A DNA stretch of 64,000 bases from Modestobacter excelsi (GTDB lineage Bacteria; Actinomycetota; Actinomycetes; Mycobacteriales; Geodermatophilaceae): the NCBI RefSeq assembly GCF_005930495.1, contig NZ_SJEX01000001.1, forward strand, positions 124,001 to 188,000, given 5' to 3'. Positions 1-64,000 of this stretch are shown here, one piece after another. The notes beneath the pieces were generated by a model. The model was not told the DNA's origin. It did no database searches and was given only the letters and a program-made list of their open reading frames with translations. How positions within the stretch are numbered: the stretch's first letter is position 1; each line of letters starts with the position of its first letter. The position numbers and the translations under genes were made by a program.

Positions 1-66
1 AGCCTCGTACGCGCCGTGGTGCTCCTCTGCCTCGTGCAGCAGGCCGGCGAGCTCGGTGACGTCCAT
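1..66 (-). CDS. 5' end of an unrecognised protein (truncated by window edge)
   Basis: On the minus strand an ATG at 66 opens a frame that stays open to the window edge; the first residues read MDVTELAGLLHEAEEHHGAY. An AGGAGG ribosome binding site lies about 6 bases before the ATG, so the start is convincing. The sequence reminds me of a short acidic, His-rich segment found in small actinobacterial proteins of unknown function, but 22 residues are too few to name a family. Confidence 0.6.
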   Translation of the reverse strand, partial: MDVTELAGLLHEAEEHHGAYEA

Positions 67-451
67 CGAATCTCCTCCTGTGTCGCTCACGCTCCGTGGG
101 CACGTCGGCGGACGGGGCCGTGCCGCCCGGGTGATCGGTGCCGAGGGACCCGCAGCATGTCGGTGCCTGCCGATGCGTCGCCCCCGGGAGGTCACTGGTC
201 GACCGCCCGGTCCGTCTCCGGGCCGAGGACCGGTGCAGCACGGCGTCGATCCAGGGGAAAGGACCGGGGAGGTCCCGGAGGCGATGGCCACCCTCGCAGG
301 GCGACGGTCATCGACGCCGACCGGAGGCTCCCGGCGAGGGGGACGACTGGCAGGGAGGGACGGCGCGGAGTTCTCCCGCTGCAGCCGCTGCCCCGACGCT
401 GTACGGCGTCGCCGGTCGCTGTCCCGCACGTCAGAGGAGAGGCGGTCCCCC

Positions 452-1045
452 ATGCGTTCCGACATCGTCCCCGGCGGGGTCTTCCCGGACTACGAGCTGC
501 CCGACCACACCGGTGCCGTCCACAGCCTCAGCGAGCTCCAGGGCCGCAACCCGCTCGTCCTCACGCTGGCGCGTGGTCACTACTGCCCGAAGGAGCACCA
601 GCAGCACCTCGAACTGGCGGCGTCCCAGCCCAAATTCGGCGTCGCCTACACACAGATCGCGACGATCGCGACGGACGACCGCCACGAGCTGCAGGAGTTC
701 CGTGCGTCCGTGGGTGCCCAGTGGACCTTCCTGTCGGACCCCGGGCGGATCGTGCAGCGGGACCTCGCCATCCAGGAGTACACCGACCCCGACCACGACC
801 CAATGATCCCGCACACGCTCGTGCTCAAGCCGGGCCTGGTCATCCACAGCATCTACAACGGCTACTGGTTCTGGGGTCGCCCCTCGGTCCAGGACCTGTG
901 GCACGACCTGCGCGCGGCGACCGCCGAGATCCGGCCGGACTGGGACCTGTCCTCCTCGGGCCTCCGCGAGGCATGGACAGCGGGGGAATACTCCCTTTTC
1001 CACGGCTGGGATCGGCGTATCGAGGAGTCTGCAACCCCTGGGTGA
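452..1045 (+). CDS. Peroxiredoxin-like (AhpC/TSA family) protein
   Basis: A 197-residue thioredoxin-fold protein. The start at 452 follows a GAGGAGAG ribosome binding site. The N-terminus (VFPDYELPDHTGAVHSLSEL) is the usual beta-strand entry of AhpC/TSA proteins. The peroxidatic position appears as ARGHYCPKEHQ with the cysteine near residue 45; the more usual PxxxTxxC motif is replaced. No obvious resolving cysteine is seen, so it would act as a 1-Cys enzyme or a redox sensor, probably reducing peroxides in the cytoplasm. It converges on the LuxR gene that ends 25 bases away. The family is clear; substrate and reductant are unknown. Confidence 0.82.
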   Translation: MRSDIVPGGVFPDYELPDHTGAVHSLSELQGRNPLVLTLARGHYCPKEHQQHLELAASQPKFGVAYTQIATIATDDRHELQEFRASVGAQWTFLSDPGRIVQRDLAIQEYTDPDHDPMIPHTLVLKPGLVIHSIYNGYWFWGRPSVQDLWHDLRAATAEIRPDWDLSSSGLREAWTAGEYSLFHGWDRRIEESATPG

Positions 1046-1070
1046 CGACGAGCGGGGGATGTGCGTTCGC

Positions 1071-3848
1071 TCAGGCGTCGGCGGTCGTCGGGGCACTGTC
1101 CAGCACGGCACGACGCAGCTCTCGACGGCTGCGGACGCCCACCTTGGTGAAGACTTTTCCGAGATGCCACTCGACCGTGCGGGGGCTGACGTACAGCTGG
1201 GCGCTGATCTCCGCGTTGGTGAATCCTTGCGCGGCCAGTCTTGCGATGTGGGTCTCCTCAGCGGTGAGGTCTCCGGTGGTTTTCACCGTGCGCTTGCGCA
1301 CCGTCTCACCGGCGTCCAGGAGCTCGCGGCGGGCACGCTCGGCGAACGCGTCGACGCCCATTGCGCTCAAGGTCTCGTGGGCGGTGCGCAGGTGAGCGCG
1401 TGCGTCGGCGTGCCGGCCTTGCCGCCGCAACCACTCGCCGTAGAGCAGCCGGGTCCGGGCGAGCTGGACCTTGACCGTGGTGCCGGCAAGCCGGTCGATG
1501 GCCTCCCGGTAGTCGTCCTCGGCGGCTCGACCCGTCTGCAGTTGGGCGCGCCCGCCCGCGTACACCCCGAGCGCCCACTCGGTGCCGGTGGCAGCCGCCA
1601 TCGTTGAGAGTTCGTCGAGGGCGGCGGTGGCCAACTGAGGGTTTCCGCTGCGCGCGCCGGCCTCGATGAGCTCGACCAGTGCCCACTTGGGCGGCCCCAG
1701 TTCCAACGGGTCGGCGGTCGCTTCCCGAGCGGCACTCAACGCGTCGTCGTAGCGGCCGAGGCCATTGCACAGCACGGCGCGCGCCCACTGAATCATGTTC
1801 ACACCGACCCCCTCACCGCGGGCGACGACATCTTCGAGGCAGCTCTGTAAGAGCGGTTCCGCCCGCCCGGCGTCGCCTCTCAAGGCAAGCAGACCAACCT
1901 CTCCGTAGGGCACGAGGCTGCTCTTCGTCGCCTCGACGGCGGCCCCTGCCTCCTCGACCAGGGACGTCCCCGCTGACAGGTCACCCGTGAAGAGGAGCAC
2001 GACGACACGGGTGTTCAGAGCAAGGGGCAGGGCACTGAGGGCACCTGCCTCGCGAACGAGGTCCAGGTGTCGACGGGTGAGAGCGTCCCAACTCGCGTCG
2101 TCCCACAGGGACGCCGCCGTGGCGGCGGCCAGCCAGGCGGAACGCAGCGCCTCATCCATGCTCAGCTCTTCGGTTATGAACGCGTGCACCGCCCCGTCCA
2201 AGACCGGCGCCGCTGGCGTGTAGCCGTCTGTGAACATCACAGCGAGCCCCTCGAGCAGCAGGGCGTCCTTGCGCGGCGCCTCCGGCGGGGGCGACTCTCG
2301 GACGGCCTCGGCCACCTCCCGTGCCCCCGGGCCGGCGGCCAGCCGCCCGGCGAATAGTGCGGCCGACAGCGCATCGAGGTAAGTGTCCCGGGCGACTTGC
2401 GGGTCCAGTGGCTCGAACCGGCGGGCGGCGGCCAGCAACAGCGGCAGCGCCTCGTTCCCACGGTTCGCCGCGAAGGCCATCTGAGCCTGTAACAACTCCA
2501 TCCGCGCCCGCTCCGCCTCCCCGACCGGTCCGACCTCGGCCATCGACAGGAGGGCGGAGGCGTCGTCGAAGGCGCCTGCGTTCACCTTGCCCTGCGCCGC
2601 GACCAGGGCGCGCTGCGCCCGACGCGCGGGGTCAGGGGTCAGCGTGGCCGCGAGTTCCAGGAAGGCGGCTGCCGCGGCCAGGCCTCCGTGTGACAAAGCG
2701 CGGTCGGCTGAGCGCTCTAGGTCGCAGGCGACCTCTTCGTCGGTGCCCACGGCGGCCCGGGCTCGGTGCCAGGCCCGGCGGTCGGGATCCAGGTCGGGGT
2801 CGGTGACGTCGGCGAGCGCCCCGTGGACAGCCCGCCGTTCTTCGCTTGAGGCCGAGCGGTAGAGGGCCGAGCGCACGAGCGGATGACGAAACTGGACACG
2901 ATCGCGAAACTCGATCAGCCCGGTGGCTTCGGCGGCTGCCGCCCCGGCGGCGCCGATGTCGAGCCGCTCAGCGGCGCGCCACAGCAGCGGCACGTCTCCC
3001 ACCGGTTCAGCAGCGGCGGTCAGCAGCAACTGCCGGGTCCGCCGCGGAAGGGGTTGAACCTGGCGCAGAAAACCCTGCTCGAGGCGGTGGGCCAAGGACG
3101 TCGCGGCAGCAGCGCTGCTGTCCCCTCCGAAGGCCAACTCCGCGACCGAGAGCCCCCGCGGCAGCTCCAGCAGAGCCAACGGATTCCCGTGGCACTCCGC
3201 CAGGATGCGATCAAGAACCCGGGGATCGAGCACGCCGGTGACTACCGACTGGAGGAGACGCGCCGCATCCCTGGCGCCCAGCCCGTGCAGGACGAGGTCC
3301 GGAAGCCCCGCGAACCTCGGCACATCATGAGACCCGCGGGCAGCGAAGACCATGGCCATGTGTTCGGCGGTGAGCCGTCGTGCGACGAACTCCAGCGTCT
3401 CCGACGACGCCTGGTCGAGCCACTGCGCGTCGTCCACGACGCAGATCAACGGCCGATCCTCGGCCACGTCGGTGAGCAGGGACAGCACTGCCAGAGCTAC
3501 GAGAAAGCGGTCGGGCGCGCTTCCGGGCCGCAGTCCGAACACCGTGCCGAGCGCCTCCTGCTGCGGCACAGGCAGCTTGGTCAGCCGATCCAGATAGGGG
3601 CCACACAGCTGATGCAGGCTGGCGAACGGGATTTCCATCTCTGACTCGACGCCAGCCGCCCGGGCCACCCGGCATCCAACGGCGCGCTCGAGGAGGAACT
3701 CGAGCAGAGCCGTCTTGCCGATGCCGGCCTCGCCGCGCAGGACGAGGACCCCGCTGTGGCCCGCCTTGGCGGCCGCCACCAGGCTGCTCAACTTCTCGCA
3801 CTCGTGGTGGCGACCCAGCAGTCCGGGCCTCGAGCCGATGGTGGACAT
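1071..3848 (-). CDS. Large ATP-binding LuxR-family (LAL) transcriptional regulator
   Basis: About 925 residues. An N-terminal AAA/STAND-type ATPase has a P-loop GEAGIGKT at residues 39-46 and a Walker B strand LICVVDDAQWLD near 134-145. A long helical, TPR-like middle follows, and the C-terminus is a LuxR/GerE helix-turn-helix (LTAEETHIARLAAQGFTNAE, then SPRTVEWHLGKVF). LAL proteins are MalT-like activators that bind a ligand and ATP before contacting DNA. The ATG at 3848 was chosen because LAL proteins begin just before the GLLGR..E box; a GTG at 3884 would add 12 residues. It is divergent from the MFS gene at 4209 and paralogous to the LAL gene at 6042. Ligand and targets are unknown. Confidence 0.92.
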   Translation of the reverse strand: MSTIGSRPGLLGRHHECEKLSSLVAAAKAGHSGVLVLRGEAGIGKTALLEFLLERAVGCRVARAAGVESEMEIPFASLHQLCGPYLDRLTKLPVPQQEALGTVFGLRPGSAPDRFLVALAVLSLLTDVAEDRPLICVVDDAQWLDQASSETLEFVARRLTAEHMAMVFAARGSHDVPRFAGLPDLVLHGLGARDAARLLQSVVTGVLDPRVLDRILAECHGNPLALLELPRGLSVAELAFGGDSSAAAATSLAHRLEQGFLRQVQPLPRRTRQLLLTAAAEPVGDVPLLWRAAERLDIGAAGAAAAEATGLIEFRDRVQFRHPLVRSALYRSASSEERRAVHGALADVTDPDLDPDRRAWHRARAAVGTDEEVACDLERSADRALSHGGLAAAAAFLELAATLTPDPARRAQRALVAAQGKVNAGAFDDASALLSMAEVGPVGEAERARMELLQAQMAFAANRGNEALPLLLAAARRFEPLDPQVARDTYLDALSAALFAGRLAAGPGAREVAEAVRESPPPEAPRKDALLLEGLAVMFTDGYTPAAPVLDGAVHAFITEELSMDEALRSAWLAAATAASLWDDASWDALTRRHLDLVREAGALSALPLALNTRVVVLLFTGDLSAGTSLVEEAGAAVEATKSSLVPYGEVGLLALRGDAGRAEPLLQSCLEDVVARGEGVGVNMIQWARAVLCNGLGRYDDALSAAREATADPLELGPPKWALVELIEAGARSGNPQLATAALDELSTMAAATGTEWALGVYAGGRAQLQTGRAAEDDYREAIDRLAGTTVKVQLARTRLLYGEWLRRQGRHADARAHLRTAHETLSAMGVDAFAERARRELLDAGETVRKRTVKTTGDLTAEETHIARLAAQGFTNAEISAQLYVSPRTVEWHLGKVFTKVGVRSRRELRRAVLDSAPTTADA

Positions 3849-4208
3849 CCCTCTACACCGCCTGTAGTTCGGGAACGGGCGCACGTCCCGTGACGCTCGG
3901 CCAGCCGGGGGTCGCCCGCAGCAGTGGTTGCTCCGGCCGCTGCGCCGCTGCGCCGCCGCGGGGCCGGTGTGAGCCAGCCTCTTGCTCGAGAAGTCATGTT
4001 GTCACCGCACGCCGCGGGACAGAAGTAGGCACAGCACCTCCTCGCGGGCAGGCGTCCGGACCGCTCCGGCCAGGGAGCGCCGCCGGGGACCTCCCTGATG
4101 TGAGGCGACCGGACGAGCGCGACGGTCATCCTCACACCGCCGCAGCAGGAAGTGGCCGTGCAGGCCAGGGCGGGAGCCGCTTCTCGCCACCGACCGTGGA
4201 GACACCAG
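3849..4208. other. Divergent intergenic region, LAL regulator / MFS exporter
   Basis: About 360 bases between two divergent starts. No convincing ORF or RNA was found. It should contain the promoters of both genes and is the natural place for a LAL binding site, but no clear inverted repeat stands out. Confidence 0.4.
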
Positions 4209-5513
4209 ATGAACCACGTTGTGCAAGCTCAGGACACCTCGGCGGTGATCGGCAAACCACGCCGGCGATCGCTCAGCAGGTCGGTCGCCTACGCCTTAGC
4301 GGCCTACGTCATCGGCCTCGGGTTCTTCGCGGCCGTGACGCCCTCGCCGCTGTATCAGAGCTACCGAGCGCTCTGGGGATTCTCATCCCTGACGCTCACG
4401 CTGGTCTATGCGACGTACGCCTTCGGGGTTCTGGTGACCTTGCTCTTCGCGGGCAGCGTCTCGGACGACGTCGGTCGGCGACCTGTGCTCCTGGTGGGCC
4501 TGAGCGGACTCATCGTCTCGACCATCTGCTTCTTCTTCGCCTCCTCCGTGGCCTGGTTGTTCGTCGCCCGTGGGGTGCAGGGACTGGCGACCGGCGCCGC
4601 GATCAGCGCGGCGAGCGCGGCGCTGCTCGACCTGCACCCTCGCCGCGACGCATGGGGAGTGGGGTTGGCCAACGCCGTCGCCAGTAGCGCCGGGATCGCC
4701 CTCGGCGTCCTGCTGACCTCCTTAGCGGTGGAAATCGGGAGCGCGCCCCTGAAGCCGCCCTACGTCCTTCTCTTCGGGCTCCTCGCGGTCGGGTTCGTCG
4801 GCGCATGTGCGATGCCTGAGCCCGTCACCAATCGGCGGCGTCCCCGGCTGACGTTCCAGCGACCGCACGTGCCGGCCCCTGTTCGCAGGCCGTTCGTCCT
4901 CGCCGGTCTGACCGCGCTGTCCTCCTGGTCCCTGGGCGGCCTCTTCTTCTCTCTCGGACCGGCGCTCTCGGCGCGTCTGTTCGACTCGAAGAACACCGTT
5001 CTCGCCGGCATCGGCATCGTGGCGGTCGGGGGCACCGCGGCGCTCTGCCAGCTGCTTCTGGGACGCACATCCCCATGGCTCTCCGCCTGCCTGGGTTCTA
5101 TCGCGCTGGTGGTGGGTGTCTTGCTCGTGGTGCTGGCGACGGCCAAGGCCTCGAGTTCCCTGTTCGTCATCGGCTCCGCGTTCTGCGGTGCCGGATTCGG
5201 AGTGGGCTTCCTCGGCGGTCTGCGCGGGCTCGTAGGGGCCATCCCGGCGCAGCACCGCGCATCGGTGATGGCCGCGTTCTACATCGTGGCGTACGCGGCC
5301 ATCTCGGTGCCGGCGGTTCTCGCCGGACTCGTCGTCGGCCATCTCGGCCTGCAGTCGACGTTCGAGGCCTTCGGCCTCGTCATCGTCGCGATCTCGTCCG
5401 TGACCGCGGGCTGGGCCTGGGCTACGCGGCCGGCCCCCTCGGGCGAACGGCGGAGGACGACGAGGACCCAGTCGCGGGCGTCGACCGCGAGAGGCTCTCG
5501 CCTGCGCGAGTGA
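4209..5513 (+). CDS. MFS transporter
   Basis: A 434-residue major facilitator superfamily protein with about 12 hydrophobic segments. The first helix follows a basic N-terminus (KPRRRSLSRS). The loop between helices 2 and 3 carries the family signature as AGSVSDDVGRRPVLL. The ATG at 4209 has a GTGGAG ribosome binding site 7 bases before it. It would sit in the inner membrane and export or import a small solute by proton coupling; the substrate cannot be read from sequence. It lies between two LAL regulators that point away from or toward it, so one of them probably controls it. Confidence 0.88.
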   Translation: MNHVVQAQDTSAVIGKPRRRSLSRSVAYALAAYVIGLGFFAAVTPSPLYQSYRALWGFSSLTLTLVYATYAFGVLVTLLFAGSVSDDVGRRPVLLVGLSGLIVSTICFFFASSVAWLFVARGVQGLATGAAISAASAALLDLHPRRDAWGVGLANAVASSAGIALGVLLTSLAVEIGSAPLKPPYVLLFGLLAVGFVGACAMPEPVTNRRRPRLTFQRPHVPAPVRRPFVLAGLTALSSWSLGGLFFSLGPALSARLFDSKNTVLAGIGIVAVGGTAALCQLLLGRTSPWLSACLGSIALVVGVLLVVLATAKASSSLFVIGSAFCGAGFGVGFLGGLRGLVGAIPAQHRASVMAAFYIVAYAAISVPAVLAGLVVGHLGLQSTFEAFGLVIVAISSVTAGWAWATRPAPSGERRRTTRTQSRASTARGSRLRE

Positions 5514-6041
5514 CGCGCCAGCGGGCGGGCCTCGTTCATCGACGGAGTACGACGGATGGGGCCGGCTCGACGCGCTGGAGCACCAGAGCGCCTCGCTGGC
5601 GCCTCGGCCTGTCGGCGGATGCCACCCTCCATCGGCGGCTGACCGGGACCGTGGATCGGGCATGACGAGTCAGCTGCTGGATGGGGGCCGCCACTCGGTC
5701 TCTCGGCGTCAGGTATGTGCGACGGCGTTCACGCCGCAGTGGGCTGTCCGAGCCTCGTCTGCACGGACGGCCTCGGCTCTACGGGACCCAGGATGGTCGG
5801 TGTTGTAGCGGTCTCCAAGGCGAAAGATGCTGGCCCGTCTGACTGTTGGTGCGTCCCGACCCGAGGAGGCTCGCCGCAGGCGGCACAGCCGGGCCGGGTG
5901 ACCGTCCTGTTTGTTGCGAACGTGAGCTGAACCCGAGCCCGGAGAAGTCCTGGGGGCTGGAGCGTCGTTACGCTGATCCTTCTCGGGTGGGGTCCCCGGG
6001 TACGCCGCCCGGGGTTTTCACGGGCGCGAGCCCCGTCGGCT
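5514..6041. other. Non-coding gap before the second LAL regulator
   Basis: About 530 bases without a gene I can support. Short frames exist on both strands but lack family resemblance and ribosome binding sites. The GC-rich imperfect stem around 6005-6040 (CCCGGGG ... CGAGCCCCG) lies directly before the LAL start and may be a leader structure. Confidence 0.35.
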
Positions 6042-9017
6042 GTGACCATCTTTTTCTACGTGACTCCTCATGGCTTCCACCAGAGCGCCTTGAATGCCGT
6101 TGCGGACCGGTCCGGCCTCGCCGGTCGAACCGTCGAGTGCGCCCGTGTCGATGACGCGCTCGATCGCGCTCAAGGTGGCCATAGCAGCGTTCTCGTCCTG
6201 CGCGGCGAGGCAGGCATCGGCAAGACAGCTGTCCTGGACCGCGCCGTCGATCGTGCCGCAAACTTCAGGGTCATTCGGATCAGTGCGATCGAGTGCGAAG
6301 CGGACCTTCCCTACGCGGGCTTGCAATTGCTGTCCAGCGCCATGGAAGACGCCGTGGGCCGCCTGGAGCCTCAGCAGCGACGGGCTCTTGAGACCGCTGT
6401 CGGATCGGGCGGCGGTGAGCCGGACCGGTTGCTCCTCGGGTTGGCAGTTCGTTCGCTGTTCGAGAAGGTCGCCGGCCCCCGACCCCTGCTCTGCGTCATC
6501 GACGACGCCCAGTGGCTCGACCGGTATTCGGCGCAGGTGCTGGCCTTCGTCATTCGGCGCCTCCGGGCGGATCCGATCGCCGTCCTCATCGCTGAGGGAG
6601 ATCCCCAGAAAGTGTGGGAGTTCGACGGTCTCCCTGCGCTTCGGCTGGTGGAGCTGTCCCACTCCGATGCGCGGACGTTGGTGCGTTCGCTGATCCGCGG
6701 GCGCGTGGACGAGGCCGTGATCGATCGAGTCATTGCCGAAGCGCGTGGCGTCCCTCAGGCGTTGCTGGACGCGGCGCACGGCTTCACCTCGGCGGGGCGC
6801 GCCGGTGGGTTCGCAGTCGACACTCCAGCCCTGCTCGCAGCCGGCCGGCTGCAGGAGGTCTTGGAACGGTTCCACGCGTCAGCGGACGACAGTCGTCGCC
6901 TGGCGCTGCTGGCGGCCGCTGATCCCACTGGTGATCCGGCGTTGCTGTGGCGTGCCGCCGCGACGCTCGCACTACCGCCCCAGGCGGCTGCGCCGCTCGA
7001 GTCGGATGGTCTCGTGCATGTGGGCTCACGCGTGCTCTTCTGTGACACGGCGTTGCGGTCAGCCGTCTACCACTCGGCATCGGCCGGAGACCGGCGAGCG
7101 GTCCACGAGGCGCTCGCCATCGCGACAGATTCCACATCGGCACCCGATCGGCGAGCCTGGCACTTGGCCTACGCGGCCGACGCGCCGGACGACGAACTCG
7201 CGGCGGAGTTGGAGCGCTGTTCGCCGAAGGCTGGCGAACGGGGAGGACCGGCCGCTGCGGCTGCATTCCTGGAGTTGGCCACCCTGATGACCCGCGACTC
7301 TGCGCGTCGCTCCCAGCGGGCGCTTGCCGCCGCCGCGGCGACACTCGATGCCGGTGCCACCGACGCGGCGTCTCGGCTGCTCGCCACCGCCGAGCTCGGC
7401 ACTCTTGACGCATTCGGTCATGGTGGTCTGGCCCGCCTGCGTGCACAGGTCGCATCCATCTCCCGACGCGGCGACGAGTCATCCGAACTCTTTCTCGACG
7501 TCGCACGAATGTGGGAAGGACTCGATGCATCCGTTGCCCGGGACACGTATGTGGATGCGCTGGCCGCGGCCGTCGCGGCCGGTCGACTCGGGCGTCGCGG
7601 CGTGGAGGCCGTGGCGAAGGCGGTCAACGGAGGACAGCCGGCGGACCCCCGGGCGAATGACCTGCTGCTCGACGGACTCGTCGTCCGATTCACCAAGGGG
7701 CATGGGGCGGCTCACGTTCCCTTGAGTGGCGCCCTTGAGGCATGGGGCCGAGACGGCATCGGCGGTTCCGCCCTCTCGCTGTGGCTGGCCACCACCGTCG
7801 CGGCCGACCTCTGGGACGACGAGGCCTGGCATGTGCTGACAGCAGTTGGACTGGCACGTGCGGAGGACACCGGTTCTCGCACGGTGCTCCTCTGTGCGCT
7901 GGCATGCCGCGCGATGGTCGACGTGCACCGTGGCGAACTCCGTGCGGCTAGCGCTCTCGTCGAGGAGGCGCTTGCCCTAGCGCATGCTTCGGGCAACCCT
8001 CCGATCGCCCACGCCTCCCTGGTACTGGCGGGGTGGTCGGGAGAGGAGCATCGCGCTCTAGCCCTCTTCGACGCCGCGCGTAGGGACGCCGGTTTCCGTG
8101 GCGATGGGTACACGCTCAGTACAGCCAGCCTCGCGGAGGCCGTCTTGTACAACGGCCTCGGTCGCTATGACGCTGCACTGGCTGCGGCGTGGCACGCCGC
8201 CGAACTGGATGAGCTGGGCTTGTCCGGGCTCGGCTTGGTAGAGCTGATTGAAGCGGCGACACGCAGCGGAAGGCATGACGCCGCCGTGGGCGCGGTAGAG
8301 CGTTTGACCGATTCCGCCCGTGCCTCCGGCACAGACTGGGCATTGGGGATGGAGGCGCGGTCGAGAGCCCTGGTGACCGATGGTCAAGGGGCCGAGAAGC
8401 TCTACGAAGAAGCCATCGACCGGCTGGCGAGGTCACGTATCACGGTCCACCGAGCCCGCGCCCAACTGCTATACGGCGAGTGGTTGCGGCGTCAGGGTCG
8501 GCGCATCGATGCCCGAGTGCAGCTGCGAGCCGCCGAGGAGTCCTTCGTGGCGATGGGCGCCGAGGCGTTTGCTGTCCGGGCCAGGCGAGAGAACTCAGCC
8601 ACGGGGGAGAAGGTGCGCCGTCGAGGAGATACGGCTGGGAACCTCACCCCGCAGGAGGCCCGCATCGCGTTTCTGGCTTGCGACGGCCTGACGAATCCGG
8701 AGATAGGTGAGCAGCTGTTCGTCAGCCCCCGCACGGTTGAATACCACCTGCACAAGGTCTTCGAGAAGTTCGGCATCACATCGCGGCGGGAACTGCCACG
8801 CCTGCTGGACAACACCGTGAGCATTTCTTCTGGACGATTTCTGCCAGCCCCCCATGCCCGCAACCCCCGACTTCGCGGGCGTCTCGATGTTGCCGGGTTC
8901 TCAACTGAACGACGGACGAACGTCCCGACCCCGCGCGACGCGTCCGAGGTGCGGTCCGTCGGCGTAGACGCCGAGGGGTGCCCGGCACCCGAGTCCGCCG
9001 CGGGGACGCCCCGGTAG
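6042..9017 (+). CDS. Large ATP-binding LuxR-family (LAL) transcriptional regulator
   Basis: 991 residues, same architecture as the LAL gene at 1071-3848. The P-loop GEAGIGKT is at 55-62 and Walker B LLCVIDDAQWLD near 149-160. A TPR-like middle follows, then a LuxR helix-turn-helix at about 868-918 (FVSPRTVEYHLHKVF). The two proteins share many segments, for example RDSARRSQRALAAAAATLDA here against a close match in the other, so they are paralogues. The GTG at 6042 gives a longer N-terminus than usual; GTG at 6060 is an alternative. About 70 low-complexity residues follow the helix-turn-helix, which is unusual because this domain normally ends the protein. That points to a lost stop codon or recent extension. 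Confidence 0.9.
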   Translation: MTIFFYVTPHGFHQSALNAVADRSGLAGRTVECARVDDALDRAQGGHSSVLVLRGEAGIGKTAVLDRAVDRAANFRVIRISAIECEADLPYAGLQLLSSAMEDAVGRLEPQQRRALETAVGSGGGEPDRLLLGLAVRSLFEKVAGPRPLLCVIDDAQWLDRYSAQVLAFVIRRLRADPIAVLIAEGDPQKVWEFDGLPALRLVELSHSDARTLVRSLIRGRVDEAVIDRVIAEARGVPQALLDAAHGFTSAGRAGGFAVDTPALLAAGRLQEVLERFHASADDSRRLALLAAADPTGDPALLWRAAATLALPPQAAAPLESDGLVHVGSRVLFCDTALRSAVYHSASAGDRRAVHEALAIATDSTSAPDRRAWHLAYAADAPDDELAAELERCSPKAGERGGPAAAAAFLELATLMTRDSARRSQRALAAAAATLDAGATDAASRLLATAELGTLDAFGHGGLARLRAQVASISRRGDESSELFLDVARMWEGLDASVARDTYVDALAAAVAAGRLGRRGVEAVAKAVNGGQPADPRANDLLLDGLVVRFTKGHGAAHVPLSGALEAWGRDGIGGSALSLWLATTVAADLWDDEAWHVLTAVGLARAEDTGSRTVLLCALACRAMVDVHRGELRAASALVEEALALAHASGNPPIAHASLVLAGWSGEEHRALALFDAARRDAGFRGDGYTLSTASLAEAVLYNGLGRYDAALAAAWHAAELDELGLSGLGLVELIEAATRSGRHDAAVGAVERLTDSARASGTDWALGMEARSRALVTDGQGAEKLYEEAIDRLARSRITVHRARAQLLYGEWLRRQGRRIDARVQLRAAEESFVAMGAEAFAVRARRENSATGEKVRRRGDTAGNLTPQEARIAFLACDGLTNPEIGEQLFVSPRTVEYHLHKVFEKFGITSRRELPRLLDNTVSISSGRFLPAPHARNPRLRGRLDVAGFSTERRTNVPTPRDASEVRSVGVDAEGCPAPESAAGTPR

Positions 9018-9917
9018 CCGATCAGGAGCTGCTGCAGTGGCTGGTCCGTCGACGACCTTGCCCCTGGGCGGGCAGGCTGTGGTCGACGCTCGCGGCCAGG
9101 GATCACGATGAGACCGACTCCGCCATCCGCGCAGTCAGTCGTGGCTAGCCTCAGCATCGCGGCCCTCAGGTGTGGTCGTCGCCGTGGGCAGCAGGCAGTG
9201 CCTGACGGGACTGGCTAGACGTGAGGAAGTAGCCGGCCGTCGCGCTCTCTGCGGTCACCGCTGGACGCACACGGCGCAGGACGTCGCGGGTCGGGGACGG
9301 AGCGAATACAGCAAGCGGTACCGCAACGCGCCTCGAAGGACGACGGACCGAAGCATTCGCAGGTCAGAGCCCGTTTGCGGCAAAGCAGGAACGTCTATTC
9401 TGTCGCGCGACCGCTCGACCACCATTAGCCGACCTCAAGTGGCTCAGGACGGTGCCCCGAGTGATCACGGCATCGGGAAAGACGTGTCCGTAGACGTTGC
9501 CGGTGAGGGGCCCGGCTGAGCTCCTCGGCGGCGCGGTCGGCCGGCACTTGACCCCAAGTGCATCGCCGCGCGAGCTCCGAGGCTCTGTGAAGGCGAGCCG
9601 CAGCTGCGGAGGAGCACGACGCGCTGTTCGTCGTCGGAAGGCATCCCGGTGGGATCAGCGAGCTCCTCCATCGGGCGACCGCCGGCTCGGTCTCCCGGCG
9701 GCTTCCTGGCCGGTGTGCCCGGCCGGTCCTGCTGGTCCCCTTCCGCTGACCACGTCGTCCCCCGAACCGTCCACAGTGATCATCGCGAGTTGAGTGCGGT
9801 TGCGCGGGCGCCAGGACTGCGAGCCGCTCGCGGGGCCGGTGAAGACCCTGGCCACGGTCGCGGCGCTCACTCGCGAGGGTGCCGACGCCTGCTGCTCCTG
9901 ATCCGTCATGGAGGTGC
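9018..9917. other. Non-coding gap with possible decayed sequence
   Basis: About 900 bases with no gene I can defend. The minus strand near 9480-9530 reads LTGNVYGHVFPDAVITR in one frame, which resembles the tyrosine region of a phage-type integrase. The frame around it is not open far enough to call a gene. The region may be eroded mobile DNA. Confidence 0.3.
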
Positions 9918-9949
9918 TTGACCTTGGACTTGGGTCCAAGGTGCAGGCT
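9918..9949 (+). promoter_or_regulatory. MerR-type operator/promoter
   Basis: A -35 hexamer TTGACC at 9918-9923 overlaps a perfect inverted repeat: ACCTTGGAC at 9921-9929 and GTCCAAGGT at 9934-9942, with a 4-base centre. The next -10-like hexamer (CAGGCT, 9944-9949) lies about 20 bases from the -35. This long-spacer promoter with the dyad inside the spacer is the hallmark of MerR-family control as in merR/zntR/cueR promoters. It ends 8 bases before the merR start codon, so the regulator is almost certainly autoregulated and its transcript is leaderless or nearly so. Confidence 0.85.
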
Positions 9950-9956
9950 GGTTTGC

Positions 9957-10463
9957 ATGACGACGACGGCCGAGCGCGGACTCCGGATCGCGGAACTGGC
10001 GCGGGCGGTCGGCGTACCGAGGGACACGGTCCGCTACTACGAGCGCGTCGGGCTGCTGCCCCCGCCGAAGCGGACGCCGGGGGGCTACCGGGACTACGAC
10101 GTGGGCGCTGTCGACCGGCTGCAGTTCATCCAGGGTTCGCAGCGGCTGGGACTGCGACTGGTCGACATCGGCCACCTGCTCGCCGTCCGGGACACCGGAC
10201 GATGCCCGTGTGAGCCGGCGGGGGAACTGCTCCGCCGTCGTCTGGCCGACGTCGACGCCCAGCTCGCCCGCCTCACCGCCCTGCGCGCGGAGATGGCCGC
10301 CATGGCCGCCGCCTTACCGCAGGCCGAGTGCCCCGACCCCACGCCCGGCACGTGGTGCCCACCGGAGGAGAGGGAGGTGATTGCCCATGTTCGAGCTGAC
10401 ATGTCCCTGCGACCCGGACTGGACCGACTGCGAGTGCAGCAACGGTTGCTGCTGAGCGAGTAG
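9957..10463 (+). CDS. MerR-family heavy-metal-responsive regulator
   Basis: 168 residues from the ATG at 9957. The N-terminal winged helix reads RIAELARAVGVPRDTVRYYE followed by RVGLLPPPKRTPGGYRDY, typical of metal-sensing MerR proteins, and a dimerisation helix follows. Candidate metal ligands are Cys83 and Cys85 (GRCPCEP), Cys125 and Cys134 (ECPDPTPGTWCPP). It should bind the dyad at 9921-9942 and activate by twisting the promoter. No metal transporter or reductase follows; the only downstream partner is the nested Cys-rich peptide. The last 25 or so residues look unlike the family and coincide with that nested gene. The metal (Zn, Cd, Pb, Hg or other) cannot be decided. Confidence 0.9.
   Translation: MTTTAERGLRIAELARAVGVPRDTVRYYERVGLLPPPKRTPGGYRDYDVGAVDRLQFIQGSQRLGLRLVDIGHLLAVRDTGRCPCEPAGELLRRRLADVDAQLARLTALRAEMAAMAAALPQAECPDPTPGTWCPPEEREVIAHVRADMSLRPGLDRLRVQQRLLLSE
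10373..10380 (+). promoter_or_regulatory. Perfect Shine-Dalgarno inside merR
   Basis: GGAGGTGA is an exact eight-base complement to the 3' end of 16S rRNA and sits 6 bases before the ATG at 10387. It lies inside the merR reading frame, where such a site would not be kept by the protein sequence alone. It is the main evidence for the nested gene. Confidence 0.85.
10387..10455 (+). CDS. Six-cysteine microprotein nested in merR (metallothionein-like)
   Basis: A 22-residue frame beginning MFELTCPCDPDW and ending in CSNGCC. Cysteines are at 6, 8, 15, 17, 21 and 22, giving CxC, CxC and a terminal CC pair; it is also acidic with a single Trp. It lies in the +1 frame wholly inside the 3' end of merR and has the perfect ribosome binding site at 10373-10380. 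Short Cys-dense peptides commonly bind soft metals, and co-transcription with a metal-sensing regulator fits a chelator, buffer or metal donor. That role is inference; I do not recognise a named family. It is too short for ordinary gene callers. Confidence 0.7.
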   Translation: MFELTCPCDPDWTDCECSNGCC

Positions 10464-10811
10464 CTCCGACTCCGTGTCGAGAACGGCCATCGTCGGGACG
10501 GTGACCGACAGGTCAGGGATGGCCGTCCCTGCCGGTCGGATCGGAGCAATCGCGACACATAGCAACGTCAACACATGACGCCGGGTACTCGACGAAGCAT
10601 GCCTGGCGCCTGACGCTATAAACGTCGGCATCGTCCAACAGCTCGGTCGGGGCCATTCCGCAGATAAACGACGCTCCATCAACCAGCCAGTTCCAACACT
10701 TGAATCAGAACGGCACGCATGCTACCAATGGAGGTAGCTCGAGCCCCGCTTTGCGGGGCTCTTCGTCGTTGTTGGGGTGACATGTTGGCCATTGTTGGGC
10801 GGCGTTGACGA
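10464..10811. other. Intergenic region before the relaxase; possible oriT
   Basis: About 350 bases without a gene. It contains the terminator hairpin at 10741-10761, then two copies of TTGTTGGG at 10769-10776 and 10792-10799, 23 bases apart and just before the relaxase. Relaxase genes of this type often sit next to their origin of transfer, so the repeats are a candidate oriT. No obvious copy of the tRNA 3' end was found here. Confidence 0.35.
10741..10761 (+). terminator. Rho-independent terminator
   Basis: GAGCCCCGC and GCGGGGCTC form a 9-bp perfect stem with a TTT loop, followed by a T-rich tail (TTCGTCGTTGTT). Orientation favours termination of rightward transcripts, either the merR/microprotein message or something entering the mobile element. 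Confidence 0.7.
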
Positions 10812-13800
10812 ATGCACGGCGGGATGAAGGTGTACGCGGGTGCACCTGCCGCTGCCCGCCACTATGTCGAGTCCGGGCGCGGCCGGGCCGATGACTACTA
10901 CTTGACCGAGGGGACCGATGTTGCTCGCCGCTTCACCGCAGCCGGCGGGCGGGTGGAGGAACTCGCGCCGCTGACCGGGGACGGCTACGAGGCGTGGGTC
11001 GCGGGGGTGGATCCCGAGACTGCGGCGCCGTGGGGGCGGCTGCGGGAGGACGACCGGGCGGTGCGGTTCGTCGAGGTGGTGGTCAACGGCCCGAAGTCGT
11101 GGTCCCTGGCAGCAGCGCTGCACCCGGACATCGCCGAGGCATACGACGCGGCACAGGATCGCGCCGCCGAGCAGATTGTCGGCTGGCTCGGCGAGCACGC
11201 CACCACTCGGGTCGGGCCCCGAGGCGGACAGGTGCAGGTGCCCGTCGAAGCTCTGCACGCGGTGACGGTGCGGCACTGCACCTCCCGTGCGGGAGACCCC
11301 CATCGACATCTGCACCTGCAGATCAACGCCCGAGTGTTCGCAGCCGGGAAATGGCGCGGGCTGCACACCGTCGGCGTCCGGGATTCGCTGGCCGCGATCA
11401 ACGGGATCGGCCATGCAGCGGTCGCCACCGACCCACATCTCCGGGCCGCACTCGCGGCCCATGGATACGCCTTGGATGGTTCCGGAGAAATACTGCAGCT
11501 TGCCGAGTACGTGGGCCCGTTCAGTGCCCGCACCGTGCAGATTGCGCGAAACATGGGACATTATGAACGGGAATGGAGGCAGGTGAACCCTGGCGAACAA
11601 CCCGGCCCGGCGTTGCACCGGAGATGGGACGCGCGTGCGTGGGCCGAGGACCGCCCCGACAAGGGGCGCCGGCGACCGGCGGCGAACGTCACCGCCCGGT
11701 GGCTCGCTGAGCTCAGGGCCCTTGGATATCGCGACCGCGACATCGCGATGGCATTGACGCCGGCTCCGATCGGCGGGCTGGACCGCGACGCCGTGGCGCA
11801 GGACGTCCTCACCAGGTTGGCGGTGTCCAGGTCGGCCTGGAACGCCGCCGACATCCGCGGTGAGGTCGAGCAGACTGTCGCCGGGCAGGGCATCGTCGCC
11901 GACGCCGCCGTCCGCATCGAGCTGGCCGAGGACCTAACCGCCCGGTCCCTGGACCGCTGCGTGCCGCTGCTCCTCCAGGCCGGCGTGCTTCCCGCTGTGC
12001 CCGATCACATCCGTGCCTGGACGTCTCAGCCGGTGCTCGATGTGGAGGCCGAGCTGACTGACCGGCTCGCGGCCCGCACCCTCTCCCGCGAGACCGACAC
12101 CGCCGGTATCCGGCCGGCGGTTCTGCCCGCCCAGCGGCTGGACGCCGATCAGGCGGACGCGGTCACCGCGCTCGCCGGCGGAAAGCCGCTGGTCGTGATC
12201 GAGGGCGCGGCCGGCGCCGGCAAAACCACCACCCTCGCGGCCACCCGGCGTCTGCTCGAGGAGCAGGGCCGCGGCCTGATCGTTGTGACTCCGACGCTGA
12301 AAGCCGCGAAGGTGGCCCGGGCGGAGGTGGGCACAGCCGCGGGCTCGGTGGCGTGGCTGGTGTTCCAGCACGGCTGGCGTTGGACCGAGGACGGCACCTG
12401 GACCCGCCTCGCCGCCGGCGAGGCCGACCCGGTCACCGGCGCTCTCTACGCCGGACCGGGGGCCAGCGCGCGCCTGTGCCGCGGGGATCTGCTCGTGGTC
12501 GATGAGGCCGGCATGCTTGACCAGGACACTGCCCGCGCCCTGCTCACCGTCGCCGACGAGTGCCAGGTGCGCCTCGCGCTACTCGGTGACCGGCATCAGC
12601 TGGCCGCGGTCGGCCGCGGCGGCGTCCTCGACCTCGCCGCCCGCGCCGTCGATCCGACCGCCCACCTGACACTGGAGACGGTGCACCGCTTCACCCGAAC
12701 CGAGGGCACCGGCGTCACCCTTCCGGACCGCGAGTACGCGGACCTGACCCGGGCCATGCGCACCGGGGAGGATGCGGGCGCGGTGTTCGACGCCCTGCTC
12801 GCGCGCGGCCAGGTCCGGCTGCATGCTGCCCAGGGCGCGCTGACCGAGGCGTTGGCCGGCACGGCAGCCGCCTCCTACGCCGAAGGCGTGCGCGTGGCGG
12901 TGGTGGTGGACACCCGCGAGCAGGTCGCCGAACTCAACGCTGCGATTCGCGAACGGCTGGTCACCGCCGGCCGCATCCAGGACAGCACAGTCGTGACCAC
13001 GCGCGCCGGGCAGCGGATCGGCGTGGGGGACTGGATCACCACCCGCCGCAACGACCGTGACCTGGACGTCGCGAATCGTGACACCTGGACCGTCGGCGGG
13101 GTCGGCGGTGACGGAGAACTCGTTGTCACCCCCGTCGATGTCACCCCGACCGCCCGTGGTCGGGGAAGTGTCACCCCGGCCGCGGCACGACAGCGGGTGC
13201 TGCCGGCGGGGTACGTCACCGCGCAGGTTGAGCTGGCCTATGCCAGTACCGCTCACGGCGTCCAGGGGGACACCGTCCCGGCAGCGCACGTGGTGATCGG
13301 CGAGCGCACCGGCGCCGCGTCTGCCTACGTCGGGATGACCCGCGGCCGCCAGAAGAACACCGCCCACCTGGTCGCTGCCGACGTCGCGGATGCCCGGGAG
13401 CAGTGGATCGCCGTGTTCGCCCGTGACCGGGCCGACCTCGGCCCCGCGCATGCCGCCGAACTCGCCGCGCGGGAGGCCGCCCGGTACGTCCCCACCCGAC
13501 CGCTCGAGCAGGTCCTCGCCGACCTGCACGAAGCGTGGACGGCTGAGCAACACGCCGAGCTCCGGCTTGCCATCACCCAGCCGCTGCGCGACCGGCTGCG
13601 GCAGCTCGTGGAACTCGGCGGGAACCCCGTCCAACGTTTGGAAGGCCGACTCGCACGAGAACGGCAGGCGGGGCGGAACGTCGACCACGCCGACCGGCAG
13701 GTGCGCGCGGTCGAGGTGATCTTGCGTGGCGACGCCGACCGCATTCGCCAGCAGCTCATCGACGCCTGGGACGGTCAACGCGACGGCGCCTCCCAGGCAG

Positions 13801-14438
13801 CGGCGGTGGTGCTCCAAGGAGCCGGCCGGTTGGGGCAGCGGCGGCGGGCGGTTACCCGGGCCGGCGAGGAGCTCACCGAGTGGGCCGACATCTGGCGGCC
13901 CTACCTCCCCGACCTGCCCGCTGACCCTCGGGCGATCGCCGAGCATGCCGATTCGTTCGATGACCGCGCAGCACTGTGGAGGGCATTTGACGACGCCGCC
14001 CGCCGAGGCGCAGAGGGGGCCCATCCTGAGCAAGCCGCCCTGCGCAGCGCCGCGGCCACCGCCCGGAACGCCCACGCGCGAGCCACGCGGGCCCGCGGTG
14101 AGGGCCGACGCGAGCGGGACGAGATGGTTGCCCGCTTTGGCCGGGTGGCCCACACGCCGGATCCGGCCGCAAAGCTGGTTGAAGTCGACCGGGAGATCAC
14201 CGCCGCCGGCTGCGACCTGGCCGCAACCCGGGCACGCATCGAGCACCTCACGGGCGAGCCTGCCTTCCGCGGCCAGCCGCCGGACCGGATCGTGCGAGAG
14301 CGCGACGCCTGGCGGGCACGCCGCGACGCCGACCGCAACCGCGACCGGCATTCTCCGGGCACCCCGCGGCCGCCCGACCCGTACGTGCTCGACCGCTCCC
14401 GGTCCGCCGGCCGTTCCGGCCCCGGCCTCGGGAGATGA
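10812..14438 (+). CDS. MobF-family relaxase/helicase (TrwC/TraA-like)
   Basis: 1208 residues. The N-terminal TrwC relaxase domain has tyrosines at 29-30 (RADDYY) as likely nicking residues and a metal-binding HUH cluster HRHLH with His164, 166 and 168. The C-terminal half is a RecD-like superfamily 1 helicase with P-loop GAAGAGKT at about 465-472 and Walker B DLLVVDEAG. An Arg/Ala-rich helical tail follows. It would nick oriT, stay covalently on the DNA and unwind it for conjugation. ATG at 10824 (MKVYAG) is an alternative start. No FtsK-type or type IV secretion genes are nearby, so transfer would depend on another element. Confidence 0.92.
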   Translation: MHGGMKVYAGAPAAARHYVESGRGRADDYYLTEGTDVARRFTAAGGRVEELAPLTGDGYEAWVAGVDPETAAPWGRLREDDRAVRFVEVVVNGPKSWSLAAALHPDIAEAYDAAQDRAAEQIVGWLGEHATTRVGPRGGQVQVPVEALHAVTVRHCTSRAGDPHRHLHLQINARVFAAGKWRGLHTVGVRDSLAAINGIGHAAVATDPHLRAALAAHGYALDGSGEILQLAEYVGPFSARTVQIARNMGHYEREWRQVNPGEQPGPALHRRWDARAWAEDRPDKGRRRPAANVTARWLAELRALGYRDRDIAMALTPAPIGGLDRDAVAQDVLTRLAVSRSAWNAADIRGEVEQTVAGQGIVADAAVRIELAEDLTARSLDRCVPLLLQAGVLPAVPDHIRAWTSQPVLDVEAELTDRLAARTLSRETDTAGIRPAVLPAQRLDADQADAVTALAGGKPLVVIEGAAGAGKTTTLAATRRLLEEQGRGLIVVTPTLKAAKVARAEVGTAAGSVAWLVFQHGWRWTEDGTWTRLAAGEADPVTGALYAGPGASARLCRGDLLVVDEAGMLDQDTARALLTVADECQVRLALLGDRHQLAAVGRGGVLDLAARAVDPTAHLTLETVHRFTRTEGTGVTLPDREYADLTRAMRTGEDAGAVFDALLARGQVRLHAAQGALTEALAGTAAASYAEGVRVAVVVDTREQVAELNAAIRERLVTAGRIQDSTVVTTRAGQRIGVGDWITTRRNDRDLDVANRDTWTVGGVGGDGELVVTPVDVTPTARGRGSVTPAAARQRVLPAGYVTAQVELAYASTAHGVQGDTVPAAHVVIGERTGAASAYVGMTRGRQKNTAHLVAADVADAREQWIAVFARDRADLGPAHAAELAAREAARYVPTRPLEQVLADLHEAWTAEQHAELRLAITQPLRDRLRQLVELGGNPVQRLEGRLARERQAGRNVDHADRQVRAVEVILRGDADRIRQQLIDAWDGQRDGASQAAAVVLQGAGRLGQRRRAVTRAGEELTEWADIWRPYLPDLPADPRAIAEHADSFDDRAALWRAFDDAARRGAEGAHPEQAALRSAAATARNAHARATRARGEGRRERDEMVARFGRVAHTPDPAAKLVEVDREITAAGCDLAATRARIEHLTGEPAFRGQPPDRIVRERDAWRARRDADRNRDRHSPGTPRPPDPYVLDRSRSAGRSGPGLGR

Positions 14439-14597
14439 CCGTGACGCGGTCGCCCCGGAGGCGAGGGCTCGGGCCGGTGCTGGAGGAGGACAGAAGGCAA
14501 TGCCAGAAGCTTCGCGGTCGGTGACAGGAGCCGGTCCGAAATCGCGCCTTCTGGGAGTGCAAGGGCCATCCACACCCGACAAGACCCGGAGCCAGTC

Positions 14598-14807
14598 ATG
14601 CCCGAACCGGTCACCGGCCACGAGAGCGAACTGCTCACCATCACCGAAGCAGCCGACCTCCTGCGCACCCCGGTGGCCACCCTTCGGTACTGGGGGCATC
14701 GCAACATCGGCCCGCACAGCTTCCGGCTCGGCCGCCGCGTGCTCTACCGCCGCGACGACCTCCAGAGGTGGATCGACGCGAAAGCAGGCCAGATCCGTGT
14801 GCGCTGA
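14598..14807 (+). CDS. xis: Excisionase-type helix-turn-helix protein
   Basis: 69 residues with a MerR-like/HTH_17 winged helix: TITEAADLLRTPVATLRYW, then GPHSFRLGRRVLYRRDDLQR. This compact fold is typical of excisionases of actinobacterial integrative elements, which bend DNA at attachment sites and steer the integrase toward excision. It sits between the relaxase and the integrase, as expected. Its stop overlaps the next gene by 11 bases, so the two are translationally coupled. Confidence 0.82.
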   Translation: MPEPVTGHESELLTITEAADLLRTPVATLRYWGHRNIGPHSFRLGRRVLYRRDDLQRWIDAKAGQIRVR

Positions 14808-15171
14808 AGAAGTCCCTCCGCGACGGCGGCGCGGAGGTCACACGGGCGACCCCGATGCGGTCGGGCGGGGAGAACGTGCCGCGCCGGCGGTGTCCTCCCC
14901 GGCTCGGCGGGCGCTGCAGGCCCGGATGGCGGCCCACGCGCTGCACGCCGGGACCCCGGACGCGGCTGCCCACACCGCACCTGCCCGGGCGGCGTTCCTG
15001 GGGCGGTTCGAACGCGAGGTCGACCCGGACGGGGTTCTTGATCCGCGCGAGCGGAACCGTCGCGCCGAGCACGCCCGCAAGACCTACTTCCTCCGGCTGG
15101 CCCTGGCATCGGCCCATGCCCGGGAAGCCCGCCGGGGCCGCGGCGGGCCGAACCCAGCCGGGAATCGGTAG
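14797..15171 (+). CDS. Unknown small protein of actinobacterial integrative elements
   Basis: 124 residues starting at GTG 14797, inside the last codons of the excisionase gene. It is rich in Arg and Ala; a conserved-looking core reads SSPARRALQARMAAHALHAG, then HTAPARAAFLGRFEREVDPD and a basic C-terminal helix. I recall similar proteins beside excisionase genes in other actinobacterial elements, but no function is established. The charge pattern suggests DNA or protein binding. Confidence in the gene is good, in a role none. Confidence 0.7.
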   Translation: MCAEEVPPRRRRGGHTGDPDAVGRGERAAPAVSSPARRALQARMAAHALHAGTPDAAAHTAPARAAFLGRFEREVDPDGVLDPRERNRRAEHARKTYFLRLALASAHAREARRGRGGPNPAGNR

Positions 15172-15356
15172 CAGGCCCGGGGGAGACGCCCCGTTCCGTA
15201 GGTCCCCGGACTGCGCCCGGTTCGGCCGATGGGGCAGGCCGCGGACGGCGGCCTGCGCCGATCACATGGGCCACGTCCTCGGTGACGTCCTCGGTGAGGT
15301 CTTCGGTGACGTCGAGGTCAGCGACGGTTGGTGCAGGCCCCGCTCAGCGCCGCGCG

Positions 15357-15369
15357 GTCATGGTTCACA
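15357..15369. repeat. 13-bp direct repeat bracketing the integrase (left copy)
   Basis: GTCATGGTTCACA occurs here over the integrase stop codon and again at 16323-16335 over its start codon. Exact 13-base repeats at the two ends of one gene are unlikely by chance in so short an interval. They could be recombination or integrase arm-type sites. Confidence 0.45.
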
Positions 15370-16327
15370 ACCGGTCGCCCAGGGCAGCGCGGTGGAATGC
15401 GGCGCGGGCGCGTTCATCGGCGGCGCTGGCGGCGTACCGGCCGACCATCTCCCGGGACCGCCAGCCGGCCAGCCGCATGAGGTCTTGCTCCTGGCCGCCG
15501 GAGGCGAGCCAGGTGTGGGCGTAGGTGTGCCGGAAGCGGTGCGGGTGGACGTCGTGCACCCCGGCCTCGGCCGCCCGTCGTTCGAGCATCTGCCGGACAC
15601 CGGAGTCGGTGACGCGCCCCTTCTTGCCCAGCCACAGCGCATCGGTGGCGGCCTGCGGGTGCTGAGCGCGGGCCCGGAGGTAGCGGCGGAGGGCGTCGGC
15701 GGTCTTCGTGCCGTAGGGAACGGCGCGGCCGCGTCTGCCCTTGCCCATCACGATGGCCACGCTCTGCTCGCTGTCCAGGTCGCTGACGGCGAGGCCGGCC
15801 AGCTCCCCGGCGCGCATGCCGGTGTCGATGAGCATGCGAAGCATGGCGGTGTCCCGGCGGTTCTCAAAGGTGTTGCCGCGGGCGGCGTCGAGCAGGGCGC
15901 GCAGTTCGTCGTCGGTGAGGATGTCGACCGGCTGCTCGGGCACGGCGGGCGGGCGCATGCGTTCCATCGGGGAGTGGCCGATCTCGCCGTCCTCGACCAG
16001 CCAGCGGAACAGTTGTTGCAGCGAGCGGTAGTGCTTGGCCACGGTGGCTGGGGAGACCCGGTCGGACAGAGCAGCGAGGAAGGCCTCGATGTGCTCGCGG
16101 GCGATGCCGGCCGCGCTGGAGGGCATGCCCGCCTCGTGCAGCCAGACCTGCAGGTTGTCGCCGACCTTGAGGTAGCTGGCGATCGTGGACGGCGCGACGT
16201 TGCGGGCGCGCAGGTGCGTGCGCCAATCGGGCAATAGGACCGACAGATCATCGATCGGCGGGGTGATCTGGGGCACAGATGCACCGCTCAGAGCAGCCGC
16301 GCCACCCCGGATCCGCGTCTGCGTCAT
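15365..16327 (-). CDS. int: Tyrosine recombinase / integrase
   Basis: 320 residues. The N-terminal SAM-like core-binding domain (LRARNVAPSTIASYLK) is followed by the catalytic domain with Arg172 (TGMRAGEL), Lys196 (MGKGRRGRAVP), the HRFRH motif at 263-267, Trp289 in the usual His/Trp position (LAGWRS) and the nucleophile Tyr298 (VGRYAAS). All catalytic residues are present, so it should be active. The gene reads away from the tRNA-Met gene 70 bases to its right, the standard layout for an integrase that targets a tRNA. The upstream ribosome binding site is weak. Confidence 0.94.
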   Translation of the reverse strand: MTQTRIRGGAAALSGASVPQITPPIDDLSVLLPDWRTHLRARNVAPSTIASYLKVGDNLQVWLHEAGMPSSAAGIAREHIEAFLAALSDRVSPATVAKHYRSLQQLFRWLVEDGEIGHSPMERMRPPAVPEQPVDILTDDELRALLDAARGNTFENRRDTAMLRMLIDTGMRAGELAGLAVSDLDSEQSVAIVMGKGRRGRAVPYGTKTADALRRYLRARAQHPQAATDALWLGKKGRVTDSGVRQMLERRAAEAGVHDVHPHRFRHTYAHTWLASGGQEQDLMRLAGWRSREMVGRYAASAADERARAAFHRAALGDRL

Positions 16328-16335
16328 GGTTCACA
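16323..16335. repeat. 13-bp direct repeat bracketing the integrase (right copy)
   Basis: Second copy of GTCATGGTTCACA, covering the integrase start codon. It lies between the gene and the tRNA, where attP arm sites would be expected. Confidence 0.45.
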
Positions 16336-16397
16336 TGATGGCACAATACCCGTCTGTTGGAGCGCTGTGCGGGATCCAGTACCCGCGTATTGCCTGG

Positions 16398-16474
16398 TGG
16401 TGGGGCGGGTGGGGCTCGAACCCACGACCCAGGGATTATGAGTCCCATGCTCTGACCGGCTGAGCTACCGCCCC
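16398..16474 (-). tRNA. tRNA-Met (CAT), integration site of the element
   Basis: A 77-base cloverleaf on the minus strand. The acceptor stem GGGGCGG pairs with CCGCCCC, the CCA end is encoded, the anticodon loop is CTCATAA and the T arm is GTGGG-TTCGAGC-CCCAC. The anticodon CAT fits elongator Met; a tRNA-Ile(CAT) read after lysidine modification cannot be excluded. The neighbouring integrase suggests that the 3' half of this gene is the attachment site and that the mobile region extends leftward. Confidence 0.93.
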
Positions 16475-16781
16475 AGGGCGTCACGCTAGCGTTCACGGCA
16501 GACGGCCCGGCGAGGTGCCCTCCGCCTACGACCGGTGGACGATCCTGGTCACTTGTGTCCACGTGTCGCGCTCAAGATCACGCTGACCTGCCTTGATGAT
16601 CGCCACGGTGGACCCACCCGTCTCCGGGCGTCTCATCGTTACCAGTCAGCACTGGCGCGGGAAGGTCACGATCCGGCAAACTGTCCCCGTCGCTCTGAGA
16701 GCCGACGCGGTACGACTGCAGTTCATCGCACGACAGGTCCGTTGGGGAAGACGGAGTCAGTCGAGTCGATGGAGGTGCACC
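16475..16781. other. Intergenic region upstream of the DUF3145 gene
   Basis: About 307 bases between the tRNA-Met 5' end and the DUF3145 start. It holds the tRNA promoter on one strand and the DUF3145 promoter on the other. A longer upstream extension of the DUF3145 frame exists to 16593 but has no family-like sequence. No RNA motif was recognised. Confidence 0.35.
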
Positions 16782-17282
16782 GTGCAGCGACGGTCAGCCC
16801 AGGGTGTCGTCTTCGTGCACGCGTGCCCGAAGGCTCTCTGCCAGCATGTCGAATGGGCGCTCGAGCGCGTCGTCGGCACGCCGGTTTCCTTGGCATGGGG
16901 TGAGCAGCCCGTGACCCATGGGTCCTACCGTGCCGAGGTGGCCTGGACCGGTGCCCCGGGGACCGGGGCCAAGCTCGTGGCGGCCCTCAAGCAGTGGCCG
17001 ATGCTGCGCTTCGAGGTCACCGAGGAAGCCAGCCAGGGCAACGACGGCGAGCGCATGTCCTACGTGCCCGGCTACGGCGTGCACCGCTCCTCGATCAGCG
17101 CGAACGGCGACCTGATCGTCAACGAGCAGCAGCTGCGCCACCTCGCGGCGACCGCGAACTCCGTCGAGGCCTTCCGCCACGGGGTCGACGACCTCCTCGG
17201 CGCCGCCTGGGACGCCGACCTCGAGGCCTACCGCCACGCCGGCGACGGCACCCAGGTCACCTGGCTCCACCAGGTCGTCTGA
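16782..17282 (+). CDS. DUF3145 family protein
   Basis: 166 residues matching the actinobacterial DUF3145 pattern. It opens with QGVVFVHACPKALCQHVEWA, continues with SYRAEVAWTGAPGTGAKLVA and LRFEVTEEASQ, and has a C-terminal helix ending in VTWLHQVV. The GTG at 16782 follows GGAGGTG, and homologues begin right at this motif, so the longer frame upstream is rejected. The family is conserved in Actinobacteria with no established function. It converges on the fatty-acid operon. Confidence 0.88.
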   Translation: MQRRSAQGVVFVHACPKALCQHVEWALERVVGTPVSLAWGEQPVTHGSYRAEVAWTGAPGTGAKLVAALKQWPMLRFEVTEEASQGNDGERMSYVPGYGVHRSSISANGDLIVNEQQLRHLAATANSVEAFRHGVDDLLGAAWDADLEAYRHAGDGTQVTWLHQVV

Positions 17283-17283
17283 C

Positions 17284-17315
17284 GAAGGACCCTGCTGCCC
17301 CCGCGCAGCAGGGCC
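17284..17315. terminator. R2 repeat copy 1 (short form)
   Basis: Begins GAAGGACCC right after the DUF3145 stop. CCCTGCTGC (17290-17298) pairs perfectly with GCAGCAGGG (17305-17313) and GGCCG follows. It is the shortest member of the dispersed family also found at 20126, 32155, 46470 and 57872, lacking the inner hairpin. Confidence 0.7.
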
Positions 17316-17327
17316 GATGACGGCACG

Positions 17328-17358
17328 GGCCCGGCACCTCTGCGCGAGGTGCCGGGCC
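17328..17358 (-). terminator. Strong hairpin ending the fatty-acid operon
   Basis: GGCCCGGCACCTC (17328-17340) and GAGGTGCCGGGCC (17346-17358) form a 13-bp perfect stem with a 5-base loop, ten bases beyond the accD stop. A likely terminator for the leftward operon; no T tract, as is common in high-GC Actinobacteria. Confidence 0.7.
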
Positions 17359-17367
17359 GCCGTCGTG

Positions 17368-18783
17368 TCAGAGGGGGATGTTGCCGTGCGCCCCGCGGCC
17401 GGACGGCGCCGCCGCCAGGGCGGCCACCAGCCGGCGCTTGGTGTCGGTCGGCGCGACCACGTCGTCCACGACGCCGATCTCCCGCGCCCGGTTGACGCCG
17501 CCGGCGATCCGCTCGTGCTCGGCGGCCAGCTGCGCGTGCAGCGCCTCGCGCTCGCCGGGCTGGGCGGCGGCGAGCTTCTTGCGGTGCAGGATCCCGACCG
17601 CTGCCTTGGCGCCCATGACGGCCACCTCGGCGCCCGGCCAGGCGAACACCGCGGTGGCGCCCAGCGAGCGGGCGTTCATCGCGATGTAGGCCCCGCCGTA
17701 GGACTTGCGGGTCACCAGGGTCACCCGCGGCACGACCGCCTCGGCGAAGGCGTGCAGCAGCTTCGCGCCGCGGCGCACGACGCCGTCCCACTCCTGGCCG
17801 ACGCCGGGCAGGTAGCCGGGGACGTCGACCAGCACGACCAGCGGCACGCCGAACGCGTCGCACATCCGCACGAACCGCGCCGCCTTCTCCGCCGACGCGG
17901 AGTCCAGGCAGCCACCGAGCCGCAGCGGGTTGTTGGCGATCACCCCGACGGTGCGGCCGGCCAGCCGGCCCAGCGTGGTGATGACGTTCGGGGCGAACCG
18001 CGGGTGCAGCTCCAGCCCCGGACCGTCGAGCAGCGCAGCGACCACCGGCTTCACGTCGTAGGCCCGGTTGCGCTGCTCGGGCATCAGCGCCATCAGGTCG
18101 ACCGCGGGCTCTCCCTCAGCAGCGGCGAAGGTGCCCTGCGCGGCGAGCAGGTCGACCGCCGTCCGGGCCGTCTCCAGCGCCTCGGCCTCGGTGCCGGTGA
18201 CCACGTGCACGACACCGGACCGCCGGCCGTGCGTGTCCGGCCCGCCGAGCTGCTCCTGGTCGACGACCTCACCGGTCACCGAGCGGACGACGTCCGGCCC
18301 GGTGACGAAGACCCGGCCCGCCGGGCCCATGATCACCAGGTCGGTCAGCGCCGGGCCGTAGGCCGCGCCACCGGCGGCCGCGCCGAGCACGACGGAGATC
18401 TGCGGCACCCGGCCCGACGCCCGCACCATCGCGGCGAAGACCTCACCGACCGCGTGCAGCGCGGTGACGCCCTCGGCCAGCCGCGCCCCGCCGGAGTGCC
18501 AGATGCCGACGACCGGCACCCGCTCACGCAGCCCGGCGTCGATCGCGTCGACGATGTGCTGGCAGCCGTCGACGCCCATCGCGCCGCCCATGATCGTGGC
18601 GTCGGTGCAGTAGGCGATCACCGGCGACCCGGCCACCGTCCCCCGTGCCGCCAGCACGCCGGAGGTGTCCCGGGGGGCGAGCGCCTGCATCGACCCGGGG
18701 TCGAAGAACCGGGTGAGCCGGTCCTCGGGGTCCCGCGGGTCGATGGTCGCGGCGGGCGGCGGCGCGGCGGAGACGGTGGTCAT
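17368..18783 (-). CDS. accD: Acyl-CoA carboxylase beta subunit (carboxyltransferase, AccD6-like)
   Basis: 471 residues with the two crotonase-like carboxyltransferase domains. The N-terminal half has the oxyanion-type glycine run VVLGAAAGGAAYGPALTDL; the C-terminal half has VVLVDVPGYLPGVGQEWDG and SYGGAYIAMNARSLGAT. It transfers carboxyl from biotin to acetyl-CoA (or propionyl-CoA) to give malonyl-CoA. It is the last gene of fasR-fabD-fabH-acpP-fabF-accD, matching the placement of accD6 after kasB in mycobacteria. No biotinylated alpha subunit is nearby, so it must use one encoded elsewhere. Acetyl- against propionyl-CoA preference cannot be settled from sequence. Confidence 0.93.
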   Translation of the reverse strand: MTTVSAAPPPAATIDPRDPEDRLTRFFDPGSMQALAPRDTSGVLAARGTVAGSPVIAYCTDATIMGGAMGVDGCQHIVDAIDAGLRERVPVVGIWHSGGARLAEGVTALHAVGEVFAAMVRASGRVPQISVVLGAAAGGAAYGPALTDLVIMGPAGRVFVTGPDVVRSVTGEVVDQEQLGGPDTHGRRSGVVHVVTGTEAEALETARTAVDLLAAQGTFAAAEGEPAVDLMALMPEQRNRAYDVKPVVAALLDGPGLELHPRFAPNVITTLGRLAGRTVGVIANNPLRLGGCLDSASAEKAARFVRMCDAFGVPLVVLVDVPGYLPGVGQEWDGVVRRGAKLLHAFAEAVVPRVTLVTRKSYGGAYIAMNARSLGATAVFAWPGAEVAVMGAKAAVGILHRKKLAAAQPGEREALHAQLAAEHERIAGGVNRAREIGVVDDVVAPTDTKRRLVAALAAAPSGRGAHGNIPL

Positions 18784-18829
18784 GAGCAGCTCCTCGGAGC
18801 GCGAGTCGGGGGGCAGCCGGATCCCGTCG

Positions 18830-20068
18830 TCACGCCGTCGTGAACACCAGGGCCATGTTGTGGCCGCCGAAGCCGAACGAGTCGTTCAGCGCGGCGGAGA
18901 AGGTCGCCTTCCGCGCCTCGCGGCGGACGATGTCGAGCGCCTGGACGGCGGCACCGTCGTCGGGGTCCTCCAGGTTCGCCGTCGCCGGCACGAGCTGGTC
19001 GCGCAGCGCGAGGATGGTGAACACCGACTCCAGCGCGCCGGCCGCGCCGAGCAGGTGGCCGGTCTGGCTCTTGGTGGCGGTGACCAGCGTGTGCTCGCCG
19101 ATCGCGTCCCGGATGGCGGTGGCCTCGGCGAGGTCGCCCAGCGGCGTCGACGTGGCGTGCGCGTTGACGTGCCCGATGTCGGCCGGGGTCAGCCCGGCGT
19201 CGCGGATCGCGGCGCCGATGGCCCGGGCCGCGCCCTCGCCCTCCGGGTGGGGGGCGACCAGGTCGTAGCCGTCGGACGTCGCGCCGGCGCCGGCCAGCCG
19301 GGCGTAGACGGTGGCGCCCCGGGCGGCGGCCGCGTCGGCGCGCTCGAGCACCAGGGCGGCGGCGCCCTCGCCGAGGATGAAGCCGTCGCGGCCCTTGTCG
19401 AACGGTCGCGAGGCGCGCTCGGGCTCGTCGTTGCGGGTGCTCATCGCGCGCATGGCGGCGAACCCGGCCATCGGCAGCGGGTGCACGCAGGCCTCGGTGC
19501 CGCCGACGACGACCATGTCGGCCCGGTCGAATCGGAGCAGGTCCAGGCCCCAGCGGATCGCCTCGGCGCCGGAGGCGCAGGCGCTGACCGGGGCGTGCAC
19601 CCCGGCGCGGGCGCCGACGGCCAGACCCACGGCGGCCGCCGGGCCGTTGGGCATGAGCATCGGGATGGTGAAGGGGGAGACGCGCTTGGGGCCCTTGCTC
19701 TCCAGGACGTCGTCCTGGCCGAGCAGCGTCAGTGCGCCACCGATGCCGGTGCCGAACACGACGGCGAGCCGCAGCGGGTCGATGCCCGAGTCGGCGCCGT
19801 CAGCGTCCTTCCAGGCCTCCTCCGCGGCCACGACCGCGACCTGCTGGCTGCGGTCGAGCCGGCGGACGCGGACGCGGTCCAGCTGCTCGGCCGGTTCGTC
19901 GGTCAGCCGGGCGACGAGCTGGGCGGGGAACTCCTTGGCCCAGTCGTCGGTGATCCGGCTGACCCCGGACCGCCCGGCCAGCAGCGCCTCCCAGGTGGTG
20001 GCGACGTCACCACCGAGTGGCGTGGTGGCACCGAGCCCGGTGACGACGACGTCGGTGGGCGTGCTCAT
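18830..20068 (-). CDS. fabF: Beta-ketoacyl-ACP synthase II
   Basis: 412 residues of thiolase fold. The active-site cysteine is Cys164 in PVSACASGAEA; the catalytic histidines lie in VNAHATSTPLGD and TGHLLGAAGA. It condenses malonyl-ACP with acyl-ACP in each FAS-II elongation round, acting in the cytoplasm with the ACP encoded just upstream. The single synthase here replaces the kasA/kasB pair of mycobacteria. The gap from acpP holds an R2 hairpin repeat, so its expression may be set apart from the first half of the operon. Confidence 0.96.
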   Translation of the reverse strand: MSTPTDVVVTGLGATTPLGGDVATTWEALLAGRSGVSRITDDWAKEFPAQLVARLTDEPAEQLDRVRVRRLDRSQQVAVVAAEEAWKDADGADSGIDPLRLAVVFGTGIGGALTLLGQDDVLESKGPKRVSPFTIPMLMPNGPAAAVGLAVGARAGVHAPVSACASGAEAIRWGLDLLRFDRADMVVVGGTEACVHPLPMAGFAAMRAMSTRNDEPERASRPFDKGRDGFILGEGAAALVLERADAAAARGATVYARLAGAGATSDGYDLVAPHPEGEGAARAIGAAIRDAGLTPADIGHVNAHATSTPLGDLAEATAIRDAIGEHTLVTATKSQTGHLLGAAGALESVFTILALRDQLVPATANLEDPDDGAAVQALDIVRREARKATFSAALNDSFGFGGHNMALVFTTA

Positions 20069-20125
20069 GGTCTTTCCTCCTGGGACTGGCTGGCCGGACG
20101 GCCGGGGAACGTGACGTGCGGGGTT

Positions 20126-20182
20126 GGCCGCCCTTCAGGGGCCCGCGCCGAGCTTGCGAGGCGTGGGGGGAAGGGTGGTCCT
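20126..20182 (-). terminator. R2 repeat copy 2, inside the FAS operon
   Basis: Read on the minus strand it starts AAAGGACC at the acpP stop. The outer arms CCGCCCTTC (20128-20136) and GAAGGGTGG (20170-20178) pair with one G-U-type step. The inner part carries CTCGCAAGCTCG, identical to other copies, within a CGCC/GGCG stem. It sits between acpP and fabF, where it would act as an attenuator or mRNA-stabilising stem rather than a final terminator. Confidence 0.65.
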
Positions 20183-20425
20183 TTACTGGTTCTTCTCGAT
20201 GAAGGAGATCGCGTCGCCGACGGTCTTGATGTTGGCCAGCTCGTCGTCCGGGATCGCGACGCCGAACTTGTCCTCGACGGCGGTGGCGATCTCGACCATC
20301 GACAGCGAGTCGACGTCGAGGTCGTCGGTGAACGACTTCTCCGGGGTGGCGTCGGCGGGGGTCACGCCGGCCACCTCCTCCAGGATCTCGCCGAGGCCGG
20401 CCTGGATGTCTGCGGTGCTGGGCAC
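20183..20425 (-). CDS. acpP: Acyl carrier protein
   Basis: 80 residues, the usual length. The phosphopantetheine attachment serine is Ser40 in DLDVDSLSMVEI; the protein is acidic with four predicted helices. It carries growing acyl chains between FabD, FabH and FabF, all encoded in the same operon. The gene lies about 100 bases after fabH with its own ribosome binding site. Confidence 0.97.
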   Translation of the reverse strand: MPSTADIQAGLGEILEEVAGVTPADATPEKSFTDDLDVDSLSMVEIATAVEDKFGVAIPDDELANIKTVGDAISFIEKNQ

Positions 20426-20527
20426 GCGGGGTCCTCTCTACGAAGTGGGTGACGCCGGACCGGGAGCGGTCCGCCGCCGTCGTCCGGGACGGGTGTCCCG
20501 GCAGTCGTGGGGGTCAGGGCAGCCGAC

Positions 20528-21496
20528 TCACGGCAGCCGCAGCACCTGGCCGGCGAAGGTGAGCCCCGCGCCGTAGCCGAGCACCAGGGCCAGGTCACCG
20601 GACTTGGCCTCGCCGGACTCCAGCAGCGCGGTGAGCGCCAGCGGCACGGAGGCGGCCGAGGTGTTGCCGGACTGCACGATGTCGCGGGCGACGACGGTGT
20701 CCTCGTCGAAGCCGAGCTTCTTGACCATCGACTCGATGATCCGCAGGTTGGCCTGGTGCGGGGCGAAGACGTCGATGTCGGCGGCGGTGACGCCGGCCTT
20801 GTCCATCGCCTCGGTGAGCGTCTCGGTGAGCTTGGTCGTCGCCCAGCGGTAGACCGCCTGGCCGGCCATGGTCATCGTCGACCGCCCGGCGGCGATCTCG
20901 ATCGCGGTGTACTGGTCGCCGTCACTGCCCCAGGCGACCGGGCCGACGCCCGGCTCGTCGGAGGGGCCGAGGACGGCGGCGCCCGCGCCGTCGGCGAAGA
21001 TCACCGCGGTGGTCCGGTCGGTCATGTCGGTGACGTCGGTCAGCCGCTCCACCCCGACCACCAGCACGTTGCGCGCGTCGCCGCTGCGGATGGCGTCGGA
21101 GGCCATGCCGAGGGCGTAGCAGAACCCGGCGCACCCGGCGTTCAGGTCGAACGCGCCAGGGCGGGGGATGCCCAGCCGGTGCGCGACCTGCGGCCCGATG
21201 CCCGGGATCGGCGCGCGCAGGCTGGCGCTGGCCAGGATGACCAGGTCGACCTCGTCCGGACCCAGCCCGCTCGCCGCCAGGGCCTTGCCGCCGGCCGCGC
21301 AGGCCATCTCGACCAGCGTCTCGTCCTCCGACGCCCACCGGCGCTCGGCGATGCCGACCCGGGTCTGGATCCACTCGTCGTTGGTGTCCATCGTCTCGGC
21401 GAGCTCGTCGTTGGTCACCCGACGACGAGGCCGGTAGGCCCCGAGGCCGAGGATCTGCGCGCCGGGTGAGCCCGGCCGCATCTTGATGCTGGTCAC
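20528..21496 (-). CDS. fabH: Beta-ketoacyl-ACP synthase III
   Basis: 322 residues from GTG 21496, which overlaps the fabD stop (GTGA) and follows GGAGG. The catalytic triad is Cys122 (NAGCAGFCYALG), the His of APHQANLRI and the Asn of SGNTSAASVPLAL. FabH starts fatty acid synthesis by condensing a short acyl-CoA primer with malonyl-ACP. In Actinobacteria the primer is often branched, but specificity cannot be read here. Confidence 0.95.
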   Translation of the reverse strand: MTSIKMRPGSPGAQILGLGAYRPRRRVTNDELAETMDTNDEWIQTRVGIAERRWASEDETLVEMACAAGGKALAASGLGPDEVDLVILASASLRAPIPGIGPQVAHRLGIPRPGAFDLNAGCAGFCYALGMASDAIRSGDARNVLVVGVERLTDVTDMTDRTTAVIFADGAGAAVLGPSDEPGVGPVAWGSDGDQYTAIEIAAGRSTMTMAGQAVYRWATTKLTETLTEAMDKAGVTAADIDVFAPHQANLRIIESMVKKLGFDEDTVVARDIVQSGNTSAASVPLALTALLESGEAKSGDLALVLGYGAGLTFAGQVLRLP

Positions 21497-22692
21497 GAGA
21501 CCTCCGGGTAGAGACGGGCGATGGGGTCGCCGGCGTCGACGAGGTCGCCGTCCTGGACCAGCCACTCGGCGAGGACGCCGTCGTAGCCGGCCGAGACCTT
21601 GACCTCCTCGCGGCGGCTGCGGACGCAGCCGAGCGGGGAACCGGCCGGCAGGTGGGTGCCCTCGGGCACCTCGGCGGGGCTGACCGTGCCGCGGACCGGG
21701 GACACGACGACCCGCCAGTCGGGGGCGTGCTCGCCCTCCGCACGGCTCCGCTCCGCGGAGATCAGCTCGCGGGCCCGGTCGAGGTCGGCCGGGCCGGTGA
21801 GCGCCAGCACCTCGATGCCGGTGCCCTTCCACTCCCGCTTGGCGAGGCCGGCGAGCGCGCCGGCCGGGGGGAGCTCCAGGACGGCGGTGACCCCGAGGTC
21901 GCGCAGGGTGGCCAGGCAGGCGTCGAAGCGCACCGGGCTTGTGACCTGGCTGACCAGCCGGGAGACCACCTCCGCGCCGTCGACGACGGCCGCACCGTCG
22001 GCGTTGGACAGCAGCAGCCGGCTGGGGTCGGCCGGGCGCAGGCCGCCGACCAGACCCTCGAGCTCCTCGCGGGCCGAGGACATGTAGGAGGTGTGGAAGG
22101 CGCCGGCCACCGACAGCGGCACGATCCGCGCCTTGGCCGGCGGGTCGGCCTTGAGCGCGTCCAGTGCCTCCAGGGCGCCGGCCGCGACGACCTGCCCGCC
22201 GCCGTTGCGGTTGGCTGGGACGAGCCCGTGCCGTTCGATGACGGCGAGCACCTCGTCGAGGTCCCCGCCGATGACGGCGGACATGCCGGTCGGCGTCTGC
22301 GCGCAGGACCGGGCCATCGCCCGGCCGCGCACCGCGGTCAGCGCGATCGCCGCCTCGACGGAGAGGACGCCGGCCAGCGCGGCGGCGGTGAGCTCGCCGA
22401 CGCTGTGCCCGGTGATGACGACGTCGCGGCCGGCCTGGGGCGTGTGCACCACCGGACCGGGCATGCCACCGAGCTCGCGGGCGATGAACAGGCTCATCGC
22501 GACGACGAGCGGCTGGGTGACCGCGGTGTCCTTGATGGCGTCGGCATCACCGGTCGTGCCGAGCGTCAGCAGGTCGGCGTCGGCGATCGCACCGGCCCAG
22601 CGGAAGAACGACTCGGCACCGGGGAGGTCGAGCCACTCGGTGAGCATCCCGGGCTTCTGGGCACCCTGTCCGGGGGCGAGGACGGCAAGCAC
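21493..22692 (-). CDS. fabD: Malonyl-CoA:ACP transacylase with C-terminal biotinyl/lipoyl-like domain
   Basis: 399 residues, about 90 longer than ordinary FabD. The transacylase part has APGQGAQKPGM at the N-terminus, the nucleophile Ser97 in ITGHSVGELTAA and a histidine in VAGAFHTSYM. Residues 326-399 form a separate segment resembling a hammerhead biotinyl/lipoyl domain (SPVRGTVSPAEVPEGTHLPA, then GVLAEWLVQDGDLVDAGDPI). The loop that would carry the modified lysine reads SRREEVKV rather than AMKM, so it is probably unmodified and may serve docking. The GTG at 22692 was chosen because it gives the standard N-terminus. Confidence 0.93.
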   Translation of the reverse strand: MLAVLAPGQGAQKPGMLTEWLDLPGAESFFRWAGAIADADLLTLGTTGDADAIKDTAVTQPLVVAMSLFIARELGGMPGPVVHTPQAGRDVVITGHSVGELTAAALAGVLSVEAAIALTAVRGRAMARSCAQTPTGMSAVIGGDLDEVLAVIERHGLVPANRNGGGQVVAAGALEALDALKADPPAKARIVPLSVAGAFHTSYMSSAREELEGLVGGLRPADPSRLLLSNADGAAVVDGAEVVSRLVSQVTSPVRFDACLATLRDLGVTAVLELPPAGALAGLAKREWKGTGIEVLALTGPADLDRARELISAERSRAEGEHAPDWRVVVSPVRGTVSPAEVPEGTHLPAGSPLGCVRSRREEVKVSAGYDGVLAEWLVQDGDLVDAGDPIARLYPEVS

Positions 22693-22741
22693 CTGTCCAC
22701 CGTGCCAGGCGGAGGGTGTTCCGCGGGATGGGGTGACCCAC

Positions 22742-22779
22742 GAACAACACAGGGGTGTTCTTGGAGGATCCCTCCAAAA
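22742..22779 (-). promoter_or_regulatory. Candidate fatty-acid operon operator upstream of fabD
   Basis: A perfect inverted repeat TTGGAGG-ATC-CCTCCAA (22761-22777) lies next to a second dyad, GAACA (22742-22746) and TGTTC (22756-22760). Both are 50-90 bases before the fabD start and just after the fasR stop. The FasR-type regulator encoded immediately upstream is the natural binder. ATCCCTCCAAAA (22768-22779) recurs exactly upstream of aceE. Confidence 0.6.
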
Positions 22780-22853
22780 GGCGGCCCGGCAACTCGACCT
22801 GGGACCGCGTGTCGGTGGCGGAGACCACAACTGCGGGGCACCGGAGGTGGCCG

Positions 22854-24035
22854 TCAGTGCCAGAGCGAGTGGTCGCCCTCCAGCTGCCCGAGGGCCAGCG
22901 CGAGCTGCAGCGTCCAGGCCCCGCGGGGGTCGGTGGCCGAGCACCCGGTCAGCTCCGCCGCCCGCTTGAGCCGGTACCGGACGGTGTTGGTGTGCACGAA
23001 CAGCGCCCGTGCGGTGGCCTCCAGGTTGCCGCCGTTGCCCAGCACGGTGCGCACCGTCTCCAGCAGCTCGGGGCCCGCGGACTGCAGCGGCATCGCCACC
23101 TGCTCGGCCAGCGCGGCGCGGGCCAGCGGGTCGCCGTCGAGGGCGCGCTCGGGCAGCAGGTCCTCGGCCGCCACGGGTCGCGGCGCCTCGGGCCAGGCGG
23201 CGGCGGCGTGCAGGCCGGCCAGGGCGGCGGAGGCGGACTCCCCGGCGTGCGCGAGGGAGTCCACCCGCGGGCCGACGACGACGGGACCGGCGCCGAACTC
23301 CCGGCAGACCCGGGAGGTGACCGCGGTGAGGTCGGGCCCGCCACCGAGGACGACGACCAGCTCGTCGGCGTGCACGCCGACCAGCACCTCGCAGCCCATC
23401 GAGCGCGCGGCCCGGCGGACGGCGGTGCTCGAGTCCTGCTCACCCGGGGGAGCGGAGCCGACGACCACCACCACCGGCTCGGTGTCCGCCCAGCCCAGCG
23501 CGGCGGCCCGGCCGGGCAGTTCCTCGGCGCGGTCGCCGCGCACCAGCGCGTCCACGACGAGGGCCTCCAGCCGTGCGTCCCAGGCGCCGCGGTTCTCGGC
23601 GTAGCTGGCGTAGACGTGCGCGACGGCGAAGGCGATCTCCCGGCTGAACTGCAGCACGGTCAGCTGCAGCCGCTCGACGTCCCCGGGCTCGGCGACCTGC
23701 TCGACCCGGTCCTCGACCACCTCGACGGTCACCTTGATCAGGTCGACCGACCGGCGGAGCGGGACGGCGTGCATCAGCTCGCGGGGTGCGGCGCCGAACA
23801 CCTCGCCGGTCAGCCGGGGCGGTCGGCCCGGGTTGCGGCACCACTCCACCAGCGAGGCGATGCCGGCCTGGGCGACGATGGTGACCCAGGAGCGCTGCGC
23901 GGCCGGCATGGCGCGGAACCAGGAGAGCTCCTCGTCCATCCGGGCCACCGCCTGGGTGGCCAGCGCGCCGGAGGCCCGCTCCAGCCGGCGCAGCGTCGCC
24001 TCCGACGGCTGGGTGGTCCCGCGCGCTGCCTGCAC
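22854..24035 (-). CDS. fasR: PucR-family regulator of fatty acid synthesis (FasR-like)
   Basis: 393 residues. The C-terminal PucR helix-turn-helix reads NLEATARALFVHTNTVRYRL; the middle is a GGDEF-like divergent fold common in this family, and an N-terminal segment begins TLRRLERASGALATQAVARM. In Streptomyces and mycobacteria a PucR-type protein sits directly upstream of fabD; the Streptomyces FasR activates fabDHPF, and the same order here supports that role. The start is GTG at 24035. It is divergent from the PAP2 gene with only 44 bases between. Confidence 0.88.
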   Translation of the reverse strand: MQAARGTTQPSEATLRRLERASGALATQAVARMDEELSWFRAMPAAQRSWVTIVAQAGIASLVEWCRNPGRPPRLTGEVFGAAPRELMHAVPLRRSVDLIKVTVEVVEDRVEQVAEPGDVERLQLTVLQFSREIAFAVAHVYASYAENRGAWDARLEALVVDALVRGDRAEELPGRAAALGWADTEPVVVVVGSAPPGEQDSSTAVRRAARSMGCEVLVGVHADELVVVLGGGPDLTAVTSRVCREFGAGPVVVGPRVDSLAHAGESASAALAGLHAAAAWPEAPRPVAAEDLLPERALDGDPLARAALAEQVAMPLQSAGPELLETVRTVLGNGGNLEATARALFVHTNTVRYRLKRAAELTGCSATDPRGAWTLQLALALGQLEGDHSLWH

Positions 24036-24079
24036 GGCTCCAGCGTGTCACGGCGCGCATCGTCGGGGATCGTGGAGCG

Positions 24080-24775
24080 GTGCACACCGCTCATCCGGGT
24101 CAGACCCGCCACCGCGCGGCCTCCGTCGTCCCGGCCCGGCTGGCGGTGGCCGGGTCCGTGGTCGTGTTCGCCGTGCTCGCCTGGGCGGTGATGGTCGACT
24201 TTGCGCCGGTGCTGGCCGCCGACCGGCGGGTGGCCGCCGCGCTCTACGCGGGCGACGGCCGGTCCCGGTGGGTCGAGTTGCTGCTCGAGGTCGCCACCGC
24301 ACCCGGGCTCTCGGCCAGCCGCGCGGTCGTGCTGCTCCCCGTCCTGGTCTGGCTGGTGCTGCGCCGCGCCTGGTGGACGGCGGCCTGGGTGTTCGTCGCC
24401 GCGGCCGGGGTCGGCCCGCTGACCACGCTGCTCAAGGACGCGTTGGGCCGACTGCGACCGCAGTTCGCCGGGGGCGGCGCCGGCTACGCGTCCTTCGGCT
24501 TCCCCAGCGGTCACTCCTCCGGGATCGTCACGCTGGTGACCATCCTGCTGGTCGTGGCCTGGCCGCTGCTGGCGTTACCCGCCCGGCGGGCCTGGCTGGC
24601 GCTGGGGGTGGCGCTGGTGCTGCTGGTCGGGCTCACCCGGATGTGGCTGGGCGTGCACTACCTCTCCGACGTGCTCGGCGGCTGGGCGCTGGGCCTGGGG
24701 TGGACGTTGCTGGTTGCGCTGGTCCTCGGTGCCCTGCCCGGGCACCGCGCCGCGCTGAGCCGGGAGACGACGTGA
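24080..24775 (+). CDS. PAP2-family membrane phosphatase
   Basis: 231 residues with about six membrane segments. The three phosphatase motifs are present: KDALGRLRP, PSGHSSG and TRMWLGVHYLSD, giving the conserved Lys/Arg, the first His and the His/Asp pair. Such enzymes dephosphorylate lipid phosphates such as undecaprenyl pyrophosphate or phosphatidate on the outer membrane face. The next gene starts within its stop codon (GTGA), so both are co-translated. Confidence 0.9.
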   Translation: MHTAHPGQTRHRAASVVPARLAVAGSVVVFAVLAWAVMVDFAPVLAADRRVAAALYAGDGRSRWVELLLEVATAPGLSASRAVVLLPVLVWLVLRRAWWTAAWVFVAAAGVGPLTTLLKDALGRLRPQFAGGGAGYASFGFPSGHSSGIVTLVTILLVVAWPLLALPARRAWLALGVALVLLVGLTRMWLGVHYLSDVLGGWALGLGWTLLVALVLGALPGHRAALSRETT

Positions 24776-25302
24776 CGGTGCTGGACTCGCGCGTGTTGCT
24801 CGCCCCGGACGACGGGTCGCTGGGGCCGCTGCTGCGGCTGGCCGACGACCGGCTCGGTCCGGGCGCCGGGTACGGGCGGCACCCGCACGCCGCCGTCGAC
24901 GTCGTGGCGGTGGTGCTGGACGGCTCGCTCCGGCACGCGTGGGGGCGGGAGGCGGTGCTCGGGCCGGGGGACGTCGCGGTGCTGCGGGCCGGCCGGGGCC
25001 TCGAGCACGACGAGGTGGCCGGCGCCGGGGGAGCGCACGCCCTGCAGACCTACCTGCGGTCGGCCGAACCGGCCGGCCAGCCCGCGCACGACGTGCTGCT
25101 GCGGCCGACCGGCTGGGTGGACCTCGGCCGCGCCGACGCCCGGCTGTGGACCGGCGCAGCGGGGCCCGACGTGCCACCCGGGCTGCGCGTCGTCGTCCGG
25201 GACGGGAACGTCTCGACAGCCGTCGGCGAGGGGCCGGTCCCGGGTGGGGCCTTCGTCTGCGTGTGGCAGCTGGACGCCGCGCGGCCCGCCTGGGCCGGGT
25301 GA
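24772..25302 (+). CDS. Pirin-like cupin protein
   Basis: 176 residues. The N-terminal cupin half carries the pirin metal-binding pattern GRHPHAAVDVVAVVLDGSL and GDVAVLRAGRGLEHDE with His ligands. It is shorter than classic pirin, with a reduced C-terminal half. Pirins bind iron; some are quercetinases or regulators, so the role is open. The gene overlaps the PAP2 gene by four bases. Confidence 0.8.
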   Translation: MTVLDSRVLLAPDDGSLGPLLRLADDRLGPGAGYGRHPHAAVDVVAVVLDGSLRHAWGREAVLGPGDVAVLRAGRGLEHDEVAGAGGAHALQTYLRSAEPAGQPAHDVLLRPTGWVDLGRADARLWTGAAGPDVPPGLRVVVRDGNVSTAVGEGPVPGGAFVCVWQLDAARPAWAG

Positions 25303-25315
25303 GGTGCCTGCCGCG

Positions 25316-25930
25316 TCAGAGGACCGAGAAGCCCGACGCGGGTCCGGGTCGGCCGGTCGCCAGCAGCAGCAGCTCCCCGGCCCGTCCGCCGGTGACCGCG
25401 AGGTCGGCGACCAGCGCGAGGGCCTGCGCTGCCGGCCGCGCGGGGACGTCCAGCGGTGCCGACAGCGCCCGGGCCAAGTCCAGGGTGTGCACCACGAGCT
25501 CGAACGTCCGGGTCGGCAGGTAGTCCACCAGCCGCATGCCACCGGCGATCGTCGTCAGCAGCTCGCTGCCGTCCCGGGTGTCGAGCAGCGCGAGGACGCG
25601 CTCGGCGATCTCGGCCACCGCCGCGGCAGGTGCCGGGCCGAGGGCGGCTCCGGCCTCCCGCCCGCGCGCTGCGACGGCAGCCGGGTCGCCGGTGGCCGAG
25701 ATAGCGGAGAAGTAGTCGACGGCGGAGGCGACCTCGACGGTCGCGGCCGGACGGGCGAGATAGGTCTCGACGGTCAGGAGGGCCCGGCTGGTGTGGCCGA
25801 CCAGCGCGCGGACGTCCCACTCGCCGAGGCCGGGCTCGCCCCACCGGTCGTCCACCAGCGACACCGTGCGGAGGAAGGACCCCGCGGCGTCGGAGAACGC
25901 CGTACGGGCGTCGTCCCAGCTCACGACCAT
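25316..25930 (-). CDS. Mycothiol-dependent maleylpyruvate isomerase-like (DinB fold) protein
   Basis: 204 residues. The N-terminal DinB-like helical bundle is recognisable by GEWDVRALVGHTSRALLTVE and a later FELVVHTLDLARAL, which give the metal-binding histidines of this family. Members use mycothiol as cofactor or are general thiol-dependent metalloenzymes; the actual substrate is unknown. It is convergent with the pirin-like gene, whose stop is 13 bases away. Confidence 0.82.
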   Translation of the reverse strand: MVVSWDDARTAFSDAAGSFLRTVSLVDDRWGEPGLGEWDVRALVGHTSRALLTVETYLARPAATVEVASAVDYFSAISATGDPAAVAARGREAGAALGPAPAAAVAEIAERVLALLDTRDGSELLTTIAGGMRLVDYLPTRTFELVVHTLDLARALSAPLDVPARPAAQALALVADLAVTGGRAGELLLLATGRPGPASGFSVL

Positions 25931-25992
25931 GCGCGGGAGCCTAGCCGTGCTCGGCCGCCCCCGATCCTGAGCGTTGCTACAGACTGGGCGGC

Positions 25993-27201
25993 ATGCCCGC
26001 AGACACCACCGCCGCTGACCTGCTCGCCGCCGCCCACGCCGACGCCGCCCGCACCGTCGACCTCCGCCGTCGCCTGCACCGGCAGCCCGAGATCGGCCTG
26101 CACCTGCCGAGGACCCAGGCGATCGTGCTCGAGGCGTTCGCCGACCTGCCGATCGAGGTGACCACCGGCTCCAGCACCAGCTCGGTGGTCGGCGTCCTCC
26201 GCGGCGCCCGCCCGGGCCCGACCTACCTGCTGCGCGGGGACATGGACGCGCTGCCGGTGCACGAGGACACCGGCCTGGACTTCGCCTCCGAGGTGCCCGG
26301 CGTGATGCACGCGTGCGGTCACGACACCCACGTCGCGATGCTGCTGGGCGCTGCCCGGTTGCTCAGCGAGCGCCGCGACGCCCTCGCCGGCCAGGTCGTG
26401 TTCATGGTGCAGCCGGGCGAGGAGGGCTACCACGGTGCGCGGTTCATGCTGGAGGAAGGGTTGCTCGACGCCGTCCCGGAGGCGCCGGTGAGCGGCGCGT
26501 TCGCGCTGCACATCTCGACCATGTGGCGCAGCGGCACGATCAACGTCCGGCCCGGCCCGATGATGGCCTCCGCGGATCAGTGGACGATCACCGTGCACGG
26601 CCGCGGTGGGCACGCCTCGACGCCGCACCTGGCCGCCGACCCGGTGCCGGTGGCCGCCGAGATCATCCTGGCGCTGCAGTCGATGGTCACCCGGCGCACC
26701 GACGTCTTCGACCCGGCCGTGGTGACCGTGGGCCACCTCGAGGCGGGTCACACCGACAACGTGATCCCGGAGACCGCGCTGGTGCACGGCACGATCCGCA
26801 CCCTGTCACCGGAGCGGCGGGCCGACGTCCTGGCCTCGGTGCAGCGGGTCGGTGAGCACGTGGCGCTGGCTCACGACATGACCGCGCAGTTCGTCCACGT
26901 CGAGGGTTACCCGGTGACCGTCAACGACGCCGACGTCGCCGCGCAGGTGACGGCGACGGCCGCGGCGCTGCTCGGGGAGCAGGCCAGCGCCGTCATGCCG
27001 GTGCCGCTGATGGGCGCCGAGGACTTCTCCTACGTGCTCGAGAGGGTCCCCGGCGCGATGGCGTTCCTGGGCGCCTGCCCGCCGGAGCTGGACCCGGCGA
27101 CCGCGCCGGGCAACCACTCCAACCACGTCCGCTTCGACGAGGACGCCCTGCCCAGCGGCGTGGCGCTGTACGCCCGGATGGCGCTCGACGCCCTCACCTG
27201 A
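25993..27201 (+). CDS. M20-family amidohydrolase / peptidase
   Basis: 402 residues. Family motifs in order: RRRLHRQPEIGLHLPRTQ, the first metal motif LLRGDMDALPVHEDTG, then MHACGHDTHVAMLLGAARLL and QPGEEGYHGARFMLEEG with the catalytic Glu pair. A late His appears in NHSNHVRFDEDALP. These features match M20D enzymes such as hippurate or N-acyl-amino-acid hydrolases. It hydrolyses an amide bond with two metal ions in the cytoplasm; the substrate is not determined. R1 repeat copy A lies 12 bases after its stop. Confidence 0.92.
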   Translation: MPADTTAADLLAAAHADAARTVDLRRRLHRQPEIGLHLPRTQAIVLEAFADLPIEVTTGSSTSSVVGVLRGARPGPTYLLRGDMDALPVHEDTGLDFASEVPGVMHACGHDTHVAMLLGAARLLSERRDALAGQVVFMVQPGEEGYHGARFMLEEGLLDAVPEAPVSGAFALHISTMWRSGTINVRPGPMMASADQWTITVHGRGGHASTPHLAADPVPVAAEIILALQSMVTRRTDVFDPAVVTVGHLEAGHTDNVIPETALVHGTIRTLSPERRADVLASVQRVGEHVALAHDMTAQFVHVEGYPVTVNDADVAAQVTATAAALLGEQASAVMPVPLMGAEDFSYVLERVPGAMAFLGACPPELDPATAPGNHSNHVRFDEDALPSGVALYARMALDALT

Positions 27202-27213
27202 GCGGGGCGGCCT

Positions 27214-27295
27214 GGGCAGTGATCAGGTCACCTGATCACTGCCCGTCCTCCCGCGCCAACGCAGGTGCGGGAGGACGGCCGTTGGTGCGGGAGGA
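27214..27295. repeat. R1 repeat copy A (left flank of the AbiEi-like gene)
   Basis: A 15-bp perfect inverted repeat (arms 27214-27228 and 27230-27244, core GATCAGGTCACCTGATC) is followed by a hairpin with arms GTCCTCCCGC (27245-27254) and GCGGGAGGAC (27267-27276) and then GTTGGTGCGGGAGGA. The reverse complement of copy B at 28450-28523 aligns with about 75 bases of it. It can also end the M20 transcript. Confidence 0.85.
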
Positions 27296-27307
27296 TGTGC
27301 GGCGGGA

Positions 27308-28296
27308 TCAGCCGGCGGCAGCTCTCGGGGTGATCCGGGTGCCGCTGTTGTACAGCTGCGTCCGGTAGCGCGGGGCCGATGGGCGGCCGCGGTCGAGCAG
27401 GCTCCGCAGGCGAGCGACCTTCTCGGAAGGGCGCAGGCGGACGTCGTCGGGGGTGATGCGGACCCCGTGCAGATCCAGGTCGAGCAGGTCGTCGTGCCGA
27501 CGCTTCTCCTCCCGGAGCGCATCCGCCGGCGAGCGACCCCGCCACGGGTCGGTGTACTTGACCATGCCGTCGCACTCGGCGAAGACCCCGTGGTGGGGCC
27601 AGTACATGTCCAGGACGGCGACCAGCCGGGAACCGAGGAAGACCGCCTGCTGGAGCAGGGGTTCGGGCAGTCCGGCCTCGAGCAGCGCCAGCCGCGTCCT
27701 GGTCTCGTGCGGGGAATGTGCCCCCACCCGAGCGAGGGAGACGGCGCGAGCGGCACCCCGCAGCCGACCCAGTGCGTCTGCGCCAGCGCGGCGGCCGTCA
27801 ACTCGGGCAGCGTCGTCCGGCCGTCGGCGAGAGCGTCGTCCACCGCCACGACGGCGTCGACGAGCTGCCATTCGCGGCCGACGTCGGCCAGGGTCCGGGG
27901 GAGGGTGGTGAGCGGCAGGCCACGCTGTTCCACGACGTCCCGGGCGGGGGTCGTGGCGGCGCTGATCCGGTAGCCCCGTCCGACGCGGAACTGCTCGGGA
28001 TCGGTGAGTCGGACCTCGGTGGTCAGGCCGTGGGGGAGGACGAGCTCGTGCAGGCGCGCGGCCGAGCCGTGGCTGATCACCACCGAGTTCCGCTCGAGCC
28101 GGCGCAGCACGGCTGCGCACTCCAGTCGGTGGACGCGCCCCTCCCGGTCGTGCTGGCGCCAGACCTCGCCGGTCGTGTAGACGCCGTACCGGATGTGGTG
28201 CCAGGCGCCAGAGCGCAGGAGCGGTCCGATCTCCTTCTTGTGGACGCCGGCGGCCAACGCGTCAGCAGTGGCGAAGACGCCGGCGTGGCGGGTCAT
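27308..28296 (-). pseudogene. AbiEi-like (type IV antitoxin family) gene, single-base frameshift
   Basis: The N-terminal part (ATG 28296) has the AbiEi-type winged helix: HAGVFATADALAAGVHKKEI, then GAWHHIRYGVYTTG and VVISHGSAARLHELVLPHGL. It runs to THWVGC near 27762. There the family's expected CRGAAR continues only in another frame, which carries AVSLARVGAHSPHE and a C-terminal nuclease-like half (VAVLDMYWPHHGVFAECDGM, DALREEKRRHDDLL). One missing base in the G run at about 27755-27763 explains it; a sequencing error is possible. No AbiEii toxin partner is present. The gene lies between inverted R1 repeats. Many such solitary actinobacterial proteins have no proven antitoxin role. Confidence 0.85.
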
Positions 28297-28449
28297 GGCA
28301 CTGCTCAGGGAGGGCTCCACGCCGCCACCGTCGCGGGGACTGCGGGGGCGCGGAAGAGCGCCGGGAGAACTGTGGACGCCGGCGCAGGCTGGGGACGGTC
28401 GGCGCACCGTGCCGTGCTGGGACGGCATCGGCGTCCCGCCTGGCGTCGT

Positions 28450-28523
28450 CCTACCGCACCAAAGGCCGTCCCCCCGCACCAACGTCGGTGCGGGGGGACG
28501 GACGGTGATCAGGTGACCTGATC
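28450..28523. repeat. R1 repeat copy B (right flank of the AbiEi-like gene, inverted)
   Basis: Hairpin arms GTCCCCCCGCACC (28468-28480) and GGTGCGGGGGGAC (28487-28499) are followed by the perfect palindrome GATCAGGTGACCTGATC (28507-28523). It is in opposite orientation to copy A. It lies just beyond the aceE stop and may terminate that transcript. Confidence 0.85.
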
Positions 28524-28540
28524 GAAGCCGGGCAACGGCG

Positions 28541-31354
28541 TCAGGCCTCCGGCTGCTGCTCCGGGGTGGTGGTGGTGTCCTCCGGAGCCGCCTGCACGTC
28601 GCCGATCTGGTACTTCTCGACGGCCTGCCGGACGACGTCCCGCTCGATCTCGCCACGGGTGGCCAGCGCGGCCAGGGTCCGGACGACGATCGACTCGGCG
28701 TCCACCCGGAAGTGCCGCCGCAGCGCCGGGCGGGTGTCGGACAACCCGAACCCGTCGGTGCCCAGCGACACGATGCCGCCCGGGACGAACGGCGCCAGCA
28801 GGTCCGGCACCGCCTTCATCCAGTCCGACACCGCCACGACCGGGCCGGGGGCGTCGGCCAGCTGCTGGGTGACGAAGGGGACCTGCGGCTCCTCGGCCGG
28901 GTTGAGCAGGTTCCACTCGTCGACCTGCACCGCCTGGCGGCGCAGCTCGTTCCACGAGGTGACCGACCAGACGTCGGCCGACACCCCCCAGTCGTCGGCC
29001 AGCAGCTGCTGTGCCCGCAGCGCCCACGGCACGGCGACACCCGAGGCCAGCACCTGGGCCTTGGTCCTGTTCTCCACCTGGGGCCCCTCGGCGTAGCGGT
29101 ACATGCCCGCCAGCAGCCCGGTGACGTCGAGGCCCTCGGGCTCGGCCGGCTGGGGGTAGGGCTCGTTGTAGACCGTCAGGTAGTACATGACGTTCGGGTC
29201 GCGGTGCCCGCCCAGCGGAGCGCCCGGGTCCTCGCCGTACATCCGGCGCAGGGCGTCCTTGACGATGTGCCCGAGCTCGTAGGAGAACGCCGGGTCGTAG
29301 GAGACAACGGCCGGGTTGGTCTCCGCCAGCAGCAGCGAGTGCCCGTCCTCGTGCTGCAGGCCCTCGCCGTTGAGGGTGGTGCGCCCCGCGGTCGCGCCGA
29401 GCAGGAAGCCGCGGGTCATCTGGTCACCGGCGGCCCAGAACTCGTCACCGGTGCGCTGGAACCCGAACATCGAGTAGAAGATGTAGATCGGGATCATGGC
29501 CTCGCCGTGCGTGGCGTACGACGTGCCGGCGGCGATGAACGACGCCGAGGAGCCGGCCTCGTTGATCCCCTCGTGCAGGATCTGCCCGGTGGTGGACTCC
29601 TTGTAGGCCAGCATCAGCTCGCGGTCGACCGACGTGTAGTTCTGGCCGTGCGGGTTGTAGATCTTCTTCGTCGGGAAGAGCGAGTCCAGGCCGAAGGTGC
29701 GGGCCTCGTCGGGGATGACCGGGACAAAGCGGGGGCCGAGCTCGGGGTCCTTGATGAGCTCCTTGAGCAGCCGGACGAACGCCATGGTGGTGGCGACCTC
29801 CTGCTTGCCCGAGCCCCGCCGGACGACCTCGAAGGCCTTGTCGTCGGGTGCCTTGAGCGGGGCCGCGGTGTGCCGGCGCCGCGGTACTGCCCCACCGAGC
29901 TGACGACGCCGCTCGAGCATGTACTGCATCTCGTCGGAGTCCTCGGCCGGCTTGTAGTACGGCGGCAGGGTCTTGTCGAGCTGCTCGTCCGGGATCGGCA
30001 GGTAGAGCCGGTCGCGGAAGTTGGCGAGGTCCTCCGCCGTCAGCTTCTTCATCTGGTGGGTGGAGTTGCGGCCCTCGAAGTGGCTGCCCAGGGTCCAGCC
30101 CTTGATGGTCTTGGCCAGGATGACCGTCGGCTGGCCCTTGTGCTCCAGCGCGGCCTTGTAGGCGGCGTAGACCTTGCGGTAGTCGTGCCCGCCGCGCTGC
30201 AGGTCCCAGACCTCCTTGTCGCTGAGGCCCTCGACCAGCTTGCGGGTACGCGGGTCCCGGCCGAAGAAGTGCTCGCGGACGTAGGCGCCGTCCTCGGCCT
30301 TGTAGGTCTGGTAGTCGCCGTCCGGCGTGGTGTTCATCAGGTTGACCAGCGCGCCGTCGCGGTCGGCGGCCAGCAGCTTGTCCCAGCCGCGGCCCCACAC
30401 CACCTTGATGACGTTCCAGCCGGCGCCGCGGAAGACCGACTCCAGCTCCTGGATGATCTTGCCGTTGCCGCGGACCGGCCCGTCGAGCCGCTGCAGGTTG
30501 CAGTTGATGACGAACGTGAGGTTGTCCAGCTCCTCCCGCGCGGCCAGGCCGATCGGGCCGAGCGACTCGGGCTCGTCGGTCTCGCCGTCGCCGAGAAACG
30601 CCCACACGTGCTGGTCGGAGGTGTCGGCGATGCCGCGGTCGTGCAGGTAGCGGTTGAACCGCGCCTGGTAGATCGCGTTCATCGGGCCGAGGCCCATCGA
30701 GACGGTGGGGAACTCCCAGAAGTCCGGCATCAGCCGGGGGTGCGGGTAGGAGGACAGCCCGCCGCCGGGGTGGCTGACCTCCTGGCGGAACCCGTCGAGC
30801 TGGTTCTCGTCGAGCCGGCCCTCGAGGTAGGCGCGGGCGTAGACGCCGGGGGAGGCGTGGCCCTGGAAGTAGATCTGGTCGCCACCGCTGGGGTGGTCCT
30901 TGCCCTTGAAGAAGTGGTTGAAGCCCACCTCGTAGAGCGACGCGGACGACGCGTAGGAGGAGATGTGGCCGCCGACGCCGATCCCCGGCCGCTGTGCGCG
31001 GTGGACCATGATCGCGGCGTTCCACCGGATGTAGGCGCGGATCCGCCGTTCGACGTCCTCGTCGCCGGGGAACCACGGCTCCCGCTCCGGCGGGATCGTG
31101 TTGATGTAGTCGGTGCTGCGCAGGGCGGGGACGCCGACCTGCTGCTCACGACTGCGCTCGATCATGCGGAGCATGAGGTAGCGCGCGCGACCACGGCCGG
31201 CGTGGTCGACGACCGCGTCCAGCGAGTCCAGCCACTCCTGGGTCTCGTCGGGGTCGGTGTCCGGGAGTTGGCTGGACCGCCCGTCGGTGATGACCGCGCG
31301 AGGGGTTCCTGCGTTGCGGGCGGGGTCTCCGTCCGACTGCTGCGGTGCGCTCAT
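28541..31354 (-). CDS. aceE: Pyruvate dehydrogenase E1 component (homodimeric type)
   Basis: 937 residues, normal for the single-chain AceE. The thiamine diphosphate motif begins [16 protein letters not shown] and ends in INCNLQ; the N-terminal region has [20 protein letters not shown] and [20 protein letters not shown], both hallmarks. It decarboxylates pyruvate and passes acetyl to the E2 lipoyl domain, supplying acetyl-CoA to the fatty-acid genes nearby. ATG 31354 has AGGAGA ten bases upstream. E2 and E3 are not in the window. The position close to fasR/fabD matches mycobacterial Rv2241. Confidence 0.96.
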
Positions 31355-31728
31355 GCCTCCATCGTCTCCTGTCAGAGCGGTCGGCGTCACGCCTGGCCCG
31401 CTGGAGGTCCCGCAGGACGGGACGACGGCGCGGCCGGAGACTGGCCATCGGGCCTTGCGCCTGCCCTGTGATGCCCTACGCTCCGCTCCAACGGTGGCCC
31501 CGGAGCGGCGCACCCCCGGGGACGGGGACGACGCACCGTGGCCTCTCACCACCGGTGCGGAGGGGGTCGGTGTGGGCCGATGAGGGGTCCCGGCCAGGCA
31601 CGATGGCCCGGGACAGGGCACCATCCCTCCAAAACCGCCTCGCAGCACACCGCCGCGGGGCACCGGACACCGCACACCACAGCACCCGGCACCGGCCGGG
31701 ACGTCGAGCACACGGAGGACGAGCAGGG
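31355..31728. other. Divergent aceE / DUF3052 regulatory region
   Basis: About 370 bases between divergent genes. The sequence ATCCCTCCAAAA at 31623-31634 is identical to the right half of the operator candidate before fabD and lies in the same orientation relative to aceE. No ORF is supported. Confidence 0.45.
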
Positions 31729-32154
31729 ATGAGCGTCGACTCGGGGAGCACCAGCATGGCTGCCCGGCTGGGGATCAAGCCGGGGATGGTCGTGCAGGAG
31801 CTCGGCTGGGACGAGGACGCCGACGAGGACCTGCGCGACTCCGTCGTCGAGCTGTCCGGCGGCGAGATGGTCGACGAGGACTCCGACGAGGTGGCCGACG
31901 TCGTCCTGCTGTGGTGGCGCGAGGAGGACGGCGACCTGATCGACGCCCTCGTCGACTCCATCGCCTCCCTCGCCGAGGACGGCGTCGTCTGGCTGCTGGT
32001 GCCCAAGTCCGGGCGCCCCGGTCACGTCGAGCCGGGTGACGTCACCGAGGCCGCCCCCACCGCGGGGCTGCAGCAGACGTCGAGCATCTCCGCGGCCAAG
32101 GACTGGTCCGGGATCCGGCTGGTCACCCCGAAGGCCGCACGCTCCCGCCGCTGA
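31729..32154 (+). CDS. DUF3052 family protein
   Basis: 141 residues. The conserved start [20 protein letters not shown] is followed by an acidic middle ([20 protein letters not shown]) and a C-terminal [15 protein letters not shown]. The family is actinobacterial, of unknown biochemical role, and lies beside aceE as in mycobacteria (Rv2239c). R2 copy 3 follows the stop directly. Confidence 0.9.
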
Positions 32155-32217
32155 CGAAGGACCCCCTCGCCCCCACCGCTCGCAAGCTCGCGGCGGGCCC
32201 CGGCGAGGGGGCCGTTC
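32155..32217. terminator. R2 repeat copy 3
   Basis: Starts GAAGGACC one base after the DUF3052 stop. Outer arms CCCCCTCGCC (32162-32171) and GGCGAGGGGG (32202-32211) enclose CCCACCGCTCGCAAGCTCG; the copy ends in GGCCG. A likely terminator between DUF3052 and the peroxiredoxin gene. Confidence 0.75.
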
Positions 32218-32250
32218 CAGCACGTCTCGTGGGTGCGGCAGCATGGGGGC

Positions 32251-32715
32251 ATGAGCATCTCCGTCGGCGACACCGCGCCCGAGTTCAGCCTCCCCGACCA
32301 GGACCGGCAGGTCGTCTCCCTCGCCGAGCTGCGGGGAGCCCCGGTCTTGGTGGTCTTCTACCCGTTCGCCTTCTCCGGCATCTGCACCGGTGAGCTGTGC
32401 CAGCTGCGCGACGAGCTGGCCACCTACACCGGTGCGGGCGTGCAGGTCGTGGCCGTATCCACCGACCCGACCTTCTCGCTCAAGGCGTGGCGGGACGCGC
32501 AGGGCTTCGAGTTCCCGCTGCTGTCGGACTTCTGGCCGCACGGCGCCGTCGCCCAGGCCTACGGCGTGTTCAACGACAAGGCCGGCATGGCGCTGCGCGG
32601 GACCTTCCTCGTCGACGCCGAGGGCACGGTCGCCTTCGCCGAGGTCAACCAGCCCGGCGACGCACGGGCGCAGTCCGGCTGGAAGGACGCGGTCAGCCAG
32701 CTCGCGGCCGCCTGA
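32251..32715 (+). CDS. ahpE: Peroxiredoxin, AhpE-like
   Basis: 154 residues. Thioredoxin-fold start GDTAPEFSLPDQDRQVVSLA, then the active-site strand VVFYPFAFSGICTGELCQLR with the peroxidatic Cys near residue 47. It resembles mycobacterial AhpE, which reduces peroxides and peroxynitrite with mycothiol/mycoredoxin. The extra Cys five residues later (GICTGELC) is not present in M. tuberculosis AhpE as I remember it, so a different resolving route is possible. The neighbourhood DUF3052-ahpE is also shared with mycobacteria. Confidence 0.9.
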   Translation: MSISVGDTAPEFSLPDQDRQVVSLAELRGAPVLVVFYPFAFSGICTGELCQLRDELATYTGAGVQVVAVSTDPTFSLKAWRDAQGFEFPLLSDFWPHGAVAQAYGVFNDKAGMALRGTFLVDAEGTVAFAEVNQPGDARAQSGWKDAVSQLAAA

Positions 32716-32751
32716 ACCCATGGCGGCCGGGGCTCATGGCCTCGGTCGCAC

Positions 32752-32823
32752 GGGCGCGTAGCTCAGCGGTAGAGCGCTCGCCTTACAAGCGAGTGGTCGG
32801 GGGTTCGAACCCCTCCGCGCCCA
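32752..32823 (+). tRNA. tRNA-Val (TAC)
   Basis: A 72-base cloverleaf. The acceptor GGGCGCG pairs with CGCGCCC, the anticodon stem-loop is CTCGC-CTTACAA-GCGAG, and the T arm is GGGGG-TTCGAAC-CCCTC. The anticodon TAC reads Val codons. CCA is not encoded, unlike the tRNA-Met in this window. Confidence 0.95.
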
Positions 32824-32881
32824 CAGATCATGCCGGGGACGGCGTGGCGGTCGTTCCAGGCGACTCAGGGACCGTCCCACC

Positions 32882-33178
32882 TCACGGCAGTCGGCGGGGC
32901 TCCTCCCTCGGGTCGGGGCAGGGAGGGGCAGCCGCCCGGGTGGTCCCCGGGCGGACCGGCCGGGAGCCGCCGATGTACGGGACTCCCACCGCCTCGCCCG
33001 GGCGTGGGTCCCGAGCCCCGTGCTCCGTGAGCAGCAGTCGACGAGCGGCGTCCACCCGGGCCTCGTCCGCCGCGTCCTCGACGGGCCTCGTCTCGAAGCC
33101 GCAGCTGCAGAGCGCCCGCGTCCGTCGAGGCCCGAAGGGCCTGAACCCAGCCAGCACGTGCTCATCCGAGTCCGACAT
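32882..33178 (-). CDS. Hypothetical small protein
   Basis: 98 residues from ATG 33178 (MSDSDEHVLAGFRPFGPRRT). The first half looks like real protein: LCSCGFETRP with two cysteines and an acidic helix DAADEARVDAARRLLLTEHG. The second half is Pro/Arg-rich and less convincing. The ribosome binding site is weak; ATG 33193 is an alternative. No family is recognised. Confidence 0.5.
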   Translation of the reverse strand: MSDSDEHVLAGFRPFGPRRTRALCSCGFETRPVEDAADEARVDAARRLLLTEHGARDPRPGEAVGVPYIGGSRPVRPGTTRAAAPPCPDPREEPRRLP

Positions 33179-33267
33179 GCACGTCACCATCACTCGTCCA
33201 GGTCCCTGATGGGTCAGGGTCTCGTCCGCGGGTCTCCGGAACCGGCAGGGTTGACACAGTCGCCCGG

Positions 33268-33414
33268 TCAGGACTTCTTGCCCTTCTTCCCGCCCTTCTT
33301 GCCCAGCTCGCTCTGAGCGGCCGAGCTCGTGCGGGGGTTCTTCTTTCCCTCCTTCTTCGCCTTGGCGTTCGCCTTCTTCGCCGTGTCGCTGCCCTTGCCG
33401 CTCTTCTCGGCCAT
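33268..33414 (-). CDS. Lysine-rich 48-residue basic protein
   Basis: A 48-residue frame from ATG 33414, beginning MAEKSGKGSDTAKKANAKAK and ending KKGGKKGKKS. Fifteen of 48 residues are Lys, and there are no aromatic residues. Codons use AAG almost throughout, as expected for a real gene in a high-GC genome. A weak GGACTGGG lies about 9 bases upstream. Such tails resemble disordered nucleic-acid-binding segments of histone-like proteins, but no function is known. It is too short for default gene finding. Confidence 0.65.
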   Translation of the reverse strand: MAEKSGKGSDTAKKANAKAKKEGKKNPRTSSAAQSELGKKGGKKGKKS

Positions 33415-33625
33415 GCCGAACATCCCAGTCCAGGGTCGCCGTCCGGGGGCCGGAAGGTCAGGGCGTGGCCACTACCCCGAGCGGACCAGCCGGAACATTC
33501 GGATTCCGCAGGACCGACGAACGCGCCTGAGACCGGTCGGACGTCGCGGTGAGAGACCGCAGGAGTGCGTCCGTCCGCCCCGCGGCCGCTCGATGGTGCT
33601 CACTGGGCGCCGGGCGGACCGGCAG

Positions 33626-34306
33626 TCATCCCGCCCGGTCGAGGATCGGCCGCAGCAGCCCGGCCAGCTCCCCGGGTTGCGACAGGAACGGCGAGTGACC
33701 GGTGTCCATCCGGAGCACCTCGCCGGCCCGTTGGGCCATCGCCTCCTGCGCGAAGACGGGGATCGCCTGGTCCTGCTCGGAGATCACATACGTGCTGGGC
33801 ACGGACTTCCACCCTGCGTTGGTCAGCGGCTGATCGAAGGCAGCCAGCGAGTGCGCCGAGACACGGGCCACCGACCGTGCGGTCAGCTCAGGGGAGACGT
33901 CGTTGTAGAAGACCTCCGCCGGCGTCTGCACCAGGACGCGGTCGCCCCGGACGTCCCACCACGGGGGCGGAGTCCCGCCGACCGCGCCCAGCAGTGACTC
34001 ACCCTCGTCGAGGAGGAAGGCGCAGAGGTAGACCAGGTGCGCGACGCCGCTGCCGGCGGTGACCGCCTCGGTGATCACCGCTCCGCCGTAGGAGTGCCCG
34101 AGGACGACGGTCGGTCCGTCGATGCCGGACAGTGCGGACCGGAGCGCCGCTGCGTCGGCGTACAGGTCGCCGAGAGTCGCTTGACCCTCCCCGACGCTGG
34201 GCAGGTCGATGGTCTGAACCGGCACGTCACCGAGCGCGTCGACGAGCGGTTCCCAGCACCAGGAGCCGTGCCAGGCGCCGTGGACGAGGACCAGTGTGGG
34301 GGTCAT
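33626..34306 (-). CDS. Alpha/beta hydrolase
   Basis: 226 residues of alpha/beta-hydrolase fold. The oxyanion turn is LVHGAWHGSWCWEP, the nucleophile elbow is VLGHSYGGAVITEA (Ser), and the catalytic His lies in MDTGHSPFLSQPGELA, with an Asp in the SEQDQAIP segment. It resembles the plant-type salicylate-esterase/hydroxynitrile-lyase-like group of small hydrolases. ATG 34306 has an AGGAAGGGA ribosome binding site. The substrate is unknown. Confidence 0.88.
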   Translation of the reverse strand: MTPTLVLVHGAWHGSWCWEPLVDALGDVPVQTIDLPSVGEGQATLGDLYADAAALRSALSGIDGPTVVLGHSYGGAVITEAVTAGSGVAHLVYLCAFLLDEGESLLGAVGGTPPPWWDVRGDRVLVQTPAEVFYNDVSPELTARSVARVSAHSLAAFDQPLTNAGWKSVPSTYVISEQDQAIPVFAQEAMAQRAGEVLRMDTGHSPFLSQPGELAGLLRPILDRAG

Positions 34307-35311
34307 CGGATTCCCTTCCTCCGGGGCAGGGCCCGTGAGCCCCATCTCTGGCCAGCGGGCAGTCTGACACGGAATGCCCCGTCCACCGAGACGCATCTGC
34401 ACTGTGATCGCGGAGGTCCGTGAGGTCGCCCCGGCGGTGATTCGAAGCGGCCGGCCAGGGACACGCCGGGACCCCCGCACGGCATGAGGACGCACCCACG
34501 CGAGGTCGGATCACGATCGCGTGCCTGTCGAGACCCTCGTCCACGGGATGCCCGGATGGCCGGCTGGCCGTTCGCTGCCCCTTGGGACGCCCTGGTCTTC
34601 ATCACCCGGCCGGTGCTGGACGGCGCGCCGGTCCGCGAGTCAACGTCGCCGGGCTGCATGACGCGGAGATGAGCCTCTGACCTGGTCGGGAGCATGCTGC
34701 CCGCGCTCCGTCGAGGCGAGGCGCAACCCACTCTGCGGCAGCAACGTCATCGGTCGGGGTGGCCCATACCAGCGCACCAAGCATCTTCGACCACCACCCG
34801 CCAAGTTCTCAGGCACTGGGGAATCTCTCTGATGCCGCCGTAGAGGGCTGTCCCCTAGCGACCCACTCAGAGACGCTCGTGTTAGCGGCGGTGAAGACGA
34901 TGAGACCCAACCCAAGTCTCGGCGTGATGCGACGGTGACGGGCCCGTGACGATCCGAGTTCCAGAATGCGACCCTCGAGGTCCCGAAGCGTATTGGGAGG
35001 AAATTGCAGTACGGCAGGAAGCCCTGACCCGACACGAGGCGTACGCGGGAAACCGTGAATATACGGTACAGGAGCGAGCGATCTCATAGAGCGCAGCGCA
35101 AGGGCGTCTTCCTGAATGGACTGTGGCCACCGTGCATACGTGCGCCGTCTTGTTCGTGGCGGCTACAGCCCTAAGTGCCTGGAAGAGTTCCTCGTGACCG
35201 GCGCCAAACCGGCTGGGTGAACGAGCTTCCGAGGATCCGAGGCACTCCTCTTCAGGGGCGCCGAGTCGACGGGTTCCTCGTATGAGGATTTCGAGGAGGT
35301 GAGAACTCGAG
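34307..35311. other. Gene-poor accessory gap
   Basis: About 1 kb without a supportable gene. The sequence is visibly less GC-rich than the core regions, and frames are short on both strands with no recognisable families. With the orphan gene that follows it looks like imported or decayed DNA. Confidence 0.4.
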
Positions 35312-35995
35312 ATGCGTAAGCATCCCTGGCTTGTCCTGGGTGGAGTTCTTGCTGTCGTCTTTCTTCTTGGGCTTGCCATCGCGGTGGCGGCGAATGCGCT
35401 GTCGAACCAGACTGATGATCTCTGGGCCAAGATCTCCACAGCAGGGGTTGGGGTGGCACTCACAACAGTCGCTGGCGCGATTGCCGCAGGCGGCCTCAAG
35501 TTCCTGGACGAAAAACGCTCTCGGGACCAGGAACGCCGTCGCCTCTTCCATGACGTAGTAGCCGCATACAACCAGGTCAAAGCATGCCGTCGAGGGATGG
35601 AAGCGCTGGGACTAGTCGGCTCCGGGGTGCCGTCCCCGCGCTCCGGGACCAATCTACGGGCCGAAGAGGTCAAGGAACTGCGTTCGATCATGAGTCGACT
35701 GGACGACGCGCAGCTGAGGTTCGAGGCGCTGAAGAGGGAAGTTCACCAGTCAGACCTCTTCAGGAATAAGATTGATGTAGAGCAGGAGTTGAAACTGGTC
35801 GAGGACTACATCAACAAGGTCGCTTTGAGCAACTGGCAGAAATGCGGCAAGTCTGTGTGGGAGAACGAACCTGCGGACGTCCTCCAGAATCTGGGACTCC
35901 AGGAGTTCCACCGCTTCTTCGAGTGGAACATATCCAAGCGGCTGGATCACCTCACCGAGCTCCTGCAAGCCGAATTGTTCGGCGGACGCCGCTAG
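35312..35995 (+). CDS. Orphan membrane protein with cytoplasmic helical domain
   Basis: 227 residues with a strong GGAGGTGAG ribosome binding site. Two membrane helices lie near the N-terminus (WLVLGGVLAVVFLLGLAIAV and VGVALTTVAGAIAAGGL). A basic turn (DEKRSRDQERRR) and a long helical cytoplasmic domain with charged heptad-like stretches follow (ELRSIMSRLDDAQLRFEALK). Codon use is less GC-biased than its neighbours (AAT, ATA, TTG appear), which suggests transfer. No family is recognised. Paired helices with a cytoplasmic helical domain occur in some phage-defence effectors, but nothing nearby supports such a role. Confidence 0.8.
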   Translation: MRKHPWLVLGGVLAVVFLLGLAIAVAANALSNQTDDLWAKISTAGVGVALTTVAGAIAAGGLKFLDEKRSRDQERRRLFHDVVAAYNQVKACRRGMEALGLVGSGVPSPRSGTNLRAEEVKELRSIMSRLDDAQLRFEALKREVHQSDLFRNKIDVEQELKLVEDYINKVALSNWQKCGKSVWENEPADVLQNLGLQEFHRFFEWNISKRLDHLTELLQAELFGGRR

Positions 35996-36480
35996 CGCTG
36001 CAATCGTGTAGCGAGGCGATCGCCGGCCACCCTGGTGCAGGGTTCCCAGGGCTGCAGCGCCCGGCCTCCTCGACACTGTGCCGTCGCCTTCGTAGTGCTC
36101 GCGTGTCATCCGCGGCGAGTGCCGTTAGCAACGGAGCGGCACGCACGGCTCTCTGAACCTGATGTGCGTCGCTCTTGACGTGACGGGAGGGCTCCGTCGT
36201 GCCACAGCCGCCGGTCCGTGCCTTTTCTGGTCATCTTGGGCGTGAGCGCCTCGCTCGTGTTCGGCACGATGGCGTTGCACCTGATAACGACGACTGCCCA
36301 ACACGAAGCAGGGTGCGATGGCTTCTTCTCGCGCTGCCCAGTAGTTGCCGACACGTCCCGCGCGTGTCCCTTGAGCCGTATGCACGAACGCACCCCGCTG
36401 GTCCGCAGGACACCGCTGCGCGGACGTGCACCTCATGGGCGTCAGCTGACGTCCATGAGGGCACCCCCCCGGAGACCAGC
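35996..36480. other. Accessory gap ending in a 30-bp palindrome
   Basis: About 485 bases. A short rightward frame near 36218 has one hydrophobic stretch but runs into the antisense of the next gene and lacks a ribosome binding site. The clearest structure is the palindrome at 36431-36460. Confidence 0.35.
36431..36460. repeat. 30-bp near-perfect palindrome
   Basis: CCTCATGGGCGTCAG is followed directly by its reverse complement with a single mismatch. There is no loop, so it suits a dimeric DNA-binding protein or cruciform better than a terminator. It lies 20 bases beyond the stop of the epimerase-like gene. Confidence 0.6.
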
Positions 36481-37560
36481 TCAGCCGGTGCGGTCCAGCA
36501 TCGACCGCAGCGCCTCCCGCCCGGAGTAGCGCGGTCGCCACCCCAGCTGCTCCTTCGCCTTCGTGGTGTCCATGATCGCCGGGTGGGTGGCGGCCTCGAC
36601 CCACTCCGCCGCCGCGGGCAGCAACGGCAGCCGGGAGACCACCCGCGCGGTCAGCCGGGCCGGCCCGCCCGGCACCGGCAGCGCGATCGCCCCGTACTCC
36701 CTGGCCACGTCGGCCGTACTCAGCACACCGTCACCGGCGATGTTGTAGGCCCCCGGCGGCCCGGAGCCGAGCACGCAGCGCACCAGCGCCTGACCCACGT
36801 CCTCCTCGTGCACCACCTGCAGCGGGAGGTCGGCCACCACGACCGGGAGGGGGACCGGCAGGCGCCGGTTGGCCGTGTTCGCCAGCAGCCGCCCCAGCGG
36901 CGCGAGCCGGCCGGGCAGCAGGTCCTTGCCACCCAGCGAGTGGGGCCCCACCACCAGGGACGGCCGCAGCATGAACAGCGCCAGGTCGGGGTGGGCCGCC
37001 GCCGCCTTGCCCAGCCGCTGCTCGAGCTCGGCCTTCTCCTGCGCGTAGAACAGCCGCGCCGCCGGACGCACCGGCCACTCCTCGGTCATGCCGACCGGGT
37101 TGTCGCGGTGGAAGCCGTAGGCGGCGACCGATGAGGCGTGCACGAAGCGGTGCGCGCCGGCCTCCGCCGCCGCGCGGAAGACGTTGAGCGTGCCCTCGAC
37201 GTTGATCTCGCGGGTGGCCTCCCGCCCGGCGGTGCCGGTGATCAGGAAGGCCAGGTGGACCACGACGTCGACGCCTTCGAAGGCCGCCCGCAGCGAGTCC
37301 GGGTTGCGGACGTCGCCCCGCCGGTAGTCCATCTTCGTCCAGCCCCGCTCGGCCGGGTCGAACGGCCGCCGCGCGATCCCGACGATCCGGGTGATCCGGT
37401 CGTCGGCCTGCAGCAGCGGGACCAGCCCGGACCCGAAGGTGCCGGTCGGACCGGTGACAGCGACGGTCAGCTCGGTCTGTCCTCGGTCCCCGGAGCCCGG
37501 CCCGTCCTCGGCGGCCAGGCCTCGGGGACCGGCCATCTGCTTCCCGCGCCCCGGGCTCAC
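36481..37560 (-). CDS. NAD-dependent epimerase/dehydratase-like SDR protein
   Basis: Up to 359 residues. An extended SDR fold: the nucleotide-binding motif VTGPTGTFGSGLVPLL, the acidic DVVVHLAFLITG strand, then SSVAAYGFHRDN and the catalytic YAQEK (Tyr-x-x-x-Lys type). It probably acts on a nucleotide-sugar or a related substrate with NAD(P). GTG 37560 gives a polar N-terminal extension; ATG 37536 is an equally likely start, and the fold itself begins about 30 residues in. The product is not identified. Confidence 0.85.
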   Translation of the reverse strand: MSPGRGKQMAGPRGLAAEDGPGSGDRGQTELTVAVTGPTGTFGSGLVPLLQADDRITRIVGIARRPFDPAERGWTKMDYRRGDVRNPDSLRAAFEGVDVVVHLAFLITGTAGREATREINVEGTLNVFRAAAEAGAHRFVHASSVAAYGFHRDNPVGMTEEWPVRPAARLFYAQEKAELEQRLGKAAAAHPDLALFMLRPSLVVGPHSLGGKDLLPGRLAPLGRLLANTANRRLPVPLPVVVADLPLQVVHEEDVGQALVRCVLGSGPPGAYNIAGDGVLSTADVAREYGAIALPVPGGPARLTARVVSRLPLLPAAAEWVEAATHPAIMDTTKAKEQLGWRPRYSGREALRSMLDRTG

Positions 37561-37615
37561 CGGCGCGCCCCCGGGTGCGTCAGCTGGTGTCGGACGGAGG
37601 CGTGGATCCCGATGG

Positions 37616-37930
37616 TCATGGACGTCGGGTACCCGGCAGGAGCCGTACCATCCGTCGCGCTGCCCGACGGGTCAGATCCGAGCGGGTCCCGGTCCGGCCC
37701 TCGGACGGCCGCACGGGCCGGGCCTCGCGCCAGTAGGCGACGACCCGTTCCGCCTCCACCGCGTCCTCCGACGGCTCACCGGCGGGCGCGAGGACGGCCG
37801 TGAGGTCGGGCTCGCCGTTCAGCTGGCAGAGGTCGAAGACCCCGCCGAGGACCTGCCGGTCGTACCAGTGCAGGTGGCCGAAGGGGCGCAGCTCGCCGTA
37901 CCTGACCGTCTGACCGTGGATCGCCGCCAT
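37616..37930 (-). CDS. Hypothetical protein
   Basis: 104 residues from ATG 37930 (AAIHGQTVRYGELRPFGHLH), preceded by GGAGGGG. It contains WYDRQVLGGVFDLCQLNGEP and a basic C-terminus. No family recognised; the compact aromatic-rich first half looks like a folded domain. The frame also extends upstream without family-like sequence. Confidence 0.5.
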   Translation of the reverse strand: MAAIHGQTVRYGELRPFGHLHWYDRQVLGGVFDLCQLNGEPDLTAVLAPAGEPSEDAVEAERVVAYWREARPVRPSEGRTGTRSDLTRRAARRMVRLLPGTRRP

Positions 37931-38264
37931 GACCCACCCCTCCGGTCGGTGGACGGCGACGGAGGCCCCGTCGGGGAGGGCCTCGGGGCGCGCGCGGTCA
38001 TTGCAGGGTCCGCTCCTGCTCGAGCGAGCGATCGGGGGAGGGGCAGTCGTCGGCGACGGCTGGCGCGGGCTACCCGCCGTGAGCGGGTCCCGGATGGGCC
38101 TGACGTCGGACCTCGGGCCGCGACACGCCCGGGTGGCCACGCGACGCGCGTGGCGACCAGCAAGTCTCTCCTAATCTGTGTCCCCGATTTGTGCGGAACC
38201 GCCCAGTCTCCTAACTTTTCGGCGTCCGGCCGGGTCCTCTCTCCCTCACCCGGGGAGCCCGCGC
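37931..38264. other. Promoter region of the riboswitch transcript
   Basis: About 330 bases without a supportable gene. The sequence from about 38160 to 38220 is relatively AT-rich for this genome (CTCCTAATCTGTGTCCCC, then CTCCTAACTTTTCGG), and the riboswitch promoter is expected there. The pair of TCTCCTAA-type motifs about 50 bases apart is noted. Confidence 0.35.
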
Positions 38265-38415
38265 CGGATGCCGCCGAATCGCACATGCGAGCCGGGGACC
38301 CACCGCACTGTGGGGTGAATCCCGCCGCCGAGCTCCGCTCGGGGCGGGTAGGGCTCTCCCCGCCCGAACCCGTCAGCTGACCTGGTAGGCGGCCATGGGA
38401 GAACGGAGAACCACC
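38265..38415 (+). promoter_or_regulatory. ydaO/yuaA-type cyclic-di-AMP riboswitch
   Basis: The conserved blocks of this riboswitch appear in order: GAGCCGGGGACCCA, TGGGGTGAATC, a variable GC stem (GAGCTCCGCTCGGGGCGGG), TAGGG, CCGAACCCGTCAGCTGACC, GGTAGGC and a closing GAGAACGGAG. In Actinobacteria this class commonly precedes genes of cell-wall hydrolases and resuscitation factors, and here it precedes the secreted transglycosylase-like gene at 38729. High cyclic-di-AMP normally turns expression off. Limits are approximate. Confidence 0.85.
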
Positions 38416-38728
38416 ACACACGTGCGCCCTCGGGTCCTCGCGCAGTCCGCGAGCGACTCCGTACCCGGGCGTCGCGCATCCCGTCCCCGCACGTAGCCGG
38501 GGCGGTCACCGCACGTCGCCCGCACCCGGGCGTCACCTGACCGGACGGCACTGAGCTGCCGCCTGTCGGTGCCATGCGCCCGGGCTCGCCACACCCCCTC
38601 CACGGGTGGCTGCACCAGGTCCAGCCGCGGCCCGGCCGCAGGCACCCGCGTCCCTGTCGACCCCGCAGGTCGATGCCGGCCGCCGTCCCGAGGACGGCTG
38701 CCGCACCTCACCGCCGAGGAGTCCCCCC
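38416..38728 (+). other. Leader between riboswitch and transglycosylase gene
   Basis: About 310 bases of leader with several GC-rich stems (for example GCGCAGTCCGCGAGCG). It is the expected place of the riboswitch expression platform, either a terminator or sequestration. No ORF is supported. GAGGAG at 38716-38721 is the ribosome binding site of the next gene. Confidence 0.4.
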
Positions 38729-39190
38729 ATGACCCACGCCCCTTCCCAGCTCGAACCCCAGCTCGACCCCCAGGCACCCGAGCGGTCGTCGCCGCCACGG
38801 GGCGTCCACCGGCGCGCCCTGCACCGGGTCGCCGCCGTCCTCGCGCTCTGCGTCGCCTTCGCCTTCGCCGGCCAGTCGGTGGCCCAGGCGGCGTCCGGCG
38901 TGCAGGCCTACCAGGCCTACGCGCTCGGGAAGCTCGGCGGGAACACCGCCCAGTCCTCCTGCCTCAACCAGCTCTGGCAGAAGGAGAGCGGCTGGAACCC
39001 CAACGCGCAGAACCCGTCGAGCACCGCCTACGGCATCCCGCAGTTCCTGAACTCCACCTGGGCCAGCACCGGGATCGCCAAGACCTCGGACCCGCTGCGG
39101 CAGATCGACGCGGGCCTGATCTACATCAAGAAGCGCTACGGCACCCCCTGCGGGGCCTGGTCCTTCTGGCAGTCGCACAAGTGGTACTGA
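38729..39190 (+). CDS. Secreted transglycosylase-like cell-wall protein
   Basis: 153 residues. A twin-Arg-free Sec-type signal follows a basic stretch: HRRALHRVAAVLALCVAFAF with likely cleavage after VAQAA. The mature part is a lysozyme/SLT-like fold: CLNQLWQKESGWNPNAQNPS with a catalytic Glu, then AYGIPQFLNSTWASTG and a paired cysteine later. It would cut glycan strands of peptidoglycan outside the membrane, in growth or resuscitation. The upstream cyclic-di-AMP riboswitch supports a cell-wall role. A strong terminator hairpin follows. Confidence 0.88.
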   Translation: MTHAPSQLEPQLDPQAPERSSPPRGVHRRALHRVAAVLALCVAFAFAGQSVAQAASGVQAYQAYALGKLGGNTAQSSCLNQLWQKESGWNPNAQNPSSTAYGIPQFLNSTWASTGIAKTSDPLRQIDAGLIYIKKRYGTPCGAWSFWQSHKWY

Positions 39191-39198
39191 CCGACTGA

Positions 39199-39232
39199 GG
39201 GAGGGGGTGCGGCGACCGCCGCACCCCCTCCC
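39199..39232 (+). terminator. Strong hairpin terminator
   Basis: GGGAGGGGGTGCGGC (39199-39213) pairs perfectly over 15 bp with 39218-39232 around a GACC loop, nine bases after the transglycosylase stop. Almost surely the end of the riboswitch-controlled transcript. Confidence 0.8.
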
Positions 39233-39266
39233 CGCCGGTCCGCCGCCCGTCGGGCACGCTGTGGCG

Positions 39267-39662
39267 GTGGGCATCGACGACGTGCTGGCCGCCAGCCGGG
39301 CCGGCGTGCCCCGGCTCGGGCCGGCCGAGCTCTGCGCCGCGATCGCCCGCGGCGCACTCGTGGTCGACACCCGCACGGAGTCCCACCGACGGGTCCAGGG
39401 GGAGTTCCCCGGCGCGCTGGTGATCGACCGGACCGTCCTCGAGTGGCGGCTGGACCCGACCTCGCCGTGGCGCGTCCCCGAGGCGACCGGCCCCGACCTC
39501 GAGGTCGTCGTGGTCTGCCGGCACGGGTTCAGCTCCAGCCTCGCCGCCGCGTCCCTGCGCGCGGTCGGGTTGCACCGCGCGACGGACCTCGTCGGTGGCG
39601 TGCAGGCCTGGCTCGCCGCGGGGCTGCCGGTGTCGGACGAGCCCGCCGACGTCCGCGAGTGA
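39267..39662 (+). CDS. Rhodanese-like protein
   Basis: 131 residues. The rhodanese fold shows ALVVDTRTESHRRVQGEFPG, then the active-site loop VVCRHGFSSSLAAASL with the sulfur-accepting Cys, and LVGGVQAWLAAGLPV. It transfers sulfane sulfur or reduces related substrates. GTG 39267 or 39261 both fit; a start at 39207 lies inside the upstream terminator and is rejected. Confidence 0.85.
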   Translation: MGIDDVLAASRAGVPRLGPAELCAAIARGALVVDTRTESHRRVQGEFPGALVIDRTVLEWRLDPTSPWRVPEATGPDLEVVVVCRHGFSSSLAAASLRAVGLHRATDLVGGVQAWLAAGLPVSDEPADVRE

Positions 39663-39670
39663 CCATGCAC

Positions 39671-39706
39671 CGGCGGGCGGCCCTCCGCGGAGGGCAACCC
39701 GCCGGC
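39671..39706. terminator. Bidirectional hairpin between convergent genes
   Basis: Nested arms: CCGGCGGG (39671-39678) with CCCGCCGG (39699-39706), and inside them GCCCTCC (39681-39687) with GGAGGGC (39690-39696). It lies between the rhodanese stop and the SPFH stop and can terminate both. Confidence 0.7.
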
Positions 39707-39708
39707 GC

Positions 39709-40386
39709 TCAGCCGGCCGGACGGACGCCGAGGCCGGGGGTCGGACCGGTGGTCAGCACGACCGTCGCACCGCCGGCCTCGACCGCCTGCAGCGTGCGCA
39801 GCTGGAGCAGAGCCGGCTGGTCGACGACCATCCGCGCCGCGTTCGCCAGCGCCCGGGTCGCCGCCACCTCCGACCGGGCCCGCTCCAGGGCCGCCTGGCC
39901 CTGCGCCCGCGCCGAGGCCACCTCCGTCGCGGCCCGCCGCAACTCGGCCGGCACCATCACGTCCCGGACGGCGACGTCCTCGACGGCGACCCCGACACCC
40001 GCCGCCCGAGCCGTTCCCGGCTCGCGCAGCGCGGCCGGGAGCGACTGCCGGTCGGTGAGCAGCTCGTCGAGCGTGCGCCCGGCGACGACCTCACGCAGCG
40101 CCACCTGCAGCGCCGCGTAGACGAAGCCGTCCGCGTCCTCGACCGCCTCGTGCCAGCGCCGTGGGTCGACGGTCCGGCAGGTCACGAGGAGGCTCACCTT
40201 CACGGTCAGCCGGTCGGCGGTGAGCACCTCCTGGCTCGGGACGACGAGCAGCCGCGGGCGGACGGCGACGCGGACGAACCGCCGCCGCCGCCGGGCCCGC
40301 CGGTGCCTGCCCGGCTCGAGCACCTCGACGAAGCGGCCGTCCCGGTAGACCAGGACCCGCTCCCACTCGGCGGCGACGATCCGCAC
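39709..40386 (-). CDS. SPFH/band 7 (stomatin/prohibitin-like) protein
   Basis: 225 residues from GTG 40386 behind AGGAGG. The N-terminus (EWERVLVYRDGRFVEVLEPG) and VEDVAVRDVMVPAELRRAAT are typical of slipin-type SPFH proteins, as is the Ala/Arg-rich helix ARAQGQAALERARSEVAATR. It lacks a clear N-terminal membrane helix. SPFH proteins form oligomeric membrane scaffolds; the partner protein is not evident here. Confidence 0.85.
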   Translation of the reverse strand: MRIVAAEWERVLVYRDGRFVEVLEPGRHRRARRRRRFVRVAVRPRLLVVPSQEVLTADRLTVKVSLLVTCRTVDPRRWHEAVEDADGFVYAALQVALREVVAGRTLDELLTDRQSLPAALREPGTARAAGVGVAVEDVAVRDVMVPAELRRAATEVASARAQGQAALERARSEVAATRALANAARMVVDQPALLQLRTLQAVEAGGATVVLTTGPTPGLGVRPAG

Positions 40387-40674
40387 GCCCCCACCTCCTC
40401 TCCTCCTCGACCGGCTGCCGCCCCCGGGGTGACCGGCCGGCGCACGGTCAGGCGCCGGTGAGGGGCACGTCGTGCCACAGGCCACCGACGCCGGGACGAC
40501 CGTGCGCCGGACGGCCTCGGGACTCGAACCCGGGGCGTTCCTGGGACGCCTGCCACCAACGGCACGCCCGGAGCCGACTCGCAGGACCTGCGACGGCGAT
40601 GCCGTCCGGCTGCTGACCCGGGCGAGGAGGAACGGTAAGTGCTGGTCGGCGGCCTGGCCAGCGGTTTTCCGGGG

Positions 40675-42633
40675 TCAGTCGTCGGCGCCGCGGACGCCGA
40701 CCCGGCGTCCCGGCGTCGTCTCACGCACCAGCCGGCGGGCGGCGTCGACCTCCCGGGCCACCGGCGCCAGTACCCCCTCGGCGTCGATCTCGGCGTCGTC
40801 GGGCACCCGGTGGGCGCGGAGGTCCTCCTCCAGCTGCGCGACCGCCTTCCGCAGCACGGCCACCTGGGCGGGCTCGGGCACCGGCTCGCCCGAGCGCATC
40901 GCGATGACCGCCGCGGTGACGGCGTCCGACGTCCGCTCCAGCTGGACGATGACCGGCCACCACGCCGCGGCCCGGGTGCTGATCGGCGGAGGCTCGGCCA
41001 GCCGCCGCTGCAGCTGCGTCTGCAGCTCGGTGAGCGCGCGGTAGCTGGCCCGCCGGGCGCGGCGGGTCTCCACCGGGCCCTCGGTGAACGCCGCCTCGAT
41101 GAACCGGTCCAGCGCCAGCGTCGCCCCGCGCAGCGCGTCGTCCAGCGGCGCCCGCCAGGTCTGCGGCCAGAGCAGGTAGCCGACGACCAGCACGATGCCG
41201 CAGCCGATCAGGGTGTCCACCAGCCGGGCGCCCACCAGCTGCGCGCCGCTGGGCGTGGCCAGGTCGAGCAGCAGGATGATGAACGGGGTCTGGAAGACCG
41301 AGAACAGGCCGAAGCTGCCGTTGCGGGCCCACGGCAGCGCGCCGGCCGCGATCGCCAGGGGGAGCAGCACCCAGGCGTCGCGGGACAGGAAGGTCAGCAG
41401 CAGCGACCCGATGAGGACGCCGAGCAGCGTGCCCGCGCCGCGCTGCACGGCCCGGGTGAACACCGAGCCGTAGTCGGGCTTGAGCACGATCGCGACGGTG
41501 AGCAGCACCCAGTAGGGCCGCTCGATGGGCAGCAGCTGGCGGGCCACCTCGGCGACGGTCATGCACAGGGTCAGCCGGACGACGAAGGCGCGGGAGTCGG
41601 CGTTGCCGATCGTCTTGTCCTGCACGTCGCGCAGCCGCAGGCGCCAGCCCAGCTCAGGCCGCTCGACCGCCGCCTGGGCGCGCTCCTCGGGGTCGCCGAC
41701 GACGTTCCACACCAGCCGGATGCCGTGCCGCACGGCCCGCCGCGTCGCCGGGCCCTCCTCGACCCGGGCCGGCCGTTCGCCGAGGACGGGTCGGCGCTGG
41801 GTGACCGCCGTCGCCAGGGCGCGCGACGCGCCGACGTCGCGGGAGTCGGCCGGCACCCCGGCCCGGGCGCTGGCCACGGCGGCCTCCACCAGCGGCGCCG
41901 CGGAGTTGAGCACCCCGGCCAGCTCGGCGAGCTCCCGGCTGCGACCGGCCGACCGGCTGCGGGTGTGGATGACCCGGTCGTAGCCCTCGTTGAGCGCGGT
42001 GGCCAGATCGCGGCGGGCGTCCTCGGCGCGGTCGGTGCCGATCGCCTCCAGCAGCTCGGCCACCTGGGTGAACACCGCACCCACCGAGGCCCGGTCAGGG
42101 TCGAGCGGCTCGGCGCGGGACTGCACCAGGACGGCGAGGGCCCCCCAGGCCGCCCCGGCCAGGAAGCAGCCGACCTCGGCCAGGGGCGACAGCGACGTGA
42201 CCAGGCCCGAGGAGATCGCGGTGTAGACCAGCAGCTGCAGCGCCCCGAGTGAGTAGGCCGCGCTGATCGAGCTGATCAGGGCCGACAGCGCGGACACCAC
42301 GGCGATGAGCACCACCGCCGACCACCCGCCGCCGGTCAGCCAGTGCCCGACGACGAGACCGACCCCGCCGAGCAGCGAGGCGGCGGCGACCCGCCGCATC
42401 CGGGCGCGCAGCGGACCGGACTGCGGCGCGAGCGTGGCGGCCAGCGACCCCATCGTGGCGAACACCCCGGCGCCCAGCGCGCTGCCGGCGAGGCCGCCGA
42501 TGGCCAGGGCGGCGGCGAGCGGGGCGGGGACGACGACGGCGAACCGGACGACGTCCCGCCACGGCACCGCGGGGCGGCTGGTGCGGACCAGCTCCTCCAG
42601 CCAGGCCGGCGCCCGCAACCCCCGCTCCGCCAC
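40675..42633 (-). CDS. FUSC-family membrane protein (aromatic acid exporter-like)
   Basis: 652 residues from GTG 42633. Two clusters of about six membrane helices are separated by a long soluble segment. The first begins RFAVVVPAPLAAALAIGGLA; the second contains RPYWVLLTVAIVLKPDYGSV, the most conserved FUSC segment, and GTLLGVLIGSLLL. Family members export p-hydroxybenzoate-like or other organic acids, or are stress-related permeases. It is divergent from the ABC exporter with 73 bases between. Confidence 0.85.
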   Translation of the reverse strand: MAERGLRAPAWLEELVRTSRPAVPWRDVVRFAVVVPAPLAAALAIGGLAGSALGAGVFATMGSLAATLAPQSGPLRARMRRVAAASLLGGVGLVVGHWLTGGGWSAVVLIAVVSALSALISSISAAYSLGALQLLVYTAISSGLVTSLSPLAEVGCFLAGAAWGALAVLVQSRAEPLDPDRASVGAVFTQVAELLEAIGTDRAEDARRDLATALNEGYDRVIHTRSRSAGRSRELAELAGVLNSAAPLVEAAVASARAGVPADSRDVGASRALATAVTQRRPVLGERPARVEEGPATRRAVRHGIRLVWNVVGDPEERAQAAVERPELGWRLRLRDVQDKTIGNADSRAFVVRLTLCMTVAEVARQLLPIERPYWVLLTVAIVLKPDYGSVFTRAVQRGAGTLLGVLIGSLLLTFLSRDAWVLLPLAIAAGALPWARNGSFGLFSVFQTPFIILLLDLATPSGAQLVGARLVDTLIGCGIVLVVGYLLWPQTWRAPLDDALRGATLALDRFIEAAFTEGPVETRRARRASYRALTELQTQLQRRLAEPPPISTRAAAWWPVIVQLERTSDAVTAAVIAMRSGEPVPEPAQVAVLRKAVAQLEEDLRAHRVPDDAEIDAEGVLAPVAREVDAARRLVRETTPGRRVGVRGADD

Positions 42634-42706
42634 GTCCGCAACCCTGCCATCCGCGACTGTCGGCAGCTCGTCGCACACTGGACGGCGTGCCGATCCCCGA
42701 CGCCGC

Positions 42707-45700
42707 GTGACGGCGACCGCCGAGTACGCCGCGGGCACCCGCGGCCGCCCCGCGGCCCCGCCGCCCGAGGGCGGGTGGCTCAAGCGGCTGGTCGGCTACT
42801 GCCTGCGCCACCGCGGGGACCTGGTGGGCGCGTTCGCCGCCGCGCTCGCCGGCTCGGTCATCGCCGCCGTGGCGCCGCTGCTGACCCGGGCGGTCGTCGA
42901 CCGGGTGGTCGACGCGGGCGGCTCAGGCCGGGCGGCCGACGTCACCCCGTTCGTCGTCGCCCTGGTGCTGGCCGGCGTGCTCCGCTTCGCCGCCGGGTTC
43001 GTCCGCCGGTACCTGGCCGGGCGGCTGTCGCTCGACGTCCAGTTCGACCTGCGCAACGACCTGGCCGCGGCGCTGTCCCGGCTGGACGGGCCGGGGCAGG
43101 ACCGGTTGCAGACCGGGCAGACGGTCAGCCGGGCGATCAGCGACGTGACCCTGGTGCAGGGGCTGCTGGCCTTCCTGCCCAACCTGACCGGCAACGCGCT
43201 GCTGTTCGTCGTCTCCCTCGTGGTGATGGCCTGGCTGTCACCGCTGCTCACCGTGGTGGCCCTCGCCGTCGGGCCGGCGCTGTGGTGGCTGGGGCTGCGG
43301 TCCCGACGCGACCTGTTCCCGGCCAACTGGGCGGCGCAGCAGCAGGCAGGGGCGGTCGCGGGGGACGTCGAGGCGGCCGTCACCGGCGTCCGCGTGGTCA
43401 AGGGCTTCGGCCAGGAGGACCGCGAGCTGGACCGGGTCGACGAGGGCGCCCGGCGGCTGTTCGGCGCCCGGATGCGGGTGGTCCGGTTCACCTCCCGCTA
43501 CAACCCGCTGCTGCAGGCGATCCCGGCGCTCGGCCAGGTCGGTGTGCTGGCGCTCGGCGGCTGGCTGGCGCTGCGCGGGTCCATCACGCTCGGCACGTTC
43601 CTGGCCTTCGCGACCTACCTGGCCACCCTGGTGTCGCCGGTGCGCCAGCTCGCCGCCGTCCTCACCATCGGGCAGCAGGCCCGCGCCGGTGTCGAGCGGG
43701 TGCTCGAGGTCATCGACGCGCGGCCGACGCTGGTGTCGGGGACCGGCGCGCTCCCCGAGGGACCGTTGACCGTCGACCTGGACGACGTCACCTTCGGCCA
43801 CTCCCCCGACCGGCCGGTGCTCACCGGGGTGTCGCTGCGGGTGGAGCCGGGGGAGACCCTGGCGCTGATCGGCACCGCGGGCTCCGGCAAGTCCAGCGTG
43901 GTCAACCTGCTGCCCCGCTTCTACGACGTCTCCGCCGGGGCGGTGCGGATCGGCGGCAGCGACGTCCGGGACCTGGACACCCACCAGCTGCGTGCCGCGC
44001 TGGGTGTCGTGTTCGAGGACAGCTTCCTGTTCTCCGACACCGTGCGCGCCAACATCGCCTTCGGCCGACCGGACGCCGGGGACGACGAGGTGCGCGCCGC
44101 CGCCCGCGCCGCCCAGGCCGACGGCTTCATCAGCGAGCTGCCCGACGGCTACGACACCGTCGTGGGCGAGCAGGGGCTGACCCTGTCCGGCGGGCAGCGG
44201 CAGCGGGTGGCGCTGGCCCGGGCGCTGCTGGTCGACCCGCGGGTGCTGGTGCTCGACGACGCCACCTCCGCCGTCGACGCGGCCGTGGAGGCGCGGATCC
44301 ACGAGGCGCTGCGCGAGGAGGTGGTCGGCCGGACGACGCTGCTGGTGGCCCACCGCCAGTCGACGCTGGCGCTGGCCGACCGGGTCGCCGTGCTGGACGC
44401 CGGCCGGGTGGTCGACGTCGGCACCGCGGCGGAGCTGGAGGCGCGCTCGCCGCTGTACCGGCTGCTGCTGTCCGGCGCCGACGGCGACCTGCCGCCGCTG
44501 GAGGAGGAGCTGCCGCCTGGCGGCACCACGCCCGCGGCCTGGCCCGAGGTCGAGCCGGACGAGGCGGAGGACGCCGGGCCCTCGCGGGCCGCGGCCGCCT
44601 CCATCGGCGGGCGCGGCGCAGCGATGGCCGCGGCCGCGCCGACCGCCGCGCTGCGGGCGCTGGTCGACCGGCTGCCCCCCGCCGACGAGGAACCCGACGT
44701 GCCCGCCGAGCGGGCCCGTGCCGCGGACCGGGCGTTCACCCTGCAGCGACTGCTCCGGCCGTTCCGCTGGCCGCTGGCCGCCGCCCTCGTCCTGGTGGCG
44801 GCCGACACGGCGGCGCAGCTGGCCATCCCGGCGCTGGTGCGCCAGGGCGTCGACGACGGCATCGCCCAGCGCTCGCTGTCCTACCTGCTCGGCATCGCCG
44901 GCGTCGCGCTGGCCGTCGTGCTCGCCGACTTCGCCGTCGCCCGCGGGGCGGCCTGGCTGACCGGCCGGACCGGTGAGCGGCTGCTCTACACGCTGCGGGT
45001 GAAGACCTTCGCCCAGCTGCAGCGGCTGGGCCTGGACTACTACGAGCGCGAGCTCGGCGGCCGGATCATGACCCGGATGACGACGGACGTCGACGCGCTG
45101 TCGGCGTTCCTGCAGACCGGGCTGACGACGGCCGTGGTCAGCGTGCTCACCCTGGTCGGGGTGCTGGTCGCGTTGGTCCTGTTCGACGCCGAACTGGCCC
45201 TCGTCCTGGTGGTCACGCTGCCGGTGCTGGCCGTGGCCACGGTCTGGTTCCGGTCCCGCTCGGTGCCGGCCTACACCGAGGCGCGGGAGCGGGTCAGCGC
45301 GGTCAACGCCCGGCTCCAGGAGGACGTCGCCGGGGTGCGGGTCACCCAGGCGTTCAACCGCTCCGAGCACTCGACCGCCGTGTTCCAGGGCTACGCCCGG
45401 CGCTACCGCGACGTCCGGCTGCGGGCGCAGCGCTACATCTCGATCTACTTCCCGTTCGTCGAGTTCCTCTCCGAGGTGGCCGCCGCCGCGGTGCTCGCAG
45501 TTGGGGCCGCCCGGCTCACCTCGGGCAACATCAGCGCCGGCGTGCTGATCGCCTTCGTGCTGTACGTGGACACCTTCTTCTCCCCGGTGCAGCAGCTGTC
45601 CCAGGTGTTCGACAGCTACCAGCAGGCCTCGGTCGGGCTGCGCCGGCTCCGCGACCTGCTCCGCACACCGGAGTCGACGCCGGCCGCCGCCGACCCCCGG

Positions 45701-46471
45701 CCGGTGGGCCGGCTGCGCGGCGAGGTGCGGCTGGCCGACGTGACCTTCGCCTACTCCGGTGCGCCCACCCCGGCGCTGCGCGACGTCTCGCTCACCGTCG
45801 CGCCCGGGGAGACGGTGGCGCTGGTGGGGGAGACCGGGGCCGGGAAGTCCACGGTGGTCAAGCTGGTCGCCCGGTTCTACGACCCGACGTCCGGCGCGGT
45901 CTGCGTCGACGGCGCCGACCTGCGCTCGGTGGACCTGCTGCAGTACCGGCACCGGCTGGGGGTCGTGCCGCAGGAGGCGTACCTGTTCGCCGGCACGGTG
46001 CGCGACGCGATCGCCTACGGCCGGCCCGAGGCCACCGACGCCGAGGTCGAGGCGGCGGCGCGGGCGGTGGGCGCGCACGAGATGGTCGCCGGGCTGCCGC
46101 GCGGTTACCGCACCCGGGTGGGGGAGCGGGGGCGCGCGCTCTCGGCCGGGCAGCGGCAGTTGCTCGCGCTGGCCCGCGCCGAGCTGGTGGACCCCGACGT
46201 CCTGCTGTTCGACGAGGCGACCGCGTCGCTGGACCTGGCCACCGAGGCCGCCGTCACCCGGGCGGCCGACGCGGTGGCGCGCCGCCGGACGACGCTCGTG
46301 GTGGCGCACCGGCTGACCACCGCCGCCCGGGCCGACCGGGTTGCCGTGCTGGCGCACGGCCGGGTGGTCGAGGTCGGCCCGCACGCCGAGCTGCTCGTCG
46401 CCGGCGGTGCCTATGCGGCGCTGTGGGCGGCGTTCACCGCCGACGAGGACGCCGACCCGCTGATGGACTGA
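42707..46471 (+). CDS. Full-length ABC exporter (two fused half-transporters)
   Basis: 1254 residues as TMD1-NBD1-TMD2-NBD2. NBD1: Walker A GTAGSGKSS near 389, signature LSGGQRQRVAL near 494, Walker B VLVLDDATSAVD near 513. NBD2: Walker A GETGAGKST near 1040, signature LSAGQRQLLAL near 1144, Walker B VLLFDEATASLD near 1163. NBD1 has Asp in place of the catalytic Glu, and the NBD2 signature has Ala for Gly. These are the usual signs of an asymmetric exporter with one degenerate ATP site, as in heterodimeric exporters, here fused in one chain. It exports drugs, lipids or peptides; the substrate is unknown. GTG 42707 starts the gene. Confidence 0.93.
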   Translation: MTATAEYAAGTRGRPAAPPPEGGWLKRLVGYCLRHRGDLVGAFAAALAGSVIAAVAPLLTRAVVDRVVDAGGSGRAADVTPFVVALVLAGVLRFAAGFVRRYLAGRLSLDVQFDLRNDLAAALSRLDGPGQDRLQTGQTVSRAISDVTLVQGLLAFLPNLTGNALLFVVSLVVMAWLSPLLTVVALAVGPALWWLGLRSRRDLFPANWAAQQQAGAVAGDVEAAVTGVRVVKGFGQEDRELDRVDEGARRLFGARMRVVRFTSRYNPLLQAIPALGQVGVLALGGWLALRGSITLGTFLAFATYLATLVSPVRQLAAVLTIGQQARAGVERVLEVIDARPTLVSGTGALPEGPLTVDLDDVTFGHSPDRPVLTGVSLRVEPGETLALIGTAGSGKSSVVNLLPRFYDVSAGAVRIGGSDVRDLDTHQLRAALGVVFEDSFLFSDTVRANIAFGRPDAGDDEVRAAARAAQADGFISELPDGYDTVVGEQGLTLSGGQRQRVALARALLVDPRVLVLDDATSAVDAAVEARIHEALREEVVGRTTLLVAHRQSTLALADRVAVLDAGRVVDVGTAAELEARSPLYRLLLSGADGDLPPLEEELPPGGTTPAAWPEVEPDEAEDAGPSRAAAASIGGRGAAMAAAAPTAALRALVDRLPPADEEPDVPAERARAADRAFTLQRLLRPFRWPLAAALVLVAADTAAQLAIPALVRQGVDDGIAQRSLSYLLGIAGVALAVVLADFAVARGAAWLTGRTGERLLYTLRVKTFAQLQRLGLDYYERELGGRIMTRMTTDVDALSAFLQTGLTTAVVSVLTLVGVLVALVLFDAELALVLVVTLPVLAVATVWFRSRSVPAYTEARERVSAVNARLQEDVAGVRVTQAFNRSEHSTAVFQGYARRYRDVRLRAQRYISIYFPFVEFLSEVAAAAVLAVGAARLTSGNISAGVLIAFVLYVDTFFSPVQQLSQVFDSYQQASVGLRRLRDLLRTPESTPAAADPRPVGRLRGEVRLADVTFAYSGAPTPALRDVSLTVAPGETVALVGETGAGKSTVVKLVARFYDPTSGAVCVDGADLRSVDLLQYRHRLGVVPQEAYLFAGTVRDAIAYGRPEATDAEVEAAARAVGAHEMVAGLPRGYRTRVGERGRALSAGQRQLLALARAELVDPDVLLFDEATASLDLATEAAVTRAADAVARRRTTLVVAHRLTTAARADRVAVLAHGRVVEVGPHAELLVAGGAYAALWAAFTADEDADPLMD

Positions 46472-46528
46472 GGACCCCGCTGCCCCCCACCGCTCGCAAG
46501 CTCGCGGCGGGTCCCTGCAGCGGGGCCG
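46470..46528. terminator. R2 repeat copy 4
   Basis: Begins within the ABC exporter's stop (TGAGGACC). Outer arms CCCCGCTGC (46475-46483) and GCAGCGGGG (46517-46525); the inner part contains CCCACCGCTCGCAAGCTCG as in copy 3, and GGGTCCCT precedes the right arm. It separates convergent genes. Confidence 0.75.
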
Positions 46529-46560
46529 AGAGCCGTCGGCAGAGGACCATCCAGCTCGAC

Positions 46561-48780
46561 TCAGACCGCGGTGATGTCGAGGATGCGGACCGTGCCGTCG
46601 CCGAGGTTGGTGACGTAGGCCTGCCGACCGTTCGGCAGCACCGAGATGCTGCTGGGCGAGTCGCCGGTCGGGATCCGCGCCGTCACGACGTTGGTCGTGG
46701 TGTCGACGACGTCGACCGTGCCGTCGTCGACGTTGGCGGTGTACAGGTGCTTGCCGTCGGGGGCGTAGGTGACGTCCTGCGGGCGGAGCCCGATGTCCAC
46801 CGTCGCGACGACGGCGTTGGTGGCCGTGTCGATCACCGAGAGCGTGTTGCTCTCGAAGTTCACCACCGACACCCGGGTGCCGTCCGGGGAGACGGCGAGG
46901 CTGTGCGGCGCCCTGCCGACGGGGATCTGGGTGATGAGCCCGTTGGTGGCCGAGTCGAAGACGGTGACCACCCCGGACTCGTGGTCGGCGGTGTAGAAGA
47001 ACTTGCCGTCCTTGCTGAACGCCACCCAGTGCGGGTTGGGCGGCGTCGGGACGTTGCCGACGACCTCACCGTTGGTGGTGTCCACGATGTCGACGCGTCC
47101 GTCGTTGTGGCTGGGCACGTAGAGCAGGCGGCCGTCCGGGGTGGTCGCCGGGGCGTAGGGGCGGTGCCCCACCGGCACGGTCTTGGACACCTCGTTCGTC
47201 GCGGTGTCCAGGAACACGACGTCGTTGACCGTGAAGTCCTTGTTGAAGACCGTGACGTAGGCGGTCCTGCCGTCGGGGGAGAAGGCGATGAACTGCGGCG
47301 GCCCGGCGTCGATGGTGATGGTCGCGGTCACCGCCGCCAGAGCCGTGTCGAACACGGTGACCACACCGGCGTCGCGGTTGGCGATGTAGGCGAAGCGTCC
47401 GTTCGGCGCGACCTGGATGTAGCCGGGGGTGGCGCCGACCGGGACGACACCGCCCGCCGCCGGGATCGGGACGCTGGCCGCGATCTCCGGCGGTGGCGGG
47501 CTCTGCGCGGCCGTGGGCTCGGCGGAGGGCTGCGCGGCGGTGCCCCCGGAGCCGTCGGACCGGAGGAACACCACGCTGACCAGGACGAGGGCGGCGACCA
47601 CGACGGCGACGAGGGCCATCAGCGCCAGCGTGCGGTTCCGCCGCCGACCGGGACCCCGGGCCGAGCGCCGCCGCCCGGCGTCGGGTGGAGGAGGGGACCC
47701 GTGCCCCGGGGCGCTGCGGGGGTCACCGCCTCCGCCGTCGCCGCCACCCGGGGCAGGTCCGCTCCCCGCCCCGCTGCCGCCGGTCGGCGACCCGCCGGCG
47801 GGGGGCGCGAAGCCCGCCGGAGTCGGCAGCTGGTCGACCGAGCGGTGCCCGCCGGCCCCTGAGGCGATGCCCAGGGCCCCGACCGGCGGGGGCGACACGA
47901 CGTGGGTGGGCTGGAAGGCAGCCGGGGCCGGTGCCGCCGGGAGAGCCGAGCCGGGAGGCGCCGTGCGGAGGGCCGCACGGGCCGCCGCCGTGAACGCCGG
48001 CGTCGTCTCGTAGCGGTCGTCGGGACGCTTGGCCATCCCGCGGGCGACCACCTCGTCCAACGCTCCCGGGACGTCGGGCACGACGCTGCTCGGCCGCGGC
48101 GGCGTGCTGTAGAGGTGGGCGTACATCAGGGCCGGCAGTTCCTCGCCGGGGAAGGGGCGCGTGCCGGTCAGGCACTCGTAGAGCAGGCAGGCCAGCGAGT
48201 AGGTGTCCGCGCGGCCGTCGATGGGCTGGTTGGTGAACCGCTCGGGCGCCATGTAGTCGAGCGTCCCGACCGTGGCGCCGGTGATGGTCAGCGCCGTCCG
48301 GCTCGTGCCGATCGGGCGGGCGATGCCGAAGTCGACGACGTAGACGAAGTCCGCGGCCGTCACCAGGACGTTGGACGGTTTGACGTCCCGGTGCACCAGA
48401 CCCTCGGCGTGCGCCGCGTCGAGTGCCTCGCCGACCTGCGAGATGAGGTGCACCGCGCGGGACGGGGGGAGCAGGCCGTCGCGGCGGAGCAGGGCCCCGA
48501 TGTCCTCGCCGTCGACCAGCCGCATGTCGATGTAGAGCCGTCCGTCGACGTCGCCGTAGTCGTGGATGGGGATCACGTGCGGCTCGCGCAGCCGTGCCGC
48601 GACGTGCTGCTCCCGCCGGAAACGGGACAGGTACTCCTGGTCGTGGCGGAAGATGTCCGGCAGCACCTTCAGGGCGACCAGCCGTTCGCGCCGGGTGTCG
48701 CGGGCGCGGTAGACCTCGCCCATGCCGCCGCTGCCGAGCAGGGACTCGATCTCGTAGGGGCCGAACGTCCGCTGGGTCAT
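46561..48780 (-). CDS. Ser/Thr protein kinase with C-terminal YVTN beta-propeller
   Basis: 739 residues. The N-terminal Hanks-type kinase has the glycine loop LLGSGGMGEVY, Lys38 (ALKVL), HRDVKPSN with Asp132, DFG at 150-152 and TVGTLDYMAPERF. A Pro/Gly-rich linker is followed by one membrane helix (LMALVAVVVAALVLVSVVFL, about residues 388-410). The extracellular part has seven or so repeats of the YVTN type, such as NGRFAYIANRDAGVVTVFDT and DGKHLYTANVDDGTVDVVDT. It resembles mycobacterial PknD in layout: an outside sensor blade and an inside kinase. It is 13 bases from the FHA-ABC gene, a probable substrate. Confidence 0.93.
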   Translation of the reverse strand: MTQRTFGPYEIESLLGSGGMGEVYRARDTRRERLVALKVLPDIFRHDQEYLSRFRREQHVAARLREPHVIPIHDYGDVDGRLYIDMRLVDGEDIGALLRRDGLLPPSRAVHLISQVGEALDAAHAEGLVHRDVKPSNVLVTAADFVYVVDFGIARPIGTSRTALTITGATVGTLDYMAPERFTNQPIDGRADTYSLACLLYECLTGTRPFPGEELPALMYAHLYSTPPRPSSVVPDVPGALDEVVARGMAKRPDDRYETTPAFTAAARAALRTAPPGSALPAAPAPAAFQPTHVVSPPPVGALGIASGAGGHRSVDQLPTPAGFAPPAGGSPTGGSGAGSGPAPGGGDGGGGDPRSAPGHGSPPPPDAGRRRSARGPGRRRNRTLALMALVAVVVAALVLVSVVFLRSDGSGGTAAQPSAEPTAAQSPPPPEIAASVPIPAAGGVVPVGATPGYIQVAPNGRFAYIANRDAGVVTVFDTALAAVTATITIDAGPPQFIAFSPDGRTAYVTVFNKDFTVNDVVFLDTATNEVSKTVPVGHRPYAPATTPDGRLLYVPSHNDGRVDIVDTTNGEVVGNVPTPPNPHWVAFSKDGKFFYTADHESGVVTVFDSATNGLITQIPVGRAPHSLAVSPDGTRVSVVNFESNTLSVIDTATNAVVATVDIGLRPQDVTYAPDGKHLYTANVDDGTVDVVDTTTNVVTARIPTGDSPSSISVLPNGRQAYVTNLGDGTVRILDITAV

Positions 48781-48793
48781 GCCGGCTGCTCCC

Positions 48794-51190
48794 TCAGGCC
48801 TTGGCGGGGCGGCGCTGCGGGTCGAGCCGCGCGACGAGGACGACGGTCAGGGCGGCCAGCACGACCATGATCGCGATCAGCAGCGTGGCGTTGGAGTACC
48901 AGTCGGCCGCTGTCGGCGCCCACCGCGGATCGGCCGTGGTCGGGTCGAGCCGGCTCAGGTCGGTGGTGGCCGCCGTCATCCCGAAGGCCCACCGGGAGGG
49001 CACCAGCCAGGACAGCGGCTCGATGACCGCCCGACCGTGGACCGGGAACAGCCCGCCGCAGAAGACCAGCTGGACCATGATCACGAGGACCAGGAAGGGC
49101 ATGCCGCGGTCGGCGTTGTCGATCGCGGCGGAGATCGCCAGGCCGATCATCATGCTGGTCCAGGTGACCCCGAGGACGGCCAGGAGCACCTCGACCCGTC
49201 CCCATGGGAGGACGACGGGGTCGTCGGGGCCCTTCCGGCCGGCCAGGCTGAGCAGGGTGAAGACGGCCGCCTGCACCCCGGTGATGACGAGGAGCACGAT
49301 GACCTTCGAGACCAGGTACGCCCCGAGCGACAGGCCGATCGCCCGCTCCCGCTGGTAGATGGGTCGCTCCTTCACCAGCTCGCGTATCGAGGCGGCGGTC
49401 CCCATCAGGCAGCCGCCGATGATGAGCACGAGCAGCAGCTGGCTGGCCGACTGGATGGCCGACTGGGTGCCGGTCGCCAGCGCGGCGGCGACCGACAGCC
49501 CGCCCGAGCCCGGGACGGCGCGCGCCAGCAGGCTCATCACGATCGGGAGGACGGCGAGGGAGACCGCGTACTGCCGGTCGGAGACGATGACGGCCACGTA
49601 CCGGCGGAGCAGTACCGACAACTGGGCCATCGGCCCCTGCTGGCGCGGGCTGCCGCCAGGGAGCTCCCGTGGGGTCCGCTGCCCGTCGTGCGGCGCGGGT
49701 GCGGCACGGCCGACGTTCCGCTCGTGGTCGGCGGACTCCCGGAACACGCGGGCCCAGTGCTCACCGGGAGCCGTGCCGAGCAGGATGAAGATGTCGGCGA
49801 AGTCGGCCTGGTCGAAGTACCGCAGCGCCTCGGCGGGCGGGCCGAACCAGGCCACCCACCCGCCCGGGGCCAGCAGCAGCAGCTGGTCGCACACCTGCAG
49901 GTTCGCCACGTTGTGGGTGACCACCACGACGGTGCGGCCGTCGTCGGCGAGCGACCGCAGCGTCCGCATGACCGACCTGTCCATCCCCGGGTCCAGGCCG
50001 GACGTGGGTTCGTCGAGGAACAGCAGGGACGGCTTGACCAGCAGCTCCAGGGCCACGCTGGTCCGCTTGCGCTGCCCTCCGGAGAGGCTGGTGATCGTCT
50101 GGTCGGCCTGCGCCGTCAGGCCGAGCTCGCCCAGCACCTCCTCCACCCGCTGCTGACGGTCGGCCTCGGTGGTGTCGGCGGGGAACCGCAGCCGGGCGGA
50201 GTAGGACAGCGCCTGCCGGACCGACAGCTGGGTGTGCAGCACGTCGTCCTGCGGGACGAGCGCGATGCGGTGCCGCAGCTCGTCGTAGTCCTCGTACAGG
50301 TCCCGCTCGGCGTACCGGACGTGACCGACGTCCGCCGGTCGGACGCCGATGAGGGCGTTGAGCAGGGTCGACTTGCCGGCTCCGCTGGGCCCGATGACCG
50401 CCAGCAGGCTGCGTCCGGGCAGCGTGAAGCTCACCGACTGCAGCAGCGTCCGCCCCTTGGGGGTGGTGACCGTGAGGCCGTCGGCCTCGAACGTGTTCTC
50501 GCCGGTGTCGACGTAGGCCATCAGCCGGTCGCCGTCGAGCTGCAGCAGCGCGTGCCCGATGCCGATGACGTCGCCCGGTTCCAGCGCCGCCTCGGTCACC
50601 CGCCGGCCGTTGACGTAGGTCCCGTTGCCGGTGCCCAGGTCGGTGATCCGGGGCCCGGCCGGGGTCAGGTCGAGCCGGGCGTGCCGGCGGGACACGAGCA
50701 GGTCGTCCAGGACGACGTCGTTGTCCGGCAGCCGGCCGACCGTGATAGCGGCCCCCCGCACCTGGTGCATGCCGGTGAGGCGGCCCTGCCCGGCCAGCCG
50801 GGACTCGGGGGCGGACCGTTCGCCGGCCCGGCGGGGCACCAGCTCGAGCTGCACCCCTTCCTCCACGCCGCCGAGCCGCACGGTCGTGGGGCTGGTCAGC
50901 GTCAGCCGGCTGATCCGCTCCGCGCCGCGGAAGGTGCCGTTGCGGCTCCGGTCGGTCGCGGTCCACCCGGCCGGTGCCGGCTCCAGGACCAGGTGCTGGC
51001 GGGACACGTTGGGATGGGCCAGCTCGAGGTCCACCCCCACACCGCGGCCGATGACGAACGAGCGGGTCGGGGACAGCACGAGCCGCCGGTCGTCGACGAC
51101 CACCTCCAGCCCGGCGGCCGTGTCGCGCAGGTGATCGGCGGTCACCGGGCGCACCCCGCGGCGCGGTGACCGGCCCCGCCCCGCGGCCAC
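48794..51190 (-). CDS. FHA-domain ABC transporter (Rv1747-like)
   Basis: About 798 residues. Two N-terminal FHA domains (IGRGVGVDLELAHPNVSRQH and VGRLPDNDVVLDDLLVSRRH) are followed by an ABC ATPase with Walker A GPSGAGKST near 266, signature LSGGQRKRTSV and Walker B LLFLDEPTSGLD. A C-terminal six-helix ABC2 membrane domain completes it. In M. tuberculosis the homologue Rv1747 is phosphorylated by the adjacent kinase PknF, and the FHA domains read those phosphothreonines. The same kinase-transporter pairing here suggests the same control. Start GTG 51190; GTG 51145 is an alternative. Confidence 0.92.
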   Translation of the reverse strand: MAAGRGRSPRRGVRPVTADHLRDTAAGLEVVVDDRRLVLSPTRSFVIGRGVGVDLELAHPNVSRQHLVLEPAPAGWTATDRSRNGTFRGAERISRLTLTSPTTVRLGGVEEGVQLELVPRRAGERSAPESRLAGQGRLTGMHQVRGAAITVGRLPDNDVVLDDLLVSRRHARLDLTPAGPRITDLGTGNGTYVNGRRVTEAALEPGDVIGIGHALLQLDGDRLMAYVDTGENTFEADGLTVTTPKGRTLLQSVSFTLPGRSLLAVIGPSGAGKSTLLNALIGVRPADVGHVRYAERDLYEDYDELRHRIALVPQDDVLHTQLSVRQALSYSARLRFPADTTEADRQQRVEEVLGELGLTAQADQTITSLSGGQRKRTSVALELLVKPSLLFLDEPTSGLDPGMDRSVMRTLRSLADDGRTVVVVTHNVANLQVCDQLLLLAPGGWVAWFGPPAEALRYFDQADFADIFILLGTAPGEHWARVFRESADHERNVGRAAPAPHDGQRTPRELPGGSPRQQGPMAQLSVLLRRYVAVIVSDRQYAVSLAVLPIVMSLLARAVPGSGGLSVAAALATGTQSAIQSASQLLLVLIIGGCLMGTAASIRELVKERPIYQRERAIGLSLGAYLVSKVIVLLVITGVQAAVFTLLSLAGRKGPDDPVVLPWGRVEVLLAVLGVTWTSMMIGLAISAAIDNADRGMPFLVLVIMVQLVFCGGLFPVHGRAVIEPLSWLVPSRWAFGMTAATTDLSRLDPTTADPRWAPTAADWYSNATLLIAIMVVLAALTVVLVARLDPQRRPAKA

Positions 51191-51598
51191 GGGCAGCCGG
51201 GGAGCGCCAGACCGGAGCGCTGCTGCCCGTGCACGTTGCGCATCGCGACTCCCGGGCGACCGACGTCCTCGGCCGGGGACGGTCCTCGATGGGTCGCGGG
51301 CAGGTCAAGGGCGTGGTGGGCCGGTGCCGGACCCGAGGACGTGCGGACAGCGTCGCCGGGCGTGTCGGGGCAGCGGGAGGAACGGCTGTGACGATCGGTG
51401 ACGGTCGTGACGTCGGACACCGCCGGGCACGCGCGTGCGCACCCATCCGGCCGGGCGGTCCCGCACGAAGACCGGGGCATGAGCACCGCCGCCCCGGAGA
51501 CCGCCGGACACCCGCTGACCGGCTCCCCGGCAGTTCAGTCGCGCACAACAGGCCGGGCCCGGAGAGCTGACCTACAGTCCGGACCCGTGGGCCTCCCG
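51191..51598. other. Divergent region, FHA-ABC / Nif3
   Basis: About 400 bases with no supportable gene. It carries the promoters of the FHA-ABC/kinase pair and of the nif3 gene. Nothing further recognised. Confidence 0.35.
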
Positions 51599-52822
51599 AT
51601 GCACGAGGACGCGACCGTGCGGGAGCTCCCCCTCCCCGGGCTCGCGCTGGGAGAGGTCATCGCGGCCCTCGATGCTCGCTACGACCCGGCCCTGGCGGAG
51701 GACTGGGACGCCGTCGGCCTGGTCTGCGGCGACCCCGCCGAGCCGGTGCGCTCGGTGATGTTCGCCGTCGACCCGACCACCGCGGTGGTCGACGAGGCGA
51801 TCGAGGCCGGCGTCGACCTGCTGGTCACCCACCACCCGCTGCTGCTCACCCCGGTGCACGGTGTGCCCGCCGACGACCCCAAGGGCCGGCTGGTGCACCG
51901 GCTGATCCGCGCCGGCGTCGCCCTCTTCGTCGCCCACACCAACGCCGACCGGGCGCCCGACCACGGCGTCAACGACGCGCTCGCCGCCGCCCTCGGCCTG
52001 GACGGCGTCCGGCCGCTGGAGTCCCTCGCTTCGCCGGAGACCGACACCCTCGTCGTCTTCGTCCCGGTGGGCGTCAGCGACCAGCTGGTCGACGCGCTGT
52101 CGAGTGCCGGCGCCGGCGTGATCGGTGACTACACCCGCTGCGTGTGGCAGACCACCGGCACCGGCACCTTCATCCCCGGCGACGAGACGCACCCGGTCAT
52201 CGGCCGGCACGGCCAGGTCGAGCGGGTCCCGGAGATCCGGCTGGAGATGGTCGTGCCCCGGGCCCGCCGGGCGGAGGTGCTCGGTGCCCTGCTGGACCTG
52301 CACCCCTACGACGAGCCGGGCTACGCCTTCTTCGAGAACTCCGCGACCGCCAGCCGCGCCGGGCTCGGCCGGGTCGGGAACCTGGCCCGTCCGGTGACCC
52401 TGCGGGAGTTCGCCGAGCGGGTGGCCGCGACGCTGCCCGACACCCCCGGTGGCGTGCGGATCGCCGGTGACCCCGAGCGGCTCGTGCGCACCGTGGCCGT
52501 CTGCGGTGGCAGCGGTGCCTCGATGGTCGAGGCGGCGGCCGCCGCGGGCGCCGACGTGTTCGTCACCAGCGACCTCGAGCACCACGCCGTGTCCGAGGCC
52601 ACCGAGATGGCCGGGCCGGCGCTCTGTGACGTGGCACACTTCGCGTCCGAGTTCCCCTGGCTGCCCTGCGCCGCCGACCTGTTGCACCGCGACCTCGGTG
52701 CGCGGGTCCAGGTGCGGGTCTCCGCCCGGCCCACGGACCCGTGGACTTGGCAGGTCGGGGGTTCCAGCGGTACCAGTATCGGAACCAAGCGACTGCACTC
52801 GGCCGAGGACTCGGCCGACTGA
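51599..52822 (+). CDS. Nif3-like dinuclear metal protein (YbgI/YqfO family)
   Basis: 407 residues, the long form with an inserted PII-like domain. Metal motifs: DLLVTHHPLLLTPVHG, VAHTNADRAPDHGVNDALA and the C-terminal VTSDLEHHAVSEA. EDWDAVGLVCGDPAEPVRSV is typical of the N-terminus. Some members are annotated as GTP cyclohydrolase 1 type 2, but the in vivo role is unsettled. ATG 51599 was chosen; GTG 51587 is in frame. It matches mycobacterial Rv2230c. Confidence 0.9.
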   Translation: MHEDATVRELPLPGLALGEVIAALDARYDPALAEDWDAVGLVCGDPAEPVRSVMFAVDPTTAVVDEAIEAGVDLLVTHHPLLLTPVHGVPADDPKGRLVHRLIRAGVALFVAHTNADRAPDHGVNDALAAALGLDGVRPLESLASPETDTLVVFVPVGVSDQLVDALSSAGAGVIGDYTRCVWQTTGTGTFIPGDETHPVIGRHGQVERVPEIRLEMVVPRARRAEVLGALLDLHPYDEPGYAFFENSATASRAGLGRVGNLARPVTLREFAERVAATLPDTPGGVRIAGDPERLVRTVAVCGGSGASMVEAAAAAGADVFVTSDLEHHAVSEATEMAGPALCDVAHFASEFPWLPCAADLLHRDLGARVQVRVSARPTDPWTWQVGGSSGTSIGTKRLHSAEDSAD

Positions 52823-52854
52823 GCCCGGAGGTCTCCTCCGGGGAGGAGGAGACC

Positions 52855-53157
52855 GTGTCCAGCGCAGACGCACCGCCCGCGGGGGTGGCGCCGCGACGCA
52901 GCGACCGCAGCCCGTGGAACTGGTTGCTCATCGTGCCGATCGTCGTGCCGCTGATCGTGCCGCTGTACAACAAGATCGAGCCCACGTTGTTCGGCTGGCC
53001 CACGTTCTACTGGCTCCAGCTGGCGTTCGTGGTCCTCGGCGTGCTCACGACCTCGATCGTCTACCGCATGACGCGCCGCAGCCCCGGCGAGCAGCAGGCC
53101 GCCCGGGACGCCATCGCCCGCGGCCGGACCGGCCAGGGCGGGGAGCGCCGACCGTGA
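52855..53157 (+). CDS. DUF3311 small membrane protein
   Basis: 100 residues from GTG 52855 behind GGAGGAGGAGA. Two membrane helices: NWLLIVPIVVPLIVPLYNK and FYWLQLAFVVLGVLTTSIVY. DUF3311 proteins are encoded directly before SSS-family symporters and are probably an accessory subunit. It overlaps the symporter gene by four bases (GTGA), supporting that. Confidence 0.88.
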   Translation: MSSADAPPAGVAPRRSDRSPWNWLLIVPIVVPLIVPLYNKIEPTLFGWPTFYWLQLAFVVLGVLTTSIVYRMTRRSPGEQQAARDAIARGRTGQGGERRP

Positions 53158-54800
53158 ACGTCGTGGAACTGACCATCGTCATCGCGGTCTTCGTGCTGGT
53201 CACCGTGCTCGGCTTCGCCGCGTCCCGGTGGCGGCGGGCCGAGAGCCTCATGCACCTGGACGAGTGGGGCCTGGGCGGCCGCAGCTTCGGCACCTGGGTG
53301 ACCTGGTTCCTGCTCGGGGGCGACCTCTACACGGCCTACACCTTCGTCGCCGTCCCGGCGCTGATGTTCGGTGCGGGCGCGGCCGGTTTCTTCGCCGTCC
53401 CGTACACCGTCGTGATCTACCCGCTGGTGTTCCTGGTGGTCATCCGGCTGTGGTCGGTCAGCCACGTGCGCGGGTTCGTGACGCCGGCGGACTTCGTCCG
53501 CAGCCGGTTCGACTCCCCGACGATGGCGCTGCTGGTCGCCATCACCGGCATCGTCGCGACGATGCCCTACATCGCGCTGCAGCTGGTCGGCATCGAGGCG
53601 ATCCTCAAGGCGATGGGCGTGGAGGGTGAGCTCCCGCTGATCGTCGCGTTCATCATCCTGGCGGTCTACACGTACAACTCCGGCCTGCGCGCGCCGGCGC
53701 TGATCGCCTTCGTCAAGGACGCGCTGATCTACCTGACGATCATCGTCGCGGTCATCGTGATCCCGTCGAAGCTCGGCGGCTGGGACGCCATCTTCGGCGC
53801 CGCCGAGGCGAAGTTCTCCGCCGGGTCGGGGGTGATCCTGCCGGCCACCGGGCAGCTGGGGTACGCCACGCTGGCTCTCGGCTCGGCCCTGGCGCTGTTC
53901 CTCTACCCGCACTCGATCACCGGCGTGCTGGCCGCCAGCAACCGGGACGTGCTCAAGCGGAACATGAGCGCCCTGCCGATCTACAGCCTGGCCCTGGGCC
54001 TGATCGCGCTGCTGGGCTTCATGGCCATCGCGGCCGGCACGCAGCCGATCGGCACCGACGGCAACACGATCGTCCCGGTGCTCTTCCAGCAGATGTTCCC
54101 GAGCTGGTTCGCCGGCATCGCCTTCGCGGCGATCGGCGTCGGTGCGCTGGTGCCGGCGGCCATCATGTCGATCGCCGCAGCCAACCTGTTCACCCGCAAC
54201 ATCTACAAGGAGTACCTGAAGAAGGACGCCACCTCGCGGCAGGAGGCCCAGGTCGCCAAGATCGCCTCGCTGGTGGTCAAGCTGGGCGCGGTCGCGGCCA
54301 TCCTGTTCCTCAACCCGCAGTTCTCCATCGACCTGCAGCTCATCGGTGGCGTGATCATCCTGCAGACCATGCCCTCGGTGGCCCTCGGGCTGTACACGCG
54401 CTGGCTGCACCGGGGCGGCCTCATCGCCGGCTGGATCGCCGGGATGGCCACCGGCCTGGCGCTGGTCTACAACATCCCGAAGCTCAACCCCGACGGCACG
54501 GTCGCCCGCGAGCACTTCGGCGGGTCGTCGTTCGCCCTCAGCAAGCTGGGCTTCGACACCAAGGTGACGATCTACGCCGGGCTGCTGGCCCTGCTGGTCA
54601 ACCTGGTGGTGACCGTCGTCGTGACGGCGGTGCTCCGGGCCATGAAGGTCGTCGACGGCGTCGACGGGACGGCGGACAGCGACTACACCGCGGAGCGGGA
54701 GGACCCCACCTTCCGTGACCTGCCCGACCCGCTGTCCGACGAGCCGCTGAGCGGCTCGCCTCCGGGGTCGGAGGGAGGGGCCACCGCGTCCAGGCGCTGA
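53154..54800 (+). CDS. Sodium:solute symporter family permease (monocarboxylate type)
   Basis: 548 residues with about 13 membrane helices. SSS family features include WGLGGRSFGTWVTWFLLGGD, a sodium-site helix (PYIALQLVGIEAIL) and FAAIGVGALVPAAIMSIAAA. It resembles the MctP-like uptake permeases for short monocarboxylates such as pyruvate, lactate or acetate. A disordered acidic C-terminus follows. With DUF3311 it forms one two-gene unit ending in a strong terminator. Confidence 0.9.
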   Translation: MNVVELTIVIAVFVLVTVLGFAASRWRRAESLMHLDEWGLGGRSFGTWVTWFLLGGDLYTAYTFVAVPALMFGAGAAGFFAVPYTVVIYPLVFLVVIRLWSVSHVRGFVTPADFVRSRFDSPTMALLVAITGIVATMPYIALQLVGIEAILKAMGVEGELPLIVAFIILAVYTYNSGLRAPALIAFVKDALIYLTIIVAVIVIPSKLGGWDAIFGAAEAKFSAGSGVILPATGQLGYATLALGSALALFLYPHSITGVLAASNRDVLKRNMSALPIYSLALGLIALLGFMAIAAGTQPIGTDGNTIVPVLFQQMFPSWFAGIAFAAIGVGALVPAAIMSIAAANLFTRNIYKEYLKKDATSRQEAQVAKIASLVVKLGAVAAILFLNPQFSIDLQLIGGVIILQTMPSVALGLYTRWLHRGGLIAGWIAGMATGLALVYNIPKLNPDGTVAREHFGGSSFALSKLGFDTKVTIYAGLLALLVNLVVTVVVTAVLRAMKVVDGVDGTADSDYTAEREDPTFRDLPDPLSDEPLSGSPPGSEGGATASRR

Positions 54801-54811
54801 GCAGGAGGCAG

Positions 54812-54854
54812 CCCACCGGCCCCGGTCCGCACTCCGCGGACCGGGGCCGGTGGG
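54812..54854 (+). terminator. Very strong hairpin terminator
   Basis: A perfect 19-bp stem, arms 54812-54830 and 54836-54854 (CCCACCGGCCCCGGTCCGC), with a 5-base loop, 12 bases after the symporter stop. It isolates the symporter unit from the following genes. Confidence 0.8.
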
Positions 54855-54903
54855 TCTGCGGCACCCTGACCCGGTGCCCTTGCCCCGCGGGTAGGTTGAC
54901 GGC

Positions 54904-55644
54904 GTGCAGGCTGACCACTTCGACCAGCAGAAGCTCCTGGCCCTCGCCGCGGAGGACGTCGCCCTCGCGCAACTCGCCCACCGCGCGCGCACCCTTCCCG
55001 AGCTCGCCGCCGTCGACGCGGCCCAGGAGGCGCAGCGGACCCTGTCCGACGACGTCGTCCGGGCCGAGACCGAGGTGCGTGACCTCGACCGCGAGCAGAA
55101 GCGGCTGGAGGGCGACGTCGACACCGTGGCGCAGCGCGCCGCCCGCGACCAGTCCCGGATCGACTCCGGCGGCGCGACGCCCAAGGAGATCACCGGGCTG
55201 CAGCACGAGCTCGAGTCCCTGCACCGCCGGCAGGGCGACCTGGAGGACCAGGTGCTCGAGCTGATGGAGCGCCGGGAGACCGCCGACGCCGCGCTGGCCG
55301 CGGCGCAGGGTGGGCTGGCCGGGGCGCAGGCCGACCAGGAGCGCGCCGAGCAGCAACGGGACGCCGCGCTGGCCGACATCGCCGACGCCACGTCCCGGCA
55401 CCAGGCCACCCGGGCCCAGATCGTCGGCACGGTCCCCACCGACCTGCTCAAGCTCTACGACCGGGTCGCCCAGCAGACCGGCAGCACCGGCGCGGCACAC
55501 CTGCGCGCCGGCCGCTGCGAGGGCTGCCGCATCGAGTTCTACGGCACCGAGCTGGCCACCTACCGCAACGCCGACCCGCACACGGTGCTGCGCTGCGAGA
55601 ACTGCGGCCGGATCCTGGTCCGCAACGCCGAGTCCGGGCTGTGA
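54904..55644 (+). CDS. Coiled-coil zinc-ribbon protein (Rv2229c-like)
   Basis: 246 residues. A long N-terminal antiparallel coiled coil (for example ITGLQHELESLHRRQGDLED) is followed by a C4 zinc ribbon with CEGC and CENC pairs. Related proteins occur in most bacteria; in Actinobacteria the gene is next to the RNase H/phosphatase gene. Proposed roles relate to nucleic-acid or ribosome handling, but none is settled. The stop overlaps the next start by four bases (GTGA). Confidence 0.88.
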   Translation: MQADHFDQQKLLALAAEDVALAQLAHRARTLPELAAVDAAQEAQRTLSDDVVRAETEVRDLDREQKRLEGDVDTVAQRAARDQSRIDSGGATPKEITGLQHELESLHRRQGDLEDQVLELMERRETADAALAAAQGGLAGAQADQERAEQQRDAALADIADATSRHQATRAQIVGTVPTDLLKLYDRVAQQTGSTGAAHLRAGRCEGCRIEFYGTELATYRNADPHTVLRCENCGRILVRNAESGL

Positions 55645-56753
55645 GCGGGTCCTCCGCGGGCAGGCGTCTCATCGTCGAGGCGGACGGCGGGTCGCGGGGG
55701 AACCCCGGCCCGGCCGGCTACGGCGCGCTGGTGCGCGACGCCGAGACCGGTCGGCTGCTCGCCGAGCGGGCCGAGTCCGTCGGCCGGGCCACCAACAACG
55801 TGGCTGAGTACGGCGGGCTGGTCGCCGGGCTGCAGGCAGCCCTCGACCTCGACCCGGCGGCGAGCGTCGAGGTCCGGATGGACTCCAAGCTCGTCGTGGA
55901 GCAGATGTCGGGTCGCTGGCAGATCAAGCACCCGGACATGAAGGCGCTCGCCGTCCAGGCCCGGGACATCGCCCGGCAGCTGGGCGCGGTCCGCTACACC
56001 TGGGTGCCCCGGGCGCAGAACGGCGCCGCGGACGCGCTCGCCAACAGCGCGATGGACGGCAAGCCGGTGCGCCGTGACCTGGCCGCCGAGCCGGTGGTCC
56101 TCGAGGACGAGACGCAGCCGGCCACCGAGCCCGCGCCCGTCGTCGTCACCACGACCCTCCTGCTGCGGCACGGGCGCACCGAGCACACCCCGGAGCGCCG
56201 GTTCAGCGGCAGCAGCGACCTGCCGCTGTCCGAGCTCGGCCGGGCCGACGCCGCGGCCGCCGCCCAGCACCTGGCCGGCCGGGGCATCGACGTCATCGTC
56301 GCCTCGCCGCTGCAGCGCACCCGGCAGACCGCCGAGGCCGCCGCCGCGGTGCTCGGCGTCCCGGTCGAGGTCGACGGCGACCTGCGGGAGCTGGACTTCG
56401 GCGCCTGGGAGGGGCTGACCGCCGCCGAGGCGCAAGCGATGAGCCCGCTGGCGTTCCGCCGCTGGTCCGGAGCGCTGGACGTCCGGCCCCCCGGGGGCGA
56501 GTCGATCGCCGACGTCTCCACCCGGGTCGCCCGGGCGCGGGCCCGGGTGCTGGACCGCCACGCCGGGAAGACCGTGCTCGTGGTCAGCCACGTGACCCCG
56601 ATCAAGCTGCTGCTGGCCGCCGGGCTCGGCGTCGGCGACGACATCGTCCACCGGGTGTTCCTGGAGGCCGCGTCGCTGTCGACGGTCACCTGGTCCTCCG
56701 ACGGCCGCACGAGCGTGCGGCTGGTCAACGACACCTCGCACCTGGGCGGCTAG
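55641..56753 (+). CDS. Bifunctional RNase H / acid phosphatase (CobC-like)
   Basis: 370 residues as two domains. RNase HI-like half: [32 protein letters not shown] and [12 protein letters not shown] give the Asp-Glu-Asp triad. Histidine-phosphatase half: [20 protein letters not shown] with the catalytic RHG, and VVSHVTPIK with the second His. It matches mycobacterial Rv2228c, which cuts RNA in RNA/DNA hybrids and also acts as a phosphatase on alpha-ribazole phosphate. It is translationally coupled to the zinc-ribbon gene. Confidence 0.94.
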
Positions 56754-56851
56754 CCCGCCCGCACTGTGGCCACGGACCGGTCGCGCCGGGCCGCGGACGG
56801 CCAGGGGACACTGGTCGTGACAGGTGGACAGCGAGCACCGGGAGCACCGCC

Positions 56852-57874
56852 ATGACCGCAACGACCAGCACCGCGCGCGCCACCGGCGACCGCACCATGT
56901 CCGACCTGGAGTACGAGACCTGGGCGGCCGAGGTTCGCCGGCTGGCCGACCAGCGCGGCGCCGTCATCCTGGCGCACAACTACCAGGTGCCCGAGATCCA
57001 GGACGTCGCCCACTTCACCGGCGACTCGCTGTACCTGTCCCGCGTCGCGGCCGAGACCGACGCCCGGGAGATCGTCTTCTGCGGCGTCCACTTCATGGCC
57101 GAGACCGCGAAGATCCTCTCGCCGGACAAGACCGTGCTGCTGCCCGACCACGCCGCCGGCTGCTCGCTCGCCGACAGCATCACCGCCGAGCAGCTGCGCG
57201 AGTGGAAGGCCGAGCACCCGGGTGCGGTGGTCGTCAGCTACGTCAACACCACCGCGGCGGTGAAGGCCGAGACCGACATCTGCTGCACCAGCTCCAACGC
57301 CGCCGACGTGATCCGGTCGATCCCCGAGGACCGCGAGGTCCTGTTCTGCCCCGACCAGTTCCTCGGCGCGCACGTCAAGCGGGTCACCGGCCGGCAGAAC
57401 ATCTCGATCTGGGCGGGGGAGTGCCACGTGCACGCCGGGATCAGCCCCAGCGACGTGCGGGCGCAGATCGCCCATCACCCGGACGCGGAGGTCCTGGTGC
57501 ACCCCGAGTGCGGCTGCACCACGTCGGTGCTGGACCTGGTCAGCCACGGCGACCTGCCCGCCGACCGCACCCGGGTGCTGTCCACCGGCGGGATGGTCGA
57601 GGCCGCGGCGGCGACCCGGGCGCCGCAGGTGCTGGTGGCCACCGAGATCGGCATCCTGCACCAGCTCCGCTCGCTGAACGGCGGCACCGAGTTCATCCCG
57701 ATGAACGCCCGTGCCTCCTGCCGCTACATGAAGATGATCACCCCGGCGAAGCTGCTGGCCACGCTGCGCACCGGCGAGGGGGCGGTGGACGTCGACCCGC
57801 AGGTCGCCGCCCGGGCCCGCCGCGCGGTGGAGGCGATGATCGCCATCGGCGAGCCCGGCCGCGGCGGGGAATGA
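56852..57874 (+). CDS. nadA: Quinolinate synthase
   Basis: 340 residues. The [4Fe-4S]-binding cysteines appear in [20 protein letters not shown] and [10 protein letters not shown]. Other family motifs: [33 protein letters not shown] and GECHVHAGI. It condenses iminoaspartate with dihydroxyacetone phosphate to quinolinate in NAD synthesis. nadB and nadC, often adjacent, are not next to it here. ATG 56852 has GGGAGC upstream; ATG 56897 is an alternative. Confidence 0.95.
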
Positions 57875-57933
57875 AGGACCCCGTCGCCCCCCACGACGCG
57901 CTCCGCACGCCGTGGGTCCCTGCGACGGGGCCG
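57872..57933. terminator. R2 repeat copy 5
   Basis: Begins with the nadA stop (TGAAGGACC). Outer arms CCCCGTCGC (57879-57887) and GCGACGGGG (57922-57930); the inner hairpin differs (CACG ... CGTG), but CCCCCC and GGGTCCCT are kept. It separates nadA from the convergent permease. Confidence 0.72.
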
Positions 57934-57947
57934 AGGGGCGTCACCTG

Positions 57948-59186
57948 TCAGACCAGCAGCGCGGCCCAGAGGGCGGTGGTGGCGGCGATCATGGTCAGCG
58001 GGACGGTGGCCAGGCCGACGGCGCTGAAGCGGGCGGTGTCCGGGGCGTGCTCGCCGAGCACCCGCCGCCACAGCAGGTTGGCCAGCGACCCGGCGTAGGT
58101 GAGGTTCGGGCCGAGGTTCACCCCGATCAGCATCGCCAGCACGGTCGGGACGCCGCCGGCCGCGGCCACCGGCACCAGCGCCAGCGTGGCCGGCAGGTTG
58201 TTCACCAGGTTGGCCAGCAGCGCCGAGACGCTGGCGACGGCGAGGAGGGCGAGCAGCCCGTCCCCGTCCGGGAGCACGGCGTGCAGCACGGCCTCCAGGC
58301 CGTGCAGCTGCAGCACCAGCACGAGCACCGCCAGGCCGACCACGAACAGCCCGAACGGCAGGTTCGCCGCGACCAGCTGCTCGCGCAGCGTCGTCCGGCG
58401 GGTGGCCAGCTGGCGGACGCCCAGGACGAGGACCCCTGCGGCGGCCGGCCAGACCGGCGGGATCCCCACCAGCGAGGCGACGCCGAAGCCGAGCACGGTG
58501 GCGCCGACCACCACCAGCGCCAGCACGGGCGTGCCCGGGACGTCGTGCACCGGGACGTCGACCGACCCGCGGAGGTCCCGGCGGAACAGCCACCGCAGCA
58601 CCAGGTACTCCAGCGCCACCGTGGCCAGCTGGGGCAGCACCATGAGCCCGGCGAAGTGCACGAAGGACAACCCGGTGGCCGCCACGGCGAGCAGGTTCGT
58701 CAGGTTCGACACCGGCAGCAGCAGCGACGCCGAGTTGGCCAGGTGCCCCACCGCGTAGCCGTGCGGCCGCACCGGCACCCGCATCCGCAGCGCGGTCGCG
58801 ACGACCACCGGCGTCAGCAGCACGACCGTGGCGTCCAGGCTCAGCACCGCGGTGACCACGGCGGCCAGCAGCGTCACCCGGGTGAGCAGCCGGGTCGCCG
58901 AGCTGCCCGCCTGCCGGGCGGTCAGCGCCGCGGACCAGGTGAACAGCCCCTCCCGGTCGGCGAGCTCGGCGAGCAGCAGCACCACCACGAGGAACGCGAC
59001 GGTCGGCGCCACCTCGCGGACGGTGGCCGTCGTGTCCTGCCAGCTCACCGCCCCGAGCAGGACCAGGAGCAGCGCACCCGGGACGGCGACGACGGCCGGC
59101 GGGAGCCACGGCGAGTCGGCGGCTGCCGCGGCGAGGGTCGCCGCCAGCAGGACGGCGGCCAGCAGCAGGGCGAGCGGGTCGGACAC
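57948..59186 (-). CDS. ArsB/NhaD-like ion permease
   Basis: 412 residues with about 11 membrane helices. The arrangement SLDATVVLLTPVVVATAL and the repeated LANLVNNLPATLALVPVAA motif are typical of the ion transporter superfamily group containing ArsB and NhaD. It could move arsenite, sodium or an organic anion; no arsR or arsC lies nearby, so arsenic is not favoured. Start GTG 59186 lies 13 bases after the upstream permease stop, so they form one operon. Confidence 0.82.
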   Translation of the reverse strand: MSDPLALLLAAVLLAATLAAAAADSPWLPPAVVAVPGALLLVLLGAVSWQDTTATVREVAPTVAFLVVVLLLAELADREGLFTWSAALTARQAGSSATRLLTRVTLLAAVVTAVLSLDATVVLLTPVVVATALRMRVPVRPHGYAVGHLANSASLLLPVSNLTNLLAVAATGLSFVHFAGLMVLPQLATVALEYLVLRWLFRRDLRGSVDVPVHDVPGTPVLALVVVGATVLGFGVASLVGIPPVWPAAAGVLVLGVRQLATRRTTLREQLVAANLPFGLFVVGLAVLVLVLQLHGLEAVLHAVLPDGDGLLALLAVASVSALLANLVNNLPATLALVPVAAAGGVPTVLAMLIGVNLGPNLTYAGSLANLLWRRVLGEHAPDTARFSAVGLATVPLTMIAATTALWAALLV

Positions 59187-59199
59187 CGCGTCGGGCCGG

Positions 59200-59955
59200 T
59201 CAGCCGCGGAAGAACAGGTAGATCGACACCACGATGCCGAAGACGACGATCAGCACCCGCAGCGGCGTGCTCGGGATCCGGGTGGCGACCTTGGCGCCGA
59301 GGAAGCCGCCGAGCAGGGCCGCCGGCGCGCAGACGGCGACGTAGGCCCACTCGACCGGGCCCCAGATGCCGAAGACGACCACCGTGACCGAGGCGGTGAC
59401 CAGCGAGATCGCGCTCTTCATCGCGTTGGCCAGCTTCAGCCGCCCCAGGCCGAGCCCGAGGACGCCGACCAGGATCACCCCCAGCGCGCCGCCGAAGTAG
59501 CCGCCGTAGACGGTGGCCAGGAAGAGCGCCACGTACAGCCACGCCGGGTCCCCGGTCCGGCCGCCGTCCTCCTGCCGCTTGAGCCGCTTGGTGATCAGCG
59601 GCTGGAAGGCCAGCAGGATGCTGGCTCCGAACACCAGCACCGGGACGACGGTGTCGAACGCCTCGCTGGGGGTGGTCAGCAGCAGGACCGACCCGACGAT
59701 GCCGCCGAGCACCGCGACGACCGAGAAGCGGACCAGCCGCCCGCGCTGGCCGGCGTACTCGCTGCGGAAGCCGAGCACCCCGCCGATGTAGCCGGGCCAC
59801 TGGGCGACCGAGTTGGTGACGTTCGCCGGCACCGTGCCCAGGCCCAGCCCGACCAGGACGGGGAAGAGGATCAGCGACCCGCCGCCGGCGATGGAGTTGA
59901 TGCCACCGGCGAGGAGCGCCACCCCGGCGGCGATGAGCAGGTCGACAGCGGACAC
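59200..59955 (-). CDS. TauE/SafE-family sulfite/anion exporter
   Basis: 251 residues, eight membrane helices expected. The first repeat has ALLAGGINSIAGGGSLILFP and VPANVTNSVAQWPGYIGGVL; the second has YGGYFGGALGVILVGVLGLG and LANAMKSAISLVTASVTVVV. These repeats define TauE/SafE proteins, which export sulfite, sulfoacetate or other anions. It is cotranscribed with the following ArsB-like permease. GTG 59955 is the start. Confidence 0.9.
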   Translation of the reverse strand: MSAVDLLIAAGVALLAGGINSIAGGGSLILFPVLVGLGLGTVPANVTNSVAQWPGYIGGVLGFRSEYAGQRGRLVRFSVVAVLGGIVGSVLLLTTPSEAFDTVVPVLVFGASILLAFQPLITKRLKRQEDGGRTGDPAWLYVALFLATVYGGYFGGALGVILVGVLGLGLGRLKLANAMKSAISLVTASVTVVVFGIWGPVEWAYVAVCAPAALLGGFLGAKVATRIPSTPLRVLIVVFGIVVSIYLFFRG

Positions 59956-59979
59956 GACCGGCGAGCCTACGGTGTGCCC

Positions 59980-60363
59980 ATGCCGAGGGACGCGCGAGCG
60001 CTGGCCATCGCGGCGGGGATGACCGGGACCGGCGTCTTCCACCTCGTCCGTCCGCAGGCCTACGACTGGATGATCCCGCCCGAGCTCGGCCGGCCCCGGC
60101 CCTGGGTGATCGGCAGCGGGGTGGCCGAGCTGGCCACCGCCGCACTGGTCGCCGTCCCGGCCACCCGCCGGATCGGGGGCTGGTCCGCGGTGGCCGTGCT
60201 CGTCGGCGTGCTGCCCGCCCACGCGCAGACGCTCCGCGCCTTCCGCCGTCAGCCGTGGAAGCTGGCCGTCGCCGCCGGCCGCATCCCCTTCCAGGTGCCG
60301 ATGATCCAGGCCGCGCTGCGGGTCGCCCGCGGGGTGGATCCGAGCGGCCCGGTGATCAGGTGA
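59980..60363 (+). CDS. DoxX-like small membrane protein
   Basis: 127 residues with three or four hydrophobic segments: ALAIAAGMTGTGVFHLVRPQ, WVIGSGVAELATAALVAVP and WSAVAVLVGVLPAHAQ. The pattern fits DoxX-like proteins of unknown function. Its last four residues and stop codon lie inside R1 repeat copy C, so the repeat has supplied the C-terminus (PVIR). Confidence 0.75.
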   Translation: MPRDARALAIAAGMTGTGVFHLVRPQAYDWMIPPELGRPRPWVIGSGVAELATAALVAVPATRRIGGWSAVAVLVGVLPAHAQTLRAFRRQPWKLAVAAGRIPFQVPMIQAALRVARGVDPSGPVIR

Positions 60364-60433
60364 CCTGATCACCGGGCGTCCTCCCGCACCAGCGTTGGTG
60401 CGGGAGGAAGGTCATTGATCAGGTGACCTGATC
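60348..60433. repeat. R1 repeat copy C (solo, palindrome-hairpin-palindrome)
   Basis: Perfect 14-bp arms (60348-60361 and 60363-60376) include GATCAGGTGACCTGATC at 60354-60370. Next comes a hairpin CCTCCCGCACCA (60380-60391) with TGGTGCGGGAGG (60396-60407), then a second identical palindrome at 60417-60433, 63 bases after the first. It lies between the convergent DoxX-like and AsnC genes and has no cargo gene. Confidence 0.88.
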
Positions 60434-60447
60434 GAAGTCCCGGCGGC

Positions 60448-61455
60448 TCAGCGGCCGCGGACCGGTGGCGGCTCGGGGTCGGTGAGCCGCGGGCCGTCCA
60501 TCAGGCTGCCGGCCTGCTTGACCCGGCGCAGCACGGTGGAGGTCTCCAGGCTGCGCACCGGCAGGGCGCCGACCCGGTCGGTCAGGAACCGGTACAGGTG
60601 CGCGGTGTCCCGGCAGGTCACCGCCACCATCAGGTTGGCCGGGCCGGTCACCACGGCGGTGAAGGCGGTCTCCGGCTCCCGGGCCAGCGACTCCCCGACG
60701 TGGGCGATGTCGGCCGGCGCGACGCCGAGCCACAGCAGCGCGCTGACCGGGTGCCCGAGCAGCTCGCTGGCGATCTCCAGGTCGAAGTACAGCGCACCGG
60801 CCGACCGGAGGGCCTCGACCCGTCGCGCCACCCGGCTCTCCGACCAGCCGGTCACCCCGGCGAGCTCGGCGTAGCTGAGCCGGCCGTCGGTGGCGAGCGC
60901 CGCGAACAGCAGGTCGTCCTCCGGGTCCAGGGCCACCGGGGTGGTCGCGATCCGCGCGGACTCGTGGCTGAGTGCGGCGATCTGCTCGTCGGTGAGCGGG
61001 TCCTCGAAGCCGGTCCACTCGTAGACCCCGCCGACGTAGGCGTGCAGGACCGAGAAGGCGGCCAGGTCGATGACCTGCACCGTGCGCGGCAGCCGGTCCA
61101 GCAGCAGCGCGTCGCGCTGGCGGGGCGTGCGCGGCCGGGTCGAGCAGGTGATCTCCGCGCCGCCGGCGGTCAGGCTCACCCAGGAGACGTCGGGACGGCG
61201 GGCCAGCGCGTCGGCGACCGCGCCGGCCGCGGCCGGCTGCACCCGCATCCGGATGTGCCAGCTGGGCTCGGTCGCCTCCGGTGTGGTCAGCCCCAGCACC
61301 CGGACGACGCCGTCGGCGCGCAGCCGCCGCCACCGGCGGGCCACGGTCTGCTCCGAGATCCCGAGCACCGTCGCCACCCGGCTGAACGGCGCCCGCCCGT
61401 CGACCTGCATCGCGTGCACGATCTGACGGTCCACGGCGTCCAGCACGGTCAGCAT
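60448..61455 (-). CDS. Lrp/AsnC-family regulator, tandem two-module form
   Basis: 335 residues, about twice the usual Lrp/AsnC length. There are two helix-turn-helix units, VLDAVDRQIVHAMQVDGRAP with FSRVATVLGISEQTVARRWR and DGRLSYAELAGVTGWSESRV, each followed by a RAM-like ligand domain. Such tandem proteins act as monomeric equivalents of dimers. It is divergent from the MFS exporter 90 bases away, which it probably controls. The ligand is unknown. Confidence 0.9.
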   Translation of the reverse strand: MLTVLDAVDRQIVHAMQVDGRAPFSRVATVLGISEQTVARRWRRLRADGVVRVLGLTTPEATEPSWHIRMRVQPAAAGAVADALARRPDVSWVSLTAGGAEITCSTRPRTPRQRDALLLDRLPRTVQVIDLAAFSVLHAYVGGVYEWTGFEDPLTDEQIAALSHESARIATTPVALDPEDDLLFAALATDGRLSYAELAGVTGWSESRVARRVEALRSAGALYFDLEIASELLGHPVSALLWLGVAPADIAHVGESLAREPETAFTAVVTGPANLMVAVTCRDTAHLYRFLTDRVGALPVRSLETSTVLRRVKQAGSLMDGPRLTDPEPPPVRGR

Positions 61456-61544
61456 CCTGCACCATGGTGCCCTCCGGTGGAGGATCCCGTCACCGATGCG
61501 ATGCTGGTGTCTCTTCTGTCGCTGGGTCGTTGCACAGTGGGCGC

Positions 61545-63074
61545 ATGCGCAAGTGGTTGCCGCTGGTCGCGATCTGCACCGGCACGTTCATGCTCCTCAT
61601 CGACGTCACGATCGTGAACGTCGCCCTGCCGGACATGGCCCTGGACCTGGGCACGTCGTTCGACCAGCTGCAGTGGGTGGTGGACGTCTACGCGCTCGCG
61701 CTGTCCGCGCTGGTGCTCGGCGCCGGCTCGCTCGCCGACCTGTACGGCCGGCGGAAGGTCTACCTGGCCGGGCTGCTGCTGTTCGCGGTCGCCTCGCTGG
61801 CCTGCGGGCTGGCGCCGAACGCGGAGCTGCTGATCGGCGCGCGGGCAGTCCAGGGGATCGGCGGCGCGGCGATGCTGGCCACCACCATCGCGCTGATCAA
61901 CACCAGCTACGAGGGGCGGGACCGCGGGACCGCCTTCGGGGTCTGGGGCGCCGTCGTGGGTGCGGCCGCCGCGCTGGGCCCGATCCTGGGTGGCGCGCTC
62001 ACCGAGCTGTCCTGGCGGTGGATCTTCTTCGTCAACCTGCCGATCAGCGTCCTCGCCGTCGCGGTCACGCTGGTCGCGGTGCAGGAGGCGCGCCAGCCGA
62101 ACGCGCCCCGGCCCGACGTCCCGGGCATCGCGCTGTTCACCCTTGGCGCCGGCGGCGTGGTCTTCGGACTGGTCCGGGCCGCGGCGGACGGCTGGGGCGC
62201 GCCGGTCGCCTGGGGGCCGCTGGTCGGCGGTCTCGTCGTCCTGGGGGTGTGGGTGCTCGTGGAGCGCGGCCGCCGGGCGCCGATGCTCGACGTCTCGCTG
62301 TTCCGCAACCGCTCCTTCAGCGGGATCATGCTGGGCGCGCTGCTGCTGAACGCGGCCGCGTTCTCCGCGAGCCTCTACACCTCGTTGTGGCTGCAGTCGG
62401 TGCTCGGGCTCTCGCCGCTGCAGGGTGGTCTGGTCTTCATCCCGCTGTCGGCCTGCAGCTTCGTCGTCGCCGCCCTCGCCGGCCGGTTCCTGCAGACGAT
62501 GGCGCCGCGGCTGGTGCTCGGCGGCGGGCTGCTCCTCATCGGGGTCGCGTCGCTGCTGCTGGCCCTGGTCGACGCCGACTCGTCCTGGACGGTGCTCGTG
62601 CCCGGGCTCGCGGTGCTCGGCGTCGGGGTCGGGGTGGCCAACCCGACGCTGGCCTCCGCGGCGCTGGCGACGGTTCCGCGGGAGCGCAGCGGCATGGCCT
62701 CCGGTGCGGTGAACACCGCCCGCCAGCTCGGCTTCGCCCTCGGCGTGGCGGTGCTGGGCAGCGTCTTCACCGCCCAGGCGACCGCCGCGCTGCGGGACGG
62801 CGGTGCGCCGGACCCGGCGGGCACTGCGTCGGCGCTGACCGCCGGTCAGGCCGGCCAGCTCATCGGCTCGGCACCCGCCGAGCAGCGGGCCGGCCTCGCC
62901 GACCTGCTGGGCAGCGCCTACGCCGGCGGGCTGCGCGACGTCTTCCTGGTCTGCGCCGCCGCAGCGATCGTGGGCGGGTTGCTGGTCGTCTGGCTGGTCC
63001 GGGCGGCCGCGCCGGCGTCGGGTGCGCCGGTCGAGCGGCCGCACGAGGCGCCGGAGCCTGCCGCCAGGCGCTGA
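61545..63074 (+). CDS. MFS transporter, DHA2-type (14 helices)
   Basis: 509 residues. Motif D-like FMLLIDVTIVNVALPDMALD at the first helix, loop motif A GSLADLYGRRKVYLAG, and motif C AVVGAAAALGPILGGALTE are all present, as in EmrB/QacA drug exporters with 14 helices. It would use proton motive force to expel drugs or toxic metabolites. The divergent AsnC regulator suggests a local regulator-exporter pair. Confidence 0.92.
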   Translation: MRKWLPLVAICTGTFMLLIDVTIVNVALPDMALDLGTSFDQLQWVVDVYALALSALVLGAGSLADLYGRRKVYLAGLLLFAVASLACGLAPNAELLIGARAVQGIGGAAMLATTIALINTSYEGRDRGTAFGVWGAVVGAAAALGPILGGALTELSWRWIFFVNLPISVLAVAVTLVAVQEARQPNAPRPDVPGIALFTLGAGGVVFGLVRAAADGWGAPVAWGPLVGGLVVLGVWVLVERGRRAPMLDVSLFRNRSFSGIMLGALLLNAAAFSASLYTSLWLQSVLGLSPLQGGLVFIPLSACSFVVAALAGRFLQTMAPRLVLGGGLLLIGVASLLLALVDADSSWTVLVPGLAVLGVGVGVANPTLASAALATVPRERSGMASGAVNTARQLGFALGVAVLGSVFTAQATAALRDGGAPDPAGTASALTAGQAGQLIGSAPAEQRAGLADLLGSAYAGGLRDVFLVCAAAAIVGGLLVVWLVRAAAPASGAPVERPHEAPEPAARR

Positions 63075-63093
63075 GCCCGGGCAGACTCCCGGC

Positions 63094-63810
63094 ATGGCTC
63101 CTACGGCGTTCCCGGACGACTGGCAGCGCGCACTCGTCGTCGCAGCCCACCCCGACGACATCGAGTACGGCCTCGCAGCCGCCGTCGCCTCCTGGACGTC
63201 GGCGGGCAAGGAGGTGCACTACCTGCTGGCCACGCGAGGCGAGGCCGGGATGGCCGGGGTGCCGCCGGAGGAGGTCGGGCCGCTGCGCGAGGAGGAGGAG
63301 CGGCGGTCGGCCGCCGTCGTCGGGGTGAGCGAGGTGGAGTTCCTCGACTTCCGCGACGGTGTGCTCGTCGAGGGGCCGGACCTGCGGCGGGCGATCGCCG
63401 GCGCGATCCGCCGCCACCAGCCGAACCTGGTGGTCACCGGGTACTTCGGCGCGACCTGGACCCCGCCGGGCATGTCCCCGGGCTACCTGAACTCCCCGGA
63501 CCACCGGGCGCTGGGCCAGTGCGTGCTGGACGCCGTCGCGGACGCCAACAACGAGTGGATCTTCCGGGACCTGACCGAGCCGCGGTGGCGGTCGCAGTAC
63601 GTCGCGGTGACCGAGATGCTCGATCCGGCCCACCTGGTCGACGTCGGCGAGCACGTGGAGACGGCGGTGGCCTCGCTGAGCGAGCACCGGCGCTACCTGG
63701 AACTGCTGTCGGACACCCCGGTCGAGGAACAGGCCCGGCAGATCGTCGACATGGCGACCGCGGCCGAGGACGGCACGCGCCGGGTGGGCTTCCGGCTCTA
63801 CTGGGGATGA
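63094..63810 (+). CDS. PIG-L family deacetylase
   Basis: 238 residues. The zinc motif is VVAAHPDDIEYGLAAAVA at the N-terminus, with a later His in NSPDHRALGQCVLDAV. It is related to MshB and Mca, the GlcNAc-Ins deacetylase and mycothiol conjugate amidase, but shorter, so the substrate may be a different N-acetyl sugar. It starts 19 bases after the MFS gene and may be cotranscribed. rnpB follows on the same strand. Confidence 0.88.
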   Translation: MAPTAFPDDWQRALVVAAHPDDIEYGLAAAVASWTSAGKEVHYLLATRGEAGMAGVPPEEVGPLREEEERRSAAVVGVSEVEFLDFRDGVLVEGPDLRRAIAGAIRRHQPNLVVTGYFGATWTPPGMSPGYLNSPDHRALGQCVLDAVADANNEWIFRDLTEPRWRSQYVAVTEMLDPAHLVDVGEHVETAVASLSEHRRYLELLSDTPVEEQARQIVDMATAAEDGTRRVGFRLYWG

Positions 63811-63835
63811 CCGGCGGGTAGGCTGCCGACCACGA

Positions 63836-64000
63836 CGGACGAGTCGGCTGGGCGGTCGCGTCGGCGGGGGAGACCCCGTCGCCGAGGAACGTCCGGGCTC
63901 CACAGGGCAGGGTGGTCGCCAACAGCGACCCGGGGTGACCCGCGGGACAGTGCCACAGAGAACAGACCGCCAGTGCGTGCACTGGTAAGGGTGAAACGGC
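63836..64000 (+). ncRNA. rnpB: RNase P RNA (5' part)
   Basis: The conserved type A core is plain: GAGTCGGCTGGGCGGTCGCG at the 5' end (P1-P3), then GAGGAACGTCCGGGCTCCAC, GGCAGGGTGGTCGC, GGGTGACCCGCGGGACAGTG, CCACAGAGAACAGACCGCC and GGTAAGGGTGAAACGG. The 3' half lies beyond the window. A TAGGCT -10-like hexamer at 63819-63824 is well placed. It processes tRNA 5' ends with RnpA. The 5' end is approximate. Confidence 0.95.

Follow-up and report, generated by a model that had tools for sequence, protein, structure and literature searches.

A cysteine-rich micro-ORF at the 3' end of merR in Modestobacter excelsi as a probable member of a merR-coupled, metallothionein-like microprotein family

Introduction

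Bacterial metallothioneins are usually about 50 amino acids or more in length. That a shorter peptide can bind metal is known from the copper metallothionein of Neurospora, of about 25 residues and 7 Cys, which is eukaryotic and has a gene context unrelated to the merR-linked arrangement described here. For actinobacteria, metallothioneins were reportedly predicted by Schmidt et al. 2010 on the basis of sequence (cited in PMC4531530); these predictions share with our peptides the phylum and the small, Cys-rich character.

In the review PMC12193353, the bacterial metallothioneins SmtA, PmtA and MymT appear as small, Cys-rich proteins with CxC and CC motifs and a metal-responsive regulator, all traits shared by the microproteins reported below; the latter differ in their length (16–32 aa), in being paired with a MerR rather than with SmtB and in matching no Pfam or NCBIfam family. 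In Pseudomonas aeruginosa, CadR activates the small protein Zrd, which has been likened to metallothioneins by its authors and whose zinc-ribbon domains are predicted to hold only mononuclear sites (PMC12301328). The likeness lies in a MerR-family metal sensor switching on a small protein; unlike Zrd as portrayed there, the peptide described here belongs to no known family and overlaps merR itself. An open-access literature search, restricted to the best matches and with most subscription papers falling outside it, returned no work on merR-linked Cys-rich microproteins. Within this scope, bacterial metallothioneins and the CadR-driven Zrd are the nearest described ideas.

Results

The micro-ORF and its locus

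The window, i.e., the whole stretch of 64,000 nucleotides that was analysed, contains the following features around merR:

9817..9901, forward strand: relic of an arsR 3' end (..GPVKTLATVAALTREGADACCS, stop at 9899-9901), the gene being complete in the sister locus L002
9817..10545, forward strand: segment of about 730 bp common to the window and to G000:C111 (L002), aligned at 93% identity
9918..9949, forward strand: MerR-type promoter/operator, with a -35 TTGACC, a perfect dyad ACCTTGGAC-TTGG-GTCCAAGGT overlapping the 20-bp spacer and a -10 CAGGCT
9957..10463, forward strand: merR ORF, 168 aa (Pfam MerR_1, MerR, MerR-DNA-bind)
10361..10399, forward strand: what is left of the ancestral C-terminal end of merR (..EGGDCPCSS, stop at 10397-10399), still readable in the shifted frame
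10373..10380, forward strand: Shine-Dalgarno GGAGGTGA, 6 nt before the micro-ORF ATG
10387..10455, forward strand: Cys-rich micro-ORF, 22 aa, MFELTCPCDPDWTDCECSNGCC plus stop, with counterparts at the merR 3' ends of relatives
10503..10539, forward strand: hairpin resembling a terminator, 3' of the micro-ORF (dG -24.5, z -2.8)

An earlier note on this DNA had described a six-Cys, 22-residue frame within the merR 3' end, preceded at six bases by an exact Shine-Dalgarno, and both were found as described. The peptide MFELTCPCDPDWTDCECSNGCC carries CxC, CxC and a terminal CC, and its frame reads +1 relative to the enclosing merR ORF, which ends at 10463. When both strands of the window were scanned for SD-preceded ORFs of 14–40 aa containing five or more Cys and a Cys share of 20% or higher, this was the sole strict pass, and dinucleotide shuffling of the merR 3' region gave a passing ORF in 0/200 shuffles.

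The merR tail overlapping the frame had been considered unlike the family. It is indeed odd, since one base is missing from the GGAGGAGGAGGG stretch, as shown by three-way alignment of the window with the sister locus L002 and with the same-genus locus L011. The 1-bp deletion falls near 10364-10377, the residues after about position 138 are a frameshifted tail, and the C-terminus of the relatives can still be read in the shifted frame. As window merR lost one base, its reading frame crosses the micro gene; the nesting is, on this alignment, a derived local frameshift or else an assembly error.

The sister L002 is a second merR-micro copy of the same genome, placed on another contig, and the remainder of its 3066 bp, outside the shared segment, had no match anywhere in the window. 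Its merR ends with PPEEEGGECACSS, 13 nt inside its micro-ORF MLQLTCPCDPDCTDCECSSGCC. Polarising the merR changes with L011 assigned 6 synonymous and 4 nonsynonymous changes to the window and 6 and 2, respectively, to the sister. The two micro-ORFs differ by 4 nonsynonymous and 1 synonymous changes, a relaxed pattern, and Trp stands in the window at a site where the sister has Cys. With its arsR relic, its frameshift and one Cys lost, the window merR-micro looks like a partly decayed duplicate. Two other decayed units were observed: L039, where merR is frameshifted and the micro-ORF intact, and L109, which has lost both the merR 3' end and the micro-ORF and has a second copy in its genome.

A gene for a large AAA_16/LuxR-type regulator lies upstream of the arsR relic (6042-9017). 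Just downstream of the unit, a gene for a TrwC-type relaxase/helicase (10812-14438; PF08751, AAA_30) and an HTH_17 gene (14598-14807) are found, and the window merR-micro looks like it adjoins a mobile element.

Distribution of the merR-linked micro-ORF

Searching with the 22 residues alone retrieved, within the family, only same-genus loci, with three more genomes among 112; the sister copy and three same-genus homologues are all standalone 24-codon frames. The weak peptide matches L003 and L004-L010, the latter from seven further genomes within the phylum, were taken as chance because no related MerR occurs within the stretches examined. A MerR alignment of five rows (four found through the microprotein, the fifth being the window) led to 19 named loci, and in all 19 a small Cys-rich ORF stands at the 3' end of merR. 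L021 and L026 among them duplicate loci that the microprotein had already retrieved, and the set covers Modestobacter, Geodermatophilus, a Geodermatophilaceae MAG, Nocardioidaceae MAGs, Georgenia, Tetrasphaera, Citricoccus, Knoellia and Arthrobacter.

These loci were pooled with those of the class, family and plasmid searches, same-contig repeats being dropped, and the 40 MerRs with A2-profile scores of more than 150 bits were taken as the close set. A micro-ORF is carried by 37 of these 40, as a separate ORF in 35, nested in the window and fused in L046 (the peptides of L089 and L090, both included, are identical), and is absent in L109, L041 and L043. Under a strict test, asking for an SD, at least 5 Cys and a start at most 40 nt from the merR stop, 33/39 close MerRs (L090 omitted; failures L032, L036, L046, L109, L041 and L043) passed versus 0/39 distant MerRs, with a shuffle expectation of 0.00 in both sets. 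The distant set comprised the weaker matches with loci retrieved (24/39 and 10/30) together with L108, L044 and the own-genome L016-L018, close and distant being split by MerR score alone; by a looser rule one of the 39 passes (L017, with a 40-aa Cys-containing frame).

A phylum draw of 396 genomes yielded 12 further loci, all outside the class by listed kinship. Nine have the micro-ORF, either separate (eight loci, of which three bear a tandem pair) or fused (L124), and three (L118, L119 and L120) lack it. No further loci were added by a class draw of 394 genomes, and at E <=1e-42 the MerR clade is sparse, being present in 14/396 phylum and 6/394 class genomes. A Cys-rich counterpart at the merR 3' end thus occurs in 46/52 related MerR loci across Actinomycetota (43 separate ORFs, 2 in-frame fusions and the nested window copy). 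Some members of the family have only 5–6 Cys.

In the relatives, the merR stop falls either within the beginning of the micro-ORF or just ahead of it: by the called starts, the overlap does not exceed 13 nt in 30 of the 35 separate micro-ORFs and reaches 38 nt in the most extreme case (L033). Only the window copy, among the 52 loci, is nested in another frame wholly inside merR. The nested layout is therefore not what is conserved, and the note's reading of it is not supported. Its remark that no described family was known to it is supported in so far as Pfam and NCBIfam returned no family for seven microproteins (the window peptide and six relatives) at E up to 10, HMMER filters dropping most matches above about 0.1.

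Several individual loci deserve description. By eye, merR is followed in L118 by an overlapping thioredoxin- or glutaredoxin-like frame instead of a microprotein, and in L120 by an NAD-epimerase-like frame; in L119 a 19-aa frame with two Cys follows. In L115, L121 and L122, merR is followed by a tandem of two unlike Cys-rich micro-ORFs, one belonging to the recurrent CPCCGCPCGDCGG type, and a CPCCGCPCGDCGG-type micro-ORF is also present in L132, with no related MerR on the short stretch examined. L046 and L124 are natural in-frame fusions of a Cys-rich sequence to the MerR C-terminus. As for plasmids, querying them with a 27-residue member gave no match, the plasmid matches examined were H1, H2, H4 and H18 out of 40 listed, and the incomplete gene table of the Rhodococcus plasmid record L042 lists no gene at the micro-ORF position. 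Among viral sequences, MerR retrieved a single weak relative (L040).

Selection on the micro frame

Codon substitution was compared in all frames over nine pairs of hand-picked near relatives of equal length, with no member shared between pairs. pN/pS was 0.21 in the micro frame (bootstrap 0.12-0.35) versus 2.19 and 1.24 in the other two; for the codons past the merR stop, the values were 0.17 versus 2.98 and 1.05. This set replaced an earlier pool of 10 hand-picked equal-length pairs (window included, L002 used twice), which had given 0.225. Cys residues were identical at 61/63 sites and other residues at 102/126 (Fisher p 0.003). The micro frame is under purifying selection in the family, and the 22-residue frame at 10387-10455 is a real gene. 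The earlier suggestion that selection keeps the nested gene and not the regulator is partly supported: the microprotein gene is selected in the family, where merR is kept as well, and it is the window copy that shows relaxed change.

Regulator, promoter and hairpin

The MerR HTH and MerR-DNA-bind domains are present (Pfam PF13411, PF00376 and PF09278 above cut-offs). Against TIGR02051 (Hg MerR) and TIGR02047 (CadR-PbrR) the sister MerR reached 95.2 of 150.85 and 85.3 of 151.45 bits, and the window MerR 91.8 and 80.9 bits, thus below both cut-offs in either case. Putative sensor Cys are C83, C85 and C125, invariant among 20 sequences, and C134, kept in at least 90% of them; C85 aligns with a Cys of PDB 4ua1, 6jgf and 5crl (MerR, CadR) and is a putative ligand. 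The clade resembles the metal-sensing MerRs (Hg MerR, CadR-PbrR) in its MerR domains, its aligned Cys and its long dyad-bearing spacer. It differs from Hg MerR and CadR-PbrR in a CPC motif and a CPxPxPGTWC loop and, unlike in known metal-sensing MerRs, the promoter enters merR itself, with the microprotein behind.

In the family, the promoter consists of TTGACC, a dyad such as CTTGGAGTnnACTCCAAG within a 20-bp spacer, and TAnnnT, compared with which the -10 of the window is weaker; this is the layout of the MerR class, a promoter with a 19–20 bp spacer that holds the operator dyad. The window merR ATG lies 7 nt downstream of the promoter element, and in loci read by eye merR starts 6-8 nt after the -10, from which we infer a nearly leaderless merR mRNA. 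The strict promoter-operator pattern was found forward before merR in 28/40 close loci and in 12/12 loci of the phylum draw (overall, 40/52 forward and 2/52 reversed) and in 0/39 distant MerRs. It was missed in 10 of the 40 close loci, eight of which show a TTGAC-plus-dyad variant; in L038 and L091 no promoter-dyad variant was visible by eye. The same forward promoter is present in L118, L119 and L120, yet without the micro-ORF. In the plasmid relatives L041 and L043, the operator is reversed, a divergent cation P-type ATPase gene is present and there is no micro-ORF. The own genome contains only two operator sites when up to 3 mismatches are allowed; both precede a merR-micro unit, and each matches on either strand. 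Since the MerR-type promoter reads into merR, merR and the micro-ORF form a self-regulated unit, as the note had maintained, and no transporter lies between promoter and hairpin.

The hairpin is stronger in the sister (dG -34.5). Over 36 loci, hairpins 3' of the micro-ORF have a mean z of -1.97, with values below -1.5 in only 18 of the 36.

Neighbouring genes

Flanking genes vary (MFS, alcohol dehydrogenase, flavoprotein, universal stress protein, aquaporin, SBF symporter), and a single transporter partner, sought among them, was not found. One locus with the micro-ORF, L036, does have genes for CsoR and an HMA P-type ATPase nearby. Ars-type genes, sought with ArsR, ArsC, ACR3 or flavoprotein seeds within about 1.5 kb, accompany 20/40 close versus 2/39 distant MerR loci, the window being counted by its arsR relic; an ArsR or ArsC match alone is no proof of an arsenic role, and the 20 loci are not independent because 15 belong to one family, the Geodermatophilaceae. 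As ars-type neighbours are frequent, arsenite is a candidate ligand of the merR-micro unit.

Discussion

The unit is characterised by its tie to a single MerR clade, a promoter-operator that is conserved and directed into merR, SD sites, purifying selection and retention of Cys, and its peptides combine small size with at least 20% Cys in CxC/CC clusters, as metallothioneins do. We consider it likely that the window frame is a copy of a merR-coupled, metallothionein-like family of metal-sequestering microproteins of about 16–32 residues, encoded in merR-led self-regulated units, and that the Cys-rich microprotein probably traps metal.

Activation of its promoter by metal-bound MerR is the known mode of this regulator type. 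Here, a soft metal or metalloid would bind the MerR dimer through Cys 83/85, 125 and 134, and the metal-bound form would distort the 20-bp spacer and turn on the near-leaderless merR-micro mRNA. The micro-ORF would be translated both from its own SD and by coupling across the merR overlap; the peptide would then sequester the metal, so that free metal falls and the switch resets. It may, in this role, stand in for the efflux ATPase that the two related plasmid MerRs L041 and L043 face. The sequestration step is what we infer from the composition, the placement of the operator and the swap with the ATPase.

A different role, in which the peptide is a partner of MerR and, as a metallochaperone or feedback inhibitor, hands metal over to the sensor or strips it off, would agree with the tight pairing with one MerR clade, the overlap or coupling, the natural MerR fusions and the few metal ions that 16–32 residues hold. 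We regard it as unlikely: the change of operator orientation, which swaps the micro-ORF with a P-type ATPase, suggests an effector role, the non-Cys sequence varies, whereas a protein interface would be conserved, and tandem copies of the micro-ORF exist.

Polycysteine attenuation is known from leaderless short ORFs in mycobacteria, and dense Cys codons followed in some loci by hairpins might recall those comparable ORFs, making the frame a cis-acting sensor of charged Cys-tRNA. This is very improbable here. The micro-ORF follows merR instead of lying in a leader of attenuated genes and is mostly the last Cys-rich frame before the hairpin or another gene; the nine downstream neighbours scanned are of eight unlike kinds, with 8/9 on the other strand; and non-Cys residues are largely kept as well. 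Hardly more credible is a gene nested in merR as a layout kept by selection, which is true of the window copy as sequenced and is contradicted by the lack of any other wholly nested locus among the 52, the mostly short overlaps and the 1-bp deletion in the three-way alignment. That the frame is open by chance in GC-rich DNA and yields no product is strongly disfavoured: although the frame is very short, the window copy differs from its sister mainly at nonsynonymous positions and the distant L017 has a Cys-containing frame under the loose rule, this reading has against it the strict test on close and distant MerRs, the frame-specific purifying selection and the two fusions of a Cys tail to MerR in frame.

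The metal-sequestering microprotein is thus the reading we retain. A wider form of it would see a phylum-wide family, as yet without a name, that comprises the smallest metallothioneins of bacteria and forms a gene-encoded equivalent of the phytochelatins, tied to one MerR clade, tuned to arsenite and replacing efflux as the MerR output; this we put forward as a tentative and rather doubtful possibility.

If the proposed explanation is true, a widespread class of metal-handling microproteins has probably been missed by gene finders, because its members are very short and overlap merR. The unit would represent a minimal sensor-plus-sponge circuit under one promoter, and the use of one operator for a pump in some loci and for a peptide in others would offer a natural comparison. 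The natural MerR fusions would be useful for structural work, and the smallest number of residues with which a bacterial metallothionein can work would become open to test.
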